DNA of 64,000 nt from Pseudomonas serboccidentalis. GTDB lineage: Bacteria > Pseudomonadota > Gammaproteobacteria > Pseudomonadales > Pseudomonadaceae. Below are positions 1-64,000 of the stretch, piece after piece; positions within the stretch are counted from its first letter, which is position 1; each line of letters begins with the position of its first letter. The notes beneath the pieces are model-generated. The model saw nothing but the letters and a program-made list of their open reading frames with translations. It was not told where the DNA came from and made no database searches. Position numbers and translations under genes: made by a program. The DNA lies in contig NZ_CP101655.1 in the NCBI RefSeq assembly GCF_028830055.1, positions 3,700,204-3,764,203 on the forward strand. The letters run 5' to 3'.

Positions 1-608
1 CACGGATGCGCGTCGTCATACTGGGCGTGCATCTTCAGCCACTTCATGGCGCGCTTGCGCTCCTCTTCGGGGAACGCCGCGGCGTACACCCCCGTAGAGC
101 AGACCAGCGCCGACCACTCCCCGGTCGCACCCTCGATGGCATAGTTGGTGGCGGCGATGGCGACGATCAGCGAATCCGCCGAGCTGGTGTGCCAGCACCA
201 GTGACTCAAGGCATGCAGTTCGGGCGGCACTTGCTGGGCCTGAAGATCCTCAAGGCTGACGCCATGCGCGCGGCTCCAGTTCAGCCAGTAGTCGGCATGG
301 TTGAGTTCGACGCGAATGTTGCGCATCAGCCAGCGGCGCGCCATGTCCTCCCCAGGATGGCGGGCAAACCTGGTCTTTGTCAGGTTCTGCGCCATATACA
401 ACGCAAACTGTTCAACGACCGGCCAGCCCCCGATCAGGTACTGGCGCATGGTCTTGGCGCTGAGCTTGTTATCGCGCAGGCGCAGGTACAGTTCATGTTC
501 GACAACCCGGCGCTTGCTCTCGCTGCAGTCCACAATGAGCTGTTGTGCCCAGGCTGGATAACTTGCAGCTTCCATGAGTGGTCCGGTTCGGTTGAATGTG
601 TCGATCAC
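1..608 (-). CDS. PqqC/TenA-like (haem-oxygenase-fold) protein, C-terminus cut by window edge
   Basis: The reading frame is open from a GTG at 608 to the window edge, about 202 codons. AAGGAG lies upstream of the GTG; an internal ATG at 575 is in frame but has a poorer ribosome binding site. The translation has the all-helical pattern of the TenA/PqqC superfamily, with the histidine- and acid-containing helices typical of iron-containing redox enzymes of this fold (HADYWLNW, LSHWCWHT, NYAIEGATGEW). Pseudomonas homologues are often annotated as 'TenA family regulator' or 'iron-containing redox enzyme'. The substrate is unknown. The gene is upstream of, and read in the same direction as, no other visible gene; the GGDEF-EAL gene ends 46 bases upstream. 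The missing C-terminus should be short. Confidence 0.75.
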   Translation of the reverse strand, partial: MIDTFNRTGPLMEAASYPAWAQQLIVDCSESKRRVVEHELYLRLRDNKLSAKTMRQYLIGGWPVVEQFALYMAQNLTKTRFARHPGEDMARRWLMRNIRVELNHADYWLNWSRAHGVSLEDLQAQQVPPELHALSHWCWHTSSADSLIVAIAATNYAIEGATGEWSALVCSTGVYAAAFPEEERKRAMKWLKMHAQYDDAHP

Positions 609-654
609 TGTTCGGCTCCTTTTGATTTGTGATTGTAAGGATCGGCAAGAGCTT

Positions 655-3114
655 TCAACGGAACGTGCCAGGCGCTTTGAACAACAACGGCTGCGGTCTG
701 GCGGGCCGACTTTGCAAACTGTCGCAGGTAAACAATTGCGGGCGTTCGATGACATAACCCTGAGCGTAATCCACCCCGATTTCAAGCAGTGCCTGCTCGA
801 TCTGGGTTGTTTCAACAAACTCGGCAATTGTCTGCTTACCCATGACATGCCCGATGTGATTGATCACTTCGACCATTGCGCGGTTAATCGGGTCGTCCAG
901 CATATCCTTTACGAAACTCCCGTCGATCTTCAGGAAGTCTACAGGCAAATGTTTCAGATAAGCGAATGAAGACATTCCGGCACAAAAGTCATCGAGGGAG
1001 AAGTAACAACCTAAGCCTTTGAGTTCATTAATAAATCTAATTGCACTACCGAGATTGGCAATTGCACTGGTTTCGGTAATTTCAAAACAAATCATTTCAG
1101 GTGGTATGGAGTAACTAACAAACTGTTCCCGCAGAAAGTGCAAGAACGCGTCATCTCCGATAGTAATGCCTGAAAGATTAATCGCACACATTGCCAACGG
1201 GCCTTCATGTTGTTCGGCAATACATTGGGCAATGACTTTAAAAACATTCTCGACTACCCAGCGGTCGAGTTGACTCATCAGGCCATAACGTTCGGCTGCC
1301 GGAATGAAACTGTCCGGCAGGATCATCCGTCCGGCCTCGTCATGCAGGCGCAAAAGGATTTCGATGTGCCCGCCACCGCCGACCGTGGTACCCAGCGGGG
1401 CAATTTCCTGGGCATACAGGCAGAAGCGGTTTTCTTCCAGCGCCATGTGCAAACGCTGCACCCAGGCCATTTCACCGAAGCGCAACGACAGCTCGGAGTC
1501 ATCGGCGTGGTAGACCTGCACCCGGTTACGCCCCTTCTCCTTGGCCATGTAGCACGCCATGTCGGCTGCACGCAGCGACGCTTCAAGGGTCGTCGGGGTC
1601 TGGGCGATATGCACCAGGCCGATACTCACGGTGGTCAAAAATGGCCGGCCCTTCCACACGAAGTGCAGACTCTGCACGGTCTGGCGCAGGCTTTCGGCGA
1701 TTTTCTCCGCAGCCTCCGGTGCGCAGTTCTCCAGCAGAATGCCGAACTCATCCCCGCCCAGCCGCGCCAAGGTATCGCTCTCGCGCAAGCCCGACTGCAA
1801 CAGCGCGCAGATGTGGCGCAGCAGCTCGTCGCCGGCTGCGTGACCGCAGGTGTCGTTGACCAGTTTGAACTGGTCCAGATCCAGGAACATCAGCGCATGT
1901 CGACCGGACTGGCGCGTCAAATTGTGCAGCGCCTGTTCCAGGCGGTATTCGAACTCACGGCGATTGGCCAGACCGGTCAGGGCATCGTGGGTCGCTTGCC
2001 ACGACAGGTTGGCGATGTACTGCCGCTCTTGAGTCATGTCATGCAATACCAGCACCGTGCCACTGATCTTTTCGGCATTGCGGATCGGCGCGCCGACCAG
2101 TGTCACCGACACCGTACTGCCGTCCAGGCGCTGAATCAGTTTGGAGTGCTCGCTGCCGCCGACCAGTTTGCCGCTGAGAATATGCTCGATCAGTGTCAGC
2201 CCTTCAGTCTGGGCGTTGTCATCCAGCAAGTTGAACAGTGCGGCCAGCGGCAGACCCGCCGCGTGCTCGGCCTTCCAGTGGGTCATGGCCTCGGCCGCCG
2301 GGTTCATGTAATCGATGGCCCCATCGACATCGGTGGTGATGACGCCGTCGCCGATCGATTGCAGGGTGATGTGCGCCCGGTCCTTCTCCAACTGCAGTGC
2401 CTGGGCAAAGGCATGGCGCTGCTTGAGCAGCTTGTGCGTACGCAGCAAGGCCAGCGCAATCAGCCCCAGCGCCGTGGCCAGGTTGGTGAACAGCAGCAGG
2501 CGCAGGATCATCCGCGAGCCCTCGCCCAAGGCATCGCTGAAGGCCTTGGCTGCCGGGGTCACGCCGTCATTGATTGCGAAAATCTGCGTTTTCCAGCGTT
2601 GAATATCAGCCGGCGTCGCAACGTTTTCACTGATGCCCTGATGCATCTCGCGCGCGACTTTGTCCAGCTGGACCAGATAGGCGTCGCCGATCGTCCAGCG
2701 GTCGATGGCGGTTTCCAGATAACTGAAATGACGAAAATTGAGGTACAGCCAGATCAGACTCGGGACGTCATCGGGGTGGTTGCCACCCTTGAGGATGCCT
2801 TCTCGTGCCGCTTGCAGATCCGGTGGCTGTCGATCCAGAGCCAGACGCAACTCGTGACCGCCCTGCGGCACGGCAATCGCGTCCTTGTACTTGAGGAAGA
2901 TCGCCTCGTCGCGGCTGTCGGCGTAGAGGTTCAGATAATAGATGGCGTCCTTCTGGCCCTTGGACCAAAGACTCTCGCCGGCCACATAGCCGCGAACGGC
3001 CGACAGGACGTAAAGACTCACGCCCCCCAATAACGCCTGAAATAACACGACGGCAATAAATGGCCAGACGATGCCCAACAACCGTGGCGTTCCGAGAGTC
3101 CTTTTTTGCTTCAT
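655..3114 (-). CDS. Membrane PAS-GGDEF-EAL cyclic-di-GMP enzyme
   Basis: This 819-residue inner-membrane protein has two transmembrane segments (about 13-35 and 203-223) around a periplasmic sensor of about 165 residues. A PAS domain (about 245-360), a GGDEF domain (about 370-535) and an EAL domain (about 550-795) follow. The diguanylate cyclase site is intact (GGDEF at 453-457), with an RxxD inhibitory site (RESD, 444-447) five residues upstream. The EAL side keeps the usual catalytic acids: EIL at 585-587 in place of EAL, INLS, EITET, DDF at 707-709, K729 and FVET. Both activities are therefore possible; which dominates cannot be read from sequence. It should set local c-di-GMP in response to a periplasmic signal and so affect motility or biofilm. 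No partner gene is adjacent. Confidence 0.9.
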   Translation of the reverse strand: MKQKRTLGTPRLLGIVWPFIAVVLFQALLGGVSLYVLSAVRGYVAGESLWSKGQKDAIYYLNLYADSRDEAIFLKYKDAIAVPQGGHELRLALDRQPPDLQAAREGILKGGNHPDDVPSLIWLYLNFRHFSYLETAIDRWTIGDAYLVQLDKVAREMHQGISENVATPADIQRWKTQIFAINDGVTPAAKAFSDALGEGSRMILRLLLFTNLATALGLIALALLRTHKLLKQRHAFAQALQLEKDRAHITLQSIGDGVITTDVDGAIDYMNPAAEAMTHWKAEHAAGLPLAALFNLLDDNAQTEGLTLIEHILSGKLVGGSEHSKLIQRLDGSTVSVTLVGAPIRNAEKISGTVLVLHDMTQERQYIANLSWQATHDALTGLANRREFEYRLEQALHNLTRQSGRHALMFLDLDQFKLVNDTCGHAAGDELLRHICALLQSGLRESDTLARLGGDEFGILLENCAPEAAEKIAESLRQTVQSLHFVWKGRPFLTTVSIGLVHIAQTPTTLEASLRAADMACYMAKEKGRNRVQVYHADDSELSLRFGEMAWVQRLHMALEENRFCLYAQEIAPLGTTVGGGGHIEILLRLHDEAGRMILPDSFIPAAERYGLMSQLDRWVVENVFKVIAQCIAEQHEGPLAMCAINLSGITIGDDAFLHFLREQFVSYSIPPEMICFEITETSAIANLGSAIRFINELKGLGCYFSLDDFCAGMSSFAYLKHLPVDFLKIDGSFVKDMLDDPINRAMVEVINHIGHVMGKQTIAEFVETTQIEQALLEIGVDYAQGYVIERPQLFTCDSLQSRPARPQPLLFKAPGTFR

Positions 3115-3314
3115 GAGGTCCCTTGCACAAGCACTGCCAGATGAACACCGGAAGATACCGCTTCTGACAGCTCAGCCTAGGCTATTTTCGACACATCGAA
3201 GGCAGCGCTGTGCCGTCTTGCGGGTCGATCGTACTACCGACTGGTCTGTCGCAGGGTTTCAGGTGGTTTTACTCAAAGCAATTCAAGCACTAAGCACAGA
3301 AAGTGCGACGAAAC

Positions 3315-5141
3315 TCAAGTGCGTTGTATCTGCTGCAGATGGCCATACAGCTTGGCGTACAGGCCACCATCCGCGATCAGTTGCTGGTGATCGCCGTCCT
3401 CGGCCACTCGCCCGCCATCGAACACCAGCACGCGGTCCGCCTGCTTCACCGCTGACAGGCGATGCGCAATGATCAACGTGGTGCGGCCATTGAGGAAACG
3501 CGCCATGGCCTGATGCAGGTTGTACTCGGTGGCGGCATCGAGGGCCGAAGTGGCTTCATCGAGGATCACCACTTTCGGCTCGGCGAGGATCATCCGGGCA
3601 ATCGCCAGGCGCTGACGCTGACCGCCGGACAGGCGCACGCCAGAGCGTCCGACAATGCTGTCGAGACCATCCGGCAGCGCGCGAATGCTCGCCTCCAGCT
3701 GGGCGATTTCCAGCGCCTGCCAGCAGGCTTCATCGCTGCGGGTGCGACCCATGGTCAGGTTGGCGCGTACCGTGTCGTTGAACAGCGCCGGATGCTGCAG
3801 CACCACCGCGACGTTTTCGCGAATCAGCTCCAGGCCGATTTCCTGCTGGGTCGAACCGCCGAAACGGATCGTACCGGCCAACGGCGTGTACAGCCCGAGC
3901 AGCAACTGCACCAGGGTACTCTTGCCGCCGCCACTGGCACCGACAATTGCGACTTTTTCACCGGGGGCGATGGACAGGTTCATCTGATCCACCACCAACT
4001 CATCGCCGTAACCGAAGCTCAGCCCCTGCACCTCGATGCCCACGGTTTCACGACCCTTGAACGGATCGACGCCGCCCGGGTATTGCGGTTCGTCAGCCCG
4101 AGCCAGCAGTTCGTTGATCCGCGACAGCGCGCCGCCCGCCGCGTAGTAGGCGTATTGCAGATTAAGCAGTTGTTCGACCGGGCCGATCATGAACCACAGG
4201 TAACTGAACACCGCGAGCATCTGGCCGATCGACAGGTCGGAGAACAGCACCGTAAGCATGGCCGCGGCGCGAAAGATATCGATGCCGAACTGGAACAGCA
4301 GACCGCTGGCGCGGTTCGACGCATCGGTCTTCCACTGCGAATTGACCGCGTAATTGCGCACTTCCTGCGCGCGCAATCCGAGCCGTCCGAGGAAGAAGCC
4401 CTGACGGTTGCCGGCGCGCACTTCCTGGATCGCATCGAGGGTTTCGCTCAGGGCCTGAGTGAAACGCGAGGTGCTGTCGTTCTCCAGTTTCTTCAGGTGC
4501 TTGACCCGCTTGCCCAACTGCACCGTGGCGTAGATCACCAGCGGGTTGAACAGCAGGATCAGCAGCGCCAGTTTCCAGTGCATCCACATCAGGATGCTGG
4601 CGGTGCCGACCAGGGTCAGCATCGCCACCAGAAAACGGCTGAGGGTTTCGCCGACGAACTTGTCGAGGGTGTCCAGATCAGTGACCAGGTGCGTGGTCAC
4701 GGTGCCGCTGCCGAGGCTTTCGTACTCGCCGAGGGAGATACGTTTGAGGCGCTCGATCAGGCGCACGCGAATGCGGTAGACGATGTCCTTGGCCAGCCGC
4801 GCAAACAACCGCGCCTGCAGCACACCAAAGCACAGGGCGCTGCAACGCAGGGTCAGGGTGACCACCAGCATCAGGCCGATGTAACCCGCCGCCTGCTGCC
4901 ACATCGACGGCAGCACGTGGTTCATGATTTTCAGCGCGGCATCGCCATGGCCGAGCAGGACTTCATCCACCAGCAACGGCAACAGCAATGGAATCGGCAC
5001 GCTGCACAGCGTCGCCAGTACGGCCACGCCGTTAGCGATCCACAGGGATTTTTTGTGATGAAGCGCCAGACGCCGGACTTCTGCCCAGCTCAGCCGGTCG
5101 ACACGCTTTACGGCTGGCGTGTCATCGGCCCGGTCAGGCAC
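3315..5141 (-). CDS. ABC exporter, fused permease and ATPase
   Basis: This is a half-size exporter (608 residues from the chosen start) with an N-terminal six-helix membrane domain (about 30-330) and a C-terminal nucleotide-binding domain. The ATPase motifs are complete: Walker A GASGGGKST (about 401-409), signature LSGGQ (about 504), Walker B VVILDEATSALD (about 524) and the switch histidine in IIAHRLS (about 560). I chose the GTG at 5141, which overlaps the 3' end of the upstream DsbA-like gene by eight bases with GGAG upstream. A longer frame to 5186 would overlap by 53 bases. It resembles MsbA/LapB-like and drug exporters, but the substrate cannot be assigned. It is the last gene of the trhO-DsbA-ABC operon. 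Confidence 0.88.
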   Translation of the reverse strand: MPDRADDTPAVKRVDRLSWAEVRRLALHHKKSLWIANGVAVLATLCSVPIPLLLPLLVDEVLLGHGDAALKIMNHVLPSMWQQAAGYIGLMLVVTLTLRCSALCFGVLQARLFARLAKDIVYRIRVRLIERLKRISLGEYESLGSGTVTTHLVTDLDTLDKFVGETLSRFLVAMLTLVGTASILMWMHWKLALLILLFNPLVIYATVQLGKRVKHLKKLENDSTSRFTQALSETLDAIQEVRAGNRQGFFLGRLGLRAQEVRNYAVNSQWKTDASNRASGLLFQFGIDIFRAAAMLTVLFSDLSIGQMLAVFSYLWFMIGPVEQLLNLQYAYYAAGGALSRINELLARADEPQYPGGVDPFKGRETVGIEVQGLSFGYGDELVVDQMNLSIAPGEKVAIVGASGGGKSTLVQLLLGLYTPLAGTIRFGGSTQQEIGLELIRENVAVVLQHPALFNDTVRANLTMGRTRSDEACWQALEIAQLEASIRALPDGLDSIVGRSGVRLSGGQRQRLAIARMILAEPKVVILDEATSALDAATEYNLHQAMARFLNGRTTLIIAHRLSAVKQADRVLVFDGGRVAEDGDHQQLIADGGLYAKLYGHLQQIQRT

Positions 5142-5769
5142 AGGCTGCGCGCTCCAGCCAGCGGCCGAGCAATGGCGACAGCTCACTGAGCGGTTGATAG
5201 CCGTTGGTCAGCAACGCCAGTTGGCCGTTGCGTTCGGCGAGCAGGGTCGGGAAACCGGCGATGCCCAGATCCTGCACCCAACTGAAATCGGCCTGAGTCG
5301 CCTTGTGTTGATCGGCATGATCGAACAGCGCGGCAAATTCGATACGCGGCACGCCGGCCTGTTCAGCCAGTTCCACCAGCACACTGGCCTGGGTGACATC
5401 GCGACCTTCAGCGTAAAACGCCTGCTGGATCAGGCCGACCAGTTTCCACGCGCAATCCGGCGCCAGGCTGCGCGCGGTGACGATCGCGCGGCAGGCCGGC
5501 TCGGTGTCGTAGACAAAACCGTCGGGCAACGCGCCGTCGAACTTGAACGGCTGGCCGGTGGCCTCGGTGACCGCCTGCCAGTGCTCAAGAATGTAGCGCC
5601 GCGTGGTCGGTTCCAGTGCCGCACCGCTGCCGGTGCGCAAGCCGCCGACCACCAGATGCAGTTCCACCCCCGCTGCCTGCGCCTGCTCGACCAATGCCTT
5701 GGCAACCGGAGCGAACCCCCAGCACCAGGAACACATCGGATCCATCACATAGAGCAGGCGCGCAGACAT
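5134..5769 (-). CDS. Cytoplasmic DsbA-family thiol oxidoreductase (FrnE/HCCA-like)
   Basis: A 211-residue thioredoxin-fold protein with the redox motif CSWC near residues 13-16 (MDPMCSWCWGF), followed by the long helical insertion of the DsbA/FrnE/2-hydroxychromene-2-carboxylate isomerase clan. There is no signal peptide, so it probably acts in the cytoplasm, unlike classical DsbA. It starts two bases after the trhO stop and overlaps the next ABC exporter gene, so the three are co-transcribed. The substrate is unknown; the fold is clear, but members of this group range from disulfide isomerases to glutathione-dependent enzymes. Confidence 0.85.
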   Translation of the reverse strand: MSARLLYVMDPMCSWCWGFAPVAKALVEQAQAAGVELHLVVGGLRTGSGAALEPTTRRYILEHWQAVTEATGQPFKFDGALPDGFVYDTEPACRAIVTARSLAPDCAWKLVGLIQQAFYAEGRDVTQASVLVELAEQAGVPRIEFAALFDHADQHKATQADFSWVQDLGIAGFPTLLAERNGQLALLTNGYQPLSELSPLLGRWLERAACA

Positions 5770-5771
5770 GA

Positions 5772-6713
5772 TTAAGCCTCGGTGGATGCTTGTTTATAGT
5801 TGTAGCCGATCGGGTGCGGCATGTTGCGCGCCTTGGCCAGTTCGATCTGCTTCTGCCGATCGATGGCGCTGCGACGGGTTTTCTCGCTCAGCTTGTCCCA
5901 GCAATGCGGGCAACTGATGCCGGCCACGTAATGCTCGGAGGCACGATCTTCAACGCTGACCGGTGTGCGGCAGGCATGACATTGATCGTAGTCGCCTTCG
6001 CTGAGGTCGTGACGCACGGTCACGCGGTTGTCGAACACGAAGCAGTCGCCCTGCCATTTGGTTTCTTCCTGCGGCACCTCTTCGAGGTATTTCAGGATGC
6101 CGCCCTTGAGGTGGTAAACCTCTTCGAAACCCTCGCCCAGCATGTAGCTCGAGGCTTTCTCGCAGCGAATGCCACCGGTGCAGAACATCGCGACCTTCTT
6201 GTGCACGGCCGGGTCGAAGTGCTCTTTGATGTAATCGGGAAATTCGCGAAAACTGGTGGTTTTCGGATCGATGGCGCCTTCGAAGGTACCGATCGACACT
6301 TCGTAGTCGTTGCGGGTGTCGATCAGCAGCACTTCCGGATCGCTGATCAGCGCGTTCCAGTCTTGCGGCTCGACGTAGGTGCCGACCTTTTTGTTCGGGT
6401 CCACGCCTTCGACGCCGAGGGTGACGATCTCTTTTTTCAGTTTGACTTTGGTGCGGTAGAACGGCTGCTCGTCGCAGTACGACTCTTTGTGGTCGATGTC
6501 GATCATGCGCGGGTCGTTCTTCAGCCAGGCGAGCAGGCCATCGATGCCTTCGCGGCTGCCGGACACGGTGCCGTTGATGCCTTCTTCGGCGATCAACAGG
6601 GTGCCTTTGATGCCATTGTCGACCATCGCTTGCAGCAGTGGCTCGCGCAGGTTGACGTAATCTTCGAGGGTGACGAACTTATACAGTGCCGCCACGACAA
6701 TCGGTTGTGTCAT
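5772..6713 (-). CDS. trhO: tRNA uridine(34) hydroxylase TrhO (YceA), rhodanese family
   Basis: The 313-residue protein matches the YceA/TrhO family, which makes 5-hydroxyuridine at the wobble position U34 of tRNA using oxygen. It has an N-terminal acylphosphatase-like region (about 1-95), a rhodanese domain (about 120-220) with the catalytic cysteine in [13 protein letters not shown], and a C-terminal cysteine-rich zinc-binding segment (CHACRTP, CPHCWDK). Length and domain order are those of the family. It is first in an operon with the DsbA-like and ABC exporter genes. Confidence 0.93.
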
Positions 6714-6759
6714 GGGTATTTCTCCAGGTGGCTACCCTCGCAAAGGGTGAACCGGATTC

Positions 6760-6788
6760 AAAAAAAACGCGCCGGGTGAGCGGCGCGT
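6760..6788 (-). terminator. Intrinsic terminator after bolA
   Basis: On the minus strand a stem with ACGCGCC/GGCGCGT arms (7 bp, 8-nt loop) is followed by a run of eight T. It lies between the bolA stop and the trhO start, so it should end the DUF2059-bolA transcript. Confidence 0.8.
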
Positions 6789-6829
6789 TGCGGATTCTAG
6801 CAAAAACATCACCCTCTGCGGCAGCCACC

Positions 6830-6865
6830 TGTAGGAGCTGCCGCAGGCTGCGATCTTTTGATCTT
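6830..6865. repeat. Single REP element, GTAGGAGCTGCCGCAGG type
   Basis: One half of the palindromic repeat that occurs as inverted pairs at 9291, 47500, 50066 and 62229. Its end runs into the bolA stop codon. Confidence 0.85.
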
Positions 6866-7163
6866 AATGTTTGCTACCGCCGGCACAGGTCGGCGACGCC
6901 GGAGCGGCGCCCACCTCTGCCCATTCCTGCGGGGTGTAGGTGTGCAGCGCCAACGCATGGAACTCGCCCATCAGCTCGCCGAGCGTGCCGTAGACTTTCT
7001 GGTGGCGCTTGACCCGGTTCAGGCCTTCGAACTGTGCGCTGACCACCACAGCCTTGAAGTGGGTCTGTAACCCGCGACTGTGCATGTGGCTTTCGTCCAG
7101 CACCTGCAGATGCTCAGGCTGAAGCAGGCTCAGCGTCGATTCGATGCGTTGTTGCATGGTCAT
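6864..7163 (-). CDS. bolA: BolA family protein
   Basis: A 99-residue BolA-fold protein. The conserved core is visible, with DESHMHSR near residue 25 and the HFKAVVVSAQF and RVKRHQKVYGTLGELM segments; the histidines that help hold a Fe-S cluster with a monothiol glutaredoxin are present. BolA proteins act in Fe-S trafficking and in stress-related control of shape and biofilm. The ATG at 7163 has GGAG six bases upstream; the in-frame ATG at 7157 is less well placed. It follows the DUF2059 gene by 12 bases and is probably co-transcribed. Confidence 0.92.
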   Translation of the reverse strand: MTMQQRIESTLSLLQPEHLQVLDESHMHSRGLQTHFKAVVVSAQFEGLNRVKRHQKVYGTLGELMGEFHALALHTYTPQEWAEVGAAPASPTCAGGSKH

Positions 7164-7175
7164 CACGAACTCCGC

Positions 7176-7694
7176 TTACTTCTTCTTGGCCGGCGCAGCG
7201 CCTTTCGGTGCCAGCTCGTTGGTCATGTCGTCGAGCAGTTTGTTGACGACAGGGACGGCGCTTTCCAGCTTGGCCTGGGTCATCTGGGCCGATTGCTGGG
7301 TCAGCTGCGGCATTTTTTCCAGGACTTTCTTGCCCAGTGGCGACTGGTAGAACGCGACCAGGTCTTTCAGCTCGGATTCGCTGAAGTTGCTGGTGTAGAG
7401 CTTGACCATGTCAGGCTTGAGCTTGTTCCAGCCGATGGCCTGGTCCAGGGCAGCGTTGGCCTTGGCCTGGTAGGTTTCCAGTACGGCTTTCTTGGATTCC
7501 GGGGCTTTGGTCTGTTCAAAGCGCTGAGCAAACATTTGCTGCACTTGCATGTACACCGGAGTACCCAGTTTGTCAGCGTGCGCCAGGGTCAGGAAAGCTT
7601 CGGCACTGGCGTTGTGGCTGGCGGTATCGGCAAGCACCTGGCCGCTGGCGCAAACCAGTGCAACCGCGGTACAGATGGCACGAAGACGAGTCAT
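7176..7694 (-). CDS. Exported DUF2059 protein
   Basis: A 172-residue protein with a cleavable signal peptide (about 1-22, ending VLADTA). The mature part is helical and matches DUF2059, including the FSESELKDLVAFYQSPLGKKV segment seen in most members. The tail is rich in lysine and alanine. Function is not known; location should be periplasmic. It is transcribed with bolA and divergently from fumC. Confidence 0.85.
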   Translation of the reverse strand: MTRLRAICTAVALVCASGQVLADTASHNASAEAFLTLAHADKLGTPVYMQVQQMFAQRFEQTKAPESKKAVLETYQAKANAALDQAIGWNKLKPDMVKLYTSNFSESELKDLVAFYQSPLGKKVLEKMPQLTQQSAQMTQAKLESAVPVVNKLLDDMTNELAPKGAAPAKKK

Positions 7695-7887
7695 CGAGTT
7701 TCCTTTTCTAGCTAGCGAGGTAAAACCCCAAGGGCGACCATTCTGCGCCTAAAAAACCTCGTGGCTCAACCCCCGGCCCTTGCCGTGCTTGATTGGCCGG
7801 GTTTTACCGGTCAACAATCGGTTCGAGGGAACCACCTGGGCCTGACCGGGCCTAAACTGCGCAAACAGACCAACAGGAGTGTGCACC

Positions 7888-9282
<1,395 letters not shown>

Positions 9283-9290
9283 CAGCAAAA

Positions 9291-9368
9291 AAGATCGCAG
9301 CCTTCGGCAGCTCCTACAAGGGAATGCATTCCAACCTGTAGGAGCTGCCGCAGGCTGCGATCTTTTGA
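9291..9368. repeat. Inverted REP pair, GTAGGAGCTGCCGCAGG type
   Basis: Two inverted copies form a long hairpin between the convergent fumC and DMT transporter genes. It may serve both as a transcription end and as an mRNA stabiliser. Confidence 0.9.
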
Positions 9369-9371
9369 TTT

Positions 9372-10325
9372 TCAGGCCATACGCATTCGCCGCGCCTTCA
9401 ACCCGGCCATCAACGACGGCCCCAACGCCACCAGCACCGAACCCAGCACCACCAGCACTGCCCCGCCATAACCCAGGCCATTGATCTGCTCGGCGTGCAC
9501 GTATTCCGGCCACATCCACGCCGCCAGCGCCACCGCACCAAAGGTCACCAACGGGGTGATCGCCAACGTCGCACTGACCCGCGACGCCTCCCAATGCGCC
9601 AGCGCTTCGGCAAATGCGCCATAGGCAATCAACGTATTCATGCAGCACGCCAGCAGCAGCCAGCCCTGCAACGGGCTCAGCTCCAATGCCTCGAGCGGAT
9701 GCACCCACGGCGTCAGCAACAGCGCGCAGAACAGGTAGATCACCATCATCACCTGCAGCGAATTCCACACCGTGAGCAATTGCTTCTGGCCCAGCGCGTA
9801 AAAGGTCCAGACCGTCGAGGCCAACAGCACCAGCAACACGCCAGCGGTGTAGTCCGACAACGAGGTGAGCAGTTCGGCCAGACGCTGATTGAAGAACAGC
9901 ACAAAGCCGATCAGCAGCACCGCCAGGCCAATGCCCTGGCCGATGCTGAAGCGCTCCTTGAACACGAACAGGCTGGCGATCAGCAACATGATCGGTCCCA
10001 TCTGCACCACCAGTTGCGCGGTGCCGGGGCTGAGCAGGTTGAGGCCCATCAGGTACAGCACGTAGTTGCCGACCAGCCCGAGCACCGCCATCAACACCAG
10101 CCAGCCGCCCCGGGGTCCGAGCGCTTTACGGCTCGGCAGACGCTTGACCGACGCCAGATAAATGAACAGGCAACCGCCGGAGACCAACAGGCGAAACCAG
10201 GTCACCGTGATCGGGTCCATCACCTGCAACACCTGCTTGAGCTTGATCGGCAGGATGCCCCACAGGAAGGCCGTCAGCAGCGCCAGGAACAGACCGTAAA
10301 CCCAGCGACCGGATGAAATGTGCAT
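9372..10325 (-). CDS. DMT-superfamily (EamA) transporter
   Basis: About 317 residues with ten predicted transmembrane helices in two EamA repeats (RhaT/YdcZ-like drug/metabolite transporter). The ATG at 10325 has GGGG five bases upstream; the longer frame from a TTG at 10349 is less likely. These proteins usually export amino acids or small metabolites, but the substrate cannot be told. The gene stands alone, convergent with fumC. Confidence 0.85.
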   Translation of the reverse strand: MHISSGRWVYGLFLALLTAFLWGILPIKLKQVLQVMDPITVTWFRLLVSGGCLFIYLASVKRLPSRKALGPRGGWLVLMAVLGLVGNYVLYLMGLNLLSPGTAQLVVQMGPIMLLIASLFVFKERFSIGQGIGLAVLLIGFVLFFNQRLAELLTSLSDYTAGVLLVLLASTVWTFYALGQKQLLTVWNSLQVMMVIYLFCALLLTPWVHPLEALELSPLQGWLLLACCMNTLIAYGAFAEALAHWEASRVSATLAITPLVTFGAVALAAWMWPEYVHAEQINGLGYGGAVLVVLGSVLVALGPSLMAGLKARRMRMA

Positions 10326-10535
10326 GCGAACCCCAATGCCTGCTGACAAGAGCAGTCATTCTAGGCGCGCACGCAGGTGCAACACAGGGACAGTTCGGGC
10401 CAGGCCGCAAATGAAACTGCGCAGGTCGCAGCATTAAATTGACGGATCGCCGTTGATCGGCTGGGCGGGCGCGCCAAGTGCTTCAGGCATAAGCTCGTTG
10501 GACCCCTTTCAGCGCATCAATCAAGGAGGCCGATC

Positions 10536-10730
10536 ATGTACGGAATGCGCGCCCAGGACAGCGCCCCCGCCACGCACTTTCGCAGCGACCGGTTGTGTCG
10601 GGTCAATGGCGAACTGTTTTTCTGCACGCGAGAGAACACCCTTGAAGGGCCGTTCGACAATGCGCAAAAGGCTGAGCAGGAAATAAAGGCGTATATCGCG
10701 CGGATGCAGCTTCTGGATTCCAACCGGTAA
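10536..10730 (+). CDS. Small conserved protein, DUF6316-like
   Basis: A 64-residue soluble protein with a strong ribosome binding site (AAGGAGG, six bases before the ATG). The pattern of an arginine, NGELFFCTRENTLEGPF and then a charged helix resembles the DUF6316 family common in Pseudomonas. No function is known. The 186 bases before it back to the DMT gene hold only its promoter region. Confidence 0.7.
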   Translation: MYGMRAQDSAPATHFRSDRLCRVNGELFFCTRENTLEGPFDNAQKAEQEIKAYIARMQLLDSNR

Positions 10731-10742
10731 CCGGGTTGATCC

Positions 10743-10809
10743 AATCGCGAGCAGGCTCACTCCTACAGGGGACGCATTCCAAATGTAGGAGTGAGCCTGC
10801 TCGCGATAG
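10743..10809. repeat. Inverted REP pair, GCGAGCAGGCTCACTCC type
   Basis: Two inverted copies separated by about 18 bases, between the convergent DUF6316-like gene and the thiolase gene. Confidence 0.92.
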
Positions 10810-10840
10810 CAACCGATCAGCCAACAAATTTATTCCTGAT

Positions 10841-12025
10841 TCAGCGCACCGCCTCAAACAACCCCGTCGCCCCCATCCCGCCACCCACGCACATGGTGAC
10901 GATGCCGTAACGCAGATCCCGCCGCTGCAACTCGCGCACCAGATGCCCGACCTGTCGTGATCCGGTCATGCCGAACGGGTGGCCAATGGAAATCGAGCCG
11001 CCGTTGACGTTGTATTTGTCGTTCTCGATTTCCAGCCGATCCCGCGCATACAGGCACTGCGAAGCGAACGCCTCGTTGAGTTCCCACAGATCGATGTCCG
11101 CCACCTGCAAGCCTTTGGCCTTGAGCAGTTTCGGCACCGAGAACACCGGGCCGATGCCCATCTCGTCCGGCTCGCAACCGGCCACGGTGAAACCGCGGAA
11201 AAATGCCTTGGGCTTGAGCCCCAGTTGCAGGGCTTTTTCCAGGCTCATCACCAGGGTCATCGATGCACCGTCAGACAACTGCGACGAGTTGCCGGCGGTT
11301 ACCGAACCGTCCTCGGCAAACACCGGTTTCAATCCGGCGAGGCTTTCGTAGGTGGTGTCCGGGCGGTTGCAGTCGTCACGGTCGACGATGCCGTCGAGAA
11401 TTTGCACCTCACCGCTGTGCTTGTCCTCGACCCGGTACTTGACCGCCATCGGCACGATTTCATCATCGAACAGTCCGGCGGCCTGCGCCTGGGCCGTGCG
11501 CAACTGGCTCTGCAGCGCATAGCGATCCTGCGCCTCGCGGCTGACGGCATAACGGCGCGCTACCACTTCAGCGGTCTGGCCCATCGTGTAATAGATGCCC
11601 GGTACCTGCTGCTTGAGCAACGGGTTGATCAGGTGATCGGTGTTGACGCTTTTCAGGGTCAGGCTGATCGACTCGACGCCACCGGCAACAATGATGTCGC
11701 TGCAACCGGAAGCGATCTGGTTGGCGGCAATCGCGATCGCCTGCAAACCCGAGGAGCAAAAACGATTGAGGGTCATGCCGGCCACATTGGTGCCCAGGCG
11801 CGAGAGCACTGCCACGTTACGACCGATGTTGTAACCCTGCGCGCCCTCGTTGGAGCCGGCGCCGACAATGCAATCCTCGACGCTGGCCGGGTCGATGTCG
11901 TTGCGCGACAGCAGCGCGTTGACGCAATGGGCCGCCATGTCGTCGGGACGGGTCTGGTTGAACTTGCCGCGAAAGGACTTGGCCAGGCCGGTCCGCACGC
12001 TGTCGACGATCACCACTTCACGCAT
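10841..12025 (-). CDS. Acetyl-CoA C-acyltransferase (thiolase)
   Basis: A 394-residue thiolase with all catalytic elements: the acyl-accepting cysteine in NRFCSSGLQA (about residue 90), the histidine in GGSISIGHPFGMTG (about 352) and the second cysteine in VTMCVGGGMG (about 382). It catalyses thiolytic cleavage or condensation of acyl-CoAs. Substrate length cannot be deduced; it is not in a fadAB operon. The ATG at 12025 (MREVVIVDS) has GAGGT six bases upstream, while the frame continues upstream without a good site. Adjacency to the polyphosphate:AMP phosphotransferase gene matches the PA3454-PA3455 order of P. aeruginosa. Confidence 0.9.
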   Translation of the reverse strand: MREVVIVDSVRTGLAKSFRGKFNQTRPDDMAAHCVNALLSRNDIDPASVEDCIVGAGSNEGAQGYNIGRNVAVLSRLGTNVAGMTLNRFCSSGLQAIAIAANQIASGCSDIIVAGGVESISLTLKSVNTDHLINPLLKQQVPGIYYTMGQTAEVVARRYAVSREAQDRYALQSQLRTAQAQAAGLFDDEIVPMAVKYRVEDKHSGEVQILDGIVDRDDCNRPDTTYESLAGLKPVFAEDGSVTAGNSSQLSDGASMTLVMSLEKALQLGLKPKAFFRGFTVAGCEPDEMGIGPVFSVPKLLKAKGLQVADIDLWELNEAFASQCLYARDRLEIENDKYNVNGGSISIGHPFGMTGSRQVGHLVRELQRRDLRYGIVTMCVGGGMGATGLFEAVR

Positions 12026-12128
12026 GGCATACCTCAATTGTTGTTGTCGGAAGAGAGTGAACCGAGCATAAGTCCACCCCGCCGCCGACGGCGACAATCA
12101 TTCACCCCGCGTATGCGTGTCCATCGGC

Positions 12129-13643
12129 TCAGTCCTTGTGCTTTTTCGCACGCTTGTCGGACTTTTCGAACGCCTCTTCGAGCGCCCGGTTGATCGTGCG
12201 CAGCACCTTGACCCGCGCCCAGCGCTTGTCATTGGCCTCGACCAGGGTCCACGGCGAAATCTCGGTGCTGGTGCGGTCGACCATGTCGCCTACGGCCGCG
12301 CGGTAGACGTCCCACTTGTCGCGATTGCGCCAGTCGTCTTCGGTGATCTTGAAGCGCTTGAATGGAATCTGTTCCCGGGACTGGAACCGCTCCATCTGCG
12401 TGTCCTTGTCGATCGCCAGCCAGAACTTGACGACGATGACGCCGGCATCGGCGATCTGCTCCTCGAAGTCATTGATCTCGCTGTAGGCGCGCAGCCAGTC
12501 GGCCGGGCTGCAAAAGCCCTCGACCCGCTCCACCAGGACCCGACCGTACCAAGAGCGGTCGAACACGGTGAACTTGCCCCGCGCCGGCAGGTGCCGCCAG
12601 AAACGCCACAAGTACGGCTGCGCACGCTCCTCCTCGGTCGGTGCGGCAATCGGCACGATGCTGTACTGACGCGGATCGAGCGCCGCCGCCACCCGGCGGA
12701 TCGCCCCGCCCTTGCCCGCCGCATCGTTGCCTTCGAACACCGCCACCAGGGCGTGGCGGCGCATGCGTTTGTCACGCATCAACCCGGAAAAACGCGCCTG
12801 CTCGGTGATCAGTTGTTCTTCGTAGTCTTTCTTTTCCAGCTGCTGATTCAGGTCGAGGCTGTCGAGCAGGTTCAGTTGATCGACCGCCGTGCCCAGCGGT
12901 GCGGCGTTGACTTCCTCAGTGTGCACCTGTGGCCGCTTGAGCGCGGTTTGCAGGCCTTCGAGCAGGATCTTGCCGACCGCCAGGCTGCGGTAATTGGCGT
13001 CCATGCCTTCGATGACGTGCCAAGGTGAGTAGTCGCGGCTGGTGCGGCGCAGCACGCGTTCGCCGTATTTGACGAACTTGTCGTAGGTCTGCGATTGCTG
13101 CCAGTCCAGCGGGCTGATGCGCCAGCTGTGCAGCGGGTCGTCGGCCAGTGCCTTGAGCCGCGCCTTCATCTGTTTCTTGGACAGGTGGAACCAGAACTTG
13201 AAGATCAGCGCGCCTTCGTCGCACAGCATCTTTTCCAGACGCTCGGCGGCGTTGATCGCCTGATCCAGACGCGGATCCTTGAACAAACCGTGAACCCGCC
13301 CCTGGAGCATCTGGCTGTACCAGTTACCGAAGAACACCCCCATCCGCCCCTTGGCCGGGAGCATCCGCCAGTAACGCCAGGCCGGTGGCCGCGCCAGCTC
13401 TTCATCGGTCTGCTGATCGAAGGTGCGCACCTCGATCAGGCGCGGGTCCATCCATTCGTTGAGCAACTTGACGGTTTCGCCCTTGCCGGCGCCTTCGATG
13501 CCGTTGATCAAAATGATCACCGGGAAACGCTTCTGCTGCTGCAACTCAAACTGCGCTTCCAGTAATGCTTCACGCAGCGCAGGCACAGCCGCGTCGTAAG
13601 TCTCTTTGTCGATGGCGTGACCGATTTCAGCGGATTCAAACAT
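12129..13643 (-). CDS. pap: Polyphosphate:AMP phosphotransferase (two-domain PPK2 class II)
   Basis: This 504-residue protein has two fused PPK2 domains, each with a Walker A (GIEGAGKGE near residue 49; GNDAAGKGG near 307) and a lid/Walker B region with RSWYGR or NWYSQ. Double-domain PPK2 enzymes transfer phosphate from polyphosphate to AMP to make ADP. As in other family members the C-terminal domain carries the more canonical motifs. It sits alone upstream of the thiolase gene and may be read with it, with a gap of about 100 bases. Confidence 0.92.
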   Translation of the reverse strand: MFESAEIGHAIDKETYDAAVPALREALLEAQFELQQQKRFPVIILINGIEGAGKGETVKLLNEWMDPRLIEVRTFDQQTDEELARPPAWRYWRMLPAKGRMGVFFGNWYSQMLQGRVHGLFKDPRLDQAINAAERLEKMLCDEGALIFKFWFHLSKKQMKARLKALADDPLHSWRISPLDWQQSQTYDKFVKYGERVLRRTSRDYSPWHVIEGMDANYRSLAVGKILLEGLQTALKRPQVHTEEVNAAPLGTAVDQLNLLDSLDLNQQLEKKDYEEQLITEQARFSGLMRDKRMRRHALVAVFEGNDAAGKGGAIRRVAAALDPRQYSIVPIAAPTEEERAQPYLWRFWRHLPARGKFTVFDRSWYGRVLVERVEGFCSPADWLRAYSEINDFEEQIADAGVIVVKFWLAIDKDTQMERFQSREQIPFKRFKITEDDWRNRDKWDVYRAAVGDMVDRTSTEISPWTLVEANDKRWARVKVLRTINRALEEAFEKSDKRAKKHKD

Positions 13644-13740
13644 AGGGACGGCTCCTTCCAGGATTCAGCAAGACTAGCGGATTGGGCACGGCGATGGAGG
13701 GGAAATTCCCCCACAAAGTTGGGTTAAATGATTGAAACCC

Positions 13741-13873
13741 TGTGGCGAGGGAGCTTGCTCCCGCTCGGCTGCGCAGCAGTCGCAAAATCTGCAACCACGG
13801 TCCTCCAGACAAATAGCGGTCGCAGGTTTTGGGGCTGCTGCGCACCCCGGCGGGAGCAAGCTCCCTCGCCACA
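13741..13873. repeat. Inverted REP-like pair, GTGGCGAGGGAGCTTGCTCC type
   Basis: A third repeat family. The two outer arms are near-perfect inverted copies, and an inner GCTGCGCA segment is also inverted. It occupies most of the 335-base gap between pap and mnmC; the rest is the mnmC promoter region. Confidence 0.88.
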
Positions 13874-13978
13874 AAAGCCGGTGATGATCCTGCATTCGAC
13901 CCAAGGACCACTTGCCATGGATCAAGCACCCTCCGCGCGATCGGCTAGAATGGCCGCCTTGTCGTTGCCGAGCCTGCC

Positions 13979-15958
13979 ATGAAACCTGTATTGCCCCACG
14001 CCCAACTCGACTGGGATGACCAGGGACGCCCGCGTTCGCGGGTGTTCGATGATGTGTATTTTTCCGACCAGTCGGGGCTGGATGAAACCCGTTATGTGTT
14101 CCTCGAACAGAACCGTCTGGCCGAGCGTTTTGCGGCGCTGCCGGCGCACGGGCGACTGGTGATCGGCGAAACCGGGTTCGGCACCGGACTGAATTTTCTC
14201 TGTGCCTGGCAGTTGTTCGAGCAACACGCGGTGGCCGGGGCGCGGCTGCATTTCGTCAGCGTCGAAAAGTACCCGCTGAGTCCGGCCGATCTGCAACGGG
14301 CCTTGGCTTTGTGGCCGGAGCTCAAGCCGCTGGCCGAGCAGTTGCTGACCCATTACGTGGCGATCCATCAGGGTTTTCAGCGGATCATTCTGGGCAATGG
14401 CCGGGTGACGCTGACGCTGCTGATCGGCGATGCGCTGGAGCAACTGCCGCAGCTCGATGCGCAGATCGACGCGTGGTTCCTCGACGGTTTCGCCCCGGCA
14501 AAAAACCCTGAGATGTGGACCGCCGAACTGTTCATCGAACTGGCACGGCTGGCCGCGCCCGGCTCGACCATCAGCACCTTCACCAGCACCGGTTGGGTGC
14601 GGCGCTTGCTCAACGCCGCCGGGTTCAAGATGAAGCGCACGCCGGGCATCGGCCACAAGTGGGAAATCCTGCGCGGCGAGTTTCTCGGCTGGCCGCAGGA
14701 CGTTGCGCCACCGGCGCCGGACAAACCGTGGTTCGCCCGCCCTGCCCCGGTGACCGGTGAACGTCGAGCGCTGGTGATCGGCGCCGGGTTGGCCGGTTGC
14801 GCCAGCGCCGCCAGCCTCGCGGCGCGCGGTTGGCAGGTCAGCCTGCTGGAGCGGCATGCCGACGTGGCGCAGGAAGCGTCGGGCAATCCACAGGGCGTGC
14901 TGTACCTGAAGTTGTCGGCCCACGGCACCGCATTGTCGCAACTGATCGTCAGCGGGTTCGGCTACACCCGCCGTCTGCTGGAAACCCTGCAACGCGGCAC
15001 GGACTGGGACGATTGCGGCGTGCTGCAACTGGCGTTCAATGCCAAAGAGGCCGAGCGTCAGGCGCAATTGGCCGCGGCGTTCCCGGAAGATCTGGTGCAC
15101 TGGCTCGATCAGCCGCAAGCCGAAATTCAGGCCGGGATCAGTCTGGCCCACGGCGGGCTGTTCTACCCCGAAGGTGGCTGGGTGCATCCGCCGGCGCTGT
15201 GCCAGGCGCAAGCCACGCAACCGAACATCCAATTGCTCAAGCATCACCACGCGCTGGAACTGCGCCAGGTCGAGGGCCAGTGGCAGGCCCTCGACGGCGA
15301 CCGCGTGCTCGCCAGCGCCCCGGTGGTGGTGCTGGCCGGCGCGGCCGAAATCAAACGTTTTGCGCAAAGTGCCGAGCTGCCGCTCAAGCGCATTCGCGGG
15401 CAGATCACGCGTCTGCCGCAAACCGTTGAGAGTCAGGCATTGAGCACCGTGGTCTGCGCCGAAGGCTACGTCGCACCGGCACGCCTTGGCGAACACACCC
15501 TCGGCGCCAGCTTCGACTTCAACAGCGATGACCTGACCCCGACCACCGCCGAACACCTGGGCAATCTGGCGATGCTCGAAGAGATTTCCGGCGATCTGGT
15601 GGCGCGTCTGCACATCCACGAACTGCCCGCGCAAACGCTAGAGGGCCGCGCTGCCTTCCGCTGCACCAGCCCCGATTATCTGCCGATTGTCGGCCCGCTC
15701 GCCGACCGCGAAACCTTCGCTCAGGCCTATGCCGCGTTGGCCAAGGATGCGCGGCAAGTGCCGGACGTTGCCTGCCCGTGGCTCGACGGTCTGTACGTCA
15801 ACAGTGGCCATGGCTCACGGGGGCTGATCACCGCGCCGCTGTCCGGCGAACTGCTGGCCGCGTGGCTGGATAATGAGCCGCTGCCACTGCCCAGAAGTGT
15901 TGCCGAGGCCTGCCATCCCAACCGTTTCGCGCTGCGCCAGTTGATTCGCGGCAAGTGA
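13979..15958 (+). CDS. mnmC: Bifunctional tRNA modification enzyme MnmC
   Basis: A 659-residue two-domain protein that finishes the 5-methylaminomethyl-2-thiouridine modification at U34 of tRNA. The N-terminal SAM-dependent methyltransferase domain (about 1-240) has GETGFGTGLNFL and the DGFAPAKNPEMW loop. The C-terminal FAD-dependent oxidase domain (about 255-655) has a GAGLAGCASAASLA dinucleotide-binding motif and a closing NSGHGSRGLITAP segment. Length and order match the E. coli enzyme. It is monocistronic. Confidence 0.95.
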   Translation: MKPVLPHAQLDWDDQGRPRSRVFDDVYFSDQSGLDETRYVFLEQNRLAERFAALPAHGRLVIGETGFGTGLNFLCAWQLFEQHAVAGARLHFVSVEKYPLSPADLQRALALWPELKPLAEQLLTHYVAIHQGFQRIILGNGRVTLTLLIGDALEQLPQLDAQIDAWFLDGFAPAKNPEMWTAELFIELARLAAPGSTISTFTSTGWVRRLLNAAGFKMKRTPGIGHKWEILRGEFLGWPQDVAPPAPDKPWFARPAPVTGERRALVIGAGLAGCASAASLAARGWQVSLLERHADVAQEASGNPQGVLYLKLSAHGTALSQLIVSGFGYTRRLLETLQRGTDWDDCGVLQLAFNAKEAERQAQLAAAFPEDLVHWLDQPQAEIQAGISLAHGGLFYPEGGWVHPPALCQAQATQPNIQLLKHHHALELRQVEGQWQALDGDRVLASAPVVVLAGAAEIKRFAQSAELPLKRIRGQITRLPQTVESQALSTVVCAEGYVAPARLGEHTLGASFDFNSDDLTPTTAEHLGNLAMLEEISGDLVARLHIHELPAQTLEGRAAFRCTSPDYLPIVGPLADRETFAQAYAALAKDARQVPDVACPWLDGLYVNSGHGSRGLITAPLSGELLAAWLDNEPLPLPRSVAEACHPNRFALRQLIRGK

Positions 15959-16047
15959 AAAATCGCGACTGGCCGCCGGTCAGTCGCCACCCCTTATAAC
16001 TCATCGTTCTAAAACTCCCACAACTGCACCGGGTCAGTTTCTGAGTA

Positions 16048-16064
16048 CCGGCCATTTTGGCCGG
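16048..16064. promoter_or_regulatory. Inverted repeat upstream of the NAGGN operon
   Basis: A perfect inverted repeat, CCGGCC-ATTTT-GGCCGG, ends 44 bases before the amidotransferase start. It lacks a T-run, so it is a candidate operator or 5'-leader hairpin. I could not find a convincing AlgU-type (GAACTT/TCTGA) promoter at the right spacing. Confidence 0.4.
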
Positions 16065-16108
16065 ACGCGGAATCACCTCTCCCCAACGGAAAAACCGGTA
16101 AGGACTTT

Positions 16109-17881
16109 ATGTGCGGATTAGCTGGCGAGTTACGTTTTGATCATCAACCTGCAGACCTTGCAGCCATTGAGCGAATCACCCACCACCTGGCCCCTCGCGG
16201 CCCCGACGCGTGGGGCTTCCATGCCCAAGGGCCGATTGCCCTGGGCCATCGTCGCCTGAAAATCATGGACCTGTCGGACGGCTCGGCGCAGCCGATGATC
16301 GACAGCCAACTGGGTTTGTCCCTGGCCTTCAACGGCGCAATCTACAACTTTCCGCAATTGCGCGCCGAACTCGAAGCGCTCGGTTATGCCTTCTATTCCG
16401 GTGGCGACACCGAAGTGCTGCTCAAGGGTTACCACGCCTGGGGCGAAGCACTGCTGCCAAAACTCAACGGCATGTTTGCCTTCGCCATCTGGGAACGTGA
16501 CGCCCAGCGCCTGTTCATCGCTCGCGACCGTCTCGGCGTGAAGCCTTTGTACCTGTCACGCACCGGCCAGCGTTTGCGCTTTGCCTCGGCCCTGCCGGCG
16601 TTGCTCAAGGGTGGCGACATCAACCCGATCCTCGACCCAGTGGCGCTCAATCACTATCTGAATTTCCACGCCGTGGTGCCCGCTCCACGCACCTTGCTCG
16701 CGGGCATCGAAAAGCTGCCGCCAGCGTCCTGGATGCGTGTTGAAGCCGATGGCAGCACCGAGCAGAAAACCTGGTGGACCCTGCCCTACGGCCCACACGA
16801 CGACGAGAAAAACCTGACCCTTGAAGACTGGCGTGACCGCGTGCTCGACAGCACCCGCGAAGCCGTGGCGATCCGTCAACGCGCGGCGGTGGATGTTGGC
16901 GTGCTGCTCTCGGGCGGCGTCGATTCGAGCATGCTGGTCGGGCTGTTGCGTGAAGTCGGCGTGGAAAACCTGTCGACCTTTTCCATCGGTTTCCAGGACG
17001 CTGGTGGCGAGCGCGGTGACGAGTTCCAGTATTCGGACTTGATCGCCAAGCACTACGGCACTCAGCACCACCAATTGCGCATCGACGAAAAAGAAATCAT
17101 CGAACAACTGCCCGCTGCGTTCCGTGCGATGAGCGAACCGATGGTCAGCCACGATTGCATCGCCTTCTATCTGTTGTCCCGCGAAGTGGCCAAGCACTGC
17201 AAGGTGGTGCAAAGCGGCCAGGGTGCCGACGAGCTGTTTGCCGGGTATCACTGGTATCCGCAGGTCGACGGTGCGGCGGATCCGTACGCGGCCTATCGCG
17301 CGGCGTTCTTCGACCGCAGTTACGACGACTACGCCGCCACCGTGCAGCCAAAATGGCTGACCGCGAATGACGCGGCCGGCGACTTCGTGAAGGCACATTT
17401 CGCCCAACCCGGCGCCGATGCTGCGGTCGATAAAGCCCTGCGTCTGGACAGTACGGTGATGCTGGTGGACGACCCGGTCAAACGCGTCGACAACATGACC
17501 ATGGCCTGGGGCCTGGAAGCACGCACGCCGTTTCTCGACTATCGCCTGGTGGAACTCTCGGCGCGGATTCCCGGCCAGTTCAAGCTGCCCGATGGCGGCA
17601 AACAGGTACTCAAAGAAGCTGCACGCCTGGTGATTCCAAGCGAAGTGATCGACCGCAAGAAAGGCTACTTCCCGGTACCGGGTCTCAAGCATTTGCAGGG
17701 CGACACCCTGAACTGGGTACGTGAACTGCTGCTGGATCCGAGCCAGGATCGCGGCCTGTTCAACCCGGCCATGCTCGACAAACTGCTGACCGATCCGCAA
17801 GGCCAATTGACCCCACTGCGCGGCTCGAAACTGTGGCAACTGGCGGCCCTGAACCTGTGGCTCAGTGAACAAGGAATCTGA
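16109..17881 (+). CDS. asnO: N-acetylglutaminylglutamine amidotransferase
   Basis: A 590-residue asparagine-synthase-like protein that forms the terminal amide of the osmolyte N-acetylglutaminylglutamine amide (NAGGN). The glutaminase domain begins with the nucleophile Cys2 (MCGLAGE), and the synthetase domain has the PP-loop LLSGGVDSSMLVG near residue 270. Asparagine synthase relatives are similar, but the two following genes, an ATP-grasp synthetase and an M42 peptidase, are the diagnostic NAGGN trio. It is separated by three bases from the next gene. AAGGA lies five bases before the ATG. Confidence 0.93.
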   Translation: MCGLAGELRFDHQPADLAAIERITHHLAPRGPDAWGFHAQGPIALGHRRLKIMDLSDGSAQPMIDSQLGLSLAFNGAIYNFPQLRAELEALGYAFYSGGDTEVLLKGYHAWGEALLPKLNGMFAFAIWERDAQRLFIARDRLGVKPLYLSRTGQRLRFASALPALLKGGDINPILDPVALNHYLNFHAVVPAPRTLLAGIEKLPPASWMRVEADGSTEQKTWWTLPYGPHDDEKNLTLEDWRDRVLDSTREAVAIRQRAAVDVGVLLSGGVDSSMLVGLLREVGVENLSTFSIGFQDAGGERGDEFQYSDLIAKHYGTQHHQLRIDEKEIIEQLPAAFRAMSEPMVSHDCIAFYLLSREVAKHCKVVQSGQGADELFAGYHWYPQVDGAADPYAAYRAAFFDRSYDDYAATVQPKWLTANDAAGDFVKAHFAQPGADAAVDKALRLDSTVMLVDDPVKRVDNMTMAWGLEARTPFLDYRLVELSARIPGQFKLPDGGKQVLKEAARLVIPSEVIDRKKGYFPVPGLKHLQGDTLNWVRELLLDPSQDRGLFNPAMLDKLLTDPQGQLTPLRGSKLWQLAALNLWLSEQGI

Positions 17882-17884
17882 TCG

Positions 17885-19630
17885 ATGAAACCTCACGCCA
17901 CGGCTATCAGCCAACGCCTGTTGCGCGGTCAGACACCCTCATATGAGCGCTTGCAGGCACGTCTGGCCGAAGACGGCAGCGAACTCGGCGGCGATCCCAT
18001 CGCCGTGCATTGCGGTTGGGGCCGGCTACTGATCGGCCACACCTTTCCTGACCCGGCGACGCTGGCGCAGGAACTGCTCAACGAGCAGCCGGGCGAGCGC
18101 GACATCGCCCTGTACGTCGCCGCGCCGCAGCAAATTCTGGGTCTGGAACCGACTCAGCTGTTTCTCGACCCATCCGATACCTTGCGTCTGTGGTTCAGCG
18201 ATTACCGCCAGGCTACGCGAGTATTTCGCGGTTTCCGGATTCGCCGGGCGCAAAGCGAAGCGGACTGGCAGGCGATCAATCAGCTGTATCTGGCGCGCGG
18301 CATGCTGCCGATCGATGCCACGCGGCTGACCCCGCACCATCAGGGCGGCCCGGTGTACTGGCTGGCCGAAGATGAAGACAGCGGCGCGGTGATCGGCAGC
18401 GTCATGGGTCTGAATCATCACAAGGCGTTCAACGACCCGGAAAACGGCAGCAGCCTGTGGTGCCTGGCGGTCGATCCGCAGTGTTCGCGCCCCGGTGTCG
18501 GCGAAGTGCTGGTGCGGCATTTGATCGAGCATTTCATGAGTCGCGGCCTGAGTTATCTGGACCTGTCGGTGCTGCACGACAACCGACAGGCGAAGAACCT
18601 CTACGCCAAGCTCGGTTTCCGCAACCTCTCGACCTTCGCCATCAAACGCAAGAACGGCATCAATCAGCCGCTGTTTCTCGGCCCGGGACCGGAGGCGCAG
18701 TTCAATCCGTATGCGCGGATCATCGTCGAAGAAGCGCATCGGCGTGGCATCGATGTGCAAGTGGATGACGCCGATGCCGGGCTGTTCACCCTCAGCCATG
18801 GCGGGCGCCGGGTGCGTTGCCGCGAATCGCTGAGCGACCTGACCAGCGCCATCAGCATGAGCCTGTGCCAGGACAAAAGCCTGACCCACAAGGTGTTGAA
18901 AGGCGCCGGCCTGAACCTGCCCTCACAGCAACTGGCAGGCAATGCCGACGACAACCTGGCGTTTCTCGACGAGCATCAGCGGGTGGTGGTCAAGCCGCTC
19001 GACGGTGAACAGGGCCAGGGCGTGGCGGTGGATCTGCAGAGCATCGAAGAGGTGCAGCAAGCCATCGACTCCGCCAAGCGTTTTGACAGCCGGGTGCTGC
19101 TCGAAAGCTTCCACGAAGGGCTGGACCTGCGGATTCTGGTGATCGGTTTTGAAGTGGTGGCGGCGGCGATTCGTCGTCCGGCAGAAGTGGTCGGTGACGG
19201 GCATCACTCGATTGGCGCCTTGATCGAGGCCCAGAGCCGGCGCCGGCAAGCTGCCACCGGCGGCGAGAGCAAGATCCCGCTGGATCACGAAACCCAGCGC
19301 ACCCTGCACGCGGCCGGTTATGACTACAGCAGCATCCTGCCGGCCGGCAAGCATCTGTTCGTGCGCCGTACTGCCAATCTGCACACCGGCGGCACCCTGG
19401 AGGATGTCACCGCGATCCTGCATCCGACCCTGATCGATGCCGCTGTACGCGCGGCGCGAGCGCTGGACATTCCGATGGTCGGCCTTGATCTGATGGTGCC
19501 GGCGGCGGATCAACCGGAGTACGTGTTTATCGAAGCCAACGAACGTGCGGGCCTGGCCAATCATGAGCCGCAGCCGACGGCGGAGCGGTTTGTCGATTTG
19601 TTGTTTCCGCACAGTCAGCCTGCAGTCTGA
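17885..19630 (+). CDS. ngg: N-acetylglutaminylglutamine synthetase (GNAT + ATP-grasp)
   Basis: A 581-residue fusion. The N-terminal half carries a GNAT acetyltransferase domain (about 110-265; CLAVDPQCSRPGVGEVLV is the acetyl-CoA-binding stretch). The C-terminal half is an ATP-grasp ligase (about 300-575; VVKPLDGEQGQGV and the metal-binding FIEANERAG). It acetylates and joins glutamines to give N-acetylglutaminylglutamine, which the upstream amidotransferase amidates. The product is a compatible solute made under osmotic stress. Confidence 0.93.
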   Translation: MKPHATAISQRLLRGQTPSYERLQARLAEDGSELGGDPIAVHCGWGRLLIGHTFPDPATLAQELLNEQPGERDIALYVAAPQQILGLEPTQLFLDPSDTLRLWFSDYRQATRVFRGFRIRRAQSEADWQAINQLYLARGMLPIDATRLTPHHQGGPVYWLAEDEDSGAVIGSVMGLNHHKAFNDPENGSSLWCLAVDPQCSRPGVGEVLVRHLIEHFMSRGLSYLDLSVLHDNRQAKNLYAKLGFRNLSTFAIKRKNGINQPLFLGPGPEAQFNPYARIIVEEAHRRGIDVQVDDADAGLFTLSHGGRRVRCRESLSDLTSAISMSLCQDKSLTHKVLKGAGLNLPSQQLAGNADDNLAFLDEHQRVVVKPLDGEQGQGVAVDLQSIEEVQQAIDSAKRFDSRVLLESFHEGLDLRILVIGFEVVAAAIRRPAEVVGDGHHSIGALIEAQSRRRQAATGGESKIPLDHETQRTLHAAGYDYSSILPAGKHLFVRRTANLHTGGTLEDVTAILHPTLIDAAVRAARALDIPMVGLDLMVPAADQPEYVFIEANERAGLANHEPQPTAERFVDLLFPHSQPAV

Positions 19631-19656
19631 AATTGATGTGCTGAACGTACCGCAGC

Positions 19657-19722
19657 CATCGCGAGCAGGCTCATTCCTACATTTAATCGCGTTCCCCTGT
19701 AGGAGTGAGCCTGCTCGCGATG
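19657..19722. repeat. Inverted REP pair, GCGAGCAGGCTCACTCC type
   Basis: An inverted pair within the NAGGN operon, between the synthetase and peptidase genes, where it could alter the relative mRNA stability of the two parts. Confidence 0.92.
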
Positions 19723-19792
19723 CGGCCCTCAAAGGCACCACAAATCTTCCTCATCGAAACCATCGATGCGCCTCAACTCATCAGGAGTTTCC

Positions 19793-20983
19793 ATGACCAC
19801 ACATATCCCCGAACCGGATCTGAACTACCTGCAAAAAGTCCTGCTGGAAATGCTCGCCATTCCCAGTCCCACCGGGTTCACCGACACCATCGTGCGCTAC
19901 GTCGCCGAGCGTCTGGAAGAACTCGGCATTCCCTTTGAAATGACCCGTCGCGGCACGATTCGCGCCACCCTCAAGGGCAAGAAGAACAGCCCTGACCGCG
20001 CCGTCTCCGCACACCTCGACACCATCGGCGCGGCCGTGCGCGCAGTGAAAGACAACGGGCGTCTGACCCTGGCCCCGGTCGGCTGCTGGTCGAGCCGGTT
20101 TGCCGAAGGCAGCCGCGTCAGCCTGTTCACCGACAACGGCGTGATTCGCGGCAGCGTGTTGCCGCTGATGGCGTCCGGGCACGCGTTCAACACCGCCGTG
20201 GACGAAATGCCGATCAGTTGGGATCACGTCGAACTGCGCCTGGACGCCTACTGCGCCACCAAGGCCGACTGCGACTCACTGGGTATCAGCGTCGGCGACG
20301 TGGTGGCATTCGACCCGCTGCCGGAGTTCACTGACAGCGGCCATATCAGCGCCCGTCACCTGGATGACAAGGCCGGTGTCGCGGCGTTGCTCGCTTCGCT
20401 CAAAGCCATCGTCGACAGCGGTCAGGAGTTGATGATCGACTGTCACCCGCTATTCACCATCACCGAAGAAACCGGCAGCGGTGCGGCGGCGGCCTTGCCG
20501 TGGGATGTCAGCGAATTCGTCGGCATCGACATCGCACCGGTCGCGCCGGGCCAGCATTCCAGCGAGCACGCGGTGAGCGTGGCGATGCAGGATTCCGGCG
20601 GGCCATACGACTATCACCTGTCGCGCCATCTGCTGCGCCTGGCCAGCGAAAACGAACTGCCGGTGCGCCGTGACCTGTTTCGCTATTACTTCAGCGACGC
20701 GCATTCGGCGGTCACCGCCGGGCACGATATCCGTACTGCCCTGCTCGCCTTCGGCTGCGATGCCACGCATGGTTACGAACGCACGCACATCGACAGCCTG
20801 GCAGCGCTCAGTCGTTTGCTCGGGGCGTACATCCTGAGTCCACCAGTGTTCGCCAGCGATGCCGCGCCGGCCAATGCATCGCTCGATCGCTTCAGTCATC
20901 AGATCGAACATGAGACGCAAATGGAGAGCGATACCCGGGTGCCGTCGGTAGACAGTCTGGTGGGGCAACGTTCCGACAGTTAA
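19793..20983 (+). CDS. M42-family metallopeptidase of the NAGGN osmoprotectant system
   Basis: About 396 residues of the M42/aminopeptidase fold with the zinc ligands and catalytic acid visible in VSAHLDTIG, RHLDDKAG, TEETGSG and GIDIAP. It is the third member of the NAGGN trio; its exact role is not settled, but turnover of the dipeptide amide or a precursor is a reasonable guess. The ATG at 19793 has AGGAG upstream; an upstream in-frame start at 19766 would put that site inside the gene. Confidence 0.88.
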   Translation: MTTHIPEPDLNYLQKVLLEMLAIPSPTGFTDTIVRYVAERLEELGIPFEMTRRGTIRATLKGKKNSPDRAVSAHLDTIGAAVRAVKDNGRLTLAPVGCWSSRFAEGSRVSLFTDNGVIRGSVLPLMASGHAFNTAVDEMPISWDHVELRLDAYCATKADCDSLGISVGDVVAFDPLPEFTDSGHISARHLDDKAGVAALLASLKAIVDSGQELMIDCHPLFTITEETGSGAAAALPWDVSEFVGIDIAPVAPGQHSSEHAVSVAMQDSGGPYDYHLSRHLLRLASENELPVRRDLFRYYFSDAHSAVTAGHDIRTALLAFGCDATHGYERTHIDSLAALSRLLGAYILSPPVFASDAAPANASLDRFSHQIEHETQMESDTRVPSVDSLVGQRSDS

Positions 20984-21003
20984 TTCTTTGTTCTGAACTA
21001 TGG

Positions 21004-21071
21004 CTATCGCGAGCAGGCTCACTCCTACAGTTGGAATGCATTTCCCTGTAGGAGTGAGCCTGCTCGCGATG
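21004..21071. repeat. Inverted REP pair, GCGAGCAGGCTCACTCC type
   Basis: An inverted pair just downstream of the M42 peptidase gene and before yheU. Confidence 0.92.
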
Positions 21072-21151
21072 AGGCCGGTACCCACCACACAAAACTGGCA
21101 GGCAAACCGCAATCGCCGTAGCATCCCGACATTGATTTAGCCGAGGTGCCC

Positions 21152-21379
21152 ATGCTGATTCCCTACGATGCTCTTGAAGTCGACACCCTCACCCGCCTGA
21201 TCGAGGATTTCGTCACCCGCGATGGCACCGACAACGGTGATGACACACCGCTGGAAACCCGCGTGTTGCGTGTGCGCCAGGCGCTGACCAAAGGCCAGGC
21301 ACTGATCGTGTTCGACCCGGAAAGCGAGCAATGCCAGCTGATGCTCAAACACGATGTGCCCAAGCATCTGTTCGACTAG
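21152..21379 (+). CDS. YheU family protein (UPF0270)
   Basis: A 75-residue protein starting MLIPYDALE, with the family pattern of an N-terminal [20 protein letters not shown] and a short C-terminal region. GAGG precedes the ATG. Function is unknown. Its stop codon overlaps that of the convergent csrA gene by four bases. Confidence 0.88.
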
Positions 21380-21561
21380 CGGACCTTTTCGGTGGCCTGT
21401 TTGCGCTGAATCCGCGCGTAGACTTCAGAGCGGTGCACATTGACCTTCTGCGGTGCCTCGACACCAAAGCGCACACTGGAACCGTTGACTGACAAAACGC
21501 GCACGGAAATGTCGTCACCGATGGAAATCAACTCGCCCACAACACGGCTGAGTACAAGCAT
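21376..21561 (-). CDS. csrA: CsrA/RsmA-family RNA-binding regulator (RsmI-like)
   Basis: A 61-residue CsrA-fold protein ([10 protein letters not shown]...[13 protein letters not shown]). The RNA-contacting residues at the start and around VHRSE are kept. It differs from typical RsmA and RsmE (which begin MLILTRK/R) and looks like the additional paralogue called RsmI in P. fluorescens and P. syringae; that subtype call is an inference. In the mRNA leader a TTCAGGG/CCCTGAA hairpin (21573-21594) ends at the AAGGA ribosome binding site, which itself contains a GGA, so self-repression by a Csr protein is plausible. Confidence 0.9.
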
Positions 21562-21572
21562 GGAGTTCGTCC

Positions 21573-21594
21573 TTCAGGGTTAGCCAGCCCTGAA
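21573..21594 (-). promoter_or_regulatory. Leader hairpin at the csrA ribosome binding site
   Basis: Seven-base-pair arms TTCAGGG and CCCTGAA enclose an 8-nt loop; the 3' arm runs into AAGGA, 12 bases before the csrA start. It may limit ribosome entry. Confidence 0.5.
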
Positions 21595-21707
21595 GATGCG
21601 CGGTGAACGCCCGCTCGACAATGCGCGGCGAGCAATTCAGTCTTGCCCTACACCCGCAATCGCTGCGCCCGTCAGACGTTTCCTGCAAATCGCTAAACAG
21701 CCTCGTC

Positions 21708-22040
21708 TCAAGCAGCGGAAAAGCGTGGCCCGAACAGAATCACACTGGCCCCGATCACGCACAGCGCCACGCCGATCCAGTCCGAACCCAACGGGCGCAC
21801 ACGCTCGACCACCGCCAGCCAACCGATCGACGCCACGATATAGATCCCGCCATACGCGGCATAGGCGCGACCGGCGTAAGCCGCTTCGACACGGGTCAGC
21901 AACAGGGCGAACAGGGTCAGGCTGAGCAGCGCCGGGATCACCCACAGGGCACTTTTGCCTTGGCGCAACCACATGAAAAAAGCGAAACAACCGGCGATTT
22001 CAAACAGCGCCGCCAGAAAGAACCACAGGTAATTGAGCAT
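21708..22040 (-). CDS. YnfA/UPF0060 membrane protein
   Basis: A 110-residue protein with four transmembrane helices, beginning [21 protein letters not shown]'s typical pattern with EIAG in the first helix and [12 protein letters not shown] in the third. It belongs to the YnfA family, related to small multidrug resistance transporters. No substrate is known. It is a single-gene unit between csrA and the SDR gene. Confidence 0.9.
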
Positions 22041-22103
22041 TGATGCGTCTCGACAGGGTGACCATTGCGGCCACCCTAACGACGCGACACCCGGCGGGCA
22101 AGT

Positions 22104-22919
22104 TCAACCGTTGGTGGGTCTGGCCTTGGCGCGCATTTTATCGGCCATGGTGGTCATTTCGTTGTAGATCAGTTGCGGGTTCTTCTGCTTGATCGCCCAG
22201 GCCATGCGCCCCTGTTCGTGCGGCAGGATCATGAACTCGCCGGCGGCCACTTGCTGATAAATGTAGTCGGCGATGTCGGCTGCGCTGATCGGTGAACTTT
22301 CCAGCAACTTGCCGACCTGCGCTTTCATCGCCGGGGTCGGGCCACGGAACGAATCGAGCAAGTTGGTCTGGAAGAACGATGGGCAGACCACATGCACCCC
22401 GACTTCCTGCTGCGCCAGTTCCACCAGCAGGCTTTCCGACAACGCCACCACACCGGCCTTGGCCACGTTGTAGTTGCTCATCGCCGGGCCCTGCATCAAC
22501 GCCGCCATCGAGGCGATGTTGATGATCTTGCCTTTGCTCTGCTCCAGCAGCGGCAGGAACGCCTTGCAGCCCTTGACCACACCCATCAGGTTGATTGCGA
22601 TCTGCCAGTCCCAATCTTCCAGCGACAGTTCGCTGAAGAACCCGCCGGACGCCACACCCGCGTTGTTGACGATGACATCGATGCCGCCCAGCTTCACTTC
22701 GCAGGCCTGGGCAAACGCGGTGAGCTGGCTGTAATCGCGCACATCGCAGCGTTGGGTGAAACCGTCGCCACCGGCCTCACGCACAAGCTTCAGGGTTTCC
22801 TGCAGGCCGGGCTCGCTGACGTCGGACAAGGCCAGCTGCCAGCCTTCACGCGCCCAGCGCAGCGCGATTTCGCGACCCAAACCTGAGCCCGCACCCGTGA
22901 TCATCATGCGATTTTGCAT
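22104..22919 (-). CDS. SDR family oxidoreductase
   Basis: A 271-residue classical short-chain dehydrogenase. Glycine-rich cofactor motif TGAGSGLG near residue 8, NNAG near 86, and the catalytic Ser-Tyr-Lys as INIAS and YNVAK (about 136 and 150). The aspartate after the second strand (LSDV) favours NAD over NADP. The longer C-terminal part (ILPHEQGRMAW) resembles a Pseudomonas clade near lipid- and acyl-modifying SDRs, but the substrate is unknown. The ATG at 22919 is chosen; the frame extends upstream without a usable site. Confidence 0.85.
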   Translation of the reverse strand: MQNRMMITGAGSGLGREIALRWAREGWQLALSDVSEPGLQETLKLVREAGGDGFTQRCDVRDYSQLTAFAQACEVKLGGIDVIVNNAGVASGGFFSELSLEDWDWQIAINLMGVVKGCKAFLPLLEQSKGKIINIASMAALMQGPAMSNYNVAKAGVVALSESLLVELAQQEVGVHVVCPSFFQTNLLDSFRGPTPAMKAQVGKLLESSPISAADIADYIYQQVAAGEFMILPHEQGRMAWAIKQKNPQLIYNEMTTMADKMRAKARPTNG

Positions 22920-23009
22920 AGCAGACAGCCCTGTTGTTCCGTAGGAGATGCGCGGAGTGTAGCGAAGGTTCTGCGTGCGCCCACGCTCCATCAAGTTGCT
23001 GAATGGAGG

Positions 23010-23088
23010 ATCAAAAGATCGCAGCCTTCGGCAGCGCCTACATGGATGGATATAGGAGCTATCGAGTGAAACGAGGCTGCGATCTTTT
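23010..23088. repeat. Degenerate inverted REP pair, GATCAAAAGATCGCAGCC type
   Basis: The second family again, with the variant ATCGAGTGAAACGAGGCTGCG in one arm, the same variant as at 29151. The 160 bases from here to the DUF3309 gene hold no gene that I can support. Confidence 0.8.
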
Positions 23089-23248
23089 TGCCTTAAAGGA
23101 AATAAGCCTGAAATCTAAATACATTAAAAAAACTTTGAATCTTCTGTCATTCGCACCAGTCGGAATTTGTAAGCCGTCTGGATTTAGTTAGCCTCCAGTC
23201 GCCCTTGAATACCAAGACTTCTCGAACACTATCAACAAGGAAATCGAC

Positions 23249-23401
23249 ATGGGCACAATTCTTATCATTATCCTGATCCTGTTGCTGATCGGTGGTCTGC
23301 CGGTCTTCCCGCACTCCAGAAGTTGGGGTTACGGCCCGTCGGGCATTATCGGCGTGGTCTTGGTGGTGCTGTTGGTCTTGCTGTTACTTGGCAAGATATA
23401 A
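23249..23401 (+). CDS. Small two-helix membrane protein, DUF3309
   Basis: A 50-residue protein: a hydrophobic N-terminal helix (MGTILIIILILLLIGGLP), a short loop WGYGPSG and a second helix ending LLLLGKI. This pattern is the DUF3309 family. AAGGA lies seven bases upstream of the ATG and a strong terminator follows 13 bases after the stop, so it is a complete monocistronic unit. Function unknown. Confidence 0.88.
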   Translation: MGTILIIILILLLIGGLPVFPHSRSWGYGPSGIIGVVLVVLLVLLLLGKI

Positions 23402-23414
23402 AACCCCAAGACAA

Positions 23415-23443
23415 AAAAAGAGGCCCTCAGGGGCCTCTTTTTT
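23415..23443. terminator. Bidirectional intrinsic terminator
   Basis: AAAAGAGGCCC-TCA-GGGGCCTCTTTT with A and T runs on both sides; it serves the DUF3309 gene and the convergent LTA-synthase-like gene. Confidence 0.93.
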
Positions 23444-23457
23444 ATGCAGCGGTTTTA

Positions 23458-25551
23458 TCAGTCGGGCTTGCCATTGATCACACCGGCGGTGTTATCCATC
23501 AGGCTCTTGGTCGCGGTTTGCAGGAACGCTTCAAGCTTGAGTTTCAGTTCGGCGGTACGCGGGGCGTCCGCAATGATCTCGGCAGAAGGGTTCGCGCCCA
23601 GTTGGTACTGATAGATCTTCGGCGCCATTTCCTTCTCTTTCGGCAGCACCAGGATCTGGTCGGCGGTGACGATGGCAGTGGTCTGCTCGCTGCCCGACGG
23701 CTTGATCACACCGAAACCGGTGTCGCCTGCCGGCAGGTTGAGCAAATCACGCCCCCAGCACTGGTGACGCACTTCGCCACCGAGACGCCCCATGATGGTC
23801 GGCACGATGTCGATCTGGGTGCCCACGGTGTGGTCACGGGTACCGAACTTCTCCTGGATGCCCGGTGCGATCATCAGCATCGGCACGTTGAAGCGGCCCA
23901 GGTCCATTTCGGTGATCTGACGCTCGTTGCCGAAACCGTGGTCGCCGACGATCACGAACAGGGTTTCCTTGAAGTACGGCTCTTTGCGCGCCTTCTCGAA
24001 GAACTGACCCAACGCCCAGTCGGAGTAACGCATGGCGGTCAGGTGTTCGTTGAGCGTGCCGCGATCGGTCACGCGCTCGACCGGCAATGGCGTCGGCAAG
24101 GCGTACGGCGTGTGGTTGGACAGGGTTTGCAGCAGCGCATAGAACGGTTTGCCGTTTTCCCGCGCCTTCAGCTCCACCAGACCGCGGTCGAACATGTCCT
24201 GGTCGGACACGCCCCAGGTCGGATCGGAGAACACCGGGTTGACGAAGTCGTTGCGGCCAACGAAGTTGGTCATGCCCTGGTTGCTGAAGAAGCCCGACTG
24301 GTTGTCCCAGGCGAAGTCACCGTTGTAGACGTAGACGTCGTCATACTTGCGCGCGCTGAGCAGCTGCGGCAAGCCGGAGAGCTTGTGGCTGCCTTCCGGG
24401 GTCTGCATCAGGTATTCGAAACCCGGCAGGTTCGGGAAGCACGCCATGGTCGCAAACATGCCCTGGTGGGTATGCGTACCGTTGGAGAAGAAGCGGTCAA
24501 ACAGCAGGCCTTCCTTCGACAGTTTGTCGAGGTATGGCGTGATGTTGCCCGGCGCGCCCAGGGCGCCCACGGAGTGACCGGCCATGCTTTCCATCAGGAT
24601 CACGACCACGTTCTTGATCGGCAGGGTCTTGTCGGCCGGCGGCGTGTAGTCACGACGCACGGCGGCGATGTCGGCATCGACCAGTTTGTCGTCCGGCATC
24701 ACCAGCATCTCGCGCACCACTTTCTGCGCCTGTTCCTGCGGCAGGGTGGCTTTCCAGATGTTGTTGCGATCCTCGCCCATGCGGTCCTTGGCAGCCGCGA
24801 TCAGCGACAGCGTACCGTTGAGGCCGAGCTGGTTGGCGAAGTTCGATTCGGTGGTGTACACGTCACCCCAACGCAACGGCGGGCCCTGACGCAGGGTGCC
24901 ACGGGCGGCCACCACGCAGATCAGCAGGCAGACCACGAACACCGCCAGGCGGGTGTACCACGGCGCCACCTGACGGGTGCCGACGTTGCCGCCGCTGAAC
25001 GGGCCCCGTGGACGGGTTGCACGGTCGGCGCCCTTGAAGGCCAGGGTCAGGATCACGGTACCGACGGCCCACCCCAGCAGGTAGCGCACCACCGGAAAAC
25101 CGTACCAGAGCATGCTCATCACGGTTTTCGGGTCTTCCTTCACGTACTGGAACACCAGGCCGTTGAGGCGCTGGTGGAACTCGCGGTAGAAGTCCATCTC
25201 CATCAGGCCGAGGAACAGCGCGATGCTGGAAGCCACGGTCAGCCACAGACGGAAGAAGCCGCGTGCCGCCATCGCCCGCGCACTGAACAGTGCCAGCAGC
25301 AGCGGAACGCAGACGTAGACCACCAGGCGCAGGTCGAAACGCAGGCCGTTGGCGAAAGCTTCGAGGAAGGTCGAAGCCGGGGTGTCGAGGATCATCTCGC
25401 GGTTGTAGACCAGCAGCGCGAGGCGCAGCACGGAAAACATCACCATCATGACCAGAGCACACAGCAGTGTGTAGGCCAGATGCGATTTGACGGTCGGTTG
25501 CAGCAGGCGAGTGGAAGATCGCTGCTGATTCAGGGCGTCCGGGTTTGCCAT
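23458..25551 (-). CDS. LTA-synthase-like membrane sulfatase/phosphoglycerol transferase
   Basis: A 697-residue protein with five predicted N-terminal transmembrane helices (within about 20-220) and a large periplasmic sulfatase-fold domain (about 290-640). The metal-site pattern of the LtaS/OpgB group is visible: VVILMESMAGHS with the following nucleophile region FFSNGTHTHQG, and the late VIVGDHGFGNE. In Gram-negative bacteria such enzymes transfer phosphoglycerol or phosphoethanolamine to glucans or lipids. The exact acceptor is unknown. Transcribed alone; the 318 bases upstream hold its promoter region and the START gene's terminator, with no gene seen. Confidence 0.88.
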   Translation of the reverse strand: MANPDALNQQRSSTRLLQPTVKSHLAYTLLCALVMMVMFSVLRLALLVYNREMILDTPASTFLEAFANGLRFDLRLVVYVCVPLLLALFSARAMAARGFFRLWLTVASSIALFLGLMEMDFYREFHQRLNGLVFQYVKEDPKTVMSMLWYGFPVVRYLLGWAVGTVILTLAFKGADRATRPRGPFSGGNVGTRQVAPWYTRLAVFVVCLLICVVAARGTLRQGPPLRWGDVYTTESNFANQLGLNGTLSLIAAAKDRMGEDRNNIWKATLPQEQAQKVVREMLVMPDDKLVDADIAAVRRDYTPPADKTLPIKNVVVILMESMAGHSVGALGAPGNITPYLDKLSKEGLLFDRFFSNGTHTHQGMFATMACFPNLPGFEYLMQTPEGSHKLSGLPQLLSARKYDDVYVYNGDFAWDNQSGFFSNQGMTNFVGRNDFVNPVFSDPTWGVSDQDMFDRGLVELKARENGKPFYALLQTLSNHTPYALPTPLPVERVTDRGTLNEHLTAMRYSDWALGQFFEKARKEPYFKETLFVIVGDHGFGNERQITEMDLGRFNVPMLMIAPGIQEKFGTRDHTVGTQIDIVPTIMGRLGGEVRHQCWGRDLLNLPAGDTGFGVIKPSGSEQTTAIVTADQILVLPKEKEMAPKIYQYQLGANPSAEIIADAPRTAELKLKLEAFLQTATKSLMDNTAGVINGKPD

Positions 25552-25823
25552 GTCGTTTTAGGACCCATTGGAAGTTGAAGTTGCAAAATACAGCGGCGCC
25601 ATGCCCTCTATTGGCCATTCCAGGCCCCGGGGCGTGCGCGGTGCGCGGTGCGCAAATGTTGCACGATCAACGACAGCATTGCCATTGATTACTACCCCGC
25701 TGCCCGACTCTTTCATACAGGCTGCCGCAGGGAGACGAAGTGAATTGCCTGGGTGAATTGTCTGGAACGCTTTGTGAAAATTTCGTGCAGCGCATATCTG
25801 GAAACACAATATAACGACAAAAC

Positions 25824-25854
25824 AAAAACGCCCCGAATCGATCGGGGCGTTTTG
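25824..25854 (-). terminator. Intrinsic terminator after the START-domain gene
   Basis: AACGCCCCGA-TCGAT-TCGGGGCGTT-like stem followed by a T-run on the minus strand, 16 bases after the stop of the START-domain gene. The A-rich 5' side also allows use on the other strand. Confidence 0.9.
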
Positions 25855-25869
25855 CGGTAAGCGCGCGGA

Positions 25870-26475
25870 TTACTTCTCGGCGCGTTCTTTCAGGGCTTTA
25901 AGGGTGTTGAACGGCGCATCGACCACAAACTTGTTGGCGACCATGGCCGGCACGCTGCCGCCTGGCTCGGTGTGCACCTGATAGGTCACTTCGACCTGAT
26001 CACCTTTCGGTACGAACTTCCAGAAGCCTTTGACCTGAGCGACGCGGACAAAGCCTTTCTCTTCCGGAACGTACTTCGGCACGCCTTCGAGGTTGCGGGT
26101 CAGGCTGCCATCAGCGCCTTCGACGGTGGTGATGTGCAGCACCGAATCACGCGGGGTCACTGGCCACGGCGTATTGAACTGGGTGTAGGTCCAACTCTGA
26201 TCGCCCTCGTGCTTGAGCAGCTTCTGGGTTTTGCACTCGTGAATCCAGGCGCAGGCACCCGGGACGTCTTCCTGCAAGGCGCGCAGTTTGGCAATGGTGG
26301 TCTTCATCAGGGTTACACCCTGATAGGACTTGTAATCGGAGCCCGGCACTTCGGCCAGCGAGACCTTGATCCCGTCCTGCTCCTTGGCGACCTTCCAGTC
26401 CTCAGCCTGAGCAACCGAAGTAGCCAGCACGGCCGTCAAACCACACAACACAGCGATACGATGCAGCGAACCCAT
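25870..26475 (-). CDS. Exported START-domain protein
   Basis: A 201-residue protein with a signal peptide (about 1-23, ending VAQAED) followed by a START lipid-binding fold. Conserved stretches include YKSYQGVTLMKTTIAKL, WTYTQFNTPWPVTPRDSV and the closing VANKFVVDAPFNTLKALK. START domains bind lipids or sterols; the ligand in Pseudomonas is unknown. The ATG at 26475 has AAGGA upstream and gives a proper signal peptide, unlike the longer frame. Confidence 0.87.
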   Translation of the reverse strand: MGSLHRIAVLCGLTAVLATSVAQAEDWKVAKEQDGIKVSLAEVPGSDYKSYQGVTLMKTTIAKLRALQEDVPGACAWIHECKTQKLLKHEGDQSWTYTQFNTPWPVTPRDSVLHITTVEGADGSLTRNLEGVPKYVPEEKGFVRVAQVKGFWKFVPKGDQVEVTYQVHTEPGGSVPAMVANKFVVDAPFNTLKALKERAEK

Positions 26476-26516
26476 AGTCTTATTCCTTATTGTTGAAGTT
26501 CCGTTCGTTTGACACA

Positions 26517-26771
26517 TCACGCCGCCGTCATCTGCTCCCACCAGCCGATCAACCTGATCGCTTCTTCCGAGCTGCTGCCACAGACTTCGACATCGGCGGC
26601 AAATCCTGAACAGACCGCCGGACGCTCCGGCTGGCCGAAAATCTTGCACAGGTTTTCGACCGACAGCTGTACGCAACGTTCGCCGGCAGGTTTGCCGTTG
26701 GGCATACCCGGAATGGCAGAACTGATGGAAGGGGCAATACAGCAAGCGCCACAGCCTTCACGGCATTTCAT
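26517..26771 (-). CDS. YkgJ-family cysteine-cluster protein
   Basis: An 84-residue protein beginning MKCREGCGACC, the start of the YkgJ/UPF0153 zinc- or iron-cluster family, with further cysteines in GERCVQL, LCKIFG and AVCSGF. Probably a metal-binding protein of unknown role. The TTG at 26780 is an alternative start but has no better site. About 40 bases upstream of the START gene and in the same direction, so possibly co-transcribed. Confidence 0.85.
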   Translation of the reverse strand: MKCREGCGACCIAPSISSAIPGMPNGKPAGERCVQLSVENLCKIFGQPERPAVCSGFAADVEVCGSSSEEAIRLIGWWEQMTAA

Positions 26772-26936
26772 GACGAGCAAGTCCTCGCGACGGGCAATGT
26801 GTTAAAGAGACACGGACAGAGTAACCGCTAAAACGGTTGTTTCAAATTCCCTGAACCGGGGTTTTTACCGATAACTGAACGTGACTGACCAGTCTGCGAC
26901 AAAGCGTCTGGTCTGCGGGTCACGGATCGATTGAAT

Positions 26937-27446
26937 TTACTGTTTGAACTCGAAATCCAGCGCTGCGCCTTCGATATCGCGGCGCTCTTCGTTGCGCAGC
27001 TGCAATTGCATTTCGTTGCTGAGCAGGCGGCCGTTGAGCTGGAACCCGCTGTCCTTCTCGCCAAACATCTGCGGCAGGATTCCCTCGTGTTTGGGCATCG
27101 GCACGCTACCGGCCGGCTTGAGCTGCTGGACCATTTCCTTGGGCAGGCTCAGATCGAGCTTGGCCGGCGGCAGTCTGGTCTTTACCACCTCACTGGCTGG
27201 CTTCGATTTGGAAGCGACCGGGGGCCGTTTCTTCACCGTGGCGGCTTTCTTCTGCCGGACTTGTTTATCCTGAGTTTTTTTATCCTGGGCTTTTTTATCG
27301 GCAACGGCTTTTTTGCTGGTGGTCGATTTGCTTGCCGGTGCGGACGTTGCAGGCTTTTCCTGAACGGCGGCTGCCATGACACCGGGCGCGTGGCCCATCG
27401 TCAACACACCAAGCAAAACCCAGGCGGCAGGAAAAATCGCTTTCAT
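26937..27446 (-). CDS. Exported lysine/alanine-rich protein of unknown function
   Basis: A 169-residue protein with a signal peptide (MKAIFPAAWVLLGVLTMGHA..., cleaved near residue 25). A low-complexity stretch of Lys, Ala, Ser and Thr (about 30-90) leads to a more ordered end containing LDLSLPKEMVQQL and FQLNGRLLSNEMQLQLRNE. The basic linker suggests it crosses or contacts peptidoglycan or nucleic acid. I do not recognise the C-terminal domain. The longer frame to 27506 lacks a signal sequence, so the ATG at 27446 is preferred. About 165 bases downstream to the YkgJ gene hold nothing clear. Confidence 0.72.
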   Translation of the reverse strand: MKAIFPAAWVLLGVLTMGHAPGVMAAAVQEKPATSAPASKSTTSKKAVADKKAQDKKTQDKQVRQKKAATVKKRPPVASKSKPASEVVKTRLPPAKLDLSLPKEMVQQLKPAGSVPMPKHEGILPQMFGEKDSGFQLNGRLLSNEMQLQLRNEERRDIEGAALDFEFKQ

Positions 27447-27524
27447 GAACCCAACAACACTAACGGCAGAGGGCCATATGCTCGCCTGTTGAGCGTCACA
27501 AGACAAGCACGACGCGCCGCTCGT

Positions 27525-28964
27525 TCAGAAACCGCCAGCGGTTTCCTGACACAGTTGCGTCGCCAGCAAACCGAGGGTCATCAGCGCCCTCTCCGCCTCG
27601 CGATTCCACGGCGTGCCGCAATTGAGGCGGATACAGTGGTTGAACTGCTCGGTATTACTGAAGATCAGCCCCGGCGCAATACTGATGCCCTGCTGCAATG
27701 CGCGGACATGCAGTTCCTGAGTATTGACCCTGCCCGGCAGACTCACCCAGAGGATGAAACCGCCGGTGGGCCGGGTCATTTGTGTACCTTCGGGGAAGTA
27801 CTGCTGAACCGCCAGCTGGAACGCGCTGAGGTTTTTTCGGTATTCCTGGCGGATGTACCGTAAATGCCGGTCATAACCGCCGTTTTCCAGATAGGCAGCA
27901 ATCGCCATTTGCGTCACGCTGCACGCCGAATGCGTGGTGAACGTCTGCAGACGCTGGATTTCCTGCTGATACTTGCCGGCAATCATCCAGCCGACACGCA
28001 CGCCCGGCGATAAGGTCTTGGAGAAGCTCGAACAGTAGATCACCCGATCCAGCCGGTCGTAGGCTTTCAGAGCTTTGGTGCGGCCCTGTTCGAACATCAA
28101 CTCGCCATAAATGTCGTCCTCGACAATCTGGATATCGAAATCCGAAGCCAGGCGCAGCAACTGTTTCTGCCGCTCTTCCGGCATGGTGCCGCCCAGTGGA
28201 TTGCTCAGGCGTGTGGTCAGGACCAAGGCCTTGATCGACCATTGGTTGGCCGCCAGTTGCAAGGCTTCAAGACTCATGCCGGTGGCCGGATCGCTGGGGA
28301 TCTCGATCACTTTCAAACCCAGCAGATCAGCCAGTTGCAAAAGGCCGTAATAGGTCGGCGATTCAGCGGCGATCAGGTCGCCCGGACGGGTCAGCACACG
28401 CAGCGACATCTGCAATGCATCGACGCAACCGTGGGTGATCACCACTTCTGAAGGATCGACCACCACTCCGGCGTCGCGCATGCGGATTGCCACTTGCCGG
28501 CGCAGCGGTTCGAAACCCGGGCTGAACATATAGCTGAACGCTCGCGGGCTATGGAACCGGGTGACTTTGGCCAATTGCTGATGCAGCGCCCGCACCGGCA
28601 AATACTCGACGCTCGGCACCGCCGCGCCAAGAGGGAACACCCCTTCGCGGCGCGATTCGACCAACACTTGCTGAATGATGCTGGCGCGGGTGACCAGCCC
28701 AGGCCGTTCGACCCGGGCGATATCCGGCGTCGGTGCGGTCAGTGCCGGGGTCTGGTGCACGTAGTAACCGGACTGCGGCCGCGCGCGAATCAGGCCCTGA
28801 TCCTCGAGATTGGCGTAAGCCTGCAACACCGTCGCATGGCTGACATTGAGCTGCGAGCTCATCTTGCGTACCGAAGGCACGCGCTCCCCCGGTTGATAGA
28901 CGCCACGGCGGATGTCTTCAGCCAGTTGTTGAGCAATACGTTGGTAGAGCAAAAGATTGGTCAT
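27525..28964 (-). CDS. MocR-type regulator: GntR helix-turn-helix fused to PLP aminotransferase domain
   Basis: A 479-residue protein with an N-terminal GntR winged helix (about 5-72; GVYQPGERVPSVRKMSSQL and VSHATVLQAYANLE) and a fold-type-I aminotransferase domain (about 95-470). The PLP lysine is in YCSSFSKTLSPGVR (about residue 320). MocR regulators bind PLP or its adducts and control vitamin B6, GABA, taurine or efflux genes. No divergent target gene is present; tandem 13-bp direct repeats upstream suggest autoregulation. Confidence 0.92.
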   Translation of the reverse strand: MTNLLLYQRIAQQLAEDIRRGVYQPGERVPSVRKMSSQLNVSHATVLQAYANLEDQGLIRARPQSGYYVHQTPALTAPTPDIARVERPGLVTRASIIQQVLVESRREGVFPLGAAVPSVEYLPVRALHQQLAKVTRFHSPRAFSYMFSPGFEPLRRQVAIRMRDAGVVVDPSEVVITHGCVDALQMSLRVLTRPGDLIAAESPTYYGLLQLADLLGLKVIEIPSDPATGMSLEALQLAANQWSIKALVLTTRLSNPLGGTMPEERQKQLLRLASDFDIQIVEDDIYGELMFEQGRTKALKAYDRLDRVIYCSSFSKTLSPGVRVGWMIAGKYQQEIQRLQTFTTHSACSVTQMAIAAYLENGGYDRHLRYIRQEYRKNLSAFQLAVQQYFPEGTQMTRPTGGFILWVSLPGRVNTQELHVRALQQGISIAPGLIFSNTEQFNHCIRLNCGTPWNREAERALMTLGLLATQLCQETAGGF

Positions 28965-29010
28965 GACGCAGCACTCGATTTCACGGGCATTTTATTCTTG
29001 TGTGAAACAA

Positions 29011-29044
29011 TACCGGAACAGTTTAGAAGTGTACTGGGACAGTT
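29011..29044. promoter_or_regulatory. Tandem direct repeats upstream of the MocR gene
   Basis: TAC[C/T]GG[A/G]ACAGTT occurs at 29011-29023 and 29032-29044, exactly 21 bases (two helical turns) apart and 47-80 bases upstream of the MocR start. Same-face direct repeats are the known operator form of MocR proteins such as GabR and PdxR. Confidence 0.6.
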
Positions 29045-29116
29045 ACCACTTTAGTCAACGATACAGTGCTGTGTCAGCTACAACTGTATGGATTTGCGCG
29101 CCAATCGACAGACGTA

Positions 29117-29147
29117 AAAAAACCCGGCGCTGCATGACAGGCCGGGC
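29117..29147 (-). terminator. Intrinsic terminator of the OmpA/DUF4398 operon
   Basis: CCCGGC arms with a 10-nt loop, followed on the minus strand by seven T; it lies about 105 bases after the OmpA-family gene. Confidence 0.75.
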
Positions 29148-29150
29148 TTT

Positions 29151-29239
29151 TGTAGGAGCTGTCGAGTGAAACGAGGCTGCGATCTTTTGATCTTGCTTTT
29201 TAAAGATCAAAAGATCGCAGGCTTCGCCAGCTCCTACAG
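29151..29239. repeat. Inverted REP pair, GATCAAAAGATCGCAGGC type
   Basis: A long, nearly perfect palindrome downstream of the OmpA-family gene. One arm carries the TCGAGTGAAACGAGG variant. Confidence 0.88.
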
Positions 29240-29252
29240 GGTGCGGTGACAC

Positions 29253-30065
29253 TCAGCGGGCGGCGCCGAGCTGGCCTTTTTCGTCGGAGAACACAATTTC
29301 CACCCGACGGTTCTGTGCTCGCCCGCGCTCGGAAGCGTTGGCGTCCACCGGGTACTCGTCGCCGTAACCTTCGACCTGAATGCGTTTGTCCTCAATGCCC
29401 AGGTCCATCAGCACATCGGCCACCGCTTGGGCGCGATCACGCGACAGTTTGAGGTTTTCCTGTTTGCCACCGGTGCTGTCGGTGTAGCCCTCGATACGCA
29501 CCACGCGCTTCGGGTTGAGTTGCAGGAACTGCACGATCTTCAACACCACGCGGTTGGCGGAACTCTTCAGCTCCGCTTCTCCGGTGTCGAACAATACGTC
29601 GCCGAGGGTCATGACCAGACCGCGATCGGTTTGCGTGGTGGCCAGCGCAACGATCTGTTCTTCTAGCCACTTGCCCTGCTGCTGCACGCTCAGCAGTTTG
29701 GACTCGCGCAGGGCCAGTTGCAGACGCTGGCGTTCCAACTCCAGCTTTGCCGCACGCTCTTCGTTAAGCACCAGATTGGTGTGTTCACGGGCGATTTCGC
29801 TGTAGCGCTGGCTCAGGTAGGCGTAATGCGCCACGTCCCAGCCGCTGCCCCAATAGGTCGACAGGCGATCGGCACGGGCCAGCGACTCACCGGCGCGAAT
29901 CACATCCTTCGGCGCGATGCGCAGCACGTTGGAGTCTTCCTTGACCTTCTGGAAGTCGCTGCTGGCCTGCTGCAAGGCGGCTTCGCTGTGTTGACCGGCG
30001 CAACCGTAGAGGCTCGCGCAACCCGCCAGAATCAGTCCGCCGAGGGCTTTTGACTTGAGGCTCAT
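29253..30065 (-). CDS. OmpA-family outer-membrane lipoprotein
   Basis: A 270-residue lipoprotein. The signal peptide ends in a lipobox at about LYGC (Cys22), a coiled-coil-prone helical region follows (about 30-150), and the C-terminal OmpA/Pal peptidoglycan-binding domain (about 155-262) has EGYTDSTGGKQENLKLSRDRA and NRRVEIVFSD. Its start codon overlaps the stop of the upstream DUF4398 gene (ATGA), so translation is coupled. Probably anchors the outer membrane to the wall. Confidence 0.9.
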   Translation of the reverse strand: MSLKSKALGGLILAGCASLYGCAGQHSEAALQQASSDFQKVKEDSNVLRIAPKDVIRAGESLARADRLSTYWGSGWDVAHYAYLSQRYSEIAREHTNLVLNEERAAKLELERQRLQLALRESKLLSVQQQGKWLEEQIVALATTQTDRGLVMTLGDVLFDTGEAELKSSANRVVLKIVQFLQLNPKRVVRIEGYTDSTGGKQENLKLSRDRAQAVADVLMDLGIEDKRIQVEGYGDEYPVDANASERGRAQNRRVEIVFSDEKGQLGAAR

Positions 30066-30418
30066 TGGGCATCTCCCAGTTGCTTGCGCAGACGGATGAT
30101 GCGGGTGTTCAGCACATTCAGCTGCTCTTCGCTCTTTTGCGTCAGCACCTTGGCTTCGGCCAGACGCGCATCCAGTTCGGCCTGTTCGGAACGCATGCGC
30201 GCGTTCTTGAACGACTCGTCAGCCATGTTGCCCTTGGCCCGGTTGAACTTGTCTTCGGCCAGTTTCATTTCCGGCATTTCATCGGCGGTCGCACCCACAG
30301 CCTTGGCCTGGGCGATGGCCTGCTCGGTCAGACGCATTTGTTCATTGGGTGCCGGATCGTTGGCGCAGCCGGCCAGGGCCAGAACGGCCATGGCCGCGAA
30401 AAGAGGTCGAATACTCAC
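30062..30418 (-). CDS. DUF4398 lipoprotein
   Basis: A 118-residue lipoprotein with a GTG start (AGGG eight bases upstream) and lipobox LAGC at about residue 18. The rest is helical and heptad-like, matching DUF4398. It is translationally coupled to the OmpA-family gene and 9 bases from the solute-binding protein gene; its function is unknown, but the pair recurs in Pseudomonas. Confidence 0.85.
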   Translation of the reverse strand: MSIRPLFAAMAVLALAGCANDPAPNEQMRLTEQAIAQAKAVGATADEMPEMKLAEDKFNRAKGNMADESFKNARMRSEQAELDARLAEAKVLTQKSEEQLNVLNTRIIRLRKQLGDAQ

Positions 30419-30427
30419 TAAGAATCC

Positions 30428-31249
30428 CTACTGTTTTGGGGCACTGACAGATGGCTGCGGCTGTTGCTGCTGCGCCTTCCAGCGCTCGATGTTGCGTTGC
30501 AGCGCGGCTTCGGTCAGTCCGGACGCGGGCAATTCTGTCATCTTTTTAGCGAGCTGTCCGCGCAACCACGGATCGTTGCATGCGGAGTTGTGCGAAACCG
30601 CGAGGAACAGGCCCGGCCGGTCGATCGGTTGCTCGAAGGCCAGCAGATCATTGACCATGCCCAGCGCCTGCGCGGCCGCCATACCCGAGTAGCGTCCGGC
30701 AAGTACATATTCCACTTCACCGAGAAGCAATTTCTGAAAGGCCTGAGTGATGTTGGCTGTCCGGGTCAGGGTCAGATTCTGCTCGGCGAAAGTGCCGAAT
30801 GCCTGGGTCATGCGAGACTTTTCCGACAGCCCGCCGGTGTGCCCGTGCAGGTCTTTGGCTTCGCTGTAGACCAGCGCCGAGCCTTTGCGCGTCCACACCA
30901 GGTAGTCGTTTTCCAGCAACGGCGGATAGATGTAATCGAGGTTTTCCAGCTCGTTGAACATCAGCGGCGTGTCGGCCAGCATGTCCATGCGCCCGCTGCG
31001 CACCTCATCGAGGGCCTGCGCGCGTTTGCCGGCGTAAAGCAGCTCGACCTTGATGCCCAGGTCCTTGGCCACTTGCTGCAGCAGGTCAGCACTGGCGCCG
31101 ATCAATTGCTTGGGATTCTGCGGGTCCTGCCACAGGTACGGCGGTGCGTCCGGGCTGCCGGTGACAACGAGGCGCTCGCACTTGCCGGCAGCCACGGCCA
31201 GCCCCGGCAAGAGGACCAATCCCAATAACAACCTGCGGTGCAGATCCAT
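30428..31249 (-). CDS. Periplasmic solute-binding (SBP_bac_3-like) protein
   Basis: A 273-residue exported protein: signal peptide ending AVAAGK, then a type-II periplasmic binding fold with PDAPPYLWQDPQNPKQLIGASADLL and LLYAGKRAQALDEVRSGRMDML. No ABC permease or ATPase genes are near it, and it heads the operon with DUF4398 and OmpA-like lipoproteins, so it may act as a sensor or envelope component instead of an importer subunit. The ATG at 31249 has GGAG nine bases upstream. Confidence 0.82.
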   Translation of the reverse strand: MDLHRRLLLGLVLLPGLAVAAGKCERLVVTGSPDAPPYLWQDPQNPKQLIGASADLLQQVAKDLGIKVELLYAGKRAQALDEVRSGRMDMLADTPLMFNELENLDYIYPPLLENDYLVWTRKGSALVYSEAKDLHGHTGGLSEKSRMTQAFGTFAEQNLTLTRTANITQAFQKLLLGEVEYVLAGRYSGMAAAQALGMVNDLLAFEQPIDRPGLFLAVSHNSACNDPWLRGQLAKKMTELPASGLTEAALQRNIERWKAQQQQPQPSVSAPKQ

Positions 31250-31282
31250 GGCAACACGCTCCACTCAAATGCGAAACAAAAA

Positions 31283-31312
31283 AAAGCCCGACCAGAAGGC
31301 CGGGCTCTTTAT
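31283..31312 (-). terminator. Intrinsic terminator after etfA
   Basis: AGCCCG/CGGGCT arms with an 8-nt loop and a long T-run on the minus strand, 17 bases after the etfA stop. Confidence 0.88.
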
Positions 31313-31328
31313 AAGTGAAGCCGCCGGA

Positions 31329-32258
31329 TTAGACCAGCTTCTCCAGCTCAGGGACTGCTTCGAACAGATCCGCCACCAGGCCGTAATCGGCCACCTGGAA
31401 GATCGGCGCTTCTTCGTCCTTGTTGATCGCAACGATCACTTTGGAGTCTTTCATGCCGGCCAGGTGCTGGATCGCGCCGGAGATACCGACGGCGATGTAC
31501 AGCTGCGGCGCAACGATCTTGCCGGTCTGACCGACCTGCATGTCGTTGGGTACGAAACCTGCGTCGACCGCGGCGCGCGAAGCACCGACGGCAGCGCCCA
31601 GCTTGTCGGCCAGGGCGTACAGGTGTTTGAAGTTGTCGCCGTTCTGCATGCCGCGGCCGCCGGAAACGACGATCTTGGCAGCGGTCAGCTCAGGACGATC
31701 GGACTTGGCCAGTTCTTCGCTGACGAAGCTGGAAGTACCGGCGTCGTGCACAGCAGCAACGGCTTCGACAGCCGCCGAACCGCCTTCAGCGGCAACCGGG
31801 TCGAAACCGGTGGCACGCACGGTGATCACTTTGATCGCGGCGGTCGATTGCACGGTGGCAATCGCGTTACCGGCGTAGATCGGGCGCTTGAAGGTATCAG
31901 CGCTTTCTACCGAGATGATCTCGGAGATCTGGTCAACGTCCAGTGCAGCGGCAACGCGCGGCAGGATGTTTTTACCGTTGGACGTGGCGGCAGCCAGAAT
32001 GTGGCTGTAACCCTTGCCCAGCTCAGCCACCAGCGGCGCAACGTTTTCCGGCAGCTGATGCGCGTAAGCGGCGTTGTCAGCGTTCAGGACTTTGCTCACG
32101 CCAGCGATTTTCGCAGCGGCTTCAGCCACGGCGCCAGCGCCTTGACCTGCAACCAGCACGTGAATGTCGCCGCCGATTTTGGCAGCAGCAGCCACGGTGT
32201 TCAGTGTGGCCGGAGCCAGCACTTTGTTGTCGTGTTCGGCGATTACCAAGATAGTCAT
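31329..32258 (-). CDS. etfA: Electron transfer flavoprotein alpha subunit
   Basis: A 309-residue EtfA. The C-terminal FAD-binding region is clear ([36 protein letters not shown], and [16 protein letters not shown]). With EtfB it carries electrons from acyl-CoA and other flavin dehydrogenases to the quinone oxidoreductase encoded divergently at 33536. It begins two bases after etfB. Confidence 0.96.
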
Positions 32259-32260
32259 GA

Positions 32261-33010
32261 TTAGATTACCTTCGCTTCGTTTTTCAGTTTCTCGACCAGT
32301 TCAGCCACCGACTTGACCTTGATGCCCGCGCTGCGTGCAGCCGGCGCTTCGACTTTCAGGGTCTTGTTGGTGGAGGCGGTGGAAACGCCCAAAGCGTCCG
32401 GAGTCAGCACTTCGAGAGGCTTCTTCTTGGCTTTCATGATGTTTGGCAGGGACGCGTAGCGCGGCTCGTTCAAACGCAGGTCGGTGGTGACGATGGCCGG
32501 CAGTTTCAGGGAAACGGTCTGCGCGCCGCCGTCGATTTCGCGGGTCACGGCAACGCTGTCGCCGGAGACTTCGACTTTCGAGGCGAACGTGCCCTGACCG
32601 TAGCCGCTCAGTGCAGCGAGCATCTGGCCGGTCTGGTTGTTGTCGCTGTCGATAGCCTGTTTGCCCAGGATCACCAACTGAGGTTGTTCCTTGTCGACCA
32701 CAGCCTTGAGCAGCTTGGCCACGGCCAGCGAAGTCAGGTCTTCAGCGGATTCGACGAGGATGGCGCGGTCGGCACCCAGAGCCAGTGCGGTACGCAGCTG
32801 TTCCTGAGCGGTGGACGGGCCGATGGAGACGACGACGATTTCGGTCGCAACACCTTTCTCTTTCAGGCGTACGGCTTCTTCCACTGCGATTTCGCAGAAC
32901 GGGTTCATCGACATCTTGACGTTGGCGAGGTCTACGCCGGAATTGTCCGCCTTGACGCGAACCTTGACGTTGTAATCCACAACGCGTTTGACAGCTACAA
33001 GAACCTTCAT
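32261..33010 (-). CDS. etfB: Electron transfer flavoprotein beta subunit
   Basis: A 249-residue EtfB ([17 protein letters not shown] start; AMP-binding region in the N-terminal half; the [19 protein letters not shown] loop that recognises dehydrogenase partners is intact). First gene of etfBA. The 525-base gap to etfQO holds both promoters and a PsrA-like box. Confidence 0.96.
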
Positions 33011-33362
33011 GGATTCCTCGTTACTCTCCGGTGAAAAGAAAGTCGCCTAGGCGAACCTGGCGGTTGATGCTCATCGGGCACAAGGGCACCTCTAAAAACG
33101 CCGGCGGGGCGCGATGACCGTTCGTCAGTGGTGACCGAGAAGTCATGCCGCGTGACGGTGTGTAAACTGCGCGCCAGACCTGCGCTGCGCATCACCTTCA
33201 ACTGCCTGTGCCCTGTCTTTAGAGGTGCTCTTGAAACCGCCAGTCTGCCTACGGCGAGCGCAAAACCGCCCGTATCTTGACCGGAACGCCTATTCCGGTC
33301 AATACGGCAAAATGGTCGTTCATAAGCCGCGCTTCTTTGATTTCTCTGGGCTGGAGCCGATT

Positions 33363-33407
33363 CAAACAAACGTTTGTATTGGACGCTCAGAGTGGTGTAG
33401 ATATAAT
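33363..33407 (+). promoter_or_regulatory. etfQO promoter with PsrA-like operator
   Basis: A near-consensus sigma-70 promoter is present: TTGGAC (33379-33384), 17-base spacer, TATAAT (33402-33407). Abutting the -35 is CAAAC-AAAC-GTTTG (33363-33376), whose inner part ACAAACGTTTGT is a perfect 12-bp palindrome. This fits the published PsrA (TetR-type fatty-acid sensor) box [G/C]AAAC-N2-4-GTTT[G/C]. The leader to the gene start is about 120 bases. PsrA control of the ETF genes is an inference here. Confidence 0.75.
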
Positions 33408-33535
33408 GCGCCGCCTAGAGAGAAAGGTGGTTTGCCCATTATTACCCTTGACGTTAACGTAAAGGCAATAACGGATACGACACCGAACCTCCAAATTAGA
33501 AAAAAAACTGTTGAGCCTTGAGTAGGAGATAGCCT

Positions 33536-35200
33536 GTGGAACGCGAATACATGGAATTCGACGTGGTCATCGTCGGTGCCGGCCCCGCTGGCCTGTCCGC
33601 CGCCTGCCGTCTGAAGCAGAAGGCCGCCGAAGCCGGTAAGGAAATCAGCGTCTGCGTGGTCGAAAAAGGCTCCGAAGTCGGCGCACATATCCTTTCCGGT
33701 GCCGTGTTCGAACCACGCGCTCTGAACGAACTGTTCCCGGACTGGAAAGAACTCGGCGCCCCGCTGAACACCCCGGTCACCCGCGACGATATTTTCGTAC
33801 TGAAAAACGCCGACAGCGCGCAGAAAGTCCCTGACTTTTTTGTGCCCAAGACCATGCACAACGAAGGCAACTACATTATTTCTCTGGGCAACCTGTGCCG
33901 CTGGCTGGCGCAGCAGGCCGAGAACCTGGGCGTGGAAATCTACCCGGGCTTCGCCGCTCAGGAAGCGCTGATCGATGACAACGGCATCGTGCGCGGGATC
34001 ATCACCGGTGATCTGGGCGTCGACCGTGAAGGCAATCCGAAAGAAGGCCTGTACACCCCGGGCATGGAACTGCGTGGCAAGTACACGCTGTTCGCCGAAG
34101 GCTGCCGTGGCCACATCGGCAAGCAACTGATCAAGCGCTACAACCTCGACAGCGATGCCGACGCCCAGCATTACGGCATCGGCCTGAAGGAAATCTGGGA
34201 AATCGACCCGGCCAAACATCAGCCAGGCCTGGTAGTCCACACCGCCGGCTGGCCGCTGGACATCATGGGCACCGAAAACACCGGCGGCTCGTTCCTCTAT
34301 CACCTGGAAAACAACCAGGTGGTGGTCGGTCTGATCGTTGACCTGTCCTACAGCAACACCTACCTGTCGCCGTTCGACGAGTTCCAGCGCCTCAAGCATC
34401 ACCCGGTGCTGGCCCAGTATCTGGAAGGCGGCAAGCGCGTCAGCTACGGTGCTCGCGCGATCTGCAAAGGTGGCCTGAACTCGCTGCCGAAAATGGTCTT
34501 CAAGGGCGGCGCGCTGATCGGTTGCGACCTCGGCACCCTGAACTTCGCCAAAATCAAGGGCAGCCACACGGCGATGAAGTCCGGCATGCTCGCCGCTGAA
34601 TCGGTGGCCGACGCACTGTTCGCCGAGAAGGATGGCACCGAAGAACTGACCGCCTACGTGGACGCGTTCAAGAAGAGCTGGCTCTACGACGAACTGTTCG
34701 CCAGCCGCAACTTCGGCCCAGCGATCCACAAGTTCGGTGCCATCGTCGGCGGTGGTTTCAACTGGCTGGACCAGAACATCTTCGGCGGCAAACTGCCGTT
34801 CACCCTGCACGACACCAAGCCGGACTACGCGTGTCTGAAGCTGGCGGCCGACTGCAAGAAGATCGACTATCCGAAGCCGGACGGCAAACTCAGCTTCGAC
34901 AAACTGAGCTCGGTGTTCATCTCCGGTACCAACCACGAAGAAGAGCAGCCGTGCCACCTGAAGCTGACCGACCCGAGCATCCCGATCAGCAAGAACCTGC
35001 CGCTGTACGACGAACCGGCGCAGCGCTACTGCCCGGCCGGCGTCTACGAAGTGATCACCAAGGAAGACGGCGAGAAGCGCTTCCAGATCAACGCCCAGAA
35101 CTGCGTGCACTGCAAGACCTGTGACATCAAGGACCCTTCGCAGAACATCACCTGGGTCACGCCGGAAGGCGCTGGCGGCCCGACTTACCCGAATATGTAA
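33536..35200 (+). CDS. Electron transfer flavoprotein-ubiquinone oxidoreductase
   Basis: A 554-residue membrane-associated FAD and [4Fe-4S] enzyme that passes electrons from ETF to ubiquinone. The FAD motif VIVGAGPAGLSAACRL is near residue 10, and the cluster motif NCVHCKTCDIKDP is near residue 520. It starts at GTG with GTAGGAG ten bases upstream; the next ATG (33551) would remove five residues. Divergent from etfBA, a classical arrangement in Pseudomonas. Confidence 0.95.
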   Translation: MEREYMEFDVVIVGAGPAGLSAACRLKQKAAEAGKEISVCVVEKGSEVGAHILSGAVFEPRALNELFPDWKELGAPLNTPVTRDDIFVLKNADSAQKVPDFFVPKTMHNEGNYIISLGNLCRWLAQQAENLGVEIYPGFAAQEALIDDNGIVRGIITGDLGVDREGNPKEGLYTPGMELRGKYTLFAEGCRGHIGKQLIKRYNLDSDADAQHYGIGLKEIWEIDPAKHQPGLVVHTAGWPLDIMGTENTGGSFLYHLENNQVVVGLIVDLSYSNTYLSPFDEFQRLKHHPVLAQYLEGGKRVSYGARAICKGGLNSLPKMVFKGGALIGCDLGTLNFAKIKGSHTAMKSGMLAAESVADALFAEKDGTEELTAYVDAFKKSWLYDELFASRNFGPAIHKFGAIVGGGFNWLDQNIFGGKLPFTLHDTKPDYACLKLAADCKKIDYPKPDGKLSFDKLSSVFISGTNHEEEQPCHLKLTDPSIPISKNLPLYDEPAQRYCPAGVYEVITKEDGEKRFQINAQNCVHCKTCDIKDPSQNITWVTPEGAGGPTYPNM

Positions 35201-35213
35201 GTCGTATCGCTGA

Positions 35214-35246
35214 ACAACGAGGCTCCCGAAATGGGGGCCTTTTTGT
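35214..35246 (+). terminator. Intrinsic terminator after the ETF-quinone oxidoreductase gene
   Basis: GAGGCTCCC-GAAAT-GGGGGCCTTTTT stem and T-run, 13 bases after the stop. Confidence 0.88.
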
Positions 35247-35279
35247 TGCCCATAATTCCTGCAACACCACAAAACCAAT

Positions 35280-35367
35280 GCAGGAGTGAGCCTGCTCGCG
35301 ATAGCGGAGTATCAGTCGACACACCTCTATCTGACACACCGCTATCGCGAGCAGGCTCACTCCTACA
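35280..35367. repeat. Inverted REP pair, GCGAGCAGGCTCACTCC type
   Basis: Outward copies flank a spacer with its own inverted GTGTGTC/GATAGCGG parts; it lies between the convergent etfQO and AraC genes. Confidence 0.92.
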
Positions 35368-35383
35368 GGGGATCTGCGCAGGA

Positions 35384-36310
35384 TCAGGCAACGCGTTCCT
35401 CGCCCGGGCTGCGCTCGAAGTAGCGCTTGTACTCACGACTGAACTGCGACGTGCTCTGATACCCCACCCGATGCGCCACCTGCGCCACACCCAGCCCCTC
35501 GGCGATCAACAACGTCTGCGCCTTGAGCAAACGCAAGCGCTTCAAGTACTGCACCGGCGACAAAAGGGTGCTGCGCTTGAAGTGCTCGTGAAAGGTCGAC
35601 ACGCTCATGTTGGCGCAACTGGCCAGGGTCTCGACGTTCAACGGCTCGGTGTAATGCGCATGCAGATGGCTGATCGACGCCGCGACCCGGGCGAACTGCC
35701 CCTGCTGCTCCACCAGCGCGCGCAACACATCGGCCTGCGGCCCGCGCAGCGCGGTGAACAACAATTCGCGCACCCGCGCCGGCCCCAAAATCTGACACGC
35801 CAGCGGATCGTGCAGGCAGCGCAGCAAGCGTTCAACACAACCGCGCATGTCATCGTCGAGCACCACCGAGGTCATCGACTCCGGCGTCTGCGCCGGAATG
35901 TGCCGCCCCGGCGCCAGCCCCATGGCCAGCACCAGCTCACCGAGCAGCACCCGGTCAATGGCCACCGACACGCCCAGCAACGGCGCATCCGGCAAGGCAA
36001 AGGTTTCGCACTCGAACGGCACCGGCAGCGCCTGAATCAGATAGTGCCCGGCGCCATACTCCATGGTGCGCGGGCCGAGAAACGCCAGTTTGCTGCCCTG
36101 GGCGATGATCATCAGGCTCGGCTCATAAATGTGCGGGCCGCGCGCGACGTCGCAACTGGCGCGCAAGACCTGCACGCCGGGCAGCCCGGTCTGACTGTAA
36201 CCGTCGCGGAGCGCCAGCGGCTCGATCAACGAAACCAGCGTGGCATTGGCATCAAGGTGGCGGGTCAACTGCATCGAATGGGTCTTCAAAAAAGTCACGA
36301 AAAAAGGCAT
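35384..36310 (-). CDS. AraC-family regulator (YqhC-like)
   Basis: A 308-residue regulator with an N-terminal AraC_N cupin-like domain (about 20-190) and two C-terminal helix-turn-helix motifs (about 210-305; CANMSVSTFHEHFKRSTLLSPVQ and VAHRVGYQSTSQFSREYKRYF). It is divergent from a zinc alcohol dehydrogenase, as YqhC-type aldehyde-responsive regulators often are, so it probably controls that gene. An internal ATG at 36274 (MQLTRHLDA) is an alternative start; neither has a strong site. Confidence 0.88.
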   Translation of the reverse strand: MPFFVTFLKTHSMQLTRHLDANATLVSLIEPLALRDGYSQTGLPGVQVLRASCDVARGPHIYEPSLMIIAQGSKLAFLGPRTMEYGAGHYLIQALPVPFECETFALPDAPLLGVSVAIDRVLLGELVLAMGLAPGRHIPAQTPESMTSVVLDDDMRGCVERLLRCLHDPLACQILGPARVRELLFTALRGPQADVLRALVEQQGQFARVAASISHLHAHYTEPLNVETLASCANMSVSTFHEHFKRSTLLSPVQYLKRLRLLKAQTLLIAEGLGVAQVAHRVGYQSTSQFSREYKRYFERSPGEERVA

Positions 36311-36464
36311 GCAAGCATCATCGCAGATCCTTTTGCCAATGCGATTGCCCAGACCCGCATGCCGGAGGATTAGGCATGAGACCCGGAGAAATCGTCATGG
36401 CCGCCGCAGCGGACGGCGCCCAGAATGCGCCACCTCACCTGTCACTGCTTCTGCGAGGTTCCTC

Positions 36465-37517
36465 ATGTACACCGCAATCGGTTATGCCGCTCAATCGGCC
36501 ACCACTCCCCTCGCCCCGATGAAATTCGAACGCCGCAGCCCTCGCGCTGACGACGTGGCGATCGAGATCCTGTACTGCGGCGTCTGCCACTCCGACATCC
36601 ACCAGGCGCGCAACGAATGGGGCATCGCCGTTTATCCGTTGATGCCCGGCCACGAGATCGTCGGAAAAGTCACCGCAGTCGGTGCGAACGTCACCCAACA
36701 TAAAGTAGGCGATCTGGTCGGTGTTGGCTGCATGGTCGACTCCTGCCGCACCTGCGCCGCCTGCCAGCAGAACCTCGAGCAATACTGCCTCGAAGGTCCG
36801 ACCATGACCTACGCCACCCCGGACCGGGTCGACGGCAGCAACACCATGGGCGGATACTCGGACAGCATCGTCGTCAGCGAGCACTTCGTGGTGCGCATCC
36901 CGGCGAAACTCGACCTGGCCAGCGCCGCGCCGATCCTCTGCGCCGGCATCACCACCTACTCGCCGCTCAAGCACTACGGCGTCAAGGCCGGCGACAAGGT
37001 CGGGATTCTCGGCATGGGCGGCCTCGGCCACATGGGCATCAAGTTCGCCAAGGCCCTGGGCGCGCAAGTCACGCTGTTCACCCGTTCGGCGAGCAAGGCC
37101 GAGGAAGGTCGTCGTCAGGGCGCCGATCATGTGATCGTCTCCACCGATGCCGAACAGATGGCCGCCGCCGCAGGCCAGTTCGATTTCCTGCTCGACACCA
37201 TTCCGGTGCAGCACGACCTCAACCCGTACCTGCAAACCCTGCGCTTTGATGGCGTGCATATTCTGGTAGGGCTGATCGAGCCGATCGACCCGCCGGTGCA
37301 TGCTGCCAACCTGGTACTGGGCCGCCGGGTGCTGGCCGGTTCGTTGATCGGTGGCATCGCCGAAACCCAGGAAGTGCTGGATTTCTGCGCCGAGCACAAC
37401 ATCACCTGCGACATCGAAATGCTCGACATCCGCCAGATCAACGAGGCTTACGCGCGCATGATCGCCGGTGACGTGAAGTACCGCTTCGTGATCGACATGG
37501 CGACGCTCAAGGTTTAA
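36465..37517 (+). CDS. NADP-type zinc alcohol dehydrogenase (YahK/cinnamyl family)
   Basis: A 350-residue medium-chain dehydrogenase. Catalytic zinc ligands are in CGVCHSDIHQ and GHEIVG; the structural zinc site is CRTCAACQQNLEQYC; and the cofactor motif is GILGMGGLGHMGIKFA. Members reduce a range of aldehydes, using NADPH in YahK. GAGG lies six bases before the ATG at 36465; much longer open frames upstream have no support. It is divergent from the AraC gene and convergent with the IclR gene. Confidence 0.92.
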   Translation: MYTAIGYAAQSATTPLAPMKFERRSPRADDVAIEILYCGVCHSDIHQARNEWGIAVYPLMPGHEIVGKVTAVGANVTQHKVGDLVGVGCMVDSCRTCAACQQNLEQYCLEGPTMTYATPDRVDGSNTMGGYSDSIVVSEHFVVRIPAKLDLASAAPILCAGITTYSPLKHYGVKAGDKVGILGMGGLGHMGIKFAKALGAQVTLFTRSASKAEEGRRQGADHVIVSTDAEQMAAAAGQFDFLLDTIPVQHDLNPYLQTLRFDGVHILVGLIEPIDPPVHAANLVLGRRVLAGSLIGGIAETQEVLDFCAEHNITCDIEMLDIRQINEAYARMIAGDVKYRFVIDMATLKV

Positions 37518-37521
37518 GGCC

Positions 37522-38325
37522 TCAGACCTTCAAGCCAAGCTCCGCCGAGAGCCGGGCTGTGACCCCTTTGATCAGGGGGATCAGCTCGGCCATTTTTTCC
37601 AGCGGCATGTACGGCACGGTGCTGGCGATGCTGATCGCCGCCACAATGCGCTTGCTCGCATCGCGAATCGGCGCCGCCACGCAGCGGATCGACGGTTCGT
37701 TGTCTTCCAGATCGAACGCGTAGCCACCGGCCACGTACTCGGTCATGCGCTGCTCAAGCTGTTCCCACGACTGCTGGGGATGCTGCGGCCAGAACTGACT
37801 TTTCCCACCCGCCGGCAGGCTGATGTCGTACAGCCGCTGCCAATCCTGCGGCGCATCATCGAGCATCAAGGCCTTGCCGATCCCGGTGCGCGCCAGCGGC
37901 ATCCGATGGCCGACCCGCGAACGCATTTCCGGGCCATTACGCCCCGGATTCTTCAGCAGGTACAGAACCTCGTCACCTTCACGAATACCCAGATGCACGG
38001 TGTCGCCGGTCAGCGCCGACAACTCGTCCAGATACGGCCCGGCCAGGCTCACCAGCGGCAACTCTTCGCGCGCCTGAAACCCCAGCTCGATCAACTTGGG
38101 CCCCAGCAGATAGCCGATTTGCGGCACCACGCGCAGGTAGCGCTCGTCCACCAGGCAACTGGCCAGCCGATGGGTGGTGCTGCGCGTGGTGCCGATCAGC
38201 CGGGCGATCTCTTTCAGATCGCGGGCGCCACTGGCCACCGCCTGCACCACACCCAGTCCGCGAAGCAGCGTCTGCGTGCCGGTGGGTGCGGCGTCCTTGG
38301 TTTTTTCCGGGGCGTCTTCCTGCAT
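37522..38325 (-). CDS. IclR-family regulator of the galactonate genes
   Basis: A 267-residue regulator with an N-terminal winged helix (about 18-80; LKEIARLIGTTRSTTHRLASCL) and a C-terminal ligand domain (about 95-265). It is last in the dgoK-dgoA-dgoD-MFS direction and most likely binds the 17-bp inverted repeat found upstream of dgoK and again upstream of the SDR gene at 55765. IclR members may activate or repress; the site lies just upstream of a -35 box, which is typical of activators. Confidence 0.86.
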   Translation of the reverse strand: MQEDAPEKTKDAAPTGTQTLLRGLGVVQAVASGARDLKEIARLIGTTRSTTHRLASCLVDERYLRVVPQIGYLLGPKLIELGFQAREELPLVSLAGPYLDELSALTGDTVHLGIREGDEVLYLLKNPGRNGPEMRSRVGHRMPLARTGIGKALMLDDAPQDWQRLYDISLPAGGKSQFWPQHPQQSWEQLEQRMTEYVAGGYAFDLEDNEPSIRCVAAPIRDASKRIVAAISIASTVPYMPLEKMAELIPLIKGVTARLSAELGLKV

Positions 38326-38385
38326 ATCCAGCCTTTACCGTTGAGCGAGGGAACGGGCGGCATTATGGTCGCCCGACGCGGAGCA

Positions 38386-39690
38386 CTACAACTCGATACG
38401 CTCGACCTTGCCCACCAGCAACACGTAGGACAATGCACCGACCAGCGCAAGCACCGCGATGTAGGTGATCGCCGGCGCGAACGAGTCACCGCTGGCGAGA
38501 AAACCGATGACGATCGGTGTGGCAATCGCCGACAGGTTGCCGATGAAGTTGAACACCCCGCCGGTCAGCCCCAACAACCGCGCCGGCGCCAGTGTCGACA
38601 CCAGCGACCAGGTGATCGACGCCAGCCCGTTGCCGAAAAACGCCAGCGCCAGGAAGGCAATCACCAGCGGCGTCGACTCAACAAAATTCGCGCCGATGAT
38701 CGAGGTGGAAATCAGCAGCCCGCCAATGATCGGCAACTTGCGCGCAAAGCCGACGCTGCAACCACGGCGAATCAGCAGGTCGGAAAAGAACCCCGAACAC
38801 AGCACGCCAATGAACGCGGCAAGGAACGGCAGCGACGCCAGCAGGCCGGACTTGATGAAGTCCATGCCGCGATATTTCACCAGGTAGGTCGGGAACCACG
38901 TCAGAAAAAACCACAGCGTCGAGTTCAGGCAGAACTGGCCGAGGTAGATGCCCCACAACTTGCGTTTGGTCAGGACGATACCCAGGTCGGTCCAACTGAA
39001 CGACGCCTTGGCCGTTTGCGCTTGAATGTCTACCAGCCCGCCACCCTCGCGGATCAGGTCGATCTCCGCATCGTTGGCGCCCTTGAAATCTCGCGGCTCG
39101 CGATACACCGCGTACCAGATCGCCGCCCAGACAATGCCCGCCGCGCCAGTGGCGACGAACACCATGTGCCAGCCGAACTCATGTTGCAGCCACGCCAGCA
39201 CCGGGGTCAGAAACGCCAGCCCGACAAATTGCCCGGAGGTGTAGAAACCAATCGCCGTGGCCCGCTCGCGCTCGGGAAACCAGGTGGTCACCACGCGGCT
39301 GTTGATCGGATAGGCTGGGGCTTCCAGCGCGCCGACCGCCATGCGCAGCACGAACAGTGCAATGAAACTCGCGGCAAAACCGAGCATCACCGTGGCCAGC
39401 GACCATAGCAGCAGCGCGACGCTGTAGAGAATGCGCGGTGGCACCCGGTCCACCAGCCAGCCGCCGGGGATCTGCATCGCGGCGTAGGTCCAGCCGAACG
39501 CGGAGAAAATCAGCCCGACGTGAACCGGATCGATGCCCAGTTCGCTGGTCAGCGCGGGTGCGGCAATCGACAGGTTGCTGCGGTCGAGGTAGTTGATGAC
39601 CACGGTGATGAACAACAACACCATGATGAAGAACCGCTTGCGGCTGGGCGTGACTAAAGACGCCTGCCCGGTGAGGGTTTGCGGTGGCAT
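38386..39690 (-). CDS. MFS transporter, galactonate/anion symporter-like
   Basis: A 434-residue major facilitator with 12 predicted helices, like the ACS family (DgoT, ExuT). The signature after helix 2 is visible as GWLVDRVPPRI, and the family pattern VVINYLDRSNLSIAAP is near the start. Its position between dgoD and the IclR gene suggests galactonate uptake. A REP element separates it from dgoD. Confidence 0.88.
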   Translation of the reverse strand: MPPQTLTGQASLVTPSRKRFFIMVLLFITVVINYLDRSNLSIAAPALTSELGIDPVHVGLIFSAFGWTYAAMQIPGGWLVDRVPPRILYSVALLLWSLATVMLGFAASFIALFVLRMAVGALEAPAYPINSRVVTTWFPERERATAIGFYTSGQFVGLAFLTPVLAWLQHEFGWHMVFVATGAAGIVWAAIWYAVYREPRDFKGANDAEIDLIREGGGLVDIQAQTAKASFSWTDLGIVLTKRKLWGIYLGQFCLNSTLWFFLTWFPTYLVKYRGMDFIKSGLLASLPFLAAFIGVLCSGFFSDLLIRRGCSVGFARKLPIIGGLLISTSIIGANFVESTPLVIAFLALAFFGNGLASITWSLVSTLAPARLLGLTGGVFNFIGNLSAIATPIVIGFLASGDSFAPAITYIAVLALVGALSYVLLVGKVERIEL

Positions 39691-39745
39691 GAGAGATACC
39701 TCTTCTTATGTTTATTGAGGTCGGCCTGAGGCCTTGCACTAATCC

Positions 39746-39835
39746 CTGTAGGAGTGAGCCTGCTCGCGATAGCGTCCTGTCAGTCATAGACATGCCGGAT
39801 GTAAAAACCGAATCGCGAGCAGGCTCACTCCTACA
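39746..39835. repeat. Inverted REP pair, GCGAGCAGGCTCACTCC type
   Basis: Inverted copies between dgoD and the MFS gene inside the presumed operon, which could favour the catabolic genes over the transporter. Confidence 0.92.
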
Positions 39836-39862
39836 TTTGAATTGTGTTGAATCAGTAAGCAC

Positions 39863-41011
39863 TCACCACTCGGCAAAACTGCCATCGGCATGGCGCCAGA
39901 TCGGGTTGCGCCAGCGGTGGCCGACGGCGGCGCGCTCGATCACGTATTCCTCGTTGATCTCGATACCCAGCCCCGGCCCGTTCGGAATCTTCACGAAGCC
40001 CTGGTCGTAGTCGAACACCCGTGGATCCTTCACGTAGTCGAGCAAATCGTTGCTCTCGTTGTAATGGATGCCCAGGCTCTGCTCCTGGATAAACGCGTTG
40101 TAACAAGCCGCGTCGAGTTGCAAACACGCCGCCAGCGCAATCGGCCCCAGTGGGCAATGCAGCGCCAGCGCCACGTCGTAGGCTTCGGCCATGTTGGCGA
40201 TCTTGCGGGTTTCGGTGATGCCGCCGGCGTGGGAGGCATCCGGCTGGATGATGTCGACGTAGCCTTCGCTCAACACGCGTTTAAAGTCCCAACGCGAGAA
40301 CAGCCGCTCACCGAGGGCAATCGGCGTGCTCGTCAGCGGCGCCAGCTCTTTCAGCGCTTCGTAGTTTTCACTGAGCACCGGTTCTTCGATGAACATCAGT
40401 TTGTATGGGTCGAGTTCTTTCATCAGCACCTTGGCCATCGGCTTGTGCACCCGACCATGGAAGTCGACGCCGATACCGACGTTCGGCCCGACCGCATCAC
40501 GCACCGCAGCCACGTTGGCCAGGGCCAGATCGACTTTCTCAAAGGAGTCGAGGAACTGCAGCTCTTCGGTGCCGTTCATTTTCACCGCGGTAAAACCACG
40601 GCTCACCGCCTCTTTCGCCGCCCGTGCCGTATCGGCCGGACGGTCGCCACCGATCCACGAATACACACGGATCTTGTCACGCACCTGACCGCCGAGCAGA
40701 TCGCTGACCGACACACCGAGGGCCTTGCCCTTGATGTCCCACAGCGCCTGATCGATACCGGCCAGCGCACTCATGTGGATCGCGCCGCCGCGGTAGAAGC
40801 CGCCGCGGTACAACACGGTCCAGATGTCCTCGATGTTGCGTGGGTCTTTGCCGATCAGGTAGTCGGACAATTCCTCGACTGCAGCGGCGACGGTGTGGGC
40901 GCGGCCTTCGACCACAGGCTCGCCCCAACCGGTGACGCCTTCGTCGGTTTCGACCTTGAGGAAACACCAGCGCGGCGGGACGATGAAGGTGGTGAGTTTG
41001 GTGATTTTCAT
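39863..41011 (-). CDS. dgoD: D-galactonate dehydratase
   Basis: A 382-residue enolase-superfamily enzyme that converts D-galactonate to 2-keto-3-deoxygalactonate. The magnesium ligands and catalytic residues occupy the positions known from E. coli DgoD: D183 and H185 in GVDFHGR, E209 in FIEEP, E235 in LGERL, and the histidine in DASHAGG (about 285). Start at 41011 (MKITKLTTF) with a purine-rich AGAGAG upstream; the open frame continues upstream but into dgoA. Confidence 0.96.
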
Positions 41012-41073
41012 CTCTGCTCTCTTTTTGTAAATGCAGCTCTTATTAGATGCAGCGCACGCGGCGCCAAAAAGTC

Positions 41074-41694
41074 TTAGCGAAGCGCTTTCCAGGCGGCCAC
41101 GTAGGCCTTGGCGTTCACCGCCACTTGCTCCGGCGTCATGCCCGGCTTGAACAGACCGGAACCGAGCCCGAAACCTTTGACCCCGGCATCGATGAACACC
41201 TGCATGTTGTCCGGGGTGATGCCGCCGACCGGCGCCAGCACCGTCCCCGCTGGCAACACCGCGAGCCAGGCTTTGACGACCGCCGGGCCCATCTGCTCGG
41301 CCGGGAACAGCTTGAGAATGTCCGCGCCCTCCTCCAGCGCCGCGAAGGCTTCGGTCGGCGTGGCGACACCCGGCGACAGGTACAGCCCCGCCGCTTTCGC
41401 TGCGCGCAGCACTTTGGCGTCGCTGTGCGGCATGACAATCACCTGGCCGCCAGCCGCTTTCACCTGCTCGACCTGTTCCGGGGTCAGCACCGTGCCGGCA
41501 CCGATCAGACAATCGGCGGGCAAGGTCTGGCGCAGGATGCGGATACTTTCGTACGGTGAAGGGGAATTGAGCGGTACTTCGATGACGCGAAATCCGGCGG
41601 CATACAGGACTTCTCCGATAGCGGCGGCTTCCTGCGGATGCAGGCCACGCAGAATCGCGATCAGACCGTTTTGTGCCAGTGCTTGCTTGAGCAT
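41074..41694 (-). CDS. dgoA: 2-Dehydro-3-deoxy-6-phosphogalactonate aldolase
   Basis: A 206-residue class I KDPG/KDPGal aldolase that splits KDPGal into pyruvate and glyceraldehyde 3-phosphate. The Schiff-base lysine is K128 in LKLFPAE, and the general-base glutamate is in [10 protein letters not shown] (about 39). The size matches E. coli DgoA and, with the neighbours, distinguishes it from KDPG aldolase (Eda). It starts 19 bases after dgoK. Confidence 0.94.
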
Positions 41695-41713
41695 GTCAGG
41701 CCTCCAGTCAGGG

Positions 41714-42703
41714 TTAACGGGATGAGGAATCGAGCAGTCCGGCGGCCAGCGCCAGTTGCCACAGGCCACGCTCGGTGGCCTGCTCGGCCAGCGTCACGTT
41801 GGCGAAACCACAGGCCTCCAGCGCGCGGCTGTAGCGGGCGCAGAGTTGCGCGTTGCCGATGAGGATGATCGAGGGCAGATGCACGCTGTGGCGCCGACGC
41901 CGCTGCACGGTGGCAAGCGCCGCCAGTTCATGGCCGATCATCAGCCCGGACAGGTAATCCGCTTGCGCCGTCGGGGCCAGTTCGCCGGTCAGGCCCAAGG
42001 TGCGCGCACTGAACAGCGTGGAAAGCACACCGAGTTCGCCGTCCGTCGACAGCGCCACTTGCACGCCACGGTCAAAGGCCAGGCCATCGAATGCCGCCCC
42101 CGGTTGCTGGGTACGCCCGAGAATGCTGTGCTCACTGAGCACGGCGAACACTTCGCCGGTCATGAAGGTATCGAAATGAGTGATGCGGCCATCGACCACT
42201 TCCACCCATTTGGAATGGCTGCCCGGCAAGCCGATCAACAGGTCGCCGTCCGTCTCGGCCGGCAGGTTCTGCAGCACGCCGAGGACCTGGGTTTCTTCAC
42301 CGCGCATCACGTTCGGCAGGCGTGAACGCTGGATCACGCCCGGCACGATATGCACCCGCGTGCCGCGCAGACTGACCAGTGTTTGTAGGGAATTTCCGAG
42401 ATTGGCGACGTTCGCCGGTGTTTCGCAGTAGGCCGCTTCGCGCCAGCCCTGGGCGCTGCCGACCATGCCGCAGGCGATCACCGGCAGATCCGGCTGCGCA
42501 TCGAGCCAGTCGCCACACGCGTCTTCGAAGGCCAGTTCAAAACCGTCGGCGCATTCACGACCGTTGATGACTCGCGAGGTCTTGGGCAACTGCATGATCC
42601 CGGACGACAGCGCACGCTGCTCCAGCACCACCCCGCCCGCCGCGAGTTTGTAAGCACGTAATGAGGTCGTCCCCCAATCGAGCGCGATCAATTGCGCCTG
42701 CAT
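41714..42703 (-). CDS. dgoK: 2-Dehydro-3-deoxygalactonokinase
   Basis: A 329-residue sugar kinase of the DgoK family (phosphate motif LDWGTTSLRAY at the start; LIGLPGSHSKWVEV around 165). It phosphorylates KDGal for DgoA. It is the first gene of the dgo operon, with AGGTGAAG before the ATG and the operator-promoter at 42742-42801. Confidence 0.95.
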   Translation of the reverse strand: MQAQLIALDWGTTSLRAYKLAAGGVVLEQRALSSGIMQLPKTSRVINGRECADGFELAFEDACGDWLDAQPDLPVIACGMVGSAQGWREAAYCETPANVANLGNSLQTLVSLRGTRVHIVPGVIQRSRLPNVMRGEETQVLGVLQNLPAETDGDLLIGLPGSHSKWVEVVDGRITHFDTFMTGEVFAVLSEHSILGRTQQPGAAFDGLAFDRGVQVALSTDGELGVLSTLFSARTLGLTGELAPTAQADYLSGLMIGHELAALATVQRRRRHSVHLPSIILIGNAQLCARYSRALEACGFANVTLAEQATERGLWQLALAAGLLDSSSR

Positions 42704-42741
42704 CGCTTCACCTGTTTTGTTTTTGGCAGTGAGTGCGACGG

Positions 42742-42801
42742 ACTATAGACCTCTCAGACCGGAAATCTCAATATGTAATTTTGCATCCCATATTTTGGGA
42801 T
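42742..42801 (-). promoter_or_regulatory. dgoK promoter with 17-bp inverted-repeat operator
   Basis: On the minus strand TTGAGA (42766-42771) and TATAGT (42742-42747) are 18 bases apart. Just upstream lies the perfect inverted repeat ATCCCATATTTTGGGAT (42785-42801). A 38-base block (42764-42801) is identical except for one base to 56816-56853, and the translation-start region is also shared, so both promoters should answer to one regulator, probably the IclR protein at 37522. Confidence 0.82.
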
Positions 42802-42846
42802 AGAACAATCTCGCCCTACCTCGAACAGGTTCAGCCATCACCGCCA

Positions 42847-43377
42847 TCAGAATGCCTGCTTATGCTGTATCGCCTGGATAAAAGCGCTGGCAGGAACATC
42901 CATCGACTCTGAGTAATAAGGACCATAGGAATAAGCGGCAGTCTTGAACTTACAAACGACAACTTTACGCAGCTTCAAAATGGCCAGCACTTGCTCTTTA
43001 CTGATATATGTACTCAGCGTTCCACCATCCGGTGTGTACACGGCAAACACCTCGGCTGAATAAACGTGCGAGGACGCTGAACCTTCATCTTTCGCCGCTA
43101 CGACTTCGCCCTCGAAATACCTGACCAGGTCCTGCTTCGTTTCGAAGACACCGGCTTCATCCAATGAACAGATCAAACTGTTACCCACCTGATTCTGACC
43201 GGCATGTATTTCAAAAAAACGCAACACGTCAGTCTTTGAACTGAATCGAACATCTAAAAAAGCGTTCTCTCCCTGTCTGGTGACGGAAACAAAATCAATC
43301 CCGGATTCCGGCAAGGGCACTCTTTTTGCGCACGAGGCACACAAAACAAGTGAAACAATTGCGAGCAAGATTCTCAT
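42847..43377 (-). CDS. Probable immunity lipoprotein for the lipase-like effector
   Basis: A 176-residue protein with a signal peptide (MRILLAIVSLVLCASC) and a probable lipid-attachment cysteine at about residue 16, though the -3 position is Cys, not Leu. The mature part has no recognisable domain. It starts two bases after the lipase-like gene and has the same low GC. Periplasmic lipoproteins directly behind type VI phospholipase effectors are their usual immunity proteins, so this role is inferred from position. Confidence 0.7.
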   Translation of the reverse strand: MRILLAIVSLVLCASCAKRVPLPESGIDFVSVTRQGENAFLDVRFSSKTDVLRFFEIHAGQNQVGNSLICSLDEAGVFETKQDLVRYFEGEVVAAKDEGSASSHVYSAEVFAVYTPDGGTLSTYISKEQVLAILKLRKVVVCKFKTAAYSYGPYYSESMDVPASAFIQAIQHKQAF

Positions 43378-43378
43378 C

Positions 43379-44116
43379 TCAAGACTCCAGATATTTGATC
43401 ATTCTCTCAGCGATAAGATCACGTGCCGATTGCTCGCCAAGAGCCACTGCCTTGAACATTTTGCCTGCGTCTTCGTGATTGGCATCTACGGACAGGTTGA
43501 TATCCGGACCGGAACTCATTTTCCATCGTTCGCCCATGTCGGCCACATCATCGGATTGATTGGGTTTCGAGGGAGCCGCCAGTATGTTTATCCAGTACTC
43601 CGCCCCAGGTTTAGGGGTGGTAGCGTAAATGTCAGAAATCAGCCAGACCCCCAATCCACCACCAACAGGATCAAGTGTGACCAGCGACTTTACCGTGTAA
43701 CCCTGTTCCTTGAGTATGGCTGCCAGGTGGGCACCATTCCACCCACCAAGACTATGACCGACGATACTGATGTAAATTGATTTATCGCCTTTCAAGTGGC
43801 GATGTACATACTTGTCAATGTCCTTCTTGCCGCGAACATCCTTATAACTCAGATACACCGACTGCAATTTCGTTAATTGGGCGTCGCTGAATTTTTTAGG
43901 CAACAGAACCTGCGCGGCGGTCACATTATGGTGAGGCGGCTGGTCTTGGTAGTACTGCTCTTTATCCCCAGCGCCGCCAATAAAAAACACCACTATCTTT
44001 TTGACACTCACCGCAACTGTCTTGACGCTCTGATCGGATTTGCAAGTCAATTCATGACTCGCCGCCAGTTTATTGCAAGCCTGAGAAGCAGGACTTTCAG
44101 CTTCCATTTCAATCAC
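43379..44116 (-). CDS. Lipase-like alpha/beta-hydrolase, candidate type VI effector
   Basis: A 245-residue protein with the nucleophile elbow GHSLGG (S122), an acid in VTLDPVGG (D149) and a late histidine in DANHEDAG (H214), a plausible Ser-Asp-His triad. It has no signal peptide, so it would need dedicated secretion. It overlaps the upstream PAAR gene by four bases and is followed at once by a lipoprotein gene. Together these match a Tle-type phospholipase effector carried on a PAAR tip, though I cannot assign it to a known Tle subfamily. GC is clearly lower than around it (26 of 60 at 43801-43860, against 38 of 60 at 42001-42060). Confidence 0.75.
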   Translation of the reverse strand: MIEMEAESPASQACNKLAASHELTCKSDQSVKTVAVSVKKIVVFFIGGAGDKEQYYQDQPPHHNVTAAQVLLPKKFSDAQLTKLQSVYLSYKDVRGKKDIDKYVHRHLKGDKSIYISIVGHSLGGWNGAHLAAILKEQGYTVKSLVTLDPVGGGLGVWLISDIYATTPKPGAEYWINILAAPSKPNQSDDVADMGERWKMSSGPDINLSVDANHEDAGKMFKAVALGEQSARDLIAERMIKYLES

Positions 44117-44607
44117 TCTACAAACAGTTTTATGGATTCGGGTAAGTGGGAGCTGACCGTGTGGGTAAAGCCCTGTTCATTGGTAATGCCGTGCTCAAGA
44201 CGTCCATCACCTCGTTCGATTGCATAAGGATGGTTCGGGACAGGCTCGCCAGTCGCTTCATTTACCACTTGCAACTTGTCCGTAAAATGCACCGGCATCG
44301 GCAACAACCCGCTAAACGCCGCGCCTCCACCACTCTGGCCGATAATCACCGTCCCCGACCCACCGACCACGACATTGCCGTGACCTCCAGTGCTGTCGAG
44401 CGTGGCGGCGTTCAGGCCGTTGATGAATACGGTGCCGGAAACGGCGCCGGTGATCGGGCTGCCACAGGCCGATTTATCGGTCATGCGCGCGGCGGCGAGG
44501 CCGTCGAAGAAGACGTCGGGCGAGCCGGAAACAATCGGGTTGGTGCCATGCCCTGGCAATGGGCAGTCGGTCGGGTCGGTGACGCGTGCAGCGGGTTTAC
44601 CACTCAA
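44113..44607 (-). CDS. PAAR-domain spike protein with C-terminal extension
   Basis: A 164-residue protein. Residues 1-95 form a PAAR repeat domain (AARVTDPTDCPLPGHG, FFDGLAAARMTDKSACG, GGHGNVVVGGSGTVIIG) that sharpens the VgrG tip of a type VI secretion system and binds zinc. The tail (about 100-164) resembles the small extensions that dock effectors (VVNEATGEPVPNHPYAIERGDG). Both ends overlap neighbours by ATGA, so the three genes are translationally coupled. No vgrG or tss genes are in the window; it must use a machine encoded elsewhere. Confidence 0.88.
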   Translation of the reverse strand: MSGKPAARVTDPTDCPLPGHGTNPIVSGSPDVFFDGLAAARMTDKSACGSPITGAVSGTVFINGLNAATLDSTGGHGNVVVGGSGTVIIGQSGGGAAFSGLLPMPVHFTDKLQVVNEATGEPVPNHPYAIERGDGRLEHGITNEQGFTHTVSSHLPESIKLFVE

Positions 44608-45266
44608 TTCAAAGCTCCTTGCTTCGGGCGTTCCGGGTGTGGCTGATGAATATCGATGTCGGTTGCGGCGAAGCGCCAGCGGTTGTCGACAGGGTCAAAC
44701 AGGGCGTGGCAATGCTCACGGCTGTCGGGCGATGTGGCGGTTTGCAGGTGTCGCCAGGCTTCGTCGGTTTGCCACGCCAGTTCGGCCGGCGAGGCGTCGT
44801 CGAGGTCGTTGAGCCAGGCGTTGTAATTACGCAGGTGATTGCGCTCGTAGGTCGATTGCAGCAGATCGGCCATTTGCACGCCGAGGTCCAGATGATGCTC
44901 GGCAGTCCATCGGCCCACCTCGGAATAGACGTACCAGCCCATCGGGATCAGCGCGCCGTCCTTGAGCAACGAATCGCCGGCCGGGGCGACGAAACCGCAG
45001 CAGATGTGCAACGTCAGCCAGCCCTGATGCGCGTCGATAAACGCATTCGGCTCAAACTGGCGTAACGGGATCACACGGTAGTCATCAAGGCCGGCGCTGC
45101 GCGCCATGAGTTCGGCGTCAAGCCGCGACACAAACGCACGAATGGCTTTGCCGCCCGTGCGATTGACGATGCACAGGATGTCTACCGGTTGCCGCTGAGG
45201 GTTGTCAGTGGAGCCTGAGTTTTTCACCAGGCCGTACAGACGCATTGACGCCCGCAGTCCGCTCAT
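44604..45266 (-). CDS. Unrecognised first gene of the PAAR cassette, possible adaptor
   Basis: A 220-residue soluble protein that I do not recognise. It contains GWLTLHICCGFVAP, MGWYVYSEVGRWTAEHHLD and NHLRNYNAWLNDLDD, and has no signal peptide or membrane helix. It is upstream of, and overlaps by four bases, the PAAR gene. In such cassettes this place usually holds an adaptor or chaperone (DUF4123, DUF1795 or DUF2169), but I see none of those domains. The ATG at 45266 has a weak site, and the ATG eight codons later is possible. Its GC is near the genome average, unlike the two downstream genes. Confidence 0.65.
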   Translation of the reverse strand: MSGLRASMRLYGLVKNSGSTDNPQRQPVDILCIVNRTGGKAIRAFVSRLDAELMARSAGLDDYRVIPLRQFEPNAFIDAHQGWLTLHICCGFVAPAGDSLLKDGALIPMGWYVYSEVGRWTAEHHLDLGVQMADLLQSTYERNHLRNYNAWLNDLDDASPAELAWQTDEAWRHLQTATSPDSREHCHALFDPVDNRWRFAATDIDIHQPHPERPKQGALN

Positions 45267-45276
45267 CGCCGGTCAC

Positions 45277-45399
45277 TCATTGACGCAGCGAAGGCTCCAC
45301 GGGCGTGGAGAAATAGTGCCAGAGGCATTGCAGTTGTCGTCCGTGAGCGCGCAAAAATGGCGCGTAGAATGCCGGACTAGAGCGCTGGCGACAATCGAA
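45277..45399 (-). pseudogene. 3' remnant of a lost gene upstream of the PAAR cassette
   Basis: In the minus frame that ends at TGA 45277-45279, the last 31 codons read like protein (AFYAPFLRAHGRQLQC, then LWHYFSTPVEPSLRQ), with GC-rich third positions. A TAA at 45400-45402 closes the frame just upstream and no start codon exists. It ends eleven bases before the first cassette gene. It looks like the tail of a gene cut when the region was rearranged; I cannot name its parent. Confidence 0.5.
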
Positions 45400-45425
45400 T
45401 TAGCATTGGATGGCCATCATTGTGA

Positions 45426-45905
45426 TCAGCCTTCGGCAAACTCGCGTAAAACCTTGCCATCCATGCGATAGCGCACCCACTCTTCCTGCGGCTGCGCGCC
45501 GAGGGATTTGTAGAATTCGATGGCCGGGGTGTTCCAGTCCAGCACGCTCCATTCGAAGCGCCCGCAATCATTGTCACAGGCGATTTTCGCCAGATGCCGC
45601 AGCAGGGTTTTGCCGGCACCGCCACCGCGTTGCTCGGGGGTGATGTAGAGGTCTTCGAGGTACAGGCAGTTGCTGCCGAGCCATGTCGAATAGCTGAAGA
45701 AGAACACCGCAAAACCGATCGGCACACCGTCACGCAAACAGATCAGGCCGTGGGCGGTGGCGCCTTCGCTGAACAGACTGCGCTCGATGTCGGTGACGCT
45801 GGCGATAACTTCGTGGCGGGCCTTTTCGAAATCTGCCAGTTCGGTGATGAAGGCGAGGATTTGCGGAGCATCGCTGGGGGTCGCCGGGCGGATGTCGATC
45901 GTCAT
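45426..45905 (-). CDS. GNAT acetyltransferase, polyamine (SSAT)-like
   Basis: A 159-residue GNAT protein. LYLEDLYITPEQRGGGAGKTLL is the acetyl-CoA site, and the C-terminal WSVLDWNTPAIEFYKSLGA is typical of spermidine/spermine or thialysine acetyltransferases (eukaryotic SAT-like). The substrate is inferred only from this resemblance. The ATG at 45905 is preferred (AAGG upstream). It is monocistronic. Confidence 0.85.
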   Translation of the reverse strand: MTIDIRPATPSDAPQILAFITELADFEKARHEVIASVTDIERSLFSEGATAHGLICLRDGVPIGFAVFFFSYSTWLGSNCLYLEDLYITPEQRGGGAGKTLLRHLAKIACDNDCGRFEWSVLDWNTPAIEFYKSLGAQPQEEWVRYRMDGKVLREFAEG

Positions 45906-46030
45906 GGACGGGCCTTGTCGGAAAAGGGAAAGCGCCATAGTAAGGCCGGACGCGCCGCTCGTCATATGGCAACACAGAGAATATCCTGCTCCGCTCCCAC
46001 AGGGAATTTCGACAGCCTGAAAGGACGCTC

Positions 46031-46684
46031 ATGAACACTGAGATTTTTATGCCCATGGAGGCGCTCGCGGTGGTGCTGCTGCCCCACGCCCTCGAACCGT
46101 CAGACGACGGCGCTCACGACCTCGCCCACCTGCACCGGGTCTGGCACAACGTGCGCACCTTGCAGGCCGAGGAAGGTGGCGACCTTGAAGTGTTGCTCGC
46201 CGCCGTGCTGCTGCACGATTGCGTGGCTGTCGAAAAGAACTCGCCCCTGCGCTCGCAGGCCTCGCGTCTCGCGGCAGAGAAAGCCGCAAACGTGCTGGCT
46301 GAATTGGATTGGCCCGAAAGCAAAATCGCCGCCGTCACCCACGCCATCGAAGCCCACAGCTTTTCCGCCAATCTCACCCCGCTGACCCTCGAAGCGAAAA
46401 TCGTCCAGGACGCCGACCGTCTCGACTCGCTGGGCATGCTCGGTGTTGCCCGCACCTTCTACGTCGCCGGGCGCATGGGCGCGGCGCTGTACGACCCGCA
46501 GGATCCCGAAGCGAAACAACGCGAGTACGACGACACACGTTTTTGCCTCGATCATTTCCAGACCAAACTGCTGCACCTCGCCGACGGTTTCCAGACCGTT
46601 GCCGGGCAAGGTCTGGCGCAGATCCGCCATCAACGCTTGAAGGGTTTCATGGAGCAGTTCAAGGAAGAAATCGGCATCGCCTGA
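46031..46684 (+). CDS. HD-domain phosphohydrolase
   Basis: A 217-residue metal-dependent HD protein with the ligand pattern HDLAHLHRVW, LLHDC (about residue 66) and DADRLDSLGM (about 131). It resembles YedJ/YpgQ-type HD hydrolases that act on nucleotides. AAGGA is seven bases upstream of the ATG. It is divergent from the GNAT gene. Confidence 0.88.
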   Translation: MNTEIFMPMEALAVVLLPHALEPSDDGAHDLAHLHRVWHNVRTLQAEEGGDLEVLLAAVLLHDCVAVEKNSPLRSQASRLAAEKAANVLAELDWPESKIAAVTHAIEAHSFSANLTPLTLEAKIVQDADRLDSLGMLGVARTFYVAGRMGAALYDPQDPEAKQREYDDTRFCLDHFQTKLLHLADGFQTVAGQGLAQIRHQRLKGFMEQFKEEIGIA

Positions 46685-46829
46685 CGTTATTACTCCGGCG
46701 CGCAGCGATCCAGGCTTCGACGACGTCGCGCCGTGCAAGCAATCAGAACCGTTCGTCGATCATCAGGCACCAATCCAGTCCGGGGGCAGACCAACGACAG
46801 GTAAGGATTCCAATCACTGGAGATGCCCT

Positions 46830-47174
46830 ATGATCCCGTCAAGGTTGACTGCCCTCGTTTTCAGCGCCCTGCTCTGCCCCGCGGTGTTCGCCGCCACCAC
46901 CACTGCAGCGGGCACAGGCCCCACCGATCCGGTTCCACCGCCACGCGCGCCCGCCATCAATAGTGCGCCTGGCATGAACACCGATGGTTCCGGGGTTCCA
47001 TTGATCAATCAGCCGCCCGCCACCGGCACTGATCCGCGCACCCAAGGCAGTGATCCCGGTCGCCAGGGTGGCATGAACACGCCTGACTCCCCTGCAACAC
47101 CCGACAACGCCGGCCCCGGCGTTGGCTCGAAAACCACCACCGGTGGCTCGGGCTCCGAAGGTACCGGTCAGTAG
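46830..47174 (+). CDS. Exported low-complexity Pro/Gly/Thr-rich small protein
   Basis: A 114-residue protein with a signal peptide (MIPSRLTALVFSALLCPAVFA). The mature 90 residues are disordered, made of Pro, Gly, Thr, Asp and Asn (repeated NT-D-SG and DPR/GRQGG turns). No domain is visible. GGAG lies seven bases before the ATG. Homologues occur in fluorescent pseudomonads, but nothing is known of their function. Confidence 0.65.
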   Translation: MIPSRLTALVFSALLCPAVFAATTTAAGTGPTDPVPPPRAPAINSAPGMNTDGSGVPLINQPPATGTDPRTQGSDPGRQGGMNTPDSPATPDNAGPGVGSKTTTGGSGSEGTGQ

Positions 47175-47218
47175 TTCGCCGACGCGAGCGTCCTATTCAA
47201 CCCAATGAAGAGGTAACC

Positions 47219-47473
47219 ATGAACGTCGATAAAAACCTGGAAAAAGAAGTCCTCACCCGCCTGCTGCACGCCCATCCGAGCGGACTGGGCAAAGAGGTGC
47301 TGGACAACTATCGCGGTGAGAAAGTCGTGGCCAGCACCCTCGCCGCCCTGCAGGATCGCGGGCTGATCCACCATGGTCATGTGACCTGCAACGAGGCCGG
47401 CGAACACTCGTTGAACCTGCCGATCAAGCTTAGTGCGGCCGGCGTCGAAGCAGCGAGAAAGCTCGATAGCTGA
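47219..47473 (+). CDS. Small winged-helix-like protein of unknown function
   Basis: An 84-residue acidic-basic mixed protein; LLHAHPSGLGKEVLDNYRGEKVVASTLAALQDRGLI looks like a helix-turn-helix followed by a wing (HHGHVTCNEAGEHSLNLPIKL). AGAGG lies 6 bases upstream of the ATG. It follows the secreted small protein by 44 bases and may be co-transcribed. A regulator or DNA-contact role is only a guess. Confidence 0.65.
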   Translation: MNVDKNLEKEVLTRLLHAHPSGLGKEVLDNYRGEKVVASTLAALQDRGLIHHGHVTCNEAGEHSLNLPIKLSAAGVEAARKLDS

Positions 47474-47499
47474 CGGTAGATCCGCAAGCAGTTGAGTCC

Positions 47500-47565
47500 T
47501 GTAGGAGCTGCAGCAGGCCGCGATCTTTCAAGATCAAAAGATCGCAGCCTGCGGCAACTCCTACA
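47500..47565. repeat. Inverted REP pair, GTAGGAGCTGCNGCAGG type
   Basis: Inverted copies with a short AAGATCAAAAG centre, between convergent genes. A diverged half-copy follows to about 47610. Confidence 0.9.
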
Positions 47566-47625
47566 GGGGTTTTGTAAGCGACGCGATTCCCTTGTGGGAC
47601 CCAGCCTGCTGGCGATGACGATTGT

Positions 47626-48546
47626 TCAGTCGCCGCGTATCAATGCATCCACTTCAGCAGCCCCCGGCGATGTCGCCGGCCCCCAGCGCGTCACTGCCAA
47701 AGCCGCTGCCGCGTTCGCTCGCCGCGCCGCCTCATGCGCATTCAAACCCTGCGCCAACCCGGCGACAAATACCCCGGCATGCGCATCACCGGCACCATTG
47801 CTGTCCACCGCCTTCACGGCAAACCCCGGCACATGCCGACGCTCGCCAGCCTGATGAATCCAGCACCCCTGTGGCCCGTCGCGCACCACGATCAGCGCGT
47901 CGTTGCGCAGATGCCCGGCGAGCCGATCCAGCGCCTCAGCGATATCCGCCGCTCCGGTAAAGCGCAACGCCTCGACGCTGTTGCTGGTCCACACATCGAT
48001 GCGCGGCAGCAGGGCCTGCATCAACGCCGAGTCCGGCGACTCGACCAACGGGCCCGGATCGAACACCACGTTAATCGTATCCGGCAGCGCCAGCGTCCAG
48101 TCCAGTAGCGCCTGCGCCTTGCCTTCATGCAACAGGCTGTAACCGCTCACATAGACGTAATCGCCCGCCTCGGCGGCCACGCTGTTCAAGTCCTCCTCGG
48201 TCACCTCGCCTTCGGCGCCGATGCAGGAAATGAAACTGCGCTCGGCCGACGCATCGGTCAGCGCCACGCAAATCCCGGTGTCGGGTTGCGCAGGCGTTTT
48301 GATGCCGATACGGATGCCTTCAGCGTTCATCGCCTGACGCGCCAGATCGCCGAAGCGCCCGCTGCCGTGGCGACCGAGATAAACCACTGGCAAGCCATTG
48401 CGTACGGCAGCGGCCATCACGTTGAAACCGCCGCCGGCCTCGAAAGCGGCAGACTGCGCCAGCACATCGCCGCCGACTTGCGGCAGCTGATCCACAGCCA
48501 TCACCAGGTCGATGATGACCTGGCCGGTGTGCAACATCTTAGGCAT
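47626..48546 (-). CDS. PfkB-family carbohydrate kinase (YegV-like)
   Basis: A 306-residue ribokinase-fold kinase. The N-terminal substrate motif is GGGFNVMAAAVRNG, and the C-terminal catalytic motif is DSNGAGDAHAGVF (the aspartate base and anion hole are intact). The ATG at 48546 overlaps the permease stop by eight bases. Last gene of the GntR, ADP-ribosylglycohydrolase, permease, kinase module; it most likely phosphorylates the sugar released from a nucleoside-like compound or the nucleoside itself. Confidence 0.88.
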   Translation of the reverse strand: MPKMLHTGQVIIDLVMAVDQLPQVGGDVLAQSAAFEAGGGFNVMAAAVRNGLPVVYLGRHGSGRFGDLARQAMNAEGIRIGIKTPAQPDTGICVALTDASAERSFISCIGAEGEVTEEDLNSVAAEAGDYVYVSGYSLLHEGKAQALLDWTLALPDTINVVFDPGPLVESPDSALMQALLPRIDVWTSNSVEALRFTGAADIAEALDRLAGHLRNDALIVVRDGPQGCWIHQAGERRHVPGFAVKAVDSNGAGDAHAGVFVAGLAQGLNAHEAARRANAAAALAVTRWGPATSPGAAEVDALIRGD

Positions 48547-50005
48547 GAGCATTCTCGACTTGCGCGGCACGGCGATCTTTCGCCCCGCCGAGGACGAAGT
48601 AAATGCCACCGGCCACCACGAAGGTCACGATCCAGCCCAAACCGTTGTGGCCCAGCCACGAGTCGGACAAAAAGCCCTTGAACCAGACGTTCTCGTCGGT
48701 GGTGCCAATGGTGGTGAAACTGAAGCCGAGCACGATGGCAATCGCCCACGCGCCGAACGCGCGCCATTCGATGCCGCCGCGATACCAGTAGGCACTGCTC
48801 GGACTGACGTCAAGCAGGTCTTTGGGGCTGTAGTAGTGACGATGAATCAGGTCGACCACGAAGATCCCGACCCACGCGGTGATCGGCACCGCCAGCAGGG
48901 AAATGAAGGTGATGAACGGGCCGTAGAAGCTGTCGGCGATCAGCATGAAGTAAATCGAGCCGGCGAAGATCGCGACGATATCCACCACCACCGCGTAGAC
49001 CCGTTTGACCTTCAGGCCCAAGGTCAGCGTGGTCAAACCGGCGGAGTACACCGAGAGGTTGTTCGACAGCAGCAGGCCGCCGAACGCGGTGATCAGGTAG
49101 GGCACGGCCATCCAGGTCGGCAGCATGTCGCGGATCGCCACGATCGGGTCAGTCGCCGACGCCAGATCGTTGTTGCCCACCGACAACAGACCACCGAGGG
49201 TGATCAGCAGCACCAGCGGAATCCCCGCGCCGAACGCGGCGGACGCGACCAGGCGCACGGCTTTGACGCTGCGGTGCTGGTAGCGCGACATGTCGGCACC
49301 GGCGTTGGCCCAGCCGATCCCGGTGCCGGCGGCCATGGTGCCGATGCCGATGATCATTGCGCTCAGCGGTGCGGGCGTGGCGTTGAACACGGCGCTCCAG
49401 TCGATGGTCGCGCAAAGGAAGCCGCCGACCAGAATATTCAGTGCGCCGAACACGTAGGTCGCCCACTTCTGGATCACCAGCAGGGTGGCGTGACCGAGGC
49501 CGGAGACCGACAGGGTCAGCAGAACGAAGATCGCGATGAAGATCAGCGTCAGCACCGGTGCGCTTTTCGCTTCAACCGGCGAGCCAAACAGGATCGAGCA
49601 CAGCGACAGCAGCACGAATGCCGCCGTGGTGGTGTTGACGGTTTCCCAGCCCAGACGTGACATCAGCGAAACCAGGGTCGGGCCGATGTTGCCGCGTACG
49701 CCAAAAATTGCGCGCGACAAGGTCAGGCTCGGCGCACGGCCACGGCGGCCGGCAATCGAGATGATCCCCACCACCGCGAACGATCCGGCAGCACCGACAA
49801 TCGCGACGATGATCGCCTGCCAGATCGCCAATCCGCGAAACGCAACCAGCGTGGCGCCCAGCGGCAGACCGAGAATGGAAATGTTGGCGGCGAACCAGAC
49901 CCAGAACAGTTGCAGCGGATGACCGTTGCACTCGGCTTCCGGCACCGGCTCGATACCGCGGGTTTCCAACTGCCCGGCGCTTTGCGCGGCGTTTGATGAA
50001 CTCAT
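48539..50005 (-). CDS. NCS1-family nucleobase/nucleoside permease
   Basis: A 488-residue protein with 12 predicted helices and the NCS1 signatures (NGHPLQLFWVWFAANISILGLPLG at the start; GWANAGADMSRY, the substrate region). Relatives take up cytosine, purines, hydantoins or related compounds by H+ or Na+ symport. The neighbours suggest a nucleoside substrate. A REP pair lies between it and the upstream glycohydrolase gene. Confidence 0.87.
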   Translation of the reverse strand: MSSSNAAQSAGQLETRGIEPVPEAECNGHPLQLFWVWFAANISILGLPLGATLVAFRGLAIWQAIIVAIVGAAGSFAVVGIISIAGRRGRAPSLTLSRAIFGVRGNIGPTLVSLMSRLGWETVNTTTAAFVLLSLCSILFGSPVEAKSAPVLTLIFIAIFVLLTLSVSGLGHATLLVIQKWATYVFGALNILVGGFLCATIDWSAVFNATPAPLSAMIIGIGTMAAGTGIGWANAGADMSRYQHRSVKAVRLVASAAFGAGIPLVLLITLGGLLSVGNNDLASATDPIVAIRDMLPTWMAVPYLITAFGGLLLSNNLSVYSAGLTTLTLGLKVKRVYAVVVDIVAIFAGSIYFMLIADSFYGPFITFISLLAVPITAWVGIFVVDLIHRHYYSPKDLLDVSPSSAYWYRGGIEWRAFGAWAIAIVLGFSFTTIGTTDENVWFKGFLSDSWLGHNGLGWIVTFVVAGGIYFVLGGAKDRRAAQVENAHA

Positions 50006-50065
50006 GAACAGTGCTCCTGTTTGCCTTTATTGTGTTTGTGGGCAATTCAATAAACTGCGCACCTC

Positions 50066-50165
50066 CTGTAGGAGCTGCCGCAGGCTGCGATCTTTTGATC
50101 TTGATTTTCCGGCTGCCTGAAGACTGCTGAAGATCAAAAGATCGCAGCCTTCGGCAGCTCCTACA
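50066..50165. repeat. Inverted REP pair, GTAGGAGCTGCCGCAGG type
   Basis: Long inverted pair in the YegTUV-like operon, between the permease and glycohydrolase genes. Confidence 0.92.
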
Positions 50166-50173
50166 CAGGTTCC

Positions 50174-51172
50174 TCAGCGTAAGGTGAGGAGTCCTTTCAC
50201 GAGGGGCTCAAGCTCCAGATGATTGACCGCTTTGACCGTGGCAATCATCGGCGCCGGCCAGCTCTCAAGACCCAGGCAGGCCCCGAGCATGGCGCCAAGG
50301 ATGGCCGCGATGGTGTCGGTGTCACCGCCCAGGCTGGCGGCCATGCACAACGCCTCGAACGCACTCATCTCGCCGACGGCCACTTGCTGCGCCAGGGCGA
50401 ACGACACCACCACCGATTCCTGCGACGCCACCGAAGTGCCGATCACGTCGTACAGCAGATCGGCCAACAGTGCCTTGTCGCTGTCGACGCTGATGCTGCG
50501 CGCCCAACTGATGCGCGAAGCGATGCGCCCACCGGCGACCCAGTGCCCGTGCGCTTCAGCCTGTTGCGCTATCTGCTGGCCGAGGTTCAGCGCCTCGCCC
50601 AGATCCATGCCATTGACCCCGGCCGAGACCACCGCCGCCACCGCTGCCGCACTGGAAATGCCCAGTGTGGTGTTGTGGGTGACCTGACAGGCCTGAACCA
50701 CCGCGGCGATGAACCGCTGAGGATCGGCAACATCCGCCGCAATGCCCACCGGGGTGATGCGCATCGCCGCGCCGTTGGTGGTGCCATAACGCCCGGCCTC
50801 CTCCGGCGAGTGGCCGGCGAGGATCATCTCAATGGCGCGTTTGGTCGACGGGCCGAGCAGGTCCTGCGAACCCTTGGCCTGCATCTCGGCTTCCCACTCG
50901 ATCAGCCGTTGGGCGAGCACTGCCGGCTCGATCCGGCCCTTGCCTTCAACCAGCAATTGGCCGACCAGAATTGCCTGTTCAGTGTCGTCGGTGATCGAGC
51001 CCTTGGGCATGTTGGCAGCGATCGGTTGCAGGGGACCGGCGTCCTGCAGCTCGGTGATCCGGCCGAAGCGGGTCTTGATCGTTTCGCGGTTCAGCGATTG
51101 CGTCGGCATGCCCAGCGCATCACCCAGAGCCAGGCCATAAAACGCACCCAGGGCACGGTTGAGCGCGGTCAT
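50174..51172 (-). CDS. ADP-ribosylglycohydrolase-family protein (YegU-like)
   Basis: A 332-residue member of the DraG/ARH family. The dinuclear metal site is complete: GLALGDALGMP, SITDDTEQAI (near residue 62) and GGDTDTIAAILGAMLG near 290. The family hydrolyses N- or O-glycosidic bonds of ADP-ribose and related compounds. Here the context (permease, PfkB kinase, GntR) fits catabolism of a nucleoside, not protein de-ADP-ribosylation. Start overlaps the GntR stop (ATGA). Confidence 0.88.
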   Translation of the reverse strand: MTALNRALGAFYGLALGDALGMPTQSLNRETIKTRFGRITELQDAGPLQPIAANMPKGSITDDTEQAILVGQLLVEGKGRIEPAVLAQRLIEWEAEMQAKGSQDLLGPSTKRAIEMILAGHSPEEAGRYGTTNGAAMRITPVGIAADVADPQRFIAAVVQACQVTHNTTLGISSAAAVAAVVSAGVNGMDLGEALNLGQQIAQQAEAHGHWVAGGRIASRISWARSISVDSDKALLADLLYDVIGTSVASQESVVVSFALAQQVAVGEMSAFEALCMAASLGGDTDTIAAILGAMLGACLGLESWPAPMIATVKAVNHLELEPLVKGLLTLR

Positions 51173-51882
51173 TTCGATTCTCCAAATTGCAGGTGCAGGC
51201 GGAAATGCACCGGGTCGAGCAGGCTTTCGACCTGCTCCATGAAGCGGTTCTGCCGGTCGTAGGTGGTGCGCAGGGCCTTGAGAAAAACGCTACCCACCGG
51301 GCGGCCGAGCAGTTCGGCGTCTACGGCATTCAGCGGCTCGGCGCCGATCCACTGATCGCCGCGCTCGCCGATGTAGCCGTAGGCAGCCAGGGTGATGGTC
51401 AGCGAGTTGTCGATCAGACCGACGCGCGGCAGGCTTTCCAGGCCGCCGGTGGCCGGCATCAACGAGCGTTCGAGGGACACCAGCGTGCCGTCGTTGGCGC
51501 GCCGGCGACGGTCGAGGGTGATGAATTGGTCGGTGCCGAACCGCGAGAGCAGGTCGGGCCGGGTCACGGCTTCCAGACGCAGCACTTCGGTGTTGATCAG
51601 CGCCCCGCTGTCGGCCAGTGCCTGCGCCCAGCCGCTGCGCTGGTCGAGCGCCACGCCGTCGAACGTGACGATCGAGCCGACACCGCTTTGCGTGGCGATG
51701 TAATTGCGCCGCTTCAGTTCGGCCAGCGCTTCGCGCAACGTGCCACGGCTGACCTTGAATTCCTGAGCCAACTGATGCTCACCGGGCAACAGAAAGCCGT
51801 CCTCCATGAGGCCGCTTTCGATGCGCCGGACGAGTTCGTCGACCACCCGTTGTTTCTTGTCAAATCGTACCTGTCTAATCAT
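51169..51882 (-). CDS. GntR-family regulator with UTRA domain (YegW-like)
   Basis: A 237-residue regulator: winged helix (about 5-70; LLPGEHQLAQEFKVSRGTLREALAEL) and a UTRA ligand domain (about 85-235). It heads the four-gene module and probably represses it until its ligand is imported. The ATG at 51882 is chosen over the TTG two codons earlier. Around the start the core palindrome TGTACA (51883-51888 region) could be part of an auto-operator, but this is weak. Confidence 0.87.
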   Translation of the reverse strand: MIRQVRFDKKQRVVDELVRRIESGLMEDGFLLPGEHQLAQEFKVSRGTLREALAELKRRNYIATQSGVGSIVTFDGVALDQRSGWAQALADSGALINTEVLRLEAVTRPDLLSRFGTDQFITLDRRRRANDGTLVSLERSLMPATGGLESLPRVGLIDNSLTITLAAYGYIGERGDQWIGAEPLNAVDAELLGRPVGSVFLKALRTTYDRQNRFMEQVESLLDPVHFRLHLQFGESK

Positions 51883-51966
51883 GTACAAATTGATACCCGA
51901 AACGGGCGTGGGCGGGCAAGGAATATTTGGGGAAGATGACGAGAGGCCGGAGACTGGCGCGGTCTA

Positions 51967-52060
51967 CTGTAGGAGTGAGCCTGCTCGCGATGACGTCGAC
52001 ACATCCAGCATCGATGTGACTGAAAGAACGCTATCGCGAGCAGGCTCACCCCTACAGGGG
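51967..52060. repeat. Inverted REP pair, GCGAGCAGGCTCACTCC type
   Basis: Inverted copies between araH and the GntR gene. The 180-base gap holds otherwise only the GntR promoter region. Confidence 0.92.
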
Positions 52061-52067
52061 ATGCGGG

Positions 52068-53039
52068 TTACCGTTGTTTCAGGCGATCGATGACCACCGC
52101 CAACAGCAGAATCGAACCACGAATCACATACTGGTAGAACGTATCGATATTCTTCAGGTTCATCGCATTCTCGATGATCGCCAGTATCAACACCCCGGCA
52201 ATCACGTGCCGGATCATGCCGATCCCGCCGCTCAGCGACACCCCGCCCAGCACACACGCCGAGATCACGGTCAGTTCGAAACCCTGGCCGATCATCGGCT
52301 GCCCGGAGGTCATGCGCGAGGCGAGAATCACCCCGGCCAGTGCGCCGATCACGCCATGCACGGCGAAGATGATGATCTTGGTCCGGTCAACGTTGACCCC
52401 GGCGAGCAACGCCGCTTCCTGGTTGCCACCGATGGCCATGGTGTTGCGCCCGTAGGTGGTGTAGTTCAGCAGCCAGCCGAAGAACAGGAAACAGACGATG
52501 GTGATCAGGATCGGCACCGGCACGCCGAACAACTGGCCATTGCCAAAGACGAAGAACGATTCCTGCGACACGCCCACCGCTTTGCCGTTGGCAAAGATGT
52601 AGGCCAGGCCACGGACGATCTGCATCGTCGCCAGCGTGGTGATCAGCGCATTGACCCGCAGCTTGGCGATCACGATGCCGTTGATCAGCCCGACAATCAG
52701 GCCCATCACCAGCGCCGCGCTGACGCCGAGGAACACGCTGTTGGTGTCGCGCATCACCACCGCTGCGACCACCCCGGCGCAGGCGATCACCGAGCCCACC
52801 GACAAATCGAAATGCCCCGACGCCAGGCAGTACAACATGGTGCACGCGGCAATGCCGGTGGTGGAAATCGCCAGCCCCAACCCGCGCATGTTCAGCGGCG
52901 AAAGGAAGTTGTCGATCAGCAAGGTGCAGGCGACGAAGATGCCAATGGCCGCCAGCAGCATGACCCAGTCGTCGAGGAAGCGCCGCAGGTCCAGCGGTTT
53001 GCGGGGAGTCGGCAGCGCCTTGTTTTGGATGGTCATCAT
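52068..53039 (-). CDS. araH: Sugar ABC transporter permease (AraH-like)
   Basis: A 323-residue permease with about ten predicted transmembrane helices of the ribose/arabinose class (NINGIVIAKLRVNALITTLATM and GVSLSGGIGMIRHVIAGV). The ATG at 53039 has AGAGG six bases upstream. With AraG and AraF it forms the importer. Confidence 0.9.
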   Translation of the reverse strand: MMTIQNKALPTPRKPLDLRRFLDDWVMLLAAIGIFVACTLLIDNFLSPLNMRGLGLAISTTGIAACTMLYCLASGHFDLSVGSVIACAGVVAAVVMRDTNSVFLGVSAALVMGLIVGLINGIVIAKLRVNALITTLATMQIVRGLAYIFANGKAVGVSQESFFVFGNGQLFGVPVPILITIVCFLFFGWLLNYTTYGRNTMAIGGNQEAALLAGVNVDRTKIIIFAVHGVIGALAGVILASRMTSGQPMIGQGFELTVISACVLGGVSLSGGIGMIRHVIAGVLILAIIENAMNLKNIDTFYQYVIRGSILLLAVVIDRLKQR

Positions 53040-53048
53040 AGTCACCTC

Positions 53049-54590
53049 TCAGTTCGCCACGCCGTCAGCGCGATGGCGCGGCAAAGCCAGTTGCAGCAGG
53101 TTGGATTCATTGGCCTGGTCGCGGCTGACTTCGCCGCGCAGCGCGCCTTCGCAGAGCACCAGAATGCGGTCGGAAATGCCCATGACCTCCATGAGGTCGC
53201 TGGACACCACGATCACCGAAATGCCGTCGGCGGCCAGGTTATGGATGATCTGGTAGATCTCGGCCTTGGCACCGATGTCGATGCCACGGGTGGGTTCGTC
53301 GAGCAGCAGGACCTTCATCGGCATCGACAGCCAGCGACCGAGAATGGCCTTCTGCTGGTTGCCGCCGGAAAGGAATTTGATCTGTTGCCCGGCGTGCGGT
53401 GTTTTGACTTTCAGCGCCTTGATCTGCTTGTCGGCGTTGCCCTTCTCCCACAGCCCGCGCAGCAGACAACCGAAGCCGGAATGGGCGCCACGGGCACTGA
53501 TGTTGATGTTTTCGGCGACGCTGGCCAGCGGAATGATCCCCTCCTTTTTGCGGTCCTCGGGGCACAGCAGAATCCCGGCGGCAATCGCGTCACGCGGTGA
53601 GCGCAACTTCAGTTCATGGCCACGCAATTCCAGGCGTCCGGCGGTGTTGCGCTCAAGCCCGCTGAGCAGCCGGAACAACTCGGTGCGCCCGGCCCCGACC
53701 AGGCCGAACAGGCCGAGAATCTCGCCCTTGTGCGCCTCGAAACTCACCGGCTCGCGCAGGCCCGGGCCGAGCAAACCGTCGACCTTCAGCGCCACCGCGC
53801 CACGTGGGCGGCTGCGGTAATCGTAGATGTCCTGGATGTCGCGCCCGACCATGCAGGTCACCAGTTGATCGTGGGTCAGTTGGCTCATGTCGTCGAAGGT
53901 GCGCACGTAACGACCATCCTTGAACACCGTCACCGCGTCGCAGATACGGAACACTTCTTCCATGCGATGGGAAACGTAGAGCACCACTTTGCCCTCATCG
54001 CGCAAGCGACTGATGATCGCCATCAAGCGGTCGATCTCGCGGGCCGAGAGGCTGCTGGTCGGCTCATCAAAGGCGATCACATGCGCGCCACGAGACAGCG
54101 CCTTGGCGATTTCCACCAGTTGCCGCTGGCCGAGTGACAGGCGCCCGACCTTGGTCTGCGGATCGATTTCATCGGCCAGACCCTTGAGGCAAGCCAAGGC
54201 GTTCTGGCGCAGGGTGCCGCGATTGATCAGGCCGAAACTGGCCGGCAGATGGCCGAGAAACAGGTTCTCGGCCACGCTCATTTCCGGCACCAGATGCAGC
54301 TCCTGGTGAATCACCGCGACGCCGCTGCCGATGCTGTCGGCCGTCGACTTGAAGGCCATGGTCTGCTCGCCGATCTGCAACTCGCCGCTGCTCGGGATGT
54401 AGGCCCCGCCAAGGATTTTCAGCAGGGTCGATTTGCCGGCGCCGTTCTCGCCCATCAGGGCGTGGACCTGCCCCGGGTGGGCGACGAAGCTGATGGCGTC
54501 CAGCGCCTTCACCCCGGGAAAGGTCTTACCGATCCCGTTGAAGCGCAGGCTGCCGCCGCTGTTTTCATGTGTCTGTACTTGCGCGTGCAT
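53049..54590 (-). CDS. araG: Sugar ABC transporter ATPase, duplicated (AraG-like)
   Basis: A 513-residue twin-cassette ATPase. The first domain has Walker A GENGAGKST, signature LSLGQRQLVEI and Walker B VIAFDEPTSSL; the second has a divergent Walker A region (GLVGAGRTE) and signature LSGGNQQKAI, as in AraG and RbsA. The ATG at 54590 has GAGGTGA upstream. Between AraF and AraH in operon order. Confidence 0.93.
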   Translation of the reverse strand: MHAQVQTHENSGGSLRFNGIGKTFPGVKALDAISFVAHPGQVHALMGENGAGKSTLLKILGGAYIPSSGELQIGEQTMAFKSTADSIGSGVAVIHQELHLVPEMSVAENLFLGHLPASFGLINRGTLRQNALACLKGLADEIDPQTKVGRLSLGQRQLVEIAKALSRGAHVIAFDEPTSSLSAREIDRLMAIISRLRDEGKVVLYVSHRMEEVFRICDAVTVFKDGRYVRTFDDMSQLTHDQLVTCMVGRDIQDIYDYRSRPRGAVALKVDGLLGPGLREPVSFEAHKGEILGLFGLVGAGRTELFRLLSGLERNTAGRLELRGHELKLRSPRDAIAAGILLCPEDRKKEGIIPLASVAENINISARGAHSGFGCLLRGLWEKGNADKQIKALKVKTPHAGQQIKFLSGGNQQKAILGRWLSMPMKVLLLDEPTRGIDIGAKAEIYQIIHNLAADGISVIVVSSDLMEVMGISDRILVLCEGALRGEVSRDQANESNLLQLALPRHRADGVAN

Positions 54591-54623
54591 CTGAGTCACC
54601 TCTTCACACCGATCGAGCAGCCA

Positions 54624-55628
54624 TCAATTCCACAGGCCGATTTTTTCCAGCTCTTGCTTGAAGTTCTCGCGGGTGATCAGGGTGACGTCGTCCATCGCCG
54701 TGTACTTCGGCGGCTCTTTGCCGGTAGTGACCCACTCGTACATCATCTCGGCTGTCTTGTAGCCTTCGATGTGCGGGCTCGGCAGCATCGAACCGAAGAA
54801 ACCGCTGTTGGGCTTTTTCAGCTCGCCGATGGCGTCGGTGCCGTTGATGCCGATGCCGATCACGTTGGCCGCCGCGAACCCGGCGGCTTCAGTGGCGCGT
54901 ACGCCGCCGAGCACGGTGTTGTCGTTCATGCCGCCGATGATCAGGTTTTTCGCCGCACTCGGCAGCTTGACCAGCGCCGAGTTGGTGGCGTCCATGCTGC
55001 CCGGCACGTCCAGGGTTTTCAGTGCAGCGAAGAGGATGTGATCCTTCGGCAGGCCGGCGTCTTCCAGGGATTTGACCGAACCGTCGGTGCGCTTCTTGCC
55101 GGTGTCGAGTTCGTTGTAGGTGTTGACCACCGCGTAGGTGTCTTTCCAGTCCCAATTGCGTTTCTTCGCTTCGGCGACCATGGCGTTGCCCTGCTTCTGG
55201 CCGACTTCGAACGCAGCCATGCCGAGGTACGGCACGTCTTCCATGAACTTGCCGTTGGCGTCGACAAAGCGGTCGTCCACGGCAATCACTTTGAGGTCAT
55301 TGAGTTTGGCCTTGGCCATGATGGCCGGGCCGAGGGACACGTCCGGGGGGCAGATCACGAAGCCCTTGGCACCGTTGGCGGCGAGGCTGTCGATGGCCGA
55401 GAGGGTTTTCTCCCCGTCCGGCACGGCGATCTTGATCAGTTCGAAGCCTTTGTCCTTGGCGGCTTTTTCAGCGAAAGCCCACTCGGTCTGGAACCACGGC
55501 TCTTCAGCCTGTTTGACCAGAAAACCGATTTTCACGGTGTCGGCAGCCAGCAGCGAGCTGCTCAGACTGAACGCGGTGACCGCCAGCGCGGCACTGCACA
55601 GGGTACGAATCCCGAAACGACGTTTCAT
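54624..55628 (-). CDS. araF: L-arabinose/D-galactose-type periplasmic binding protein (AraF-like)
   Basis: A 334-residue exported type-I periplasmic binding protein (signal peptide ending SSSLLAADT). The mature protein follows E. coli AraF closely: IGFLVKQAEEPWFQTEWAF, IAVPDGEKTLSAIDSLAANG, GMNDNTVLGGVRATE, GIGINGTDAIGEL. E. coli AraF binds L-arabinose, D-fucose and D-galactose, which fits a pathway using either sugar. AAGGAG precedes the ATG. A 13-bp inverted repeat lies 80-92 bases upstream. Confidence 0.94.
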   Translation of the reverse strand: MKRRFGIRTLCSAALAVTAFSLSSSLLAADTVKIGFLVKQAEEPWFQTEWAFAEKAAKDKGFELIKIAVPDGEKTLSAIDSLAANGAKGFVICPPDVSLGPAIMAKAKLNDLKVIAVDDRFVDANGKFMEDVPYLGMAAFEVGQKQGNAMVAEAKKRNWDWKDTYAVVNTYNELDTGKKRTDGSVKSLEDAGLPKDHILFAALKTLDVPGSMDATNSALVKLPSAAKNLIIGGMNDNTVLGGVRATEAAGFAAANVIGIGINGTDAIGELKKPNSGFFGSMLPSPHIEGYKTAEMMYEWVTTGKEPPKYTAMDDVTLITRENFKQELEKIGLWN

Positions 55629-55707
55629 AAGCTGACTCCTTGTTATTTTTCTTGAGCGTTATTTGAAAAGCGTTAAAGCGTGGTCCTGCGATCTGGAGCA
55701 AAAATAG

Positions 55708-55720
55708 TCATATCGTATGA
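55708..55720. promoter_or_regulatory. Candidate operator upstream of araF
   Basis: TCATA-TCG-TATGA, a perfect inverted repeat between the SDR stop and the araF start. It shares the TCAT/ATGA half-sites with the palindrome upstream of the FCD-GntR gene, though with different spacing. Confidence 0.5.
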
Positions 55721-55764
55721 TGATTGGATTTCAGGCGAATTCATCCACCGCAAATCTCATCTGC

Positions 55765-56583
55765 TCAGTCGTGGTACATCACCGAGCGGCCACCATCGAT
55801 GGTGATGCACGAGGCGTTGATGAACGGCGCTTCATCACTGGCCAGGAACACTGCGGTCATCGCCACTTCGATCGGCTGGCCGATGCGTTTTGGCGGGTGC
55901 AGGTCAAACGCGCGCTGGCGCTCGGCGTGCGGGTCGGCAAAGCCGTTCCAGTAATCGACGTTCAGCTGCGTCTCGATGTAGCCCGGAGCGATGGCGTTGA
56001 CCCGAATGCCCTTGGGCGCGTACTCGATGCCCAGCGCCCGGGTCAGTCCGAGCAGGCCGTGTTTGGCCACCGGATACGGGAAGCAGCCGGGAATGATGTG
56101 GCTGGAATGGGTCGAGGCGATGTTGATGATGCTGCCGATACCTTGCTCGATCATCTGCGGCAGCACGGCTTTGCAGCCATACCAGGCGCCGTCCAGGTCG
56201 ATGGCGAAGCAGCGGCGCCAATCTTCTTCGGTCATTTGCAGCGGGTCGCGGAACACGTTGACCCCCGCGCAGTTGACCAGCACGTCGATCCGCCCGTGCA
56301 ACTCGATCGCCAGTTTGGCCATGGCGTGCAGGTCTTGTTGACGCGACACGTCGGCCTTGATCGCCTGTACGTCGGCGCCCTGCTCGCGCCAGTGGGCGGC
56401 GACCTTCTCGACTTTCTCCGCCTGAATATCGCTGATCACCAATTTGGCCTGCTGCGAGGCGAAGGAGGCGACGATGGCCTCGCCGATGCCCTGGGCGGCG
56501 CCGGTCAGCAGCACGACTTTGTTTTTCAGACGCTCGCCCTTCGGCGGTGCGGGCACCGGCGGCAAGGAAAGAGGTTCAGCCAT
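55765..56583 (-). CDS. SDR sugar 1-dehydrogenase, probable D-galactose/L-arabinose dehydrogenase
   Basis: A 272-residue classical SDR. Cofactor motif TGAAQGIGEA near residue 27, NCAGVN near 109, catalytic Ser-Tyr-Lys in NIASTHSS and YPVAKHG; the aspartate in VISDIQ favours NAD. Its place between the lactonase and the AraFGH importer gives it the first oxidation step, aldose to lactone. The activity is inferred from context; the SDR class does include bacterial galactose dehydrogenases. It starts five bases after a 50-codon leader ORF, and CAGGAG lies just upstream. Confidence 0.84.
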   Translation of the reverse strand: MAEPLSLPPVPAPPKGERLKNKVVLLTGAAQGIGEAIVASFASQQAKLVISDIQAEKVEKVAAHWREQGADVQAIKADVSRQQDLHAMAKLAIELHGRIDVLVNCAGVNVFRDPLQMTEEDWRRCFAIDLDGAWYGCKAVLPQMIEQGIGSIINIASTHSSHIIPGCFPYPVAKHGLLGLTRALGIEYAPKGIRVNAIAPGYIETQLNVDYWNGFADPHAERQRAFDLHPPKRIGQPIEVAMTAVFLASDEAPFINASCITIDGGRSVMYHD

Positions 56584-56586
56584 GGG

Positions 56587-56739
56587 TCAGGACTCCTGTT
56601 CGTAAGCACAAAAAAACCGGGCATCTGACGATGTCCGGTCTGGAAGACTGTGAAAGCAAAACAGGCAGGCACGGCGAGCGACGCCGGGCCGTTGCGAGAC
56701 GCTGACTCCGCTGGGGAGTGCGATAGAGATTCGCTGCAT
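56587..56739 (-). CDS. 50-codon leader ORF overlapping a terminator
   Basis: ATG at 56739 has the same translation start region as dgoK (AAAACAGGTGAAG, then ATGCAG), but after three codons the sequence diverges. It encodes 50 residues (MQRISIALPSG... ending CAYEQES) with no known domain. Its last codons overlap the SDR ribosome binding site (CAGGAGTCCTGA), and an intrinsic terminator lies inside it. It may be a regulatory leader peptide or the residue of a deleted dgoK-like gene. Confidence 0.5.
   Translation of the reverse strand: MQRISIALPSGVSVSQRPGVARRACLFCFHSLPDRTSSDARFFCAYEQES
56610..56639 (-). terminator. Terminator/attenuator in the leader of the SDR-araFGH genes
   Basis: On the minus strand ACCGGACATC-GTCA-GATGCCCGGT (one internal mismatch) is followed by seven T. 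It is inside the leader ORF, about 27 bases before the SDR start, so transcripts from the upstream promoter would stop here unless anti-terminated. Confidence 0.8.
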
Positions 56740-56793
56740 CACTTCACCTGTTTTGTTCTTTTTAAGTGTGAGTGCGTGTTACTGCTGGAGCCG

Positions 56794-56853
56794 ACTATAA
56801 ACCCGACCGCCAAATAATCTCAATATATAATTTTGCATCCCATATTTTGGGAT
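56794..56853 (-). promoter_or_regulatory. Second copy of the dgoK promoter-operator module
   Basis: TTGAGA (56818-56823), 18-base spacer and TATAGT (56794-56799) on the minus strand, with the inverted repeat ATCCCATATTTTGGGAT at 56837-56853. The 38-base block 56816-56853 differs from the dgoK copy at one base. The inverted repeat ends exactly where the lactonase coding region stops. Confidence 0.82.
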
Positions 56854-57729
56854 TCAACCCGCAAACCGAGTGCAGAGCTTGCCCGGCACATCGACCCGCA
56901 TCGACAGCACCGCACCATCCAGTGGATGGTGGTGCGGACTCTGCGCGCTGGTGATGTACAGGGTTTTCAAATCGTCACCGCCGAACACGCAACTGGTCGG
57001 GCGGCTGACTGGCAGATCGATCTTGCGCTCGACCTTGCCGTCCGGTGTCAGACGCAGCAGGCAACTGCCGTCCCAACGGGCGTTCCACACATAACCTTCG
57101 GCGTCCATCGCCGAACCATCAGGCCCGCCGTTCTGATCAGGGCCATACCAGGGGCTGCCCACATCAAGGTTGCCGTCGGCGTGAATAAAATAGCGATACA
57201 GCGTGTCGTCGAGACTGTCGCCGAACAGGACCGTGGTGCCGTCATCACTCCACAACAGCGTATTGGGAATCCCCAGGCCGCGCAGCAAGGGCGTGACGCG
57301 CTGGTCTGGATCAACGCGGAACAAGCCACCGGAACGGCGCACGATCGGCAGGTCTTCGCCGTTGTCGCCGATGTTGTTTTGCATGGTGCCGAGCCACAGT
57401 CGCCCTTGGACGTCGCAGCGTGCTTCGTTGGGTCGATTGCCCGGTTGCGGGTCGGCGATGCAGAACAACTTCAAACGTGGCTCAAGGCCCGGGGAATCGA
57501 GGTCCAGTCGATAGACGCCGCTGCTCAGAGTCACCAGCGCATCGCCACTGGCGCACGGAATGAACGCGGAAACGTGCTCGGGCATCTGCCAGATCTGCAC
57601 GTTGTTGCCGATCAGCCGCAGTGCCTGTCTGCCGGCGATATCGACCCAATACAGCGCTTGGGTGGGGGCGTCCCAGAAAGGGCCTTCACCGAGTTTGGCG
57701 CGGTGTTGGGTTACGGCGGTCCACGTCAT
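56854..57729 (-). CDS. SMP-30/gluconolactonase-family sugar lactonase
   Basis: A 291-residue beta-propeller lactonase. The family's divalent-metal region is visible as GEGPFWDAPTQALYWVDI (Glu near 15), RPNEARCDVQGRLWLGTM (Asn near 100) and NTLLWSDDGTTVLFGDSLD (near 155). It should hydrolyse galactono- or arabinono-lactone, step two of the pathway. Transcribed between the FCD-GntR and SDR genes. The stop abuts the operator used by the next gene. Confidence 0.87.
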   Translation of the reverse strand: MTWTAVTQHRAKLGEGPFWDAPTQALYWVDIAGRQALRLIGNNVQIWQMPEHVSAFIPCASGDALVTLSSGVYRLDLDSPGLEPRLKLFCIADPQPGNRPNEARCDVQGRLWLGTMQNNIGDNGEDLPIVRRSGGLFRVDPDQRVTPLLRGLGIPNTLLWSDDGTTVLFGDSLDDTLYRYFIHADGNLDVGSPWYGPDQNGGPDGSAMDAEGYVWNARWDGSCLLRLTPDGKVERKIDLPVSRPTSCVFGGDDLKTLYITSAQSPHHHPLDGAVLSMRVDVPGKLCTRFAG

Positions 57730-57756
57730 GTTGAATCCTTCATGTTGTTGTTTTAA

Positions 57757-57850
57757 CTGTAGGCGTGAGCTTGCTCGCGATGGCGGTGGTTCAGTCAGCG
57801 TTGCTTTTTCCGGTACGACGCCATCGCGAGCAGGCTCACGCCTACAGGGG
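57757..57850. repeat. Inverted REP pair, GCGAGCAGGCTCACGCC variant
   Basis: Inverted copies with a GCGTGAG core variant, between the FCD-GntR gene and the lactonase gene. Confidence 0.92.
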
Positions 57851-57861
57851 GATCTGTGTTG

Positions 57862-58578
57862 TCAGCTGGCTTTCTTGTCGGCCATCACCTGCGGGTAAAA
57901 GCGTTTGATTGCCAGGTCGGCATTGTCGATCAGGGTCACGCACGCCCACACCCCACGCGCAGCATCCCGGGCAGCGATGGCGTCGGCCATGTCTTTGTGA
58001 ATCGGCAAGGTGCGGCGCAATTCGTCGGGGTCGGCGGCGGAGACTTCAAACGACACCGCGAGCAAGGCACCGAGGGCCGGGACCATTTGCTCGATGAACT
58101 GATTGTGGCTGGCCGCCAGAATGCATTCGTGGAAGGTCTGGTCGGCGCGGTTGTAATCGATGCCGCTGTCGACGGCCCGCTCCAGCGCGTTGTAGGCCAG
58201 CTGCACGGCCTCGATCTGCTCCAGGCTGGCGCGTTCGCAGGCCCAGCGCACGGCCATCGGTTCGATGGTACGCCGCAGGTCGAGCAGGTCGTCGACGAAG
58301 TTTTCCGGCAGACCGTTGCGCGACAGCCAGCCCACGACTTGCGGATCGAACAGATTCCAGCGCCGCACTGGCAACACCCGGGTACCGACTTTCGGCCCGA
58401 CTTCGAGCATGCCTTTGGCGACGAGGGTCTTGATCGCTTCGCGGATCACGGTACGGCTGACGCCGAGCTGCTGGCCCAGATCCGCCTCGACCTTGATCGC
58501 CTGCCCCGGCTTGACCTGCCCGGCAGCAATCCAGCTGCCCAGCCAATCGACCGTTGACGCATGAAAGCTGCTGGACAT
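57862..58578 (-). CDS. GntR-family regulator with FCD domain (DgoR-like)
   Basis: A 238-residue FadR-subfamily regulator: winged helix (about 10-75; IKVEADLGQQLGVSRTVIREAIKTL) and an all-helical FCD ligand domain (about 90-230), with metal-binding histidines likely in the FHECILAASHN and LPIHKDMADAI segments. It heads the lactonase-SDR-importer block and resembles DgoR, which represses galactonate genes. An ATCATATGAT palindrome 42 bases upstream of its start may be its own operator. Confidence 0.87.
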   Translation of the reverse strand: MSSSFHASTVDWLGSWIAAGQVKPGQAIKVEADLGQQLGVSRTVIREAIKTLVAKGMLEVGPKVGTRVLPVRRWNLFDPQVVGWLSRNGLPENFVDDLLDLRRTIEPMAVRWACERASLEQIEAVQLAYNALERAVDSGIDYNRADQTFHECILAASHNQFIEQMVPALGALLAVSFEVSAADPDELRRTLPIHKDMADAIAARDAARGVWACVTLIDNADLAIKRFYPQVMADKKAS

Positions 58579-58619
58579 GAAGACCTCAAAGCGGTTCGCG
58601 ATGGGTGTTCACGCTAATG

Positions 58620-58629
58620 ATCATATGAT
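58620..58629. promoter_or_regulatory. Candidate FCD-GntR auto-operator
   Basis: ATCATATGAT palindrome inside TAATGATCATATGATTA, 42 bases upstream of the GntR start. Short, AT-rich and only one site, so low confidence. Confidence 0.4.
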
Positions 58630-58650
58630 TAACAGTCAACACAAAATCAA

Positions 58651-58740
58651 TGCAGGAGCGAGCCTGCTCGCGATAGCGGTGTGTCAGTCGACATTAATGC
58701 TACTGAACCATCGTGATCACGAGCAGCCTCACTCCTGCAG
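58651..58740. repeat. Degenerate inverted REP pair, GCGAGCAGGCTCACTCC type
   Basis: The right arm has several changes (GATCACGAGCAGCCTCACTCC), so this copy is decaying. Confidence 0.8.
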
Positions 58741-58754
58741 TTTTTTGTTTTGGA

Positions 58755-59315
58755 TCAGGGTTCGAGGCCGATGCGAAAGAACTCCCCACCACTCCACACA
58801 CCCAGCCAGCGCTGCCCATCGATTTCGCGGCTGACCGCCAGTTCCACCAGTTGGTAGAACACGTTGCGGTGAATCAGCGCTTCGAGGTTGGTGCGCACGT
58901 GCACATAAGGCGCGGGCTCCTGGGTCGTCGGGTCGATCTCGACGCGGATCGGATGTTCCGGCCCGGCCTCGGCCGTCTCCTCGACATTGGTGGTGAAACG
59001 CAGCACCTGCGTCTCGCCCTCGCCTTCGACTTCCACGGCAATCGCCACAAACGGCGCGTCGTCGACCTTGATCCCGACCTTTTCGACCGGGGTAATCAGG
59101 AAGTAATCATCGCCGTCGCGGCGGATGATGGTGGAGAACAGCTTGACCATCGGCTTGCGCCCGATCGGCGTGCCCAGGTAATACCAGGTGCCGTCGCGGG
59201 CGATGCGCATGTCGATATCGCCGCAGAAGTCCGGGTTCCACAAGTGCACCGGCGGCAGGCCTTTGGTTTTGGGGATCTGTCCCAACAGGTCATTGGCTTT
59301 TTGCGGGCCACTCAT
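58755..59315 (-). CDS. DUF1285 protein
   Basis: A 186-residue protein whose [32 protein letters not shown] stretch near residue 30 is the DUF1285 hallmark, with a C-terminal [14 protein letters not shown]. Two small beta domains; no function known. It starts after the stop of no other gene and may be co-transcribed with the DUF4823 gene 15 bases upstream. Confidence 0.88.
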
Positions 59316-59330
59316 GGCGTACTCCTTGGT

Positions 59331-59936
59331 TTATTGGTCGCCGACTCCCAGCAGGCTGCGCGCGTATTGCGCCAGTGGCGGGCCGATCAGGTCTTCAGGC
59401 TTGTTGTCGTGGAACGTCAGTAAACCGCCACGACTCTTGATCCGTGCAGTATCAATCAAATACTGGGTGCTGGTCTCGATCAACATGATCTGAATCACGC
59501 CGCCGTCGATGCCCAAACGATCCACGGCTTCCTGATCGAGCCACTCGTCGGAGTTGCCGATACGGTCGTCAGCCTTGGCGAAACGCGTGTACAGCAGGTA
59601 GTGAGCGCCGGCATCGCGGGCTTCGCCCATGGCTTGATCAAGGCCTTCCGGGGCACGGGCACGGCGGACCATCGGGAAGTATTCGACAAACCCCTTGAAG
59701 GCTTCTTCGGCGACCACGTTCGGCCGTGGGTAGGAACCACCCGGCGGCGCAAATGCGCCCTGAGCGATGTAGATGAACGAGTCCGGCTGAATGCGGAAGT
59801 TGTTCACCCGGCGGCTGTCACTGTGATCCAGCAGCCCCGCGTCGCTCATCTGATCGCGAGTGCCTTCGGCCATATCGCTGACAGTCATACAGCCGCCAAG
59901 CGCCAAAACGGCCAGCAGCAAAACCAGGCTACGCAT
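59331..59936 (-). CDS. DUF4823 lipoprotein
   Basis: A 201-residue lipoprotein with signal peptide and lipobox LGGC at about residue 16. The body matches DUF4823 (VAEEAFKGFVEYFPMVRRA, GAHYLLYTRFAKADDR, MLIETSTQYLIDTARIKSRGG). The ATG at 59936 has GGAGG six bases upstream; an ATG two codons earlier abuts that site and is unlikely. Function unknown. Confidence 0.85.
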   Translation of the reverse strand: MRSLVLLLAVLALGGCMTVSDMAEGTRDQMSDAGLLDHSDSRRVNNFRIQPDSFIYIAQGAFAPPGGSYPRPNVVAEEAFKGFVEYFPMVRRARAPEGLDQAMGEARDAGAHYLLYTRFAKADDRIGNSDEWLDQEAVDRLGIDGGVIQIMLIETSTQYLIDTARIKSRGGLLTFHDNKPEDLIGPPLAQYARSLLGVGDQ

Positions 59937-60031
59937 CCTCATCCTCCAGAAGCCGGTGACGGAAAACCGGCGAATGGCCGTTGAATGCAGCTTTTGCGCC
60001 AGCTCAGGATCTTTGTCGAATGATGGATTGC

Positions 60032-60098
60032 TTTCGCGAGCAGGCTCGCTCCCACAGGATTGCGAAAAACCATGTGGGAGCGAGCCTGCTCGCGAAAA
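60032..60098. repeat. Inverted REP pair, GCGAGCAGGCTCGCTCCCAC variant
   Basis: Inverted copies downstream of moaA, upstream of the DUF4823 gene, with the CGCTCCCACA variant. Confidence 0.92.
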
Positions 60099-60105
60099 AG
60101 AGGTA

Positions 60106-61074
60106 TCAGCCGCCGATGATCTTCATGACCGTCGCGCCACCGGAGAACGCCACTTCCTGTTTGTCACCCAAGGCCTTGACCAGCAAGCGCTGCAACGCCG
60201 GTAGCGCTTGATGGCGCGGCTTGTCGAGCAGATCGCCGACATAGTGGCGGTTGCTCGACGACAGGCAACCATGCAGCCAACCGGTCGACGACAGGCGCAG
60301 GCGCGAGCAGGTTCTGCAGAACGGCACGCTTTCGTTGGCGATCACGCCGAAGTGACCGAGGCCCGGAATCGCATAACGTACGGCCGTGGCGTCCACCGGC
60401 GCATCGGCCTGGGCGTACTCGTAGCGCTCGCCGATCAGGCTCAGCAGTTGCTGCAGGCTGACGAACTGTTGCAGGAAGGCGTTGGAGTCGGTGGCGAGGT
60501 GGCCCATGCGCATCAGCTCGATGAAGCGCAGCTCATAACCACGCTCCAGGCAGTAATCGAGCAGCGGCATTACCTGATCCAGGTTCTGCCCGCGCAACGG
60601 CACCATGTTGACCTTGATCTTCAGCCCCGCCGCTTTCGCCTGGTCCATGCCATCGAGCACAGTCGCCAGATCGCCGCCGCGGGCGATGCTGCGGAACGCA
60701 CCGGCGTCGAGGGTATCGAGGGACACGTTGATCCGGCGCAGACCGGCGTCCACCAGCAGCGGCAGTTTTTTCGCCAGGAGTTGACCGTTGGTGGTCAGGC
60801 TGATGTCGTCCAGGCCCATCTTGCCGACGGCGCTCATGAATGATTCGAGTTTGGGGCTGACCAGCGGCTCACCGCCGGTGATGCGCAAGCGTTCGATGCC
60901 AGCGGCTTCAATCAGATAAGCCACGCCGCGTGCCATGGCTTCGGCCGACAGTTCATCCTGCGCAGCCACCAGCCGCTTGCCGTTGGGCACGCAGTAGGTA
61001 CAGGCGTAATTGCAGGCTGAAGTCAGGCTGATGCGCAAATTGCGAAAACGCCTGCCTTGACGGTCAACGATCAT
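60106..61074 (-). CDS. moaA: GTP 3',8-cyclase MoaA (orphan)
   Basis: A 322-residue radical-SAM protein for the first step of molybdenum cofactor synthesis. The N-terminal cluster motif is CNYACTYC (CxxxCxxC), the GGEP loop is present, the second cluster uses CRTC and a later cysteine (GWLHGC), and the essential C-terminal GG is present (IIGG). No other moa gene is adjacent. Start at ATG 61074 with GGAG seven bases upstream; a GTG two codons earlier is less likely. A long perfect inverted repeat lies 29-60 bases upstream. Confidence 0.92.
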   Translation of the reverse strand: MIVDRQGRRFRNLRISLTSACNYACTYCVPNGKRLVAAQDELSAEAMARGVAYLIEAAGIERLRITGGEPLVSPKLESFMSAVGKMGLDDISLTTNGQLLAKKLPLLVDAGLRRINVSLDTLDAGAFRSIARGGDLATVLDGMDQAKAAGLKIKVNMVPLRGQNLDQVMPLLDYCLERGYELRFIELMRMGHLATDSNAFLQQFVSLQQLLSLIGERYEYAQADAPVDATAVRYAIPGLGHFGVIANESVPFCRTCSRLRLSSTGWLHGCLSSSNRHYVGDLLDKPRHQALPALQRLLVKALGDKQEVAFSGGATVMKIIGG

Positions 61075-61102
61075 GATCACTCCGGCGATAGAATTTCGAG
61101 CC

Positions 61103-61134
61103 GCTAAAACTTGACTTACAAATCAAGTTTTAGC
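61103..61134. promoter_or_regulatory. Perfect 12-bp inverted repeat upstream of moaA
   Basis: GCTAAAACTTGA and TCAAGTTTTAGC enclose an 8-nt centre; all 12 positions pair. It lies between the TetR stop and the moaA start. It has no T-run after it. It contains TTGA/TCAA halves, but their spacing (6 bases) does not fit an Anr box. Operator, 5'-leader hairpin or terminator-like processing site are all possible. Confidence 0.6.
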
Positions 61135-61211
61135 AAGCCCTATGCCTGAGTATATTCCTGCGGTACTGCGTCATGTAGCGAAATCATGGCGCAATAAAGC
61201 CGCTGAATGAT

Positions 61212-61850
61212 TCAGCTGCTCGGAGTTTCCGGATCACGCTTGCGCTTGTTGCCCATGCGCACGCCGATGTCCATCAGGAACTGGAAGAAACCTTCCTGAT
61301 CTTCCAGCACATTGCTCCAGAACGGCGAGTGATACAGCGCCACCGCGCCGTGTACCAGCGCCCAGGACGCGCAGTAGTGGAAGTACGGCGGCACGTCTTC
61401 GAGCTTGCCTTCGCTGATCCGGCCCTTGATGAGCAAGGTCAGGCGTTCGAAGTTCGAGGCACGGATCTTGTGCAGCTCCTCGACCATTTCCGGCACCTGA
61501 TTGCCTTTAACAACCTTCTCTTCGAGACGGTCGAACAGGCGATAGCGCTGCGGGTCACGCATGCGGAATTCGAAGTAGGCACGGGACAGCGCTTCCTTGT
61601 CCTTGTCGACATCGGCCGAATGCAGCAGCTCGTTCAAATCGCGCTCGTAATCGAGCATCAGCCGCAGATAGATCTCGGCCTTGGATTTGAAGTGCTTGTA
61701 GATCGTGCCTTTGCCGATACCCACGGCATCAGCAATCATCTCGACGGTGACACTGTCTTCACCTTGTTCGAGGAACAGCTTGAGCGCGGTATCGAGAATT
61801 TCTTGCTCGCGGCGACGAAACTCACGGACCTTACGAGGTTCTTTGTGCAT
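61212..61850 (-). CDS. TetR-family regulator
   Basis: A 212-residue TetR protein: helix-turn-helix near residues 25-62 (VTVEMIADAVGIGKGTIYKHFKSK) and a helical C-terminal domain. It resembles the P. aeruginosa PA2957 product, whose gene also lies next to an RgsA gene and tatD. The target is unknown. It is read toward moaA but 137 bases and an inverted repeat separate them. Confidence 0.87.
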   Translation of the reverse strand: MHKEPRKVREFRRREQEILDTALKLFLEQGEDSVTVEMIADAVGIGKGTIYKHFKSKAEIYLRLMLDYERDLNELLHSADVDKDKEALSRAYFEFRMRDPQRYRLFDRLEEKVVKGNQVPEMVEELHKIRASNFERLTLLIKGRISEGKLEDVPPYFHYCASWALVHGAVALYHSPFWSNVLEDQEGFFQFLMDIGVRMGNKRKRDPETPSS

Positions 61851-62065
61851 AAGAAAAGGTCTGTAGGGGTCAAAATTCGAAGCCGCGTATTATGCCTAAC
61901 TTGCACAAAAATGCACGGATCATCCGACCATATCTGTGTTTCTTGTTCATTTTGCGAACGCTGGGAGTGTAATGAGAACTCAACTGAAGCGCACGTATTC
62001 CAAATTTGTTTAAAAACCCCGACCGCTCAACTGGACTGAACGCCAGACTGATCAATACTTGAACT

Positions 62066-62182
62066 GTCGGGCGGCATCTCCCCCAAGTGTCGCGCCGATA
62101 AAGGTACCAAGGGACCGCGTGCCTTTGTTTTACTCCTAATGGTCTTAACCCGGATTCACCCCCCAGAACCCGGGTTTTTTTT
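62066..62182 (+). ncRNA. rgsA: Probable RgsA (P16) small RNA
   Basis: The 470-base gap between the TetR gene and tatD ends a plus-strand unit with no ORF: an AATACT-type -10 near 62054-62059 (of a kind used by RpoS), then about 115 bases, then an intrinsic terminator (AACCCGG at 62147-62153 pairing with CCGGGTT at 62170-62176, followed by eight T). In P. aeruginosa RgsA is encoded at this place (between PA2958 and PA2959). Internal sequence looks structured. The start is approximate. The remainder of the gap (61851-62050) holds only the TetR promoter region. Confidence 0.72.
62147..62182 (+). terminator. Terminator of the RgsA-type small RNA
   Basis: AACCCGG/CCGGGTT stem with a 16-nt loop and an eight-T run. 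Confidence 0.85.
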
Positions 62183-62228
62183 GCCTGCGATTTGACCGGT
62201 GCTCGCTGTCCTTTTGCGCACCACACAC

Positions 62229-62317
62229 CTGCAGGAGCTGCCACAGGCTGCGATCCTTTGATTTTGATTCTTAGAAAAACAACATCAAAAGATCACAGCC
62301 TGCGGCAGCTCCTACAA
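62229..62317. repeat. Inverted REP pair, GCAGGAGCTGCCACAGG type
   Basis: Inverted copies with a long AAAATC/GATTTT centre, just after tatD and before the small RNA gene. Confidence 0.9.
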
Positions 62318-62319
62318 GG

Positions 62320-63105
62320 TCAGGTTTTTACATGGGCCAACGGGAACAGACGCTTGAAGTTTTCCGTGGTCTGCTCGGCAAACCGCTCGTAGTTCTCACC
62401 CCGTAGCATCGCCAGGAACTCCGCCACTTCACGCACATATTGCGGCAGGTTCGGCTTGCCGCGATAAGGGATCGGCGCCAGGTACGGCGAGTCGGTCTCC
62501 ACCAGCAGCCGGTCGGCCGGCACTTTGCTCGCCACATCGCGCAGGGCGTCGGCATTGCGGAAGGTGACGATACCCGACAGAGAAATGTAATAACCCATGT
62601 CCAGCGCGGCTTTGGCCATGTCCCAGTCTTCGGTGAAGCAATGCAGCACACCGGCCTGGGGCAGCGCAGCCTCGCGCAGCAGTTCAAGGGTGTCGGCGCG
62701 GGCGCCACGGGTATGGATGATCACCGGTTTGCCGGTCTGCTGGGCGGCTTGCAGGTGCAGACGGAACGACGCCTGCTGCAGCTCGGCGGCCTCCGGCTCG
62801 TAGTGGTAATCCAGACCGGTTTCACCGATCGCCACCACTTTCGGGTGATTGAGCTCGTGCAGCAACCAGTCCAGCGCAGGCGCGGCGCCCGGCTGCACAT
62901 CCAGCGGATGCACACCGACCGAGCAATCGACGTCGGCATAACGCTCGGCGAGGGCTTTGACGTCGGCGGCGTTGTCGGCACTGACGCCGATGCACAGGAA
63001 GTGCCCTACCCCGCGTTGCCGGGCGGCATCGAGTGCAGCATCCAGCGAGCCGTCATGGGCGGCGAGGTCAAGGCGATCAAGGTGACAATGAGAATCTACG
63101 AGCAT
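62320..63105 (-). CDS. tatD: TatD-family metal-dependent hydrolase
   Basis: A 261-residue TIM-barrel hydrolase of the TatD/YcfH group. Metal ligands are in DSHCHLD (start), GETGLDYHYE (near 94), IHTRGA (near 130), CFTED (near 154) and ETDSPYLAP (near 205). These are 3'-5' DNases or D-amino-acid deacylases; the exact role is not settled. It is downstream of pilZ and holB in the conserved tmk-holB-pilZ-tatD order. Confidence 0.93.
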   Translation of the reverse strand: MLVDSHCHLDRLDLAAHDGSLDAALDAARQRGVGHFLCIGVSADNAADVKALAERYADVDCSVGVHPLDVQPGAAPALDWLLHELNHPKVVAIGETGLDYHYEPEAAELQQASFRLHLQAAQQTGKPVIIHTRGARADTLELLREAALPQAGVLHCFTEDWDMAKAALDMGYYISLSGIVTFRNADALRDVASKVPADRLLVETDSPYLAPIPYRGKPNLPQYVREVAEFLAMLRGENYERFAEQTTENFKRLFPLAHVKT

Positions 63106-63119
63106 AAAAGGACTGCAAC

Positions 63120-63476
63120 TTACATCGTATGAGTGGGACGGTCGGACTTCAGGGCTCCGACCAGATGGGTTTCGATGCGACTGCGGGCAGTGTTGTCGCC
63201 TTCATTGAATTGCACGCCGACACCGGCGGCACGATTGCCCTGCGCGCCTTTGGGGGTGATCCAGGCGACCTTGCCGGCCACCGGAATCTTCTCCGCCTCG
63301 TCCATCAGGTTCAGCAGCATGAACACCTCGTCGCCCAACTTGTAGCTCTTGTTGGTCGGGATGAACAGGCCGCCGTTCTTGATGAATGGCATATAGGCCG
63401 CGTACAGCACCGACTTGTCCTTGATGGTCAGGGACAGGATGCCGTTGCGCGGCCCCGGGCTCATGGGTTCATTCAT
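63120..63476 (-). CDS. pilZ: PilZ protein (type IV pilus assembly)
   Basis: A 118-residue PilZ, the same length as the P. aeruginosa protein. PilZ itself lacks the RxxxR/DxSxxG residues that bind c-di-GMP in other PilZ domains, and I see none here, so it should act by contact with pilus ATPase partners. The ATG at 63476 has GGAGG five bases upstream; a start four codons earlier would destroy it. Confidence 0.93.
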   Translation of the reverse strand: MNEPMSPGPRNGILSLTIKDKSVLYAAYMPFIKNGGLFIPTNKSYKLGDEVFMLLNLMDEAEKIPVAGKVAWITPKGAQGNRAAGVGVQFNEGDNTARSRIETHLVGALKSDRPTHTM

Positions 63477-63533
63477 GTTGACCTCCACTGCTGATGTTCA
63501 GAGTCTAGGCGCACACAGTCGTTTCGGGGGCAA

Positions 63534-64000
63534 TTACCGTTGGCCCGGCAAACTCACCCATTGCACCAACAACGCCTCCAGCAGCAAGGCCGGATTGAGG
63601 TTGGCTTTGCTCAGGACTTTCTGCCGCTGAGCGAGAATCCAGTCCTGAATGTCGAGGACCTTGCCCTGCGCGCTCTTCTGCGCCAGGTATTGCACCACTT
63701 TGCGCATGTCGTTCAGACCGAGACCGTTTTCATCCTGGGTCAATTGATAACGCAGGATCAGGCTCGACCAGTCGCAGAACCAGTCGAACAGGCGCAGCAT
63801 CGGAATGTTTTTCCATTCTTCGGCCAGTTGCGTCGGCGACTGCTGTTGCTTGAGCAGCTTCTTCACCCCTTCGACCACCTGCGCGCGCTGTTCGCGCACG
63901 CCCTGGGACTGCAGGCTGACCGCCGCCAGTGGCGAACCGGCCGCCAGCGTCAGCAATTCGACGCGCTCTTCTTCGGAACACTCCGGCAGCGCCTGTGCCA
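63534..64000 (-). CDS. holB: DNA polymerase III delta' subunit, C-terminal part
   Basis: The frame runs off the right edge; 155 codons are visible, ending VQWVSLPGQR. The visible part is the helical collar domain (MLRLFDWFCDWSSLILRY, LNPALLLEALLVQW), which joins the clamp loader subunits. Position upstream of pilZ and tatD agrees with holB. Confidence 0.88.
   Translation of the reverse strand, partial: AQALPECSEEERVELLTLAAGSPLAAVSLQSQGVREQRAQVVEGVKKLLKQQQSPTQLAEEWKNIPMLRLFDWFCDWSSLILRYQLTQDENGLGLNDMRKVVQYLAQKSAQGKVLDIQDWILAQRQKVLSKANLNPALLLEALLVQWVSLPGQR

Follow-up and report, generated by a model that had tools for sequence, protein, structure and literature searches.

A twin promoter-operator module at the dgoK and SDR-araFGH blocks of Pseudomonas serboccidentalis and its probable role in an IclR-controlled galactose (De Ley-Doudoroff) regulon

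The operators of group 1 IclR-family regulators follow the motif GKTYCRYW3-4RYGRAMC or its subgroups, one of which is WTTYCRYW3RYGRAAW (PMC8222616). These proteins often bind tandem sites separated by 18-22 nt from centre to centre, and an additional half-site is used by PcaU, PobR and HmgR (PMC8222616). The De Ley-Doudoroff route of galactose catabolism has also been described, and the pathway was built in P. putida from cloned genes (PMC6927180); the words "regulator" and "IclR" are absent from the main text of that paper. Two further descriptions concern Crc and Hfq: their recognition motif, AANAANAA, lies near the translation start (PMC10617552), and in the cbrX-cbrA system of P. putida Hfq/Crc was proposed to act on a small ORF whose coupling with the following gene was demonstrated (PMC6591292). 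In the literature searched, comprising few subscription journals and main papers rather than supplements, no report of the IclR regulator considered here was found.

The window, i.e., the whole stretch of 64,000 nucleotides that was analysed, contains at 42764-42801 a 38-base block that recurs with one mismatch at 56816-56853, both copies being on the minus strand and 14 kb apart. Each copy carries the same 17-bp palindromic operator, ATCCCATATTTTGGGAT, identical at 42785-42801 (before dgoK) and 56837-56853 (before the SDR-araFGH block) and conserved in relatives. The 17-mer was found at no other place of the window with up to three mismatches (0.07 matches expected from shuffles), and the whole genome (5,997,322 bases, approximately 6.0 Mb) holds only these two exact copies; at three mismatches, two further places appeared, which is no better than the reversed-pattern control. 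Sites at many unrelated genes were thus not found, and the co-regulation proposed in the first-pass annotation was not refuted by the genome-wide scan. In both copies, the operator is followed on the minus strand by TTGAGA (42766-42771 and 56818-56823), an 18-base spacer and TATAGT (42742-42747 and 56794-56799), giving promoters at 42742-42771 and 56794-56823 that are also conserved. Both hexamers agree at five of six positions with the textbook −35 and −10 consensus. The repeated block and the promoter had been described correctly by the first-pass annotation. Its shared translation start stood only in part: a start-region repeat of 27 nt, 93% identical in the alignment, is common to both modules and its ATG is the start of dgoK (42703), but the second ATG, at 56739, is not that of the SDR gene.

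Compared with the published IclR operators, the 17-mer agrees at 14 of 17 positions with the WTTYCRYW3RYGRAAW subgroup and at only 12 of 17 with the main group 1 consensus. It may be a 17-bp palindrome of the WTT-11-AAW kind, as in the PcaU, PobR and HmgR regulons (PMC8222616), although its arms carry CCC/GGG instead of the published TYC/GRA and the genes concerned belong to a galactose/galactonate pathway, unlike those of the three named regulons. The location of the regulator gene beside a target operon is shared with the IclR regulons having tandem or three-box sites (PMC8222616).

Downstream of the first module, all on the minus strand, are dgoK, encoding 2-keto-3-deoxygalactonokinase (41714-42703; PF05035), dgoA for KDPGal aldolase (41074-41694; PF01081 on the longer ORF 41074-41769, the start at 41694 being our choice), dgoD for galactonate dehydratase (39863-41011; PF13378 and PF02746 on the longer ORF 39863-41512, the start at 41011 again being our choice), a dgoT-like MFS transporter gene (38386-39690; PF07690) and the IclR gene (37522-38325). 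The second module precedes, also on the minus strand, the gene of an SDR-family dehydrogenase (55765-56583; PF13561 and NF005469) and the sugar ABC transporter genes araF, araG and araH (52068-55628; AraG and AraH above NCBIfam cut-offs, with a periplasmic binding protein in the AraF position). Just upstream of it lie the genes of an SMP-30/gluconolactonase-type lactonase (SGL; 56854-57729, minus strand; PF08450) and of an FCD-GntR regulator (57862-58578, minus strand; PF07729 and PF00392). By family matches, and with substrates that are predicted, the De Ley-Doudoroff set of kinase, aldolase, dehydratase, dehydrogenase and lactonase is complete. Together with the transporters, these genes would account for uptake, oxidation, opening of the lactone and the breakdown of galactonate; for the SDR and AraFGH we infer galactose as the sugar. 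The pathway assembled in P. putida had the same components (DgoK, DgoA, DgoD, a sugar dehydrogenase, a lactonase and a transporter), with the difference that its genes were cloned into that host (PMC6927180). The first-pass annotation had spoken of two distant catabolic blocks tied by the module; the tie is strongly supported, and we prefer to regard the blocks as halves of a single galactose pathway. The same module most likely stands at both of them because these halves are switched together by a single IclR regulator.

Our preferred reading, to which we give a probability of about 0.78 with all its steps (second box, inducer, activation and Crc) included, is that the two modules are the control points of one IclR-run De Ley-Doudoroff regulon. 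One half would serve uptake and oxidation (AraFGH and SDR) and the other galactonate breakdown (DgoK, DgoA, DgoD and DgoT). The 17-bp palindrome would be bound by the IclR protein, which as a tetramer would probably also contact a weaker box 20 bp downstream on the −35. Its inducer would probably be galactonate or a 2-keto-3-deoxy acid; together with this inducer, the protein would most likely assist RNA polymerase at the promoter, in the manner of the IclR-family activators PcaU and PobR. Finally, at the A-rich stretch before both start codons, Crc/Hfq would probably hold translation down while a better carbon source is present. The two-promoter regulon, wide in the genus, is real and very probably under IclR control, and it adds to IclR regulons of a known kind. 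Galactose use in Pseudomonas is thereby assigned its operator, its regulator and a regulon of two operons, and a promoter responsive to galactose or galactonate suggests itself as a tool for engineering strains.

The comparison with relatives carries much of this reading. The operator was detected at up to one mismatch in 60 of 199 Pseudomonas genomes, while the reversed-pattern control gave 0 matches in the 199. The 67 loci fetched around these sites contain 68 of them, and 67 are at dgoK or at the SGL-SDR block. The comparison as a whole strongly supports the direct co-regulation suggested at first. The remaining site (9993-10009 of locus L039, genome G085) belongs to a similar full module, with TTGAGG and TATGGT, which stands before an MFS-SDR pair and opposite a chemoreceptor gene; this pair is a possible third member of the regulon.

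In addition, the promoter core was searched within 350 bases of each gene, the operator not being used. It preceded dgoK in 62 of 63 loci and the SDR gene in 65 of 69, most of these loci having been fetched for their operator (one more SDR locus was clipped at its end, and genome G116 is represented by two loci). The operator lies at a fixed place relative to the core, with 0-4 mismatches of 12. A fairer sample is given by 40 loci fetched by their IclR gene, one from each of 40 genomes, out of the 66 in which IclR is present and a site at up to one mismatch is lacking; here the core was found before dgoK in 28 of 29 cases and before the SDR gene in 12 of 16. Among 75 named IclR-fetched loci that could be scored (3 more were clipped), 74 had the core before dgoK. 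The missed dgoK locus (L213) has the operator present and the −35 changed. The four SDR misses are fused operons in which the two blocks are joined, in the order dgoKAD-SGL-SDR-araFGH-IclR (L209 and L210) or dgoKADT-SDR-araFGH-IclR (L214 and L216), after one module, that of dgoK; the second copy of the module is absent from them. The geometry of the modules is equally fixed: the core spacer is of 18 bases in 130 of 130 (17-19 being allowed) and the distance from operator to core is constant in 126 of 127. In the SDR promoters of L195-L198, where the IclR gene is behind araH, the promoter-distal half of the operator is degraded and the near half and the −35 block are intact. The degraded distal half in several genomes of this arrangement counts against our preferred explanation.

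A second box is proposed from the consensus of 124 distinct modules, a table in which the TTGAGA and most TATAGT columns are invariant by selection. Conservation is strong in the nine bases preceding TTGAGA. When the consensus is compared with the 17-mer, the best match falls at shift 20 (11/17); with the operator in its other orientation this match is 8/17, tied with shift 15, and the box is in this respect weak, which counts against our preferred explanation. The putative degenerate boxes so defined (42765-42781 and 56817-56833, minus strand) overlap the −35. Their distance of 20 bp is within the 18-22 nt reported for IclR regulons, from whose tandem sites they differ in being degenerate and placed on the −35 (PMC8222616).

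The first-pass annotation had judged the position of the operator to fit an activator. The place of the operator upstream of the −35 does fit this view, but the proposed degenerate box on the −35 could serve a repressor as well and leaves repression open; if IclR control is accepted, we lean towards activation. The best surviving alternative, with an appreciable though minority chance of being right, keeps the same IclR regulon and makes the protein a repressor which, on the operator and the −35 box, would block RNA polymerase until released by a pathway intermediate. The IclR family does contain repressors (PMC8222616). Repression would be consistent with the overlap of the proposed second box and the −35, and hexamers as close to the consensus as those of both promoters would suit it too. 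Against it, in every copy the centre of the better box lies upstream of the −35, and the invariable spacer is of 18 bases and not 17, which suits a promoter needing help.

The regulator itself was examined by domain content and by the distribution of its gene. The IclR protein has both the helix-turn-helix and the C-terminal domains of the family (PF09339 and PF01614, above cut-off) and shares 100% identity with its counterpart in P. koreensis DSM 16610. Orthologues (E ≤1e-100) were found in 125 of the 199 genomes. Of these 125 genomes, 59 carry the operator, compared with 1 of the 74 genomes without an orthologue (Fisher p = 4e-14, uncorrected for relatedness). Seen from the operator, 59 of the 60 genomes have an intact IclR orthologue and the other (G080) has a broken copy. 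In the dgo locus of this genome (L085), the IclR copy beside dgoT is in pieces with an internal stop, and the dgoK operator is retained. No site at up to one mismatch was present in 66 of the 125 genomes, a point against our preferred explanation; 40 of the 66 were inspected through the IclR-fetched loci described above. In these 40 loci the gene before IclR is dgoT (21), araH (13), dgoD (2) or another (4), and in the named loci it is dgoT in 78 of 80. Depending on the lineage, the IclR gene closes either the dgo operon or the araFGH operon; in genome G017 it comes after araH, with 1.6 Mb between it and the module at dgoK.

Co-regulation of the pathway by the IclR protein is well supported because of the conservation of the operator, the fused-operon misses, the linkage of the IclR gene to both operons, its co-occurrence with the operator and the absence of the FCD protein from operator-bearing genomes. 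The early choice of the adjacent IclR protein as best candidate is in this way strongly reinforced. An improbable alternative is that a third, unlinked regulator binds the 17-mer and that the IclR gene is a passenger. Some room for it is given by the comparison with the operator distribution, which covered the IclR and FCD-GntR regulators; on the other side, the IclR gene moves between both target operons and is kept together with the operator.

The FCD-GntR protein had also been named as a candidate binder of the 17-mer, and its gene adjoins the second block in this genome. We consider this assignment very improbable and rejected it on gene presence and on a different motif. Its orthologue is missing in 8 of 15 operator-bearing genomes (best identity 32-35%), these 15 being our choice from the 60, mostly with IclR not beside the operator. 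A different shared motif is found as AATCATCATACGAT before araF (55712-55725) and as AATCATATGATCATT before the FCD-GntR gene (58616-58630). With a pattern that was chosen after seeing the window, the motif was found before araF in 47 of 50 FCD-bearing loci versus 4 of 26 others. Before the FCD gene itself the strict pattern was found in 24 of 51 cases, and three of the misses inspected show a AATCGTATGAT variant. The AATCATCATACGAT/AATCATATGATCATT motif looks like the own operator of the FCD protein. Since this separate motif stands before araF in FCD-bearing loci, araFGH probably answers to both regulators, IclR and FCD-GntR.

The two modules are alike in operator, promoter and start region alike, and copying may well be the origin of the module. 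A recent duplication lacking any regulatory role is nevertheless hardly credible and was rejected on the conservation pattern, as the module is kept in relatives whose dgoK is as low as 56% identical (L231), whereas its flanks are unconserved.

Concerning the Crc/Hfq step of the IclR regulon, the A-rich AANAANAA motif (PMC10617552) is present in both copies of the window on the minus strand, once before the dgoK start (42717-42724) and as two overlapping motifs in the SDR copy (56753-56763). These stretches fit Crc/Hfq sites. The motif was found in 46 of 46 SDR leaders of relatives scored and in 12 of 29 dgoK leaders, and in 18% and 4%, respectively, of shuffled segments. Its presence in only 12 of 29 dgoK leaders counts against our explanation.

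The SDR start (56583) is 156 nt beyond the shared ATG at 56739. From this ATG, a 50-codon upstream ORF (56587-56739, minus strand) ends 3 nt before the SDR start, and inside it there is a terminator-like hairpin followed by seven T (56610-56638, minus strand). The hairpin is the only exact match to its pattern in the genome, with a single one-mismatch place elsewhere, and the fold of the 211-nt leader is better than that of shuffled sequences by 3.4 sd. Rfam gave nothing at the SDR leader even with E up to 1. By eye, pairing of the hairpin loop with the tail into a pseudoknot could be made out in some species and not in others, and the idea was dropped.

Among relatives, the hairpin and a T-rich tract are present in 43 of 46 SDR leaders; in the other three (L071, L078 and L084) the ATG opens the SDR gene in frame, and leader L100, without a recognised start, was left out. 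In all 43 hairpin leaders the upstream ORF, of varying frame and length, stops in the interval from 3 nt before the first base of the SDR start to 16 nt past it (43/43 by reading the position table and 41/43 by an automated count, the difference being two leaders with a late-beginning protein match). The openness of this ORF is only mildly unusual: under base shuffling it is expected at a rate of 32% per leader, and the two remaining frames pass in 35/43 and 19/43, with sequences that are related and not independent. In the largest class, differences at codon positions 1, 2 and 3 number 1008, 875 and 1046. Being about even, they led us to reject a conserved leader peptide.

This arrangement resembles cbrX-cbrA in having a possible Hfq/Crc site before a small ORF that reaches the start of the next gene, and in that the reach, not the peptide sequence, would matter (PMC6591292). 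It differs from that system in the terminator-like hairpin inside the small ORF and the IclR operator upstream, and in that the coupling is here predicted from sequence. An unlikely though tenable reading, and the boldest one, makes the SDR leader a Crc-gated attenuator. Ribosomes on the 50-codon ORF would melt the hairpin and transcription and translation would pass into SDR-araFGH; with Crc/Hfq covering the A-rich site the ORF would be untranslated, the hairpin would form and the uptake operon would be off. Attenuation at the hairpin would go beyond the coupling of cbrX-cbrA and, if true, catabolite repression would act on transcription via the leader ORF, on top of the IclR switch. The locus offers a concrete case for whether Crc/Hfq acts through a leader ORF and a hairpin.

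Finally, REP-like inverted repeats (TGTAGG...GCGAGCAGGCTC) occupy the intergenic gaps at 51966-52060, 57756-57850, 58649-58743 and approximately 39750-39840, the last being the dgoD/dgoT gap, and the known Pseudomonas sRNAs P10 and RgsA are found in the window at 44513-44584 and 61981-62173 (Rfam).
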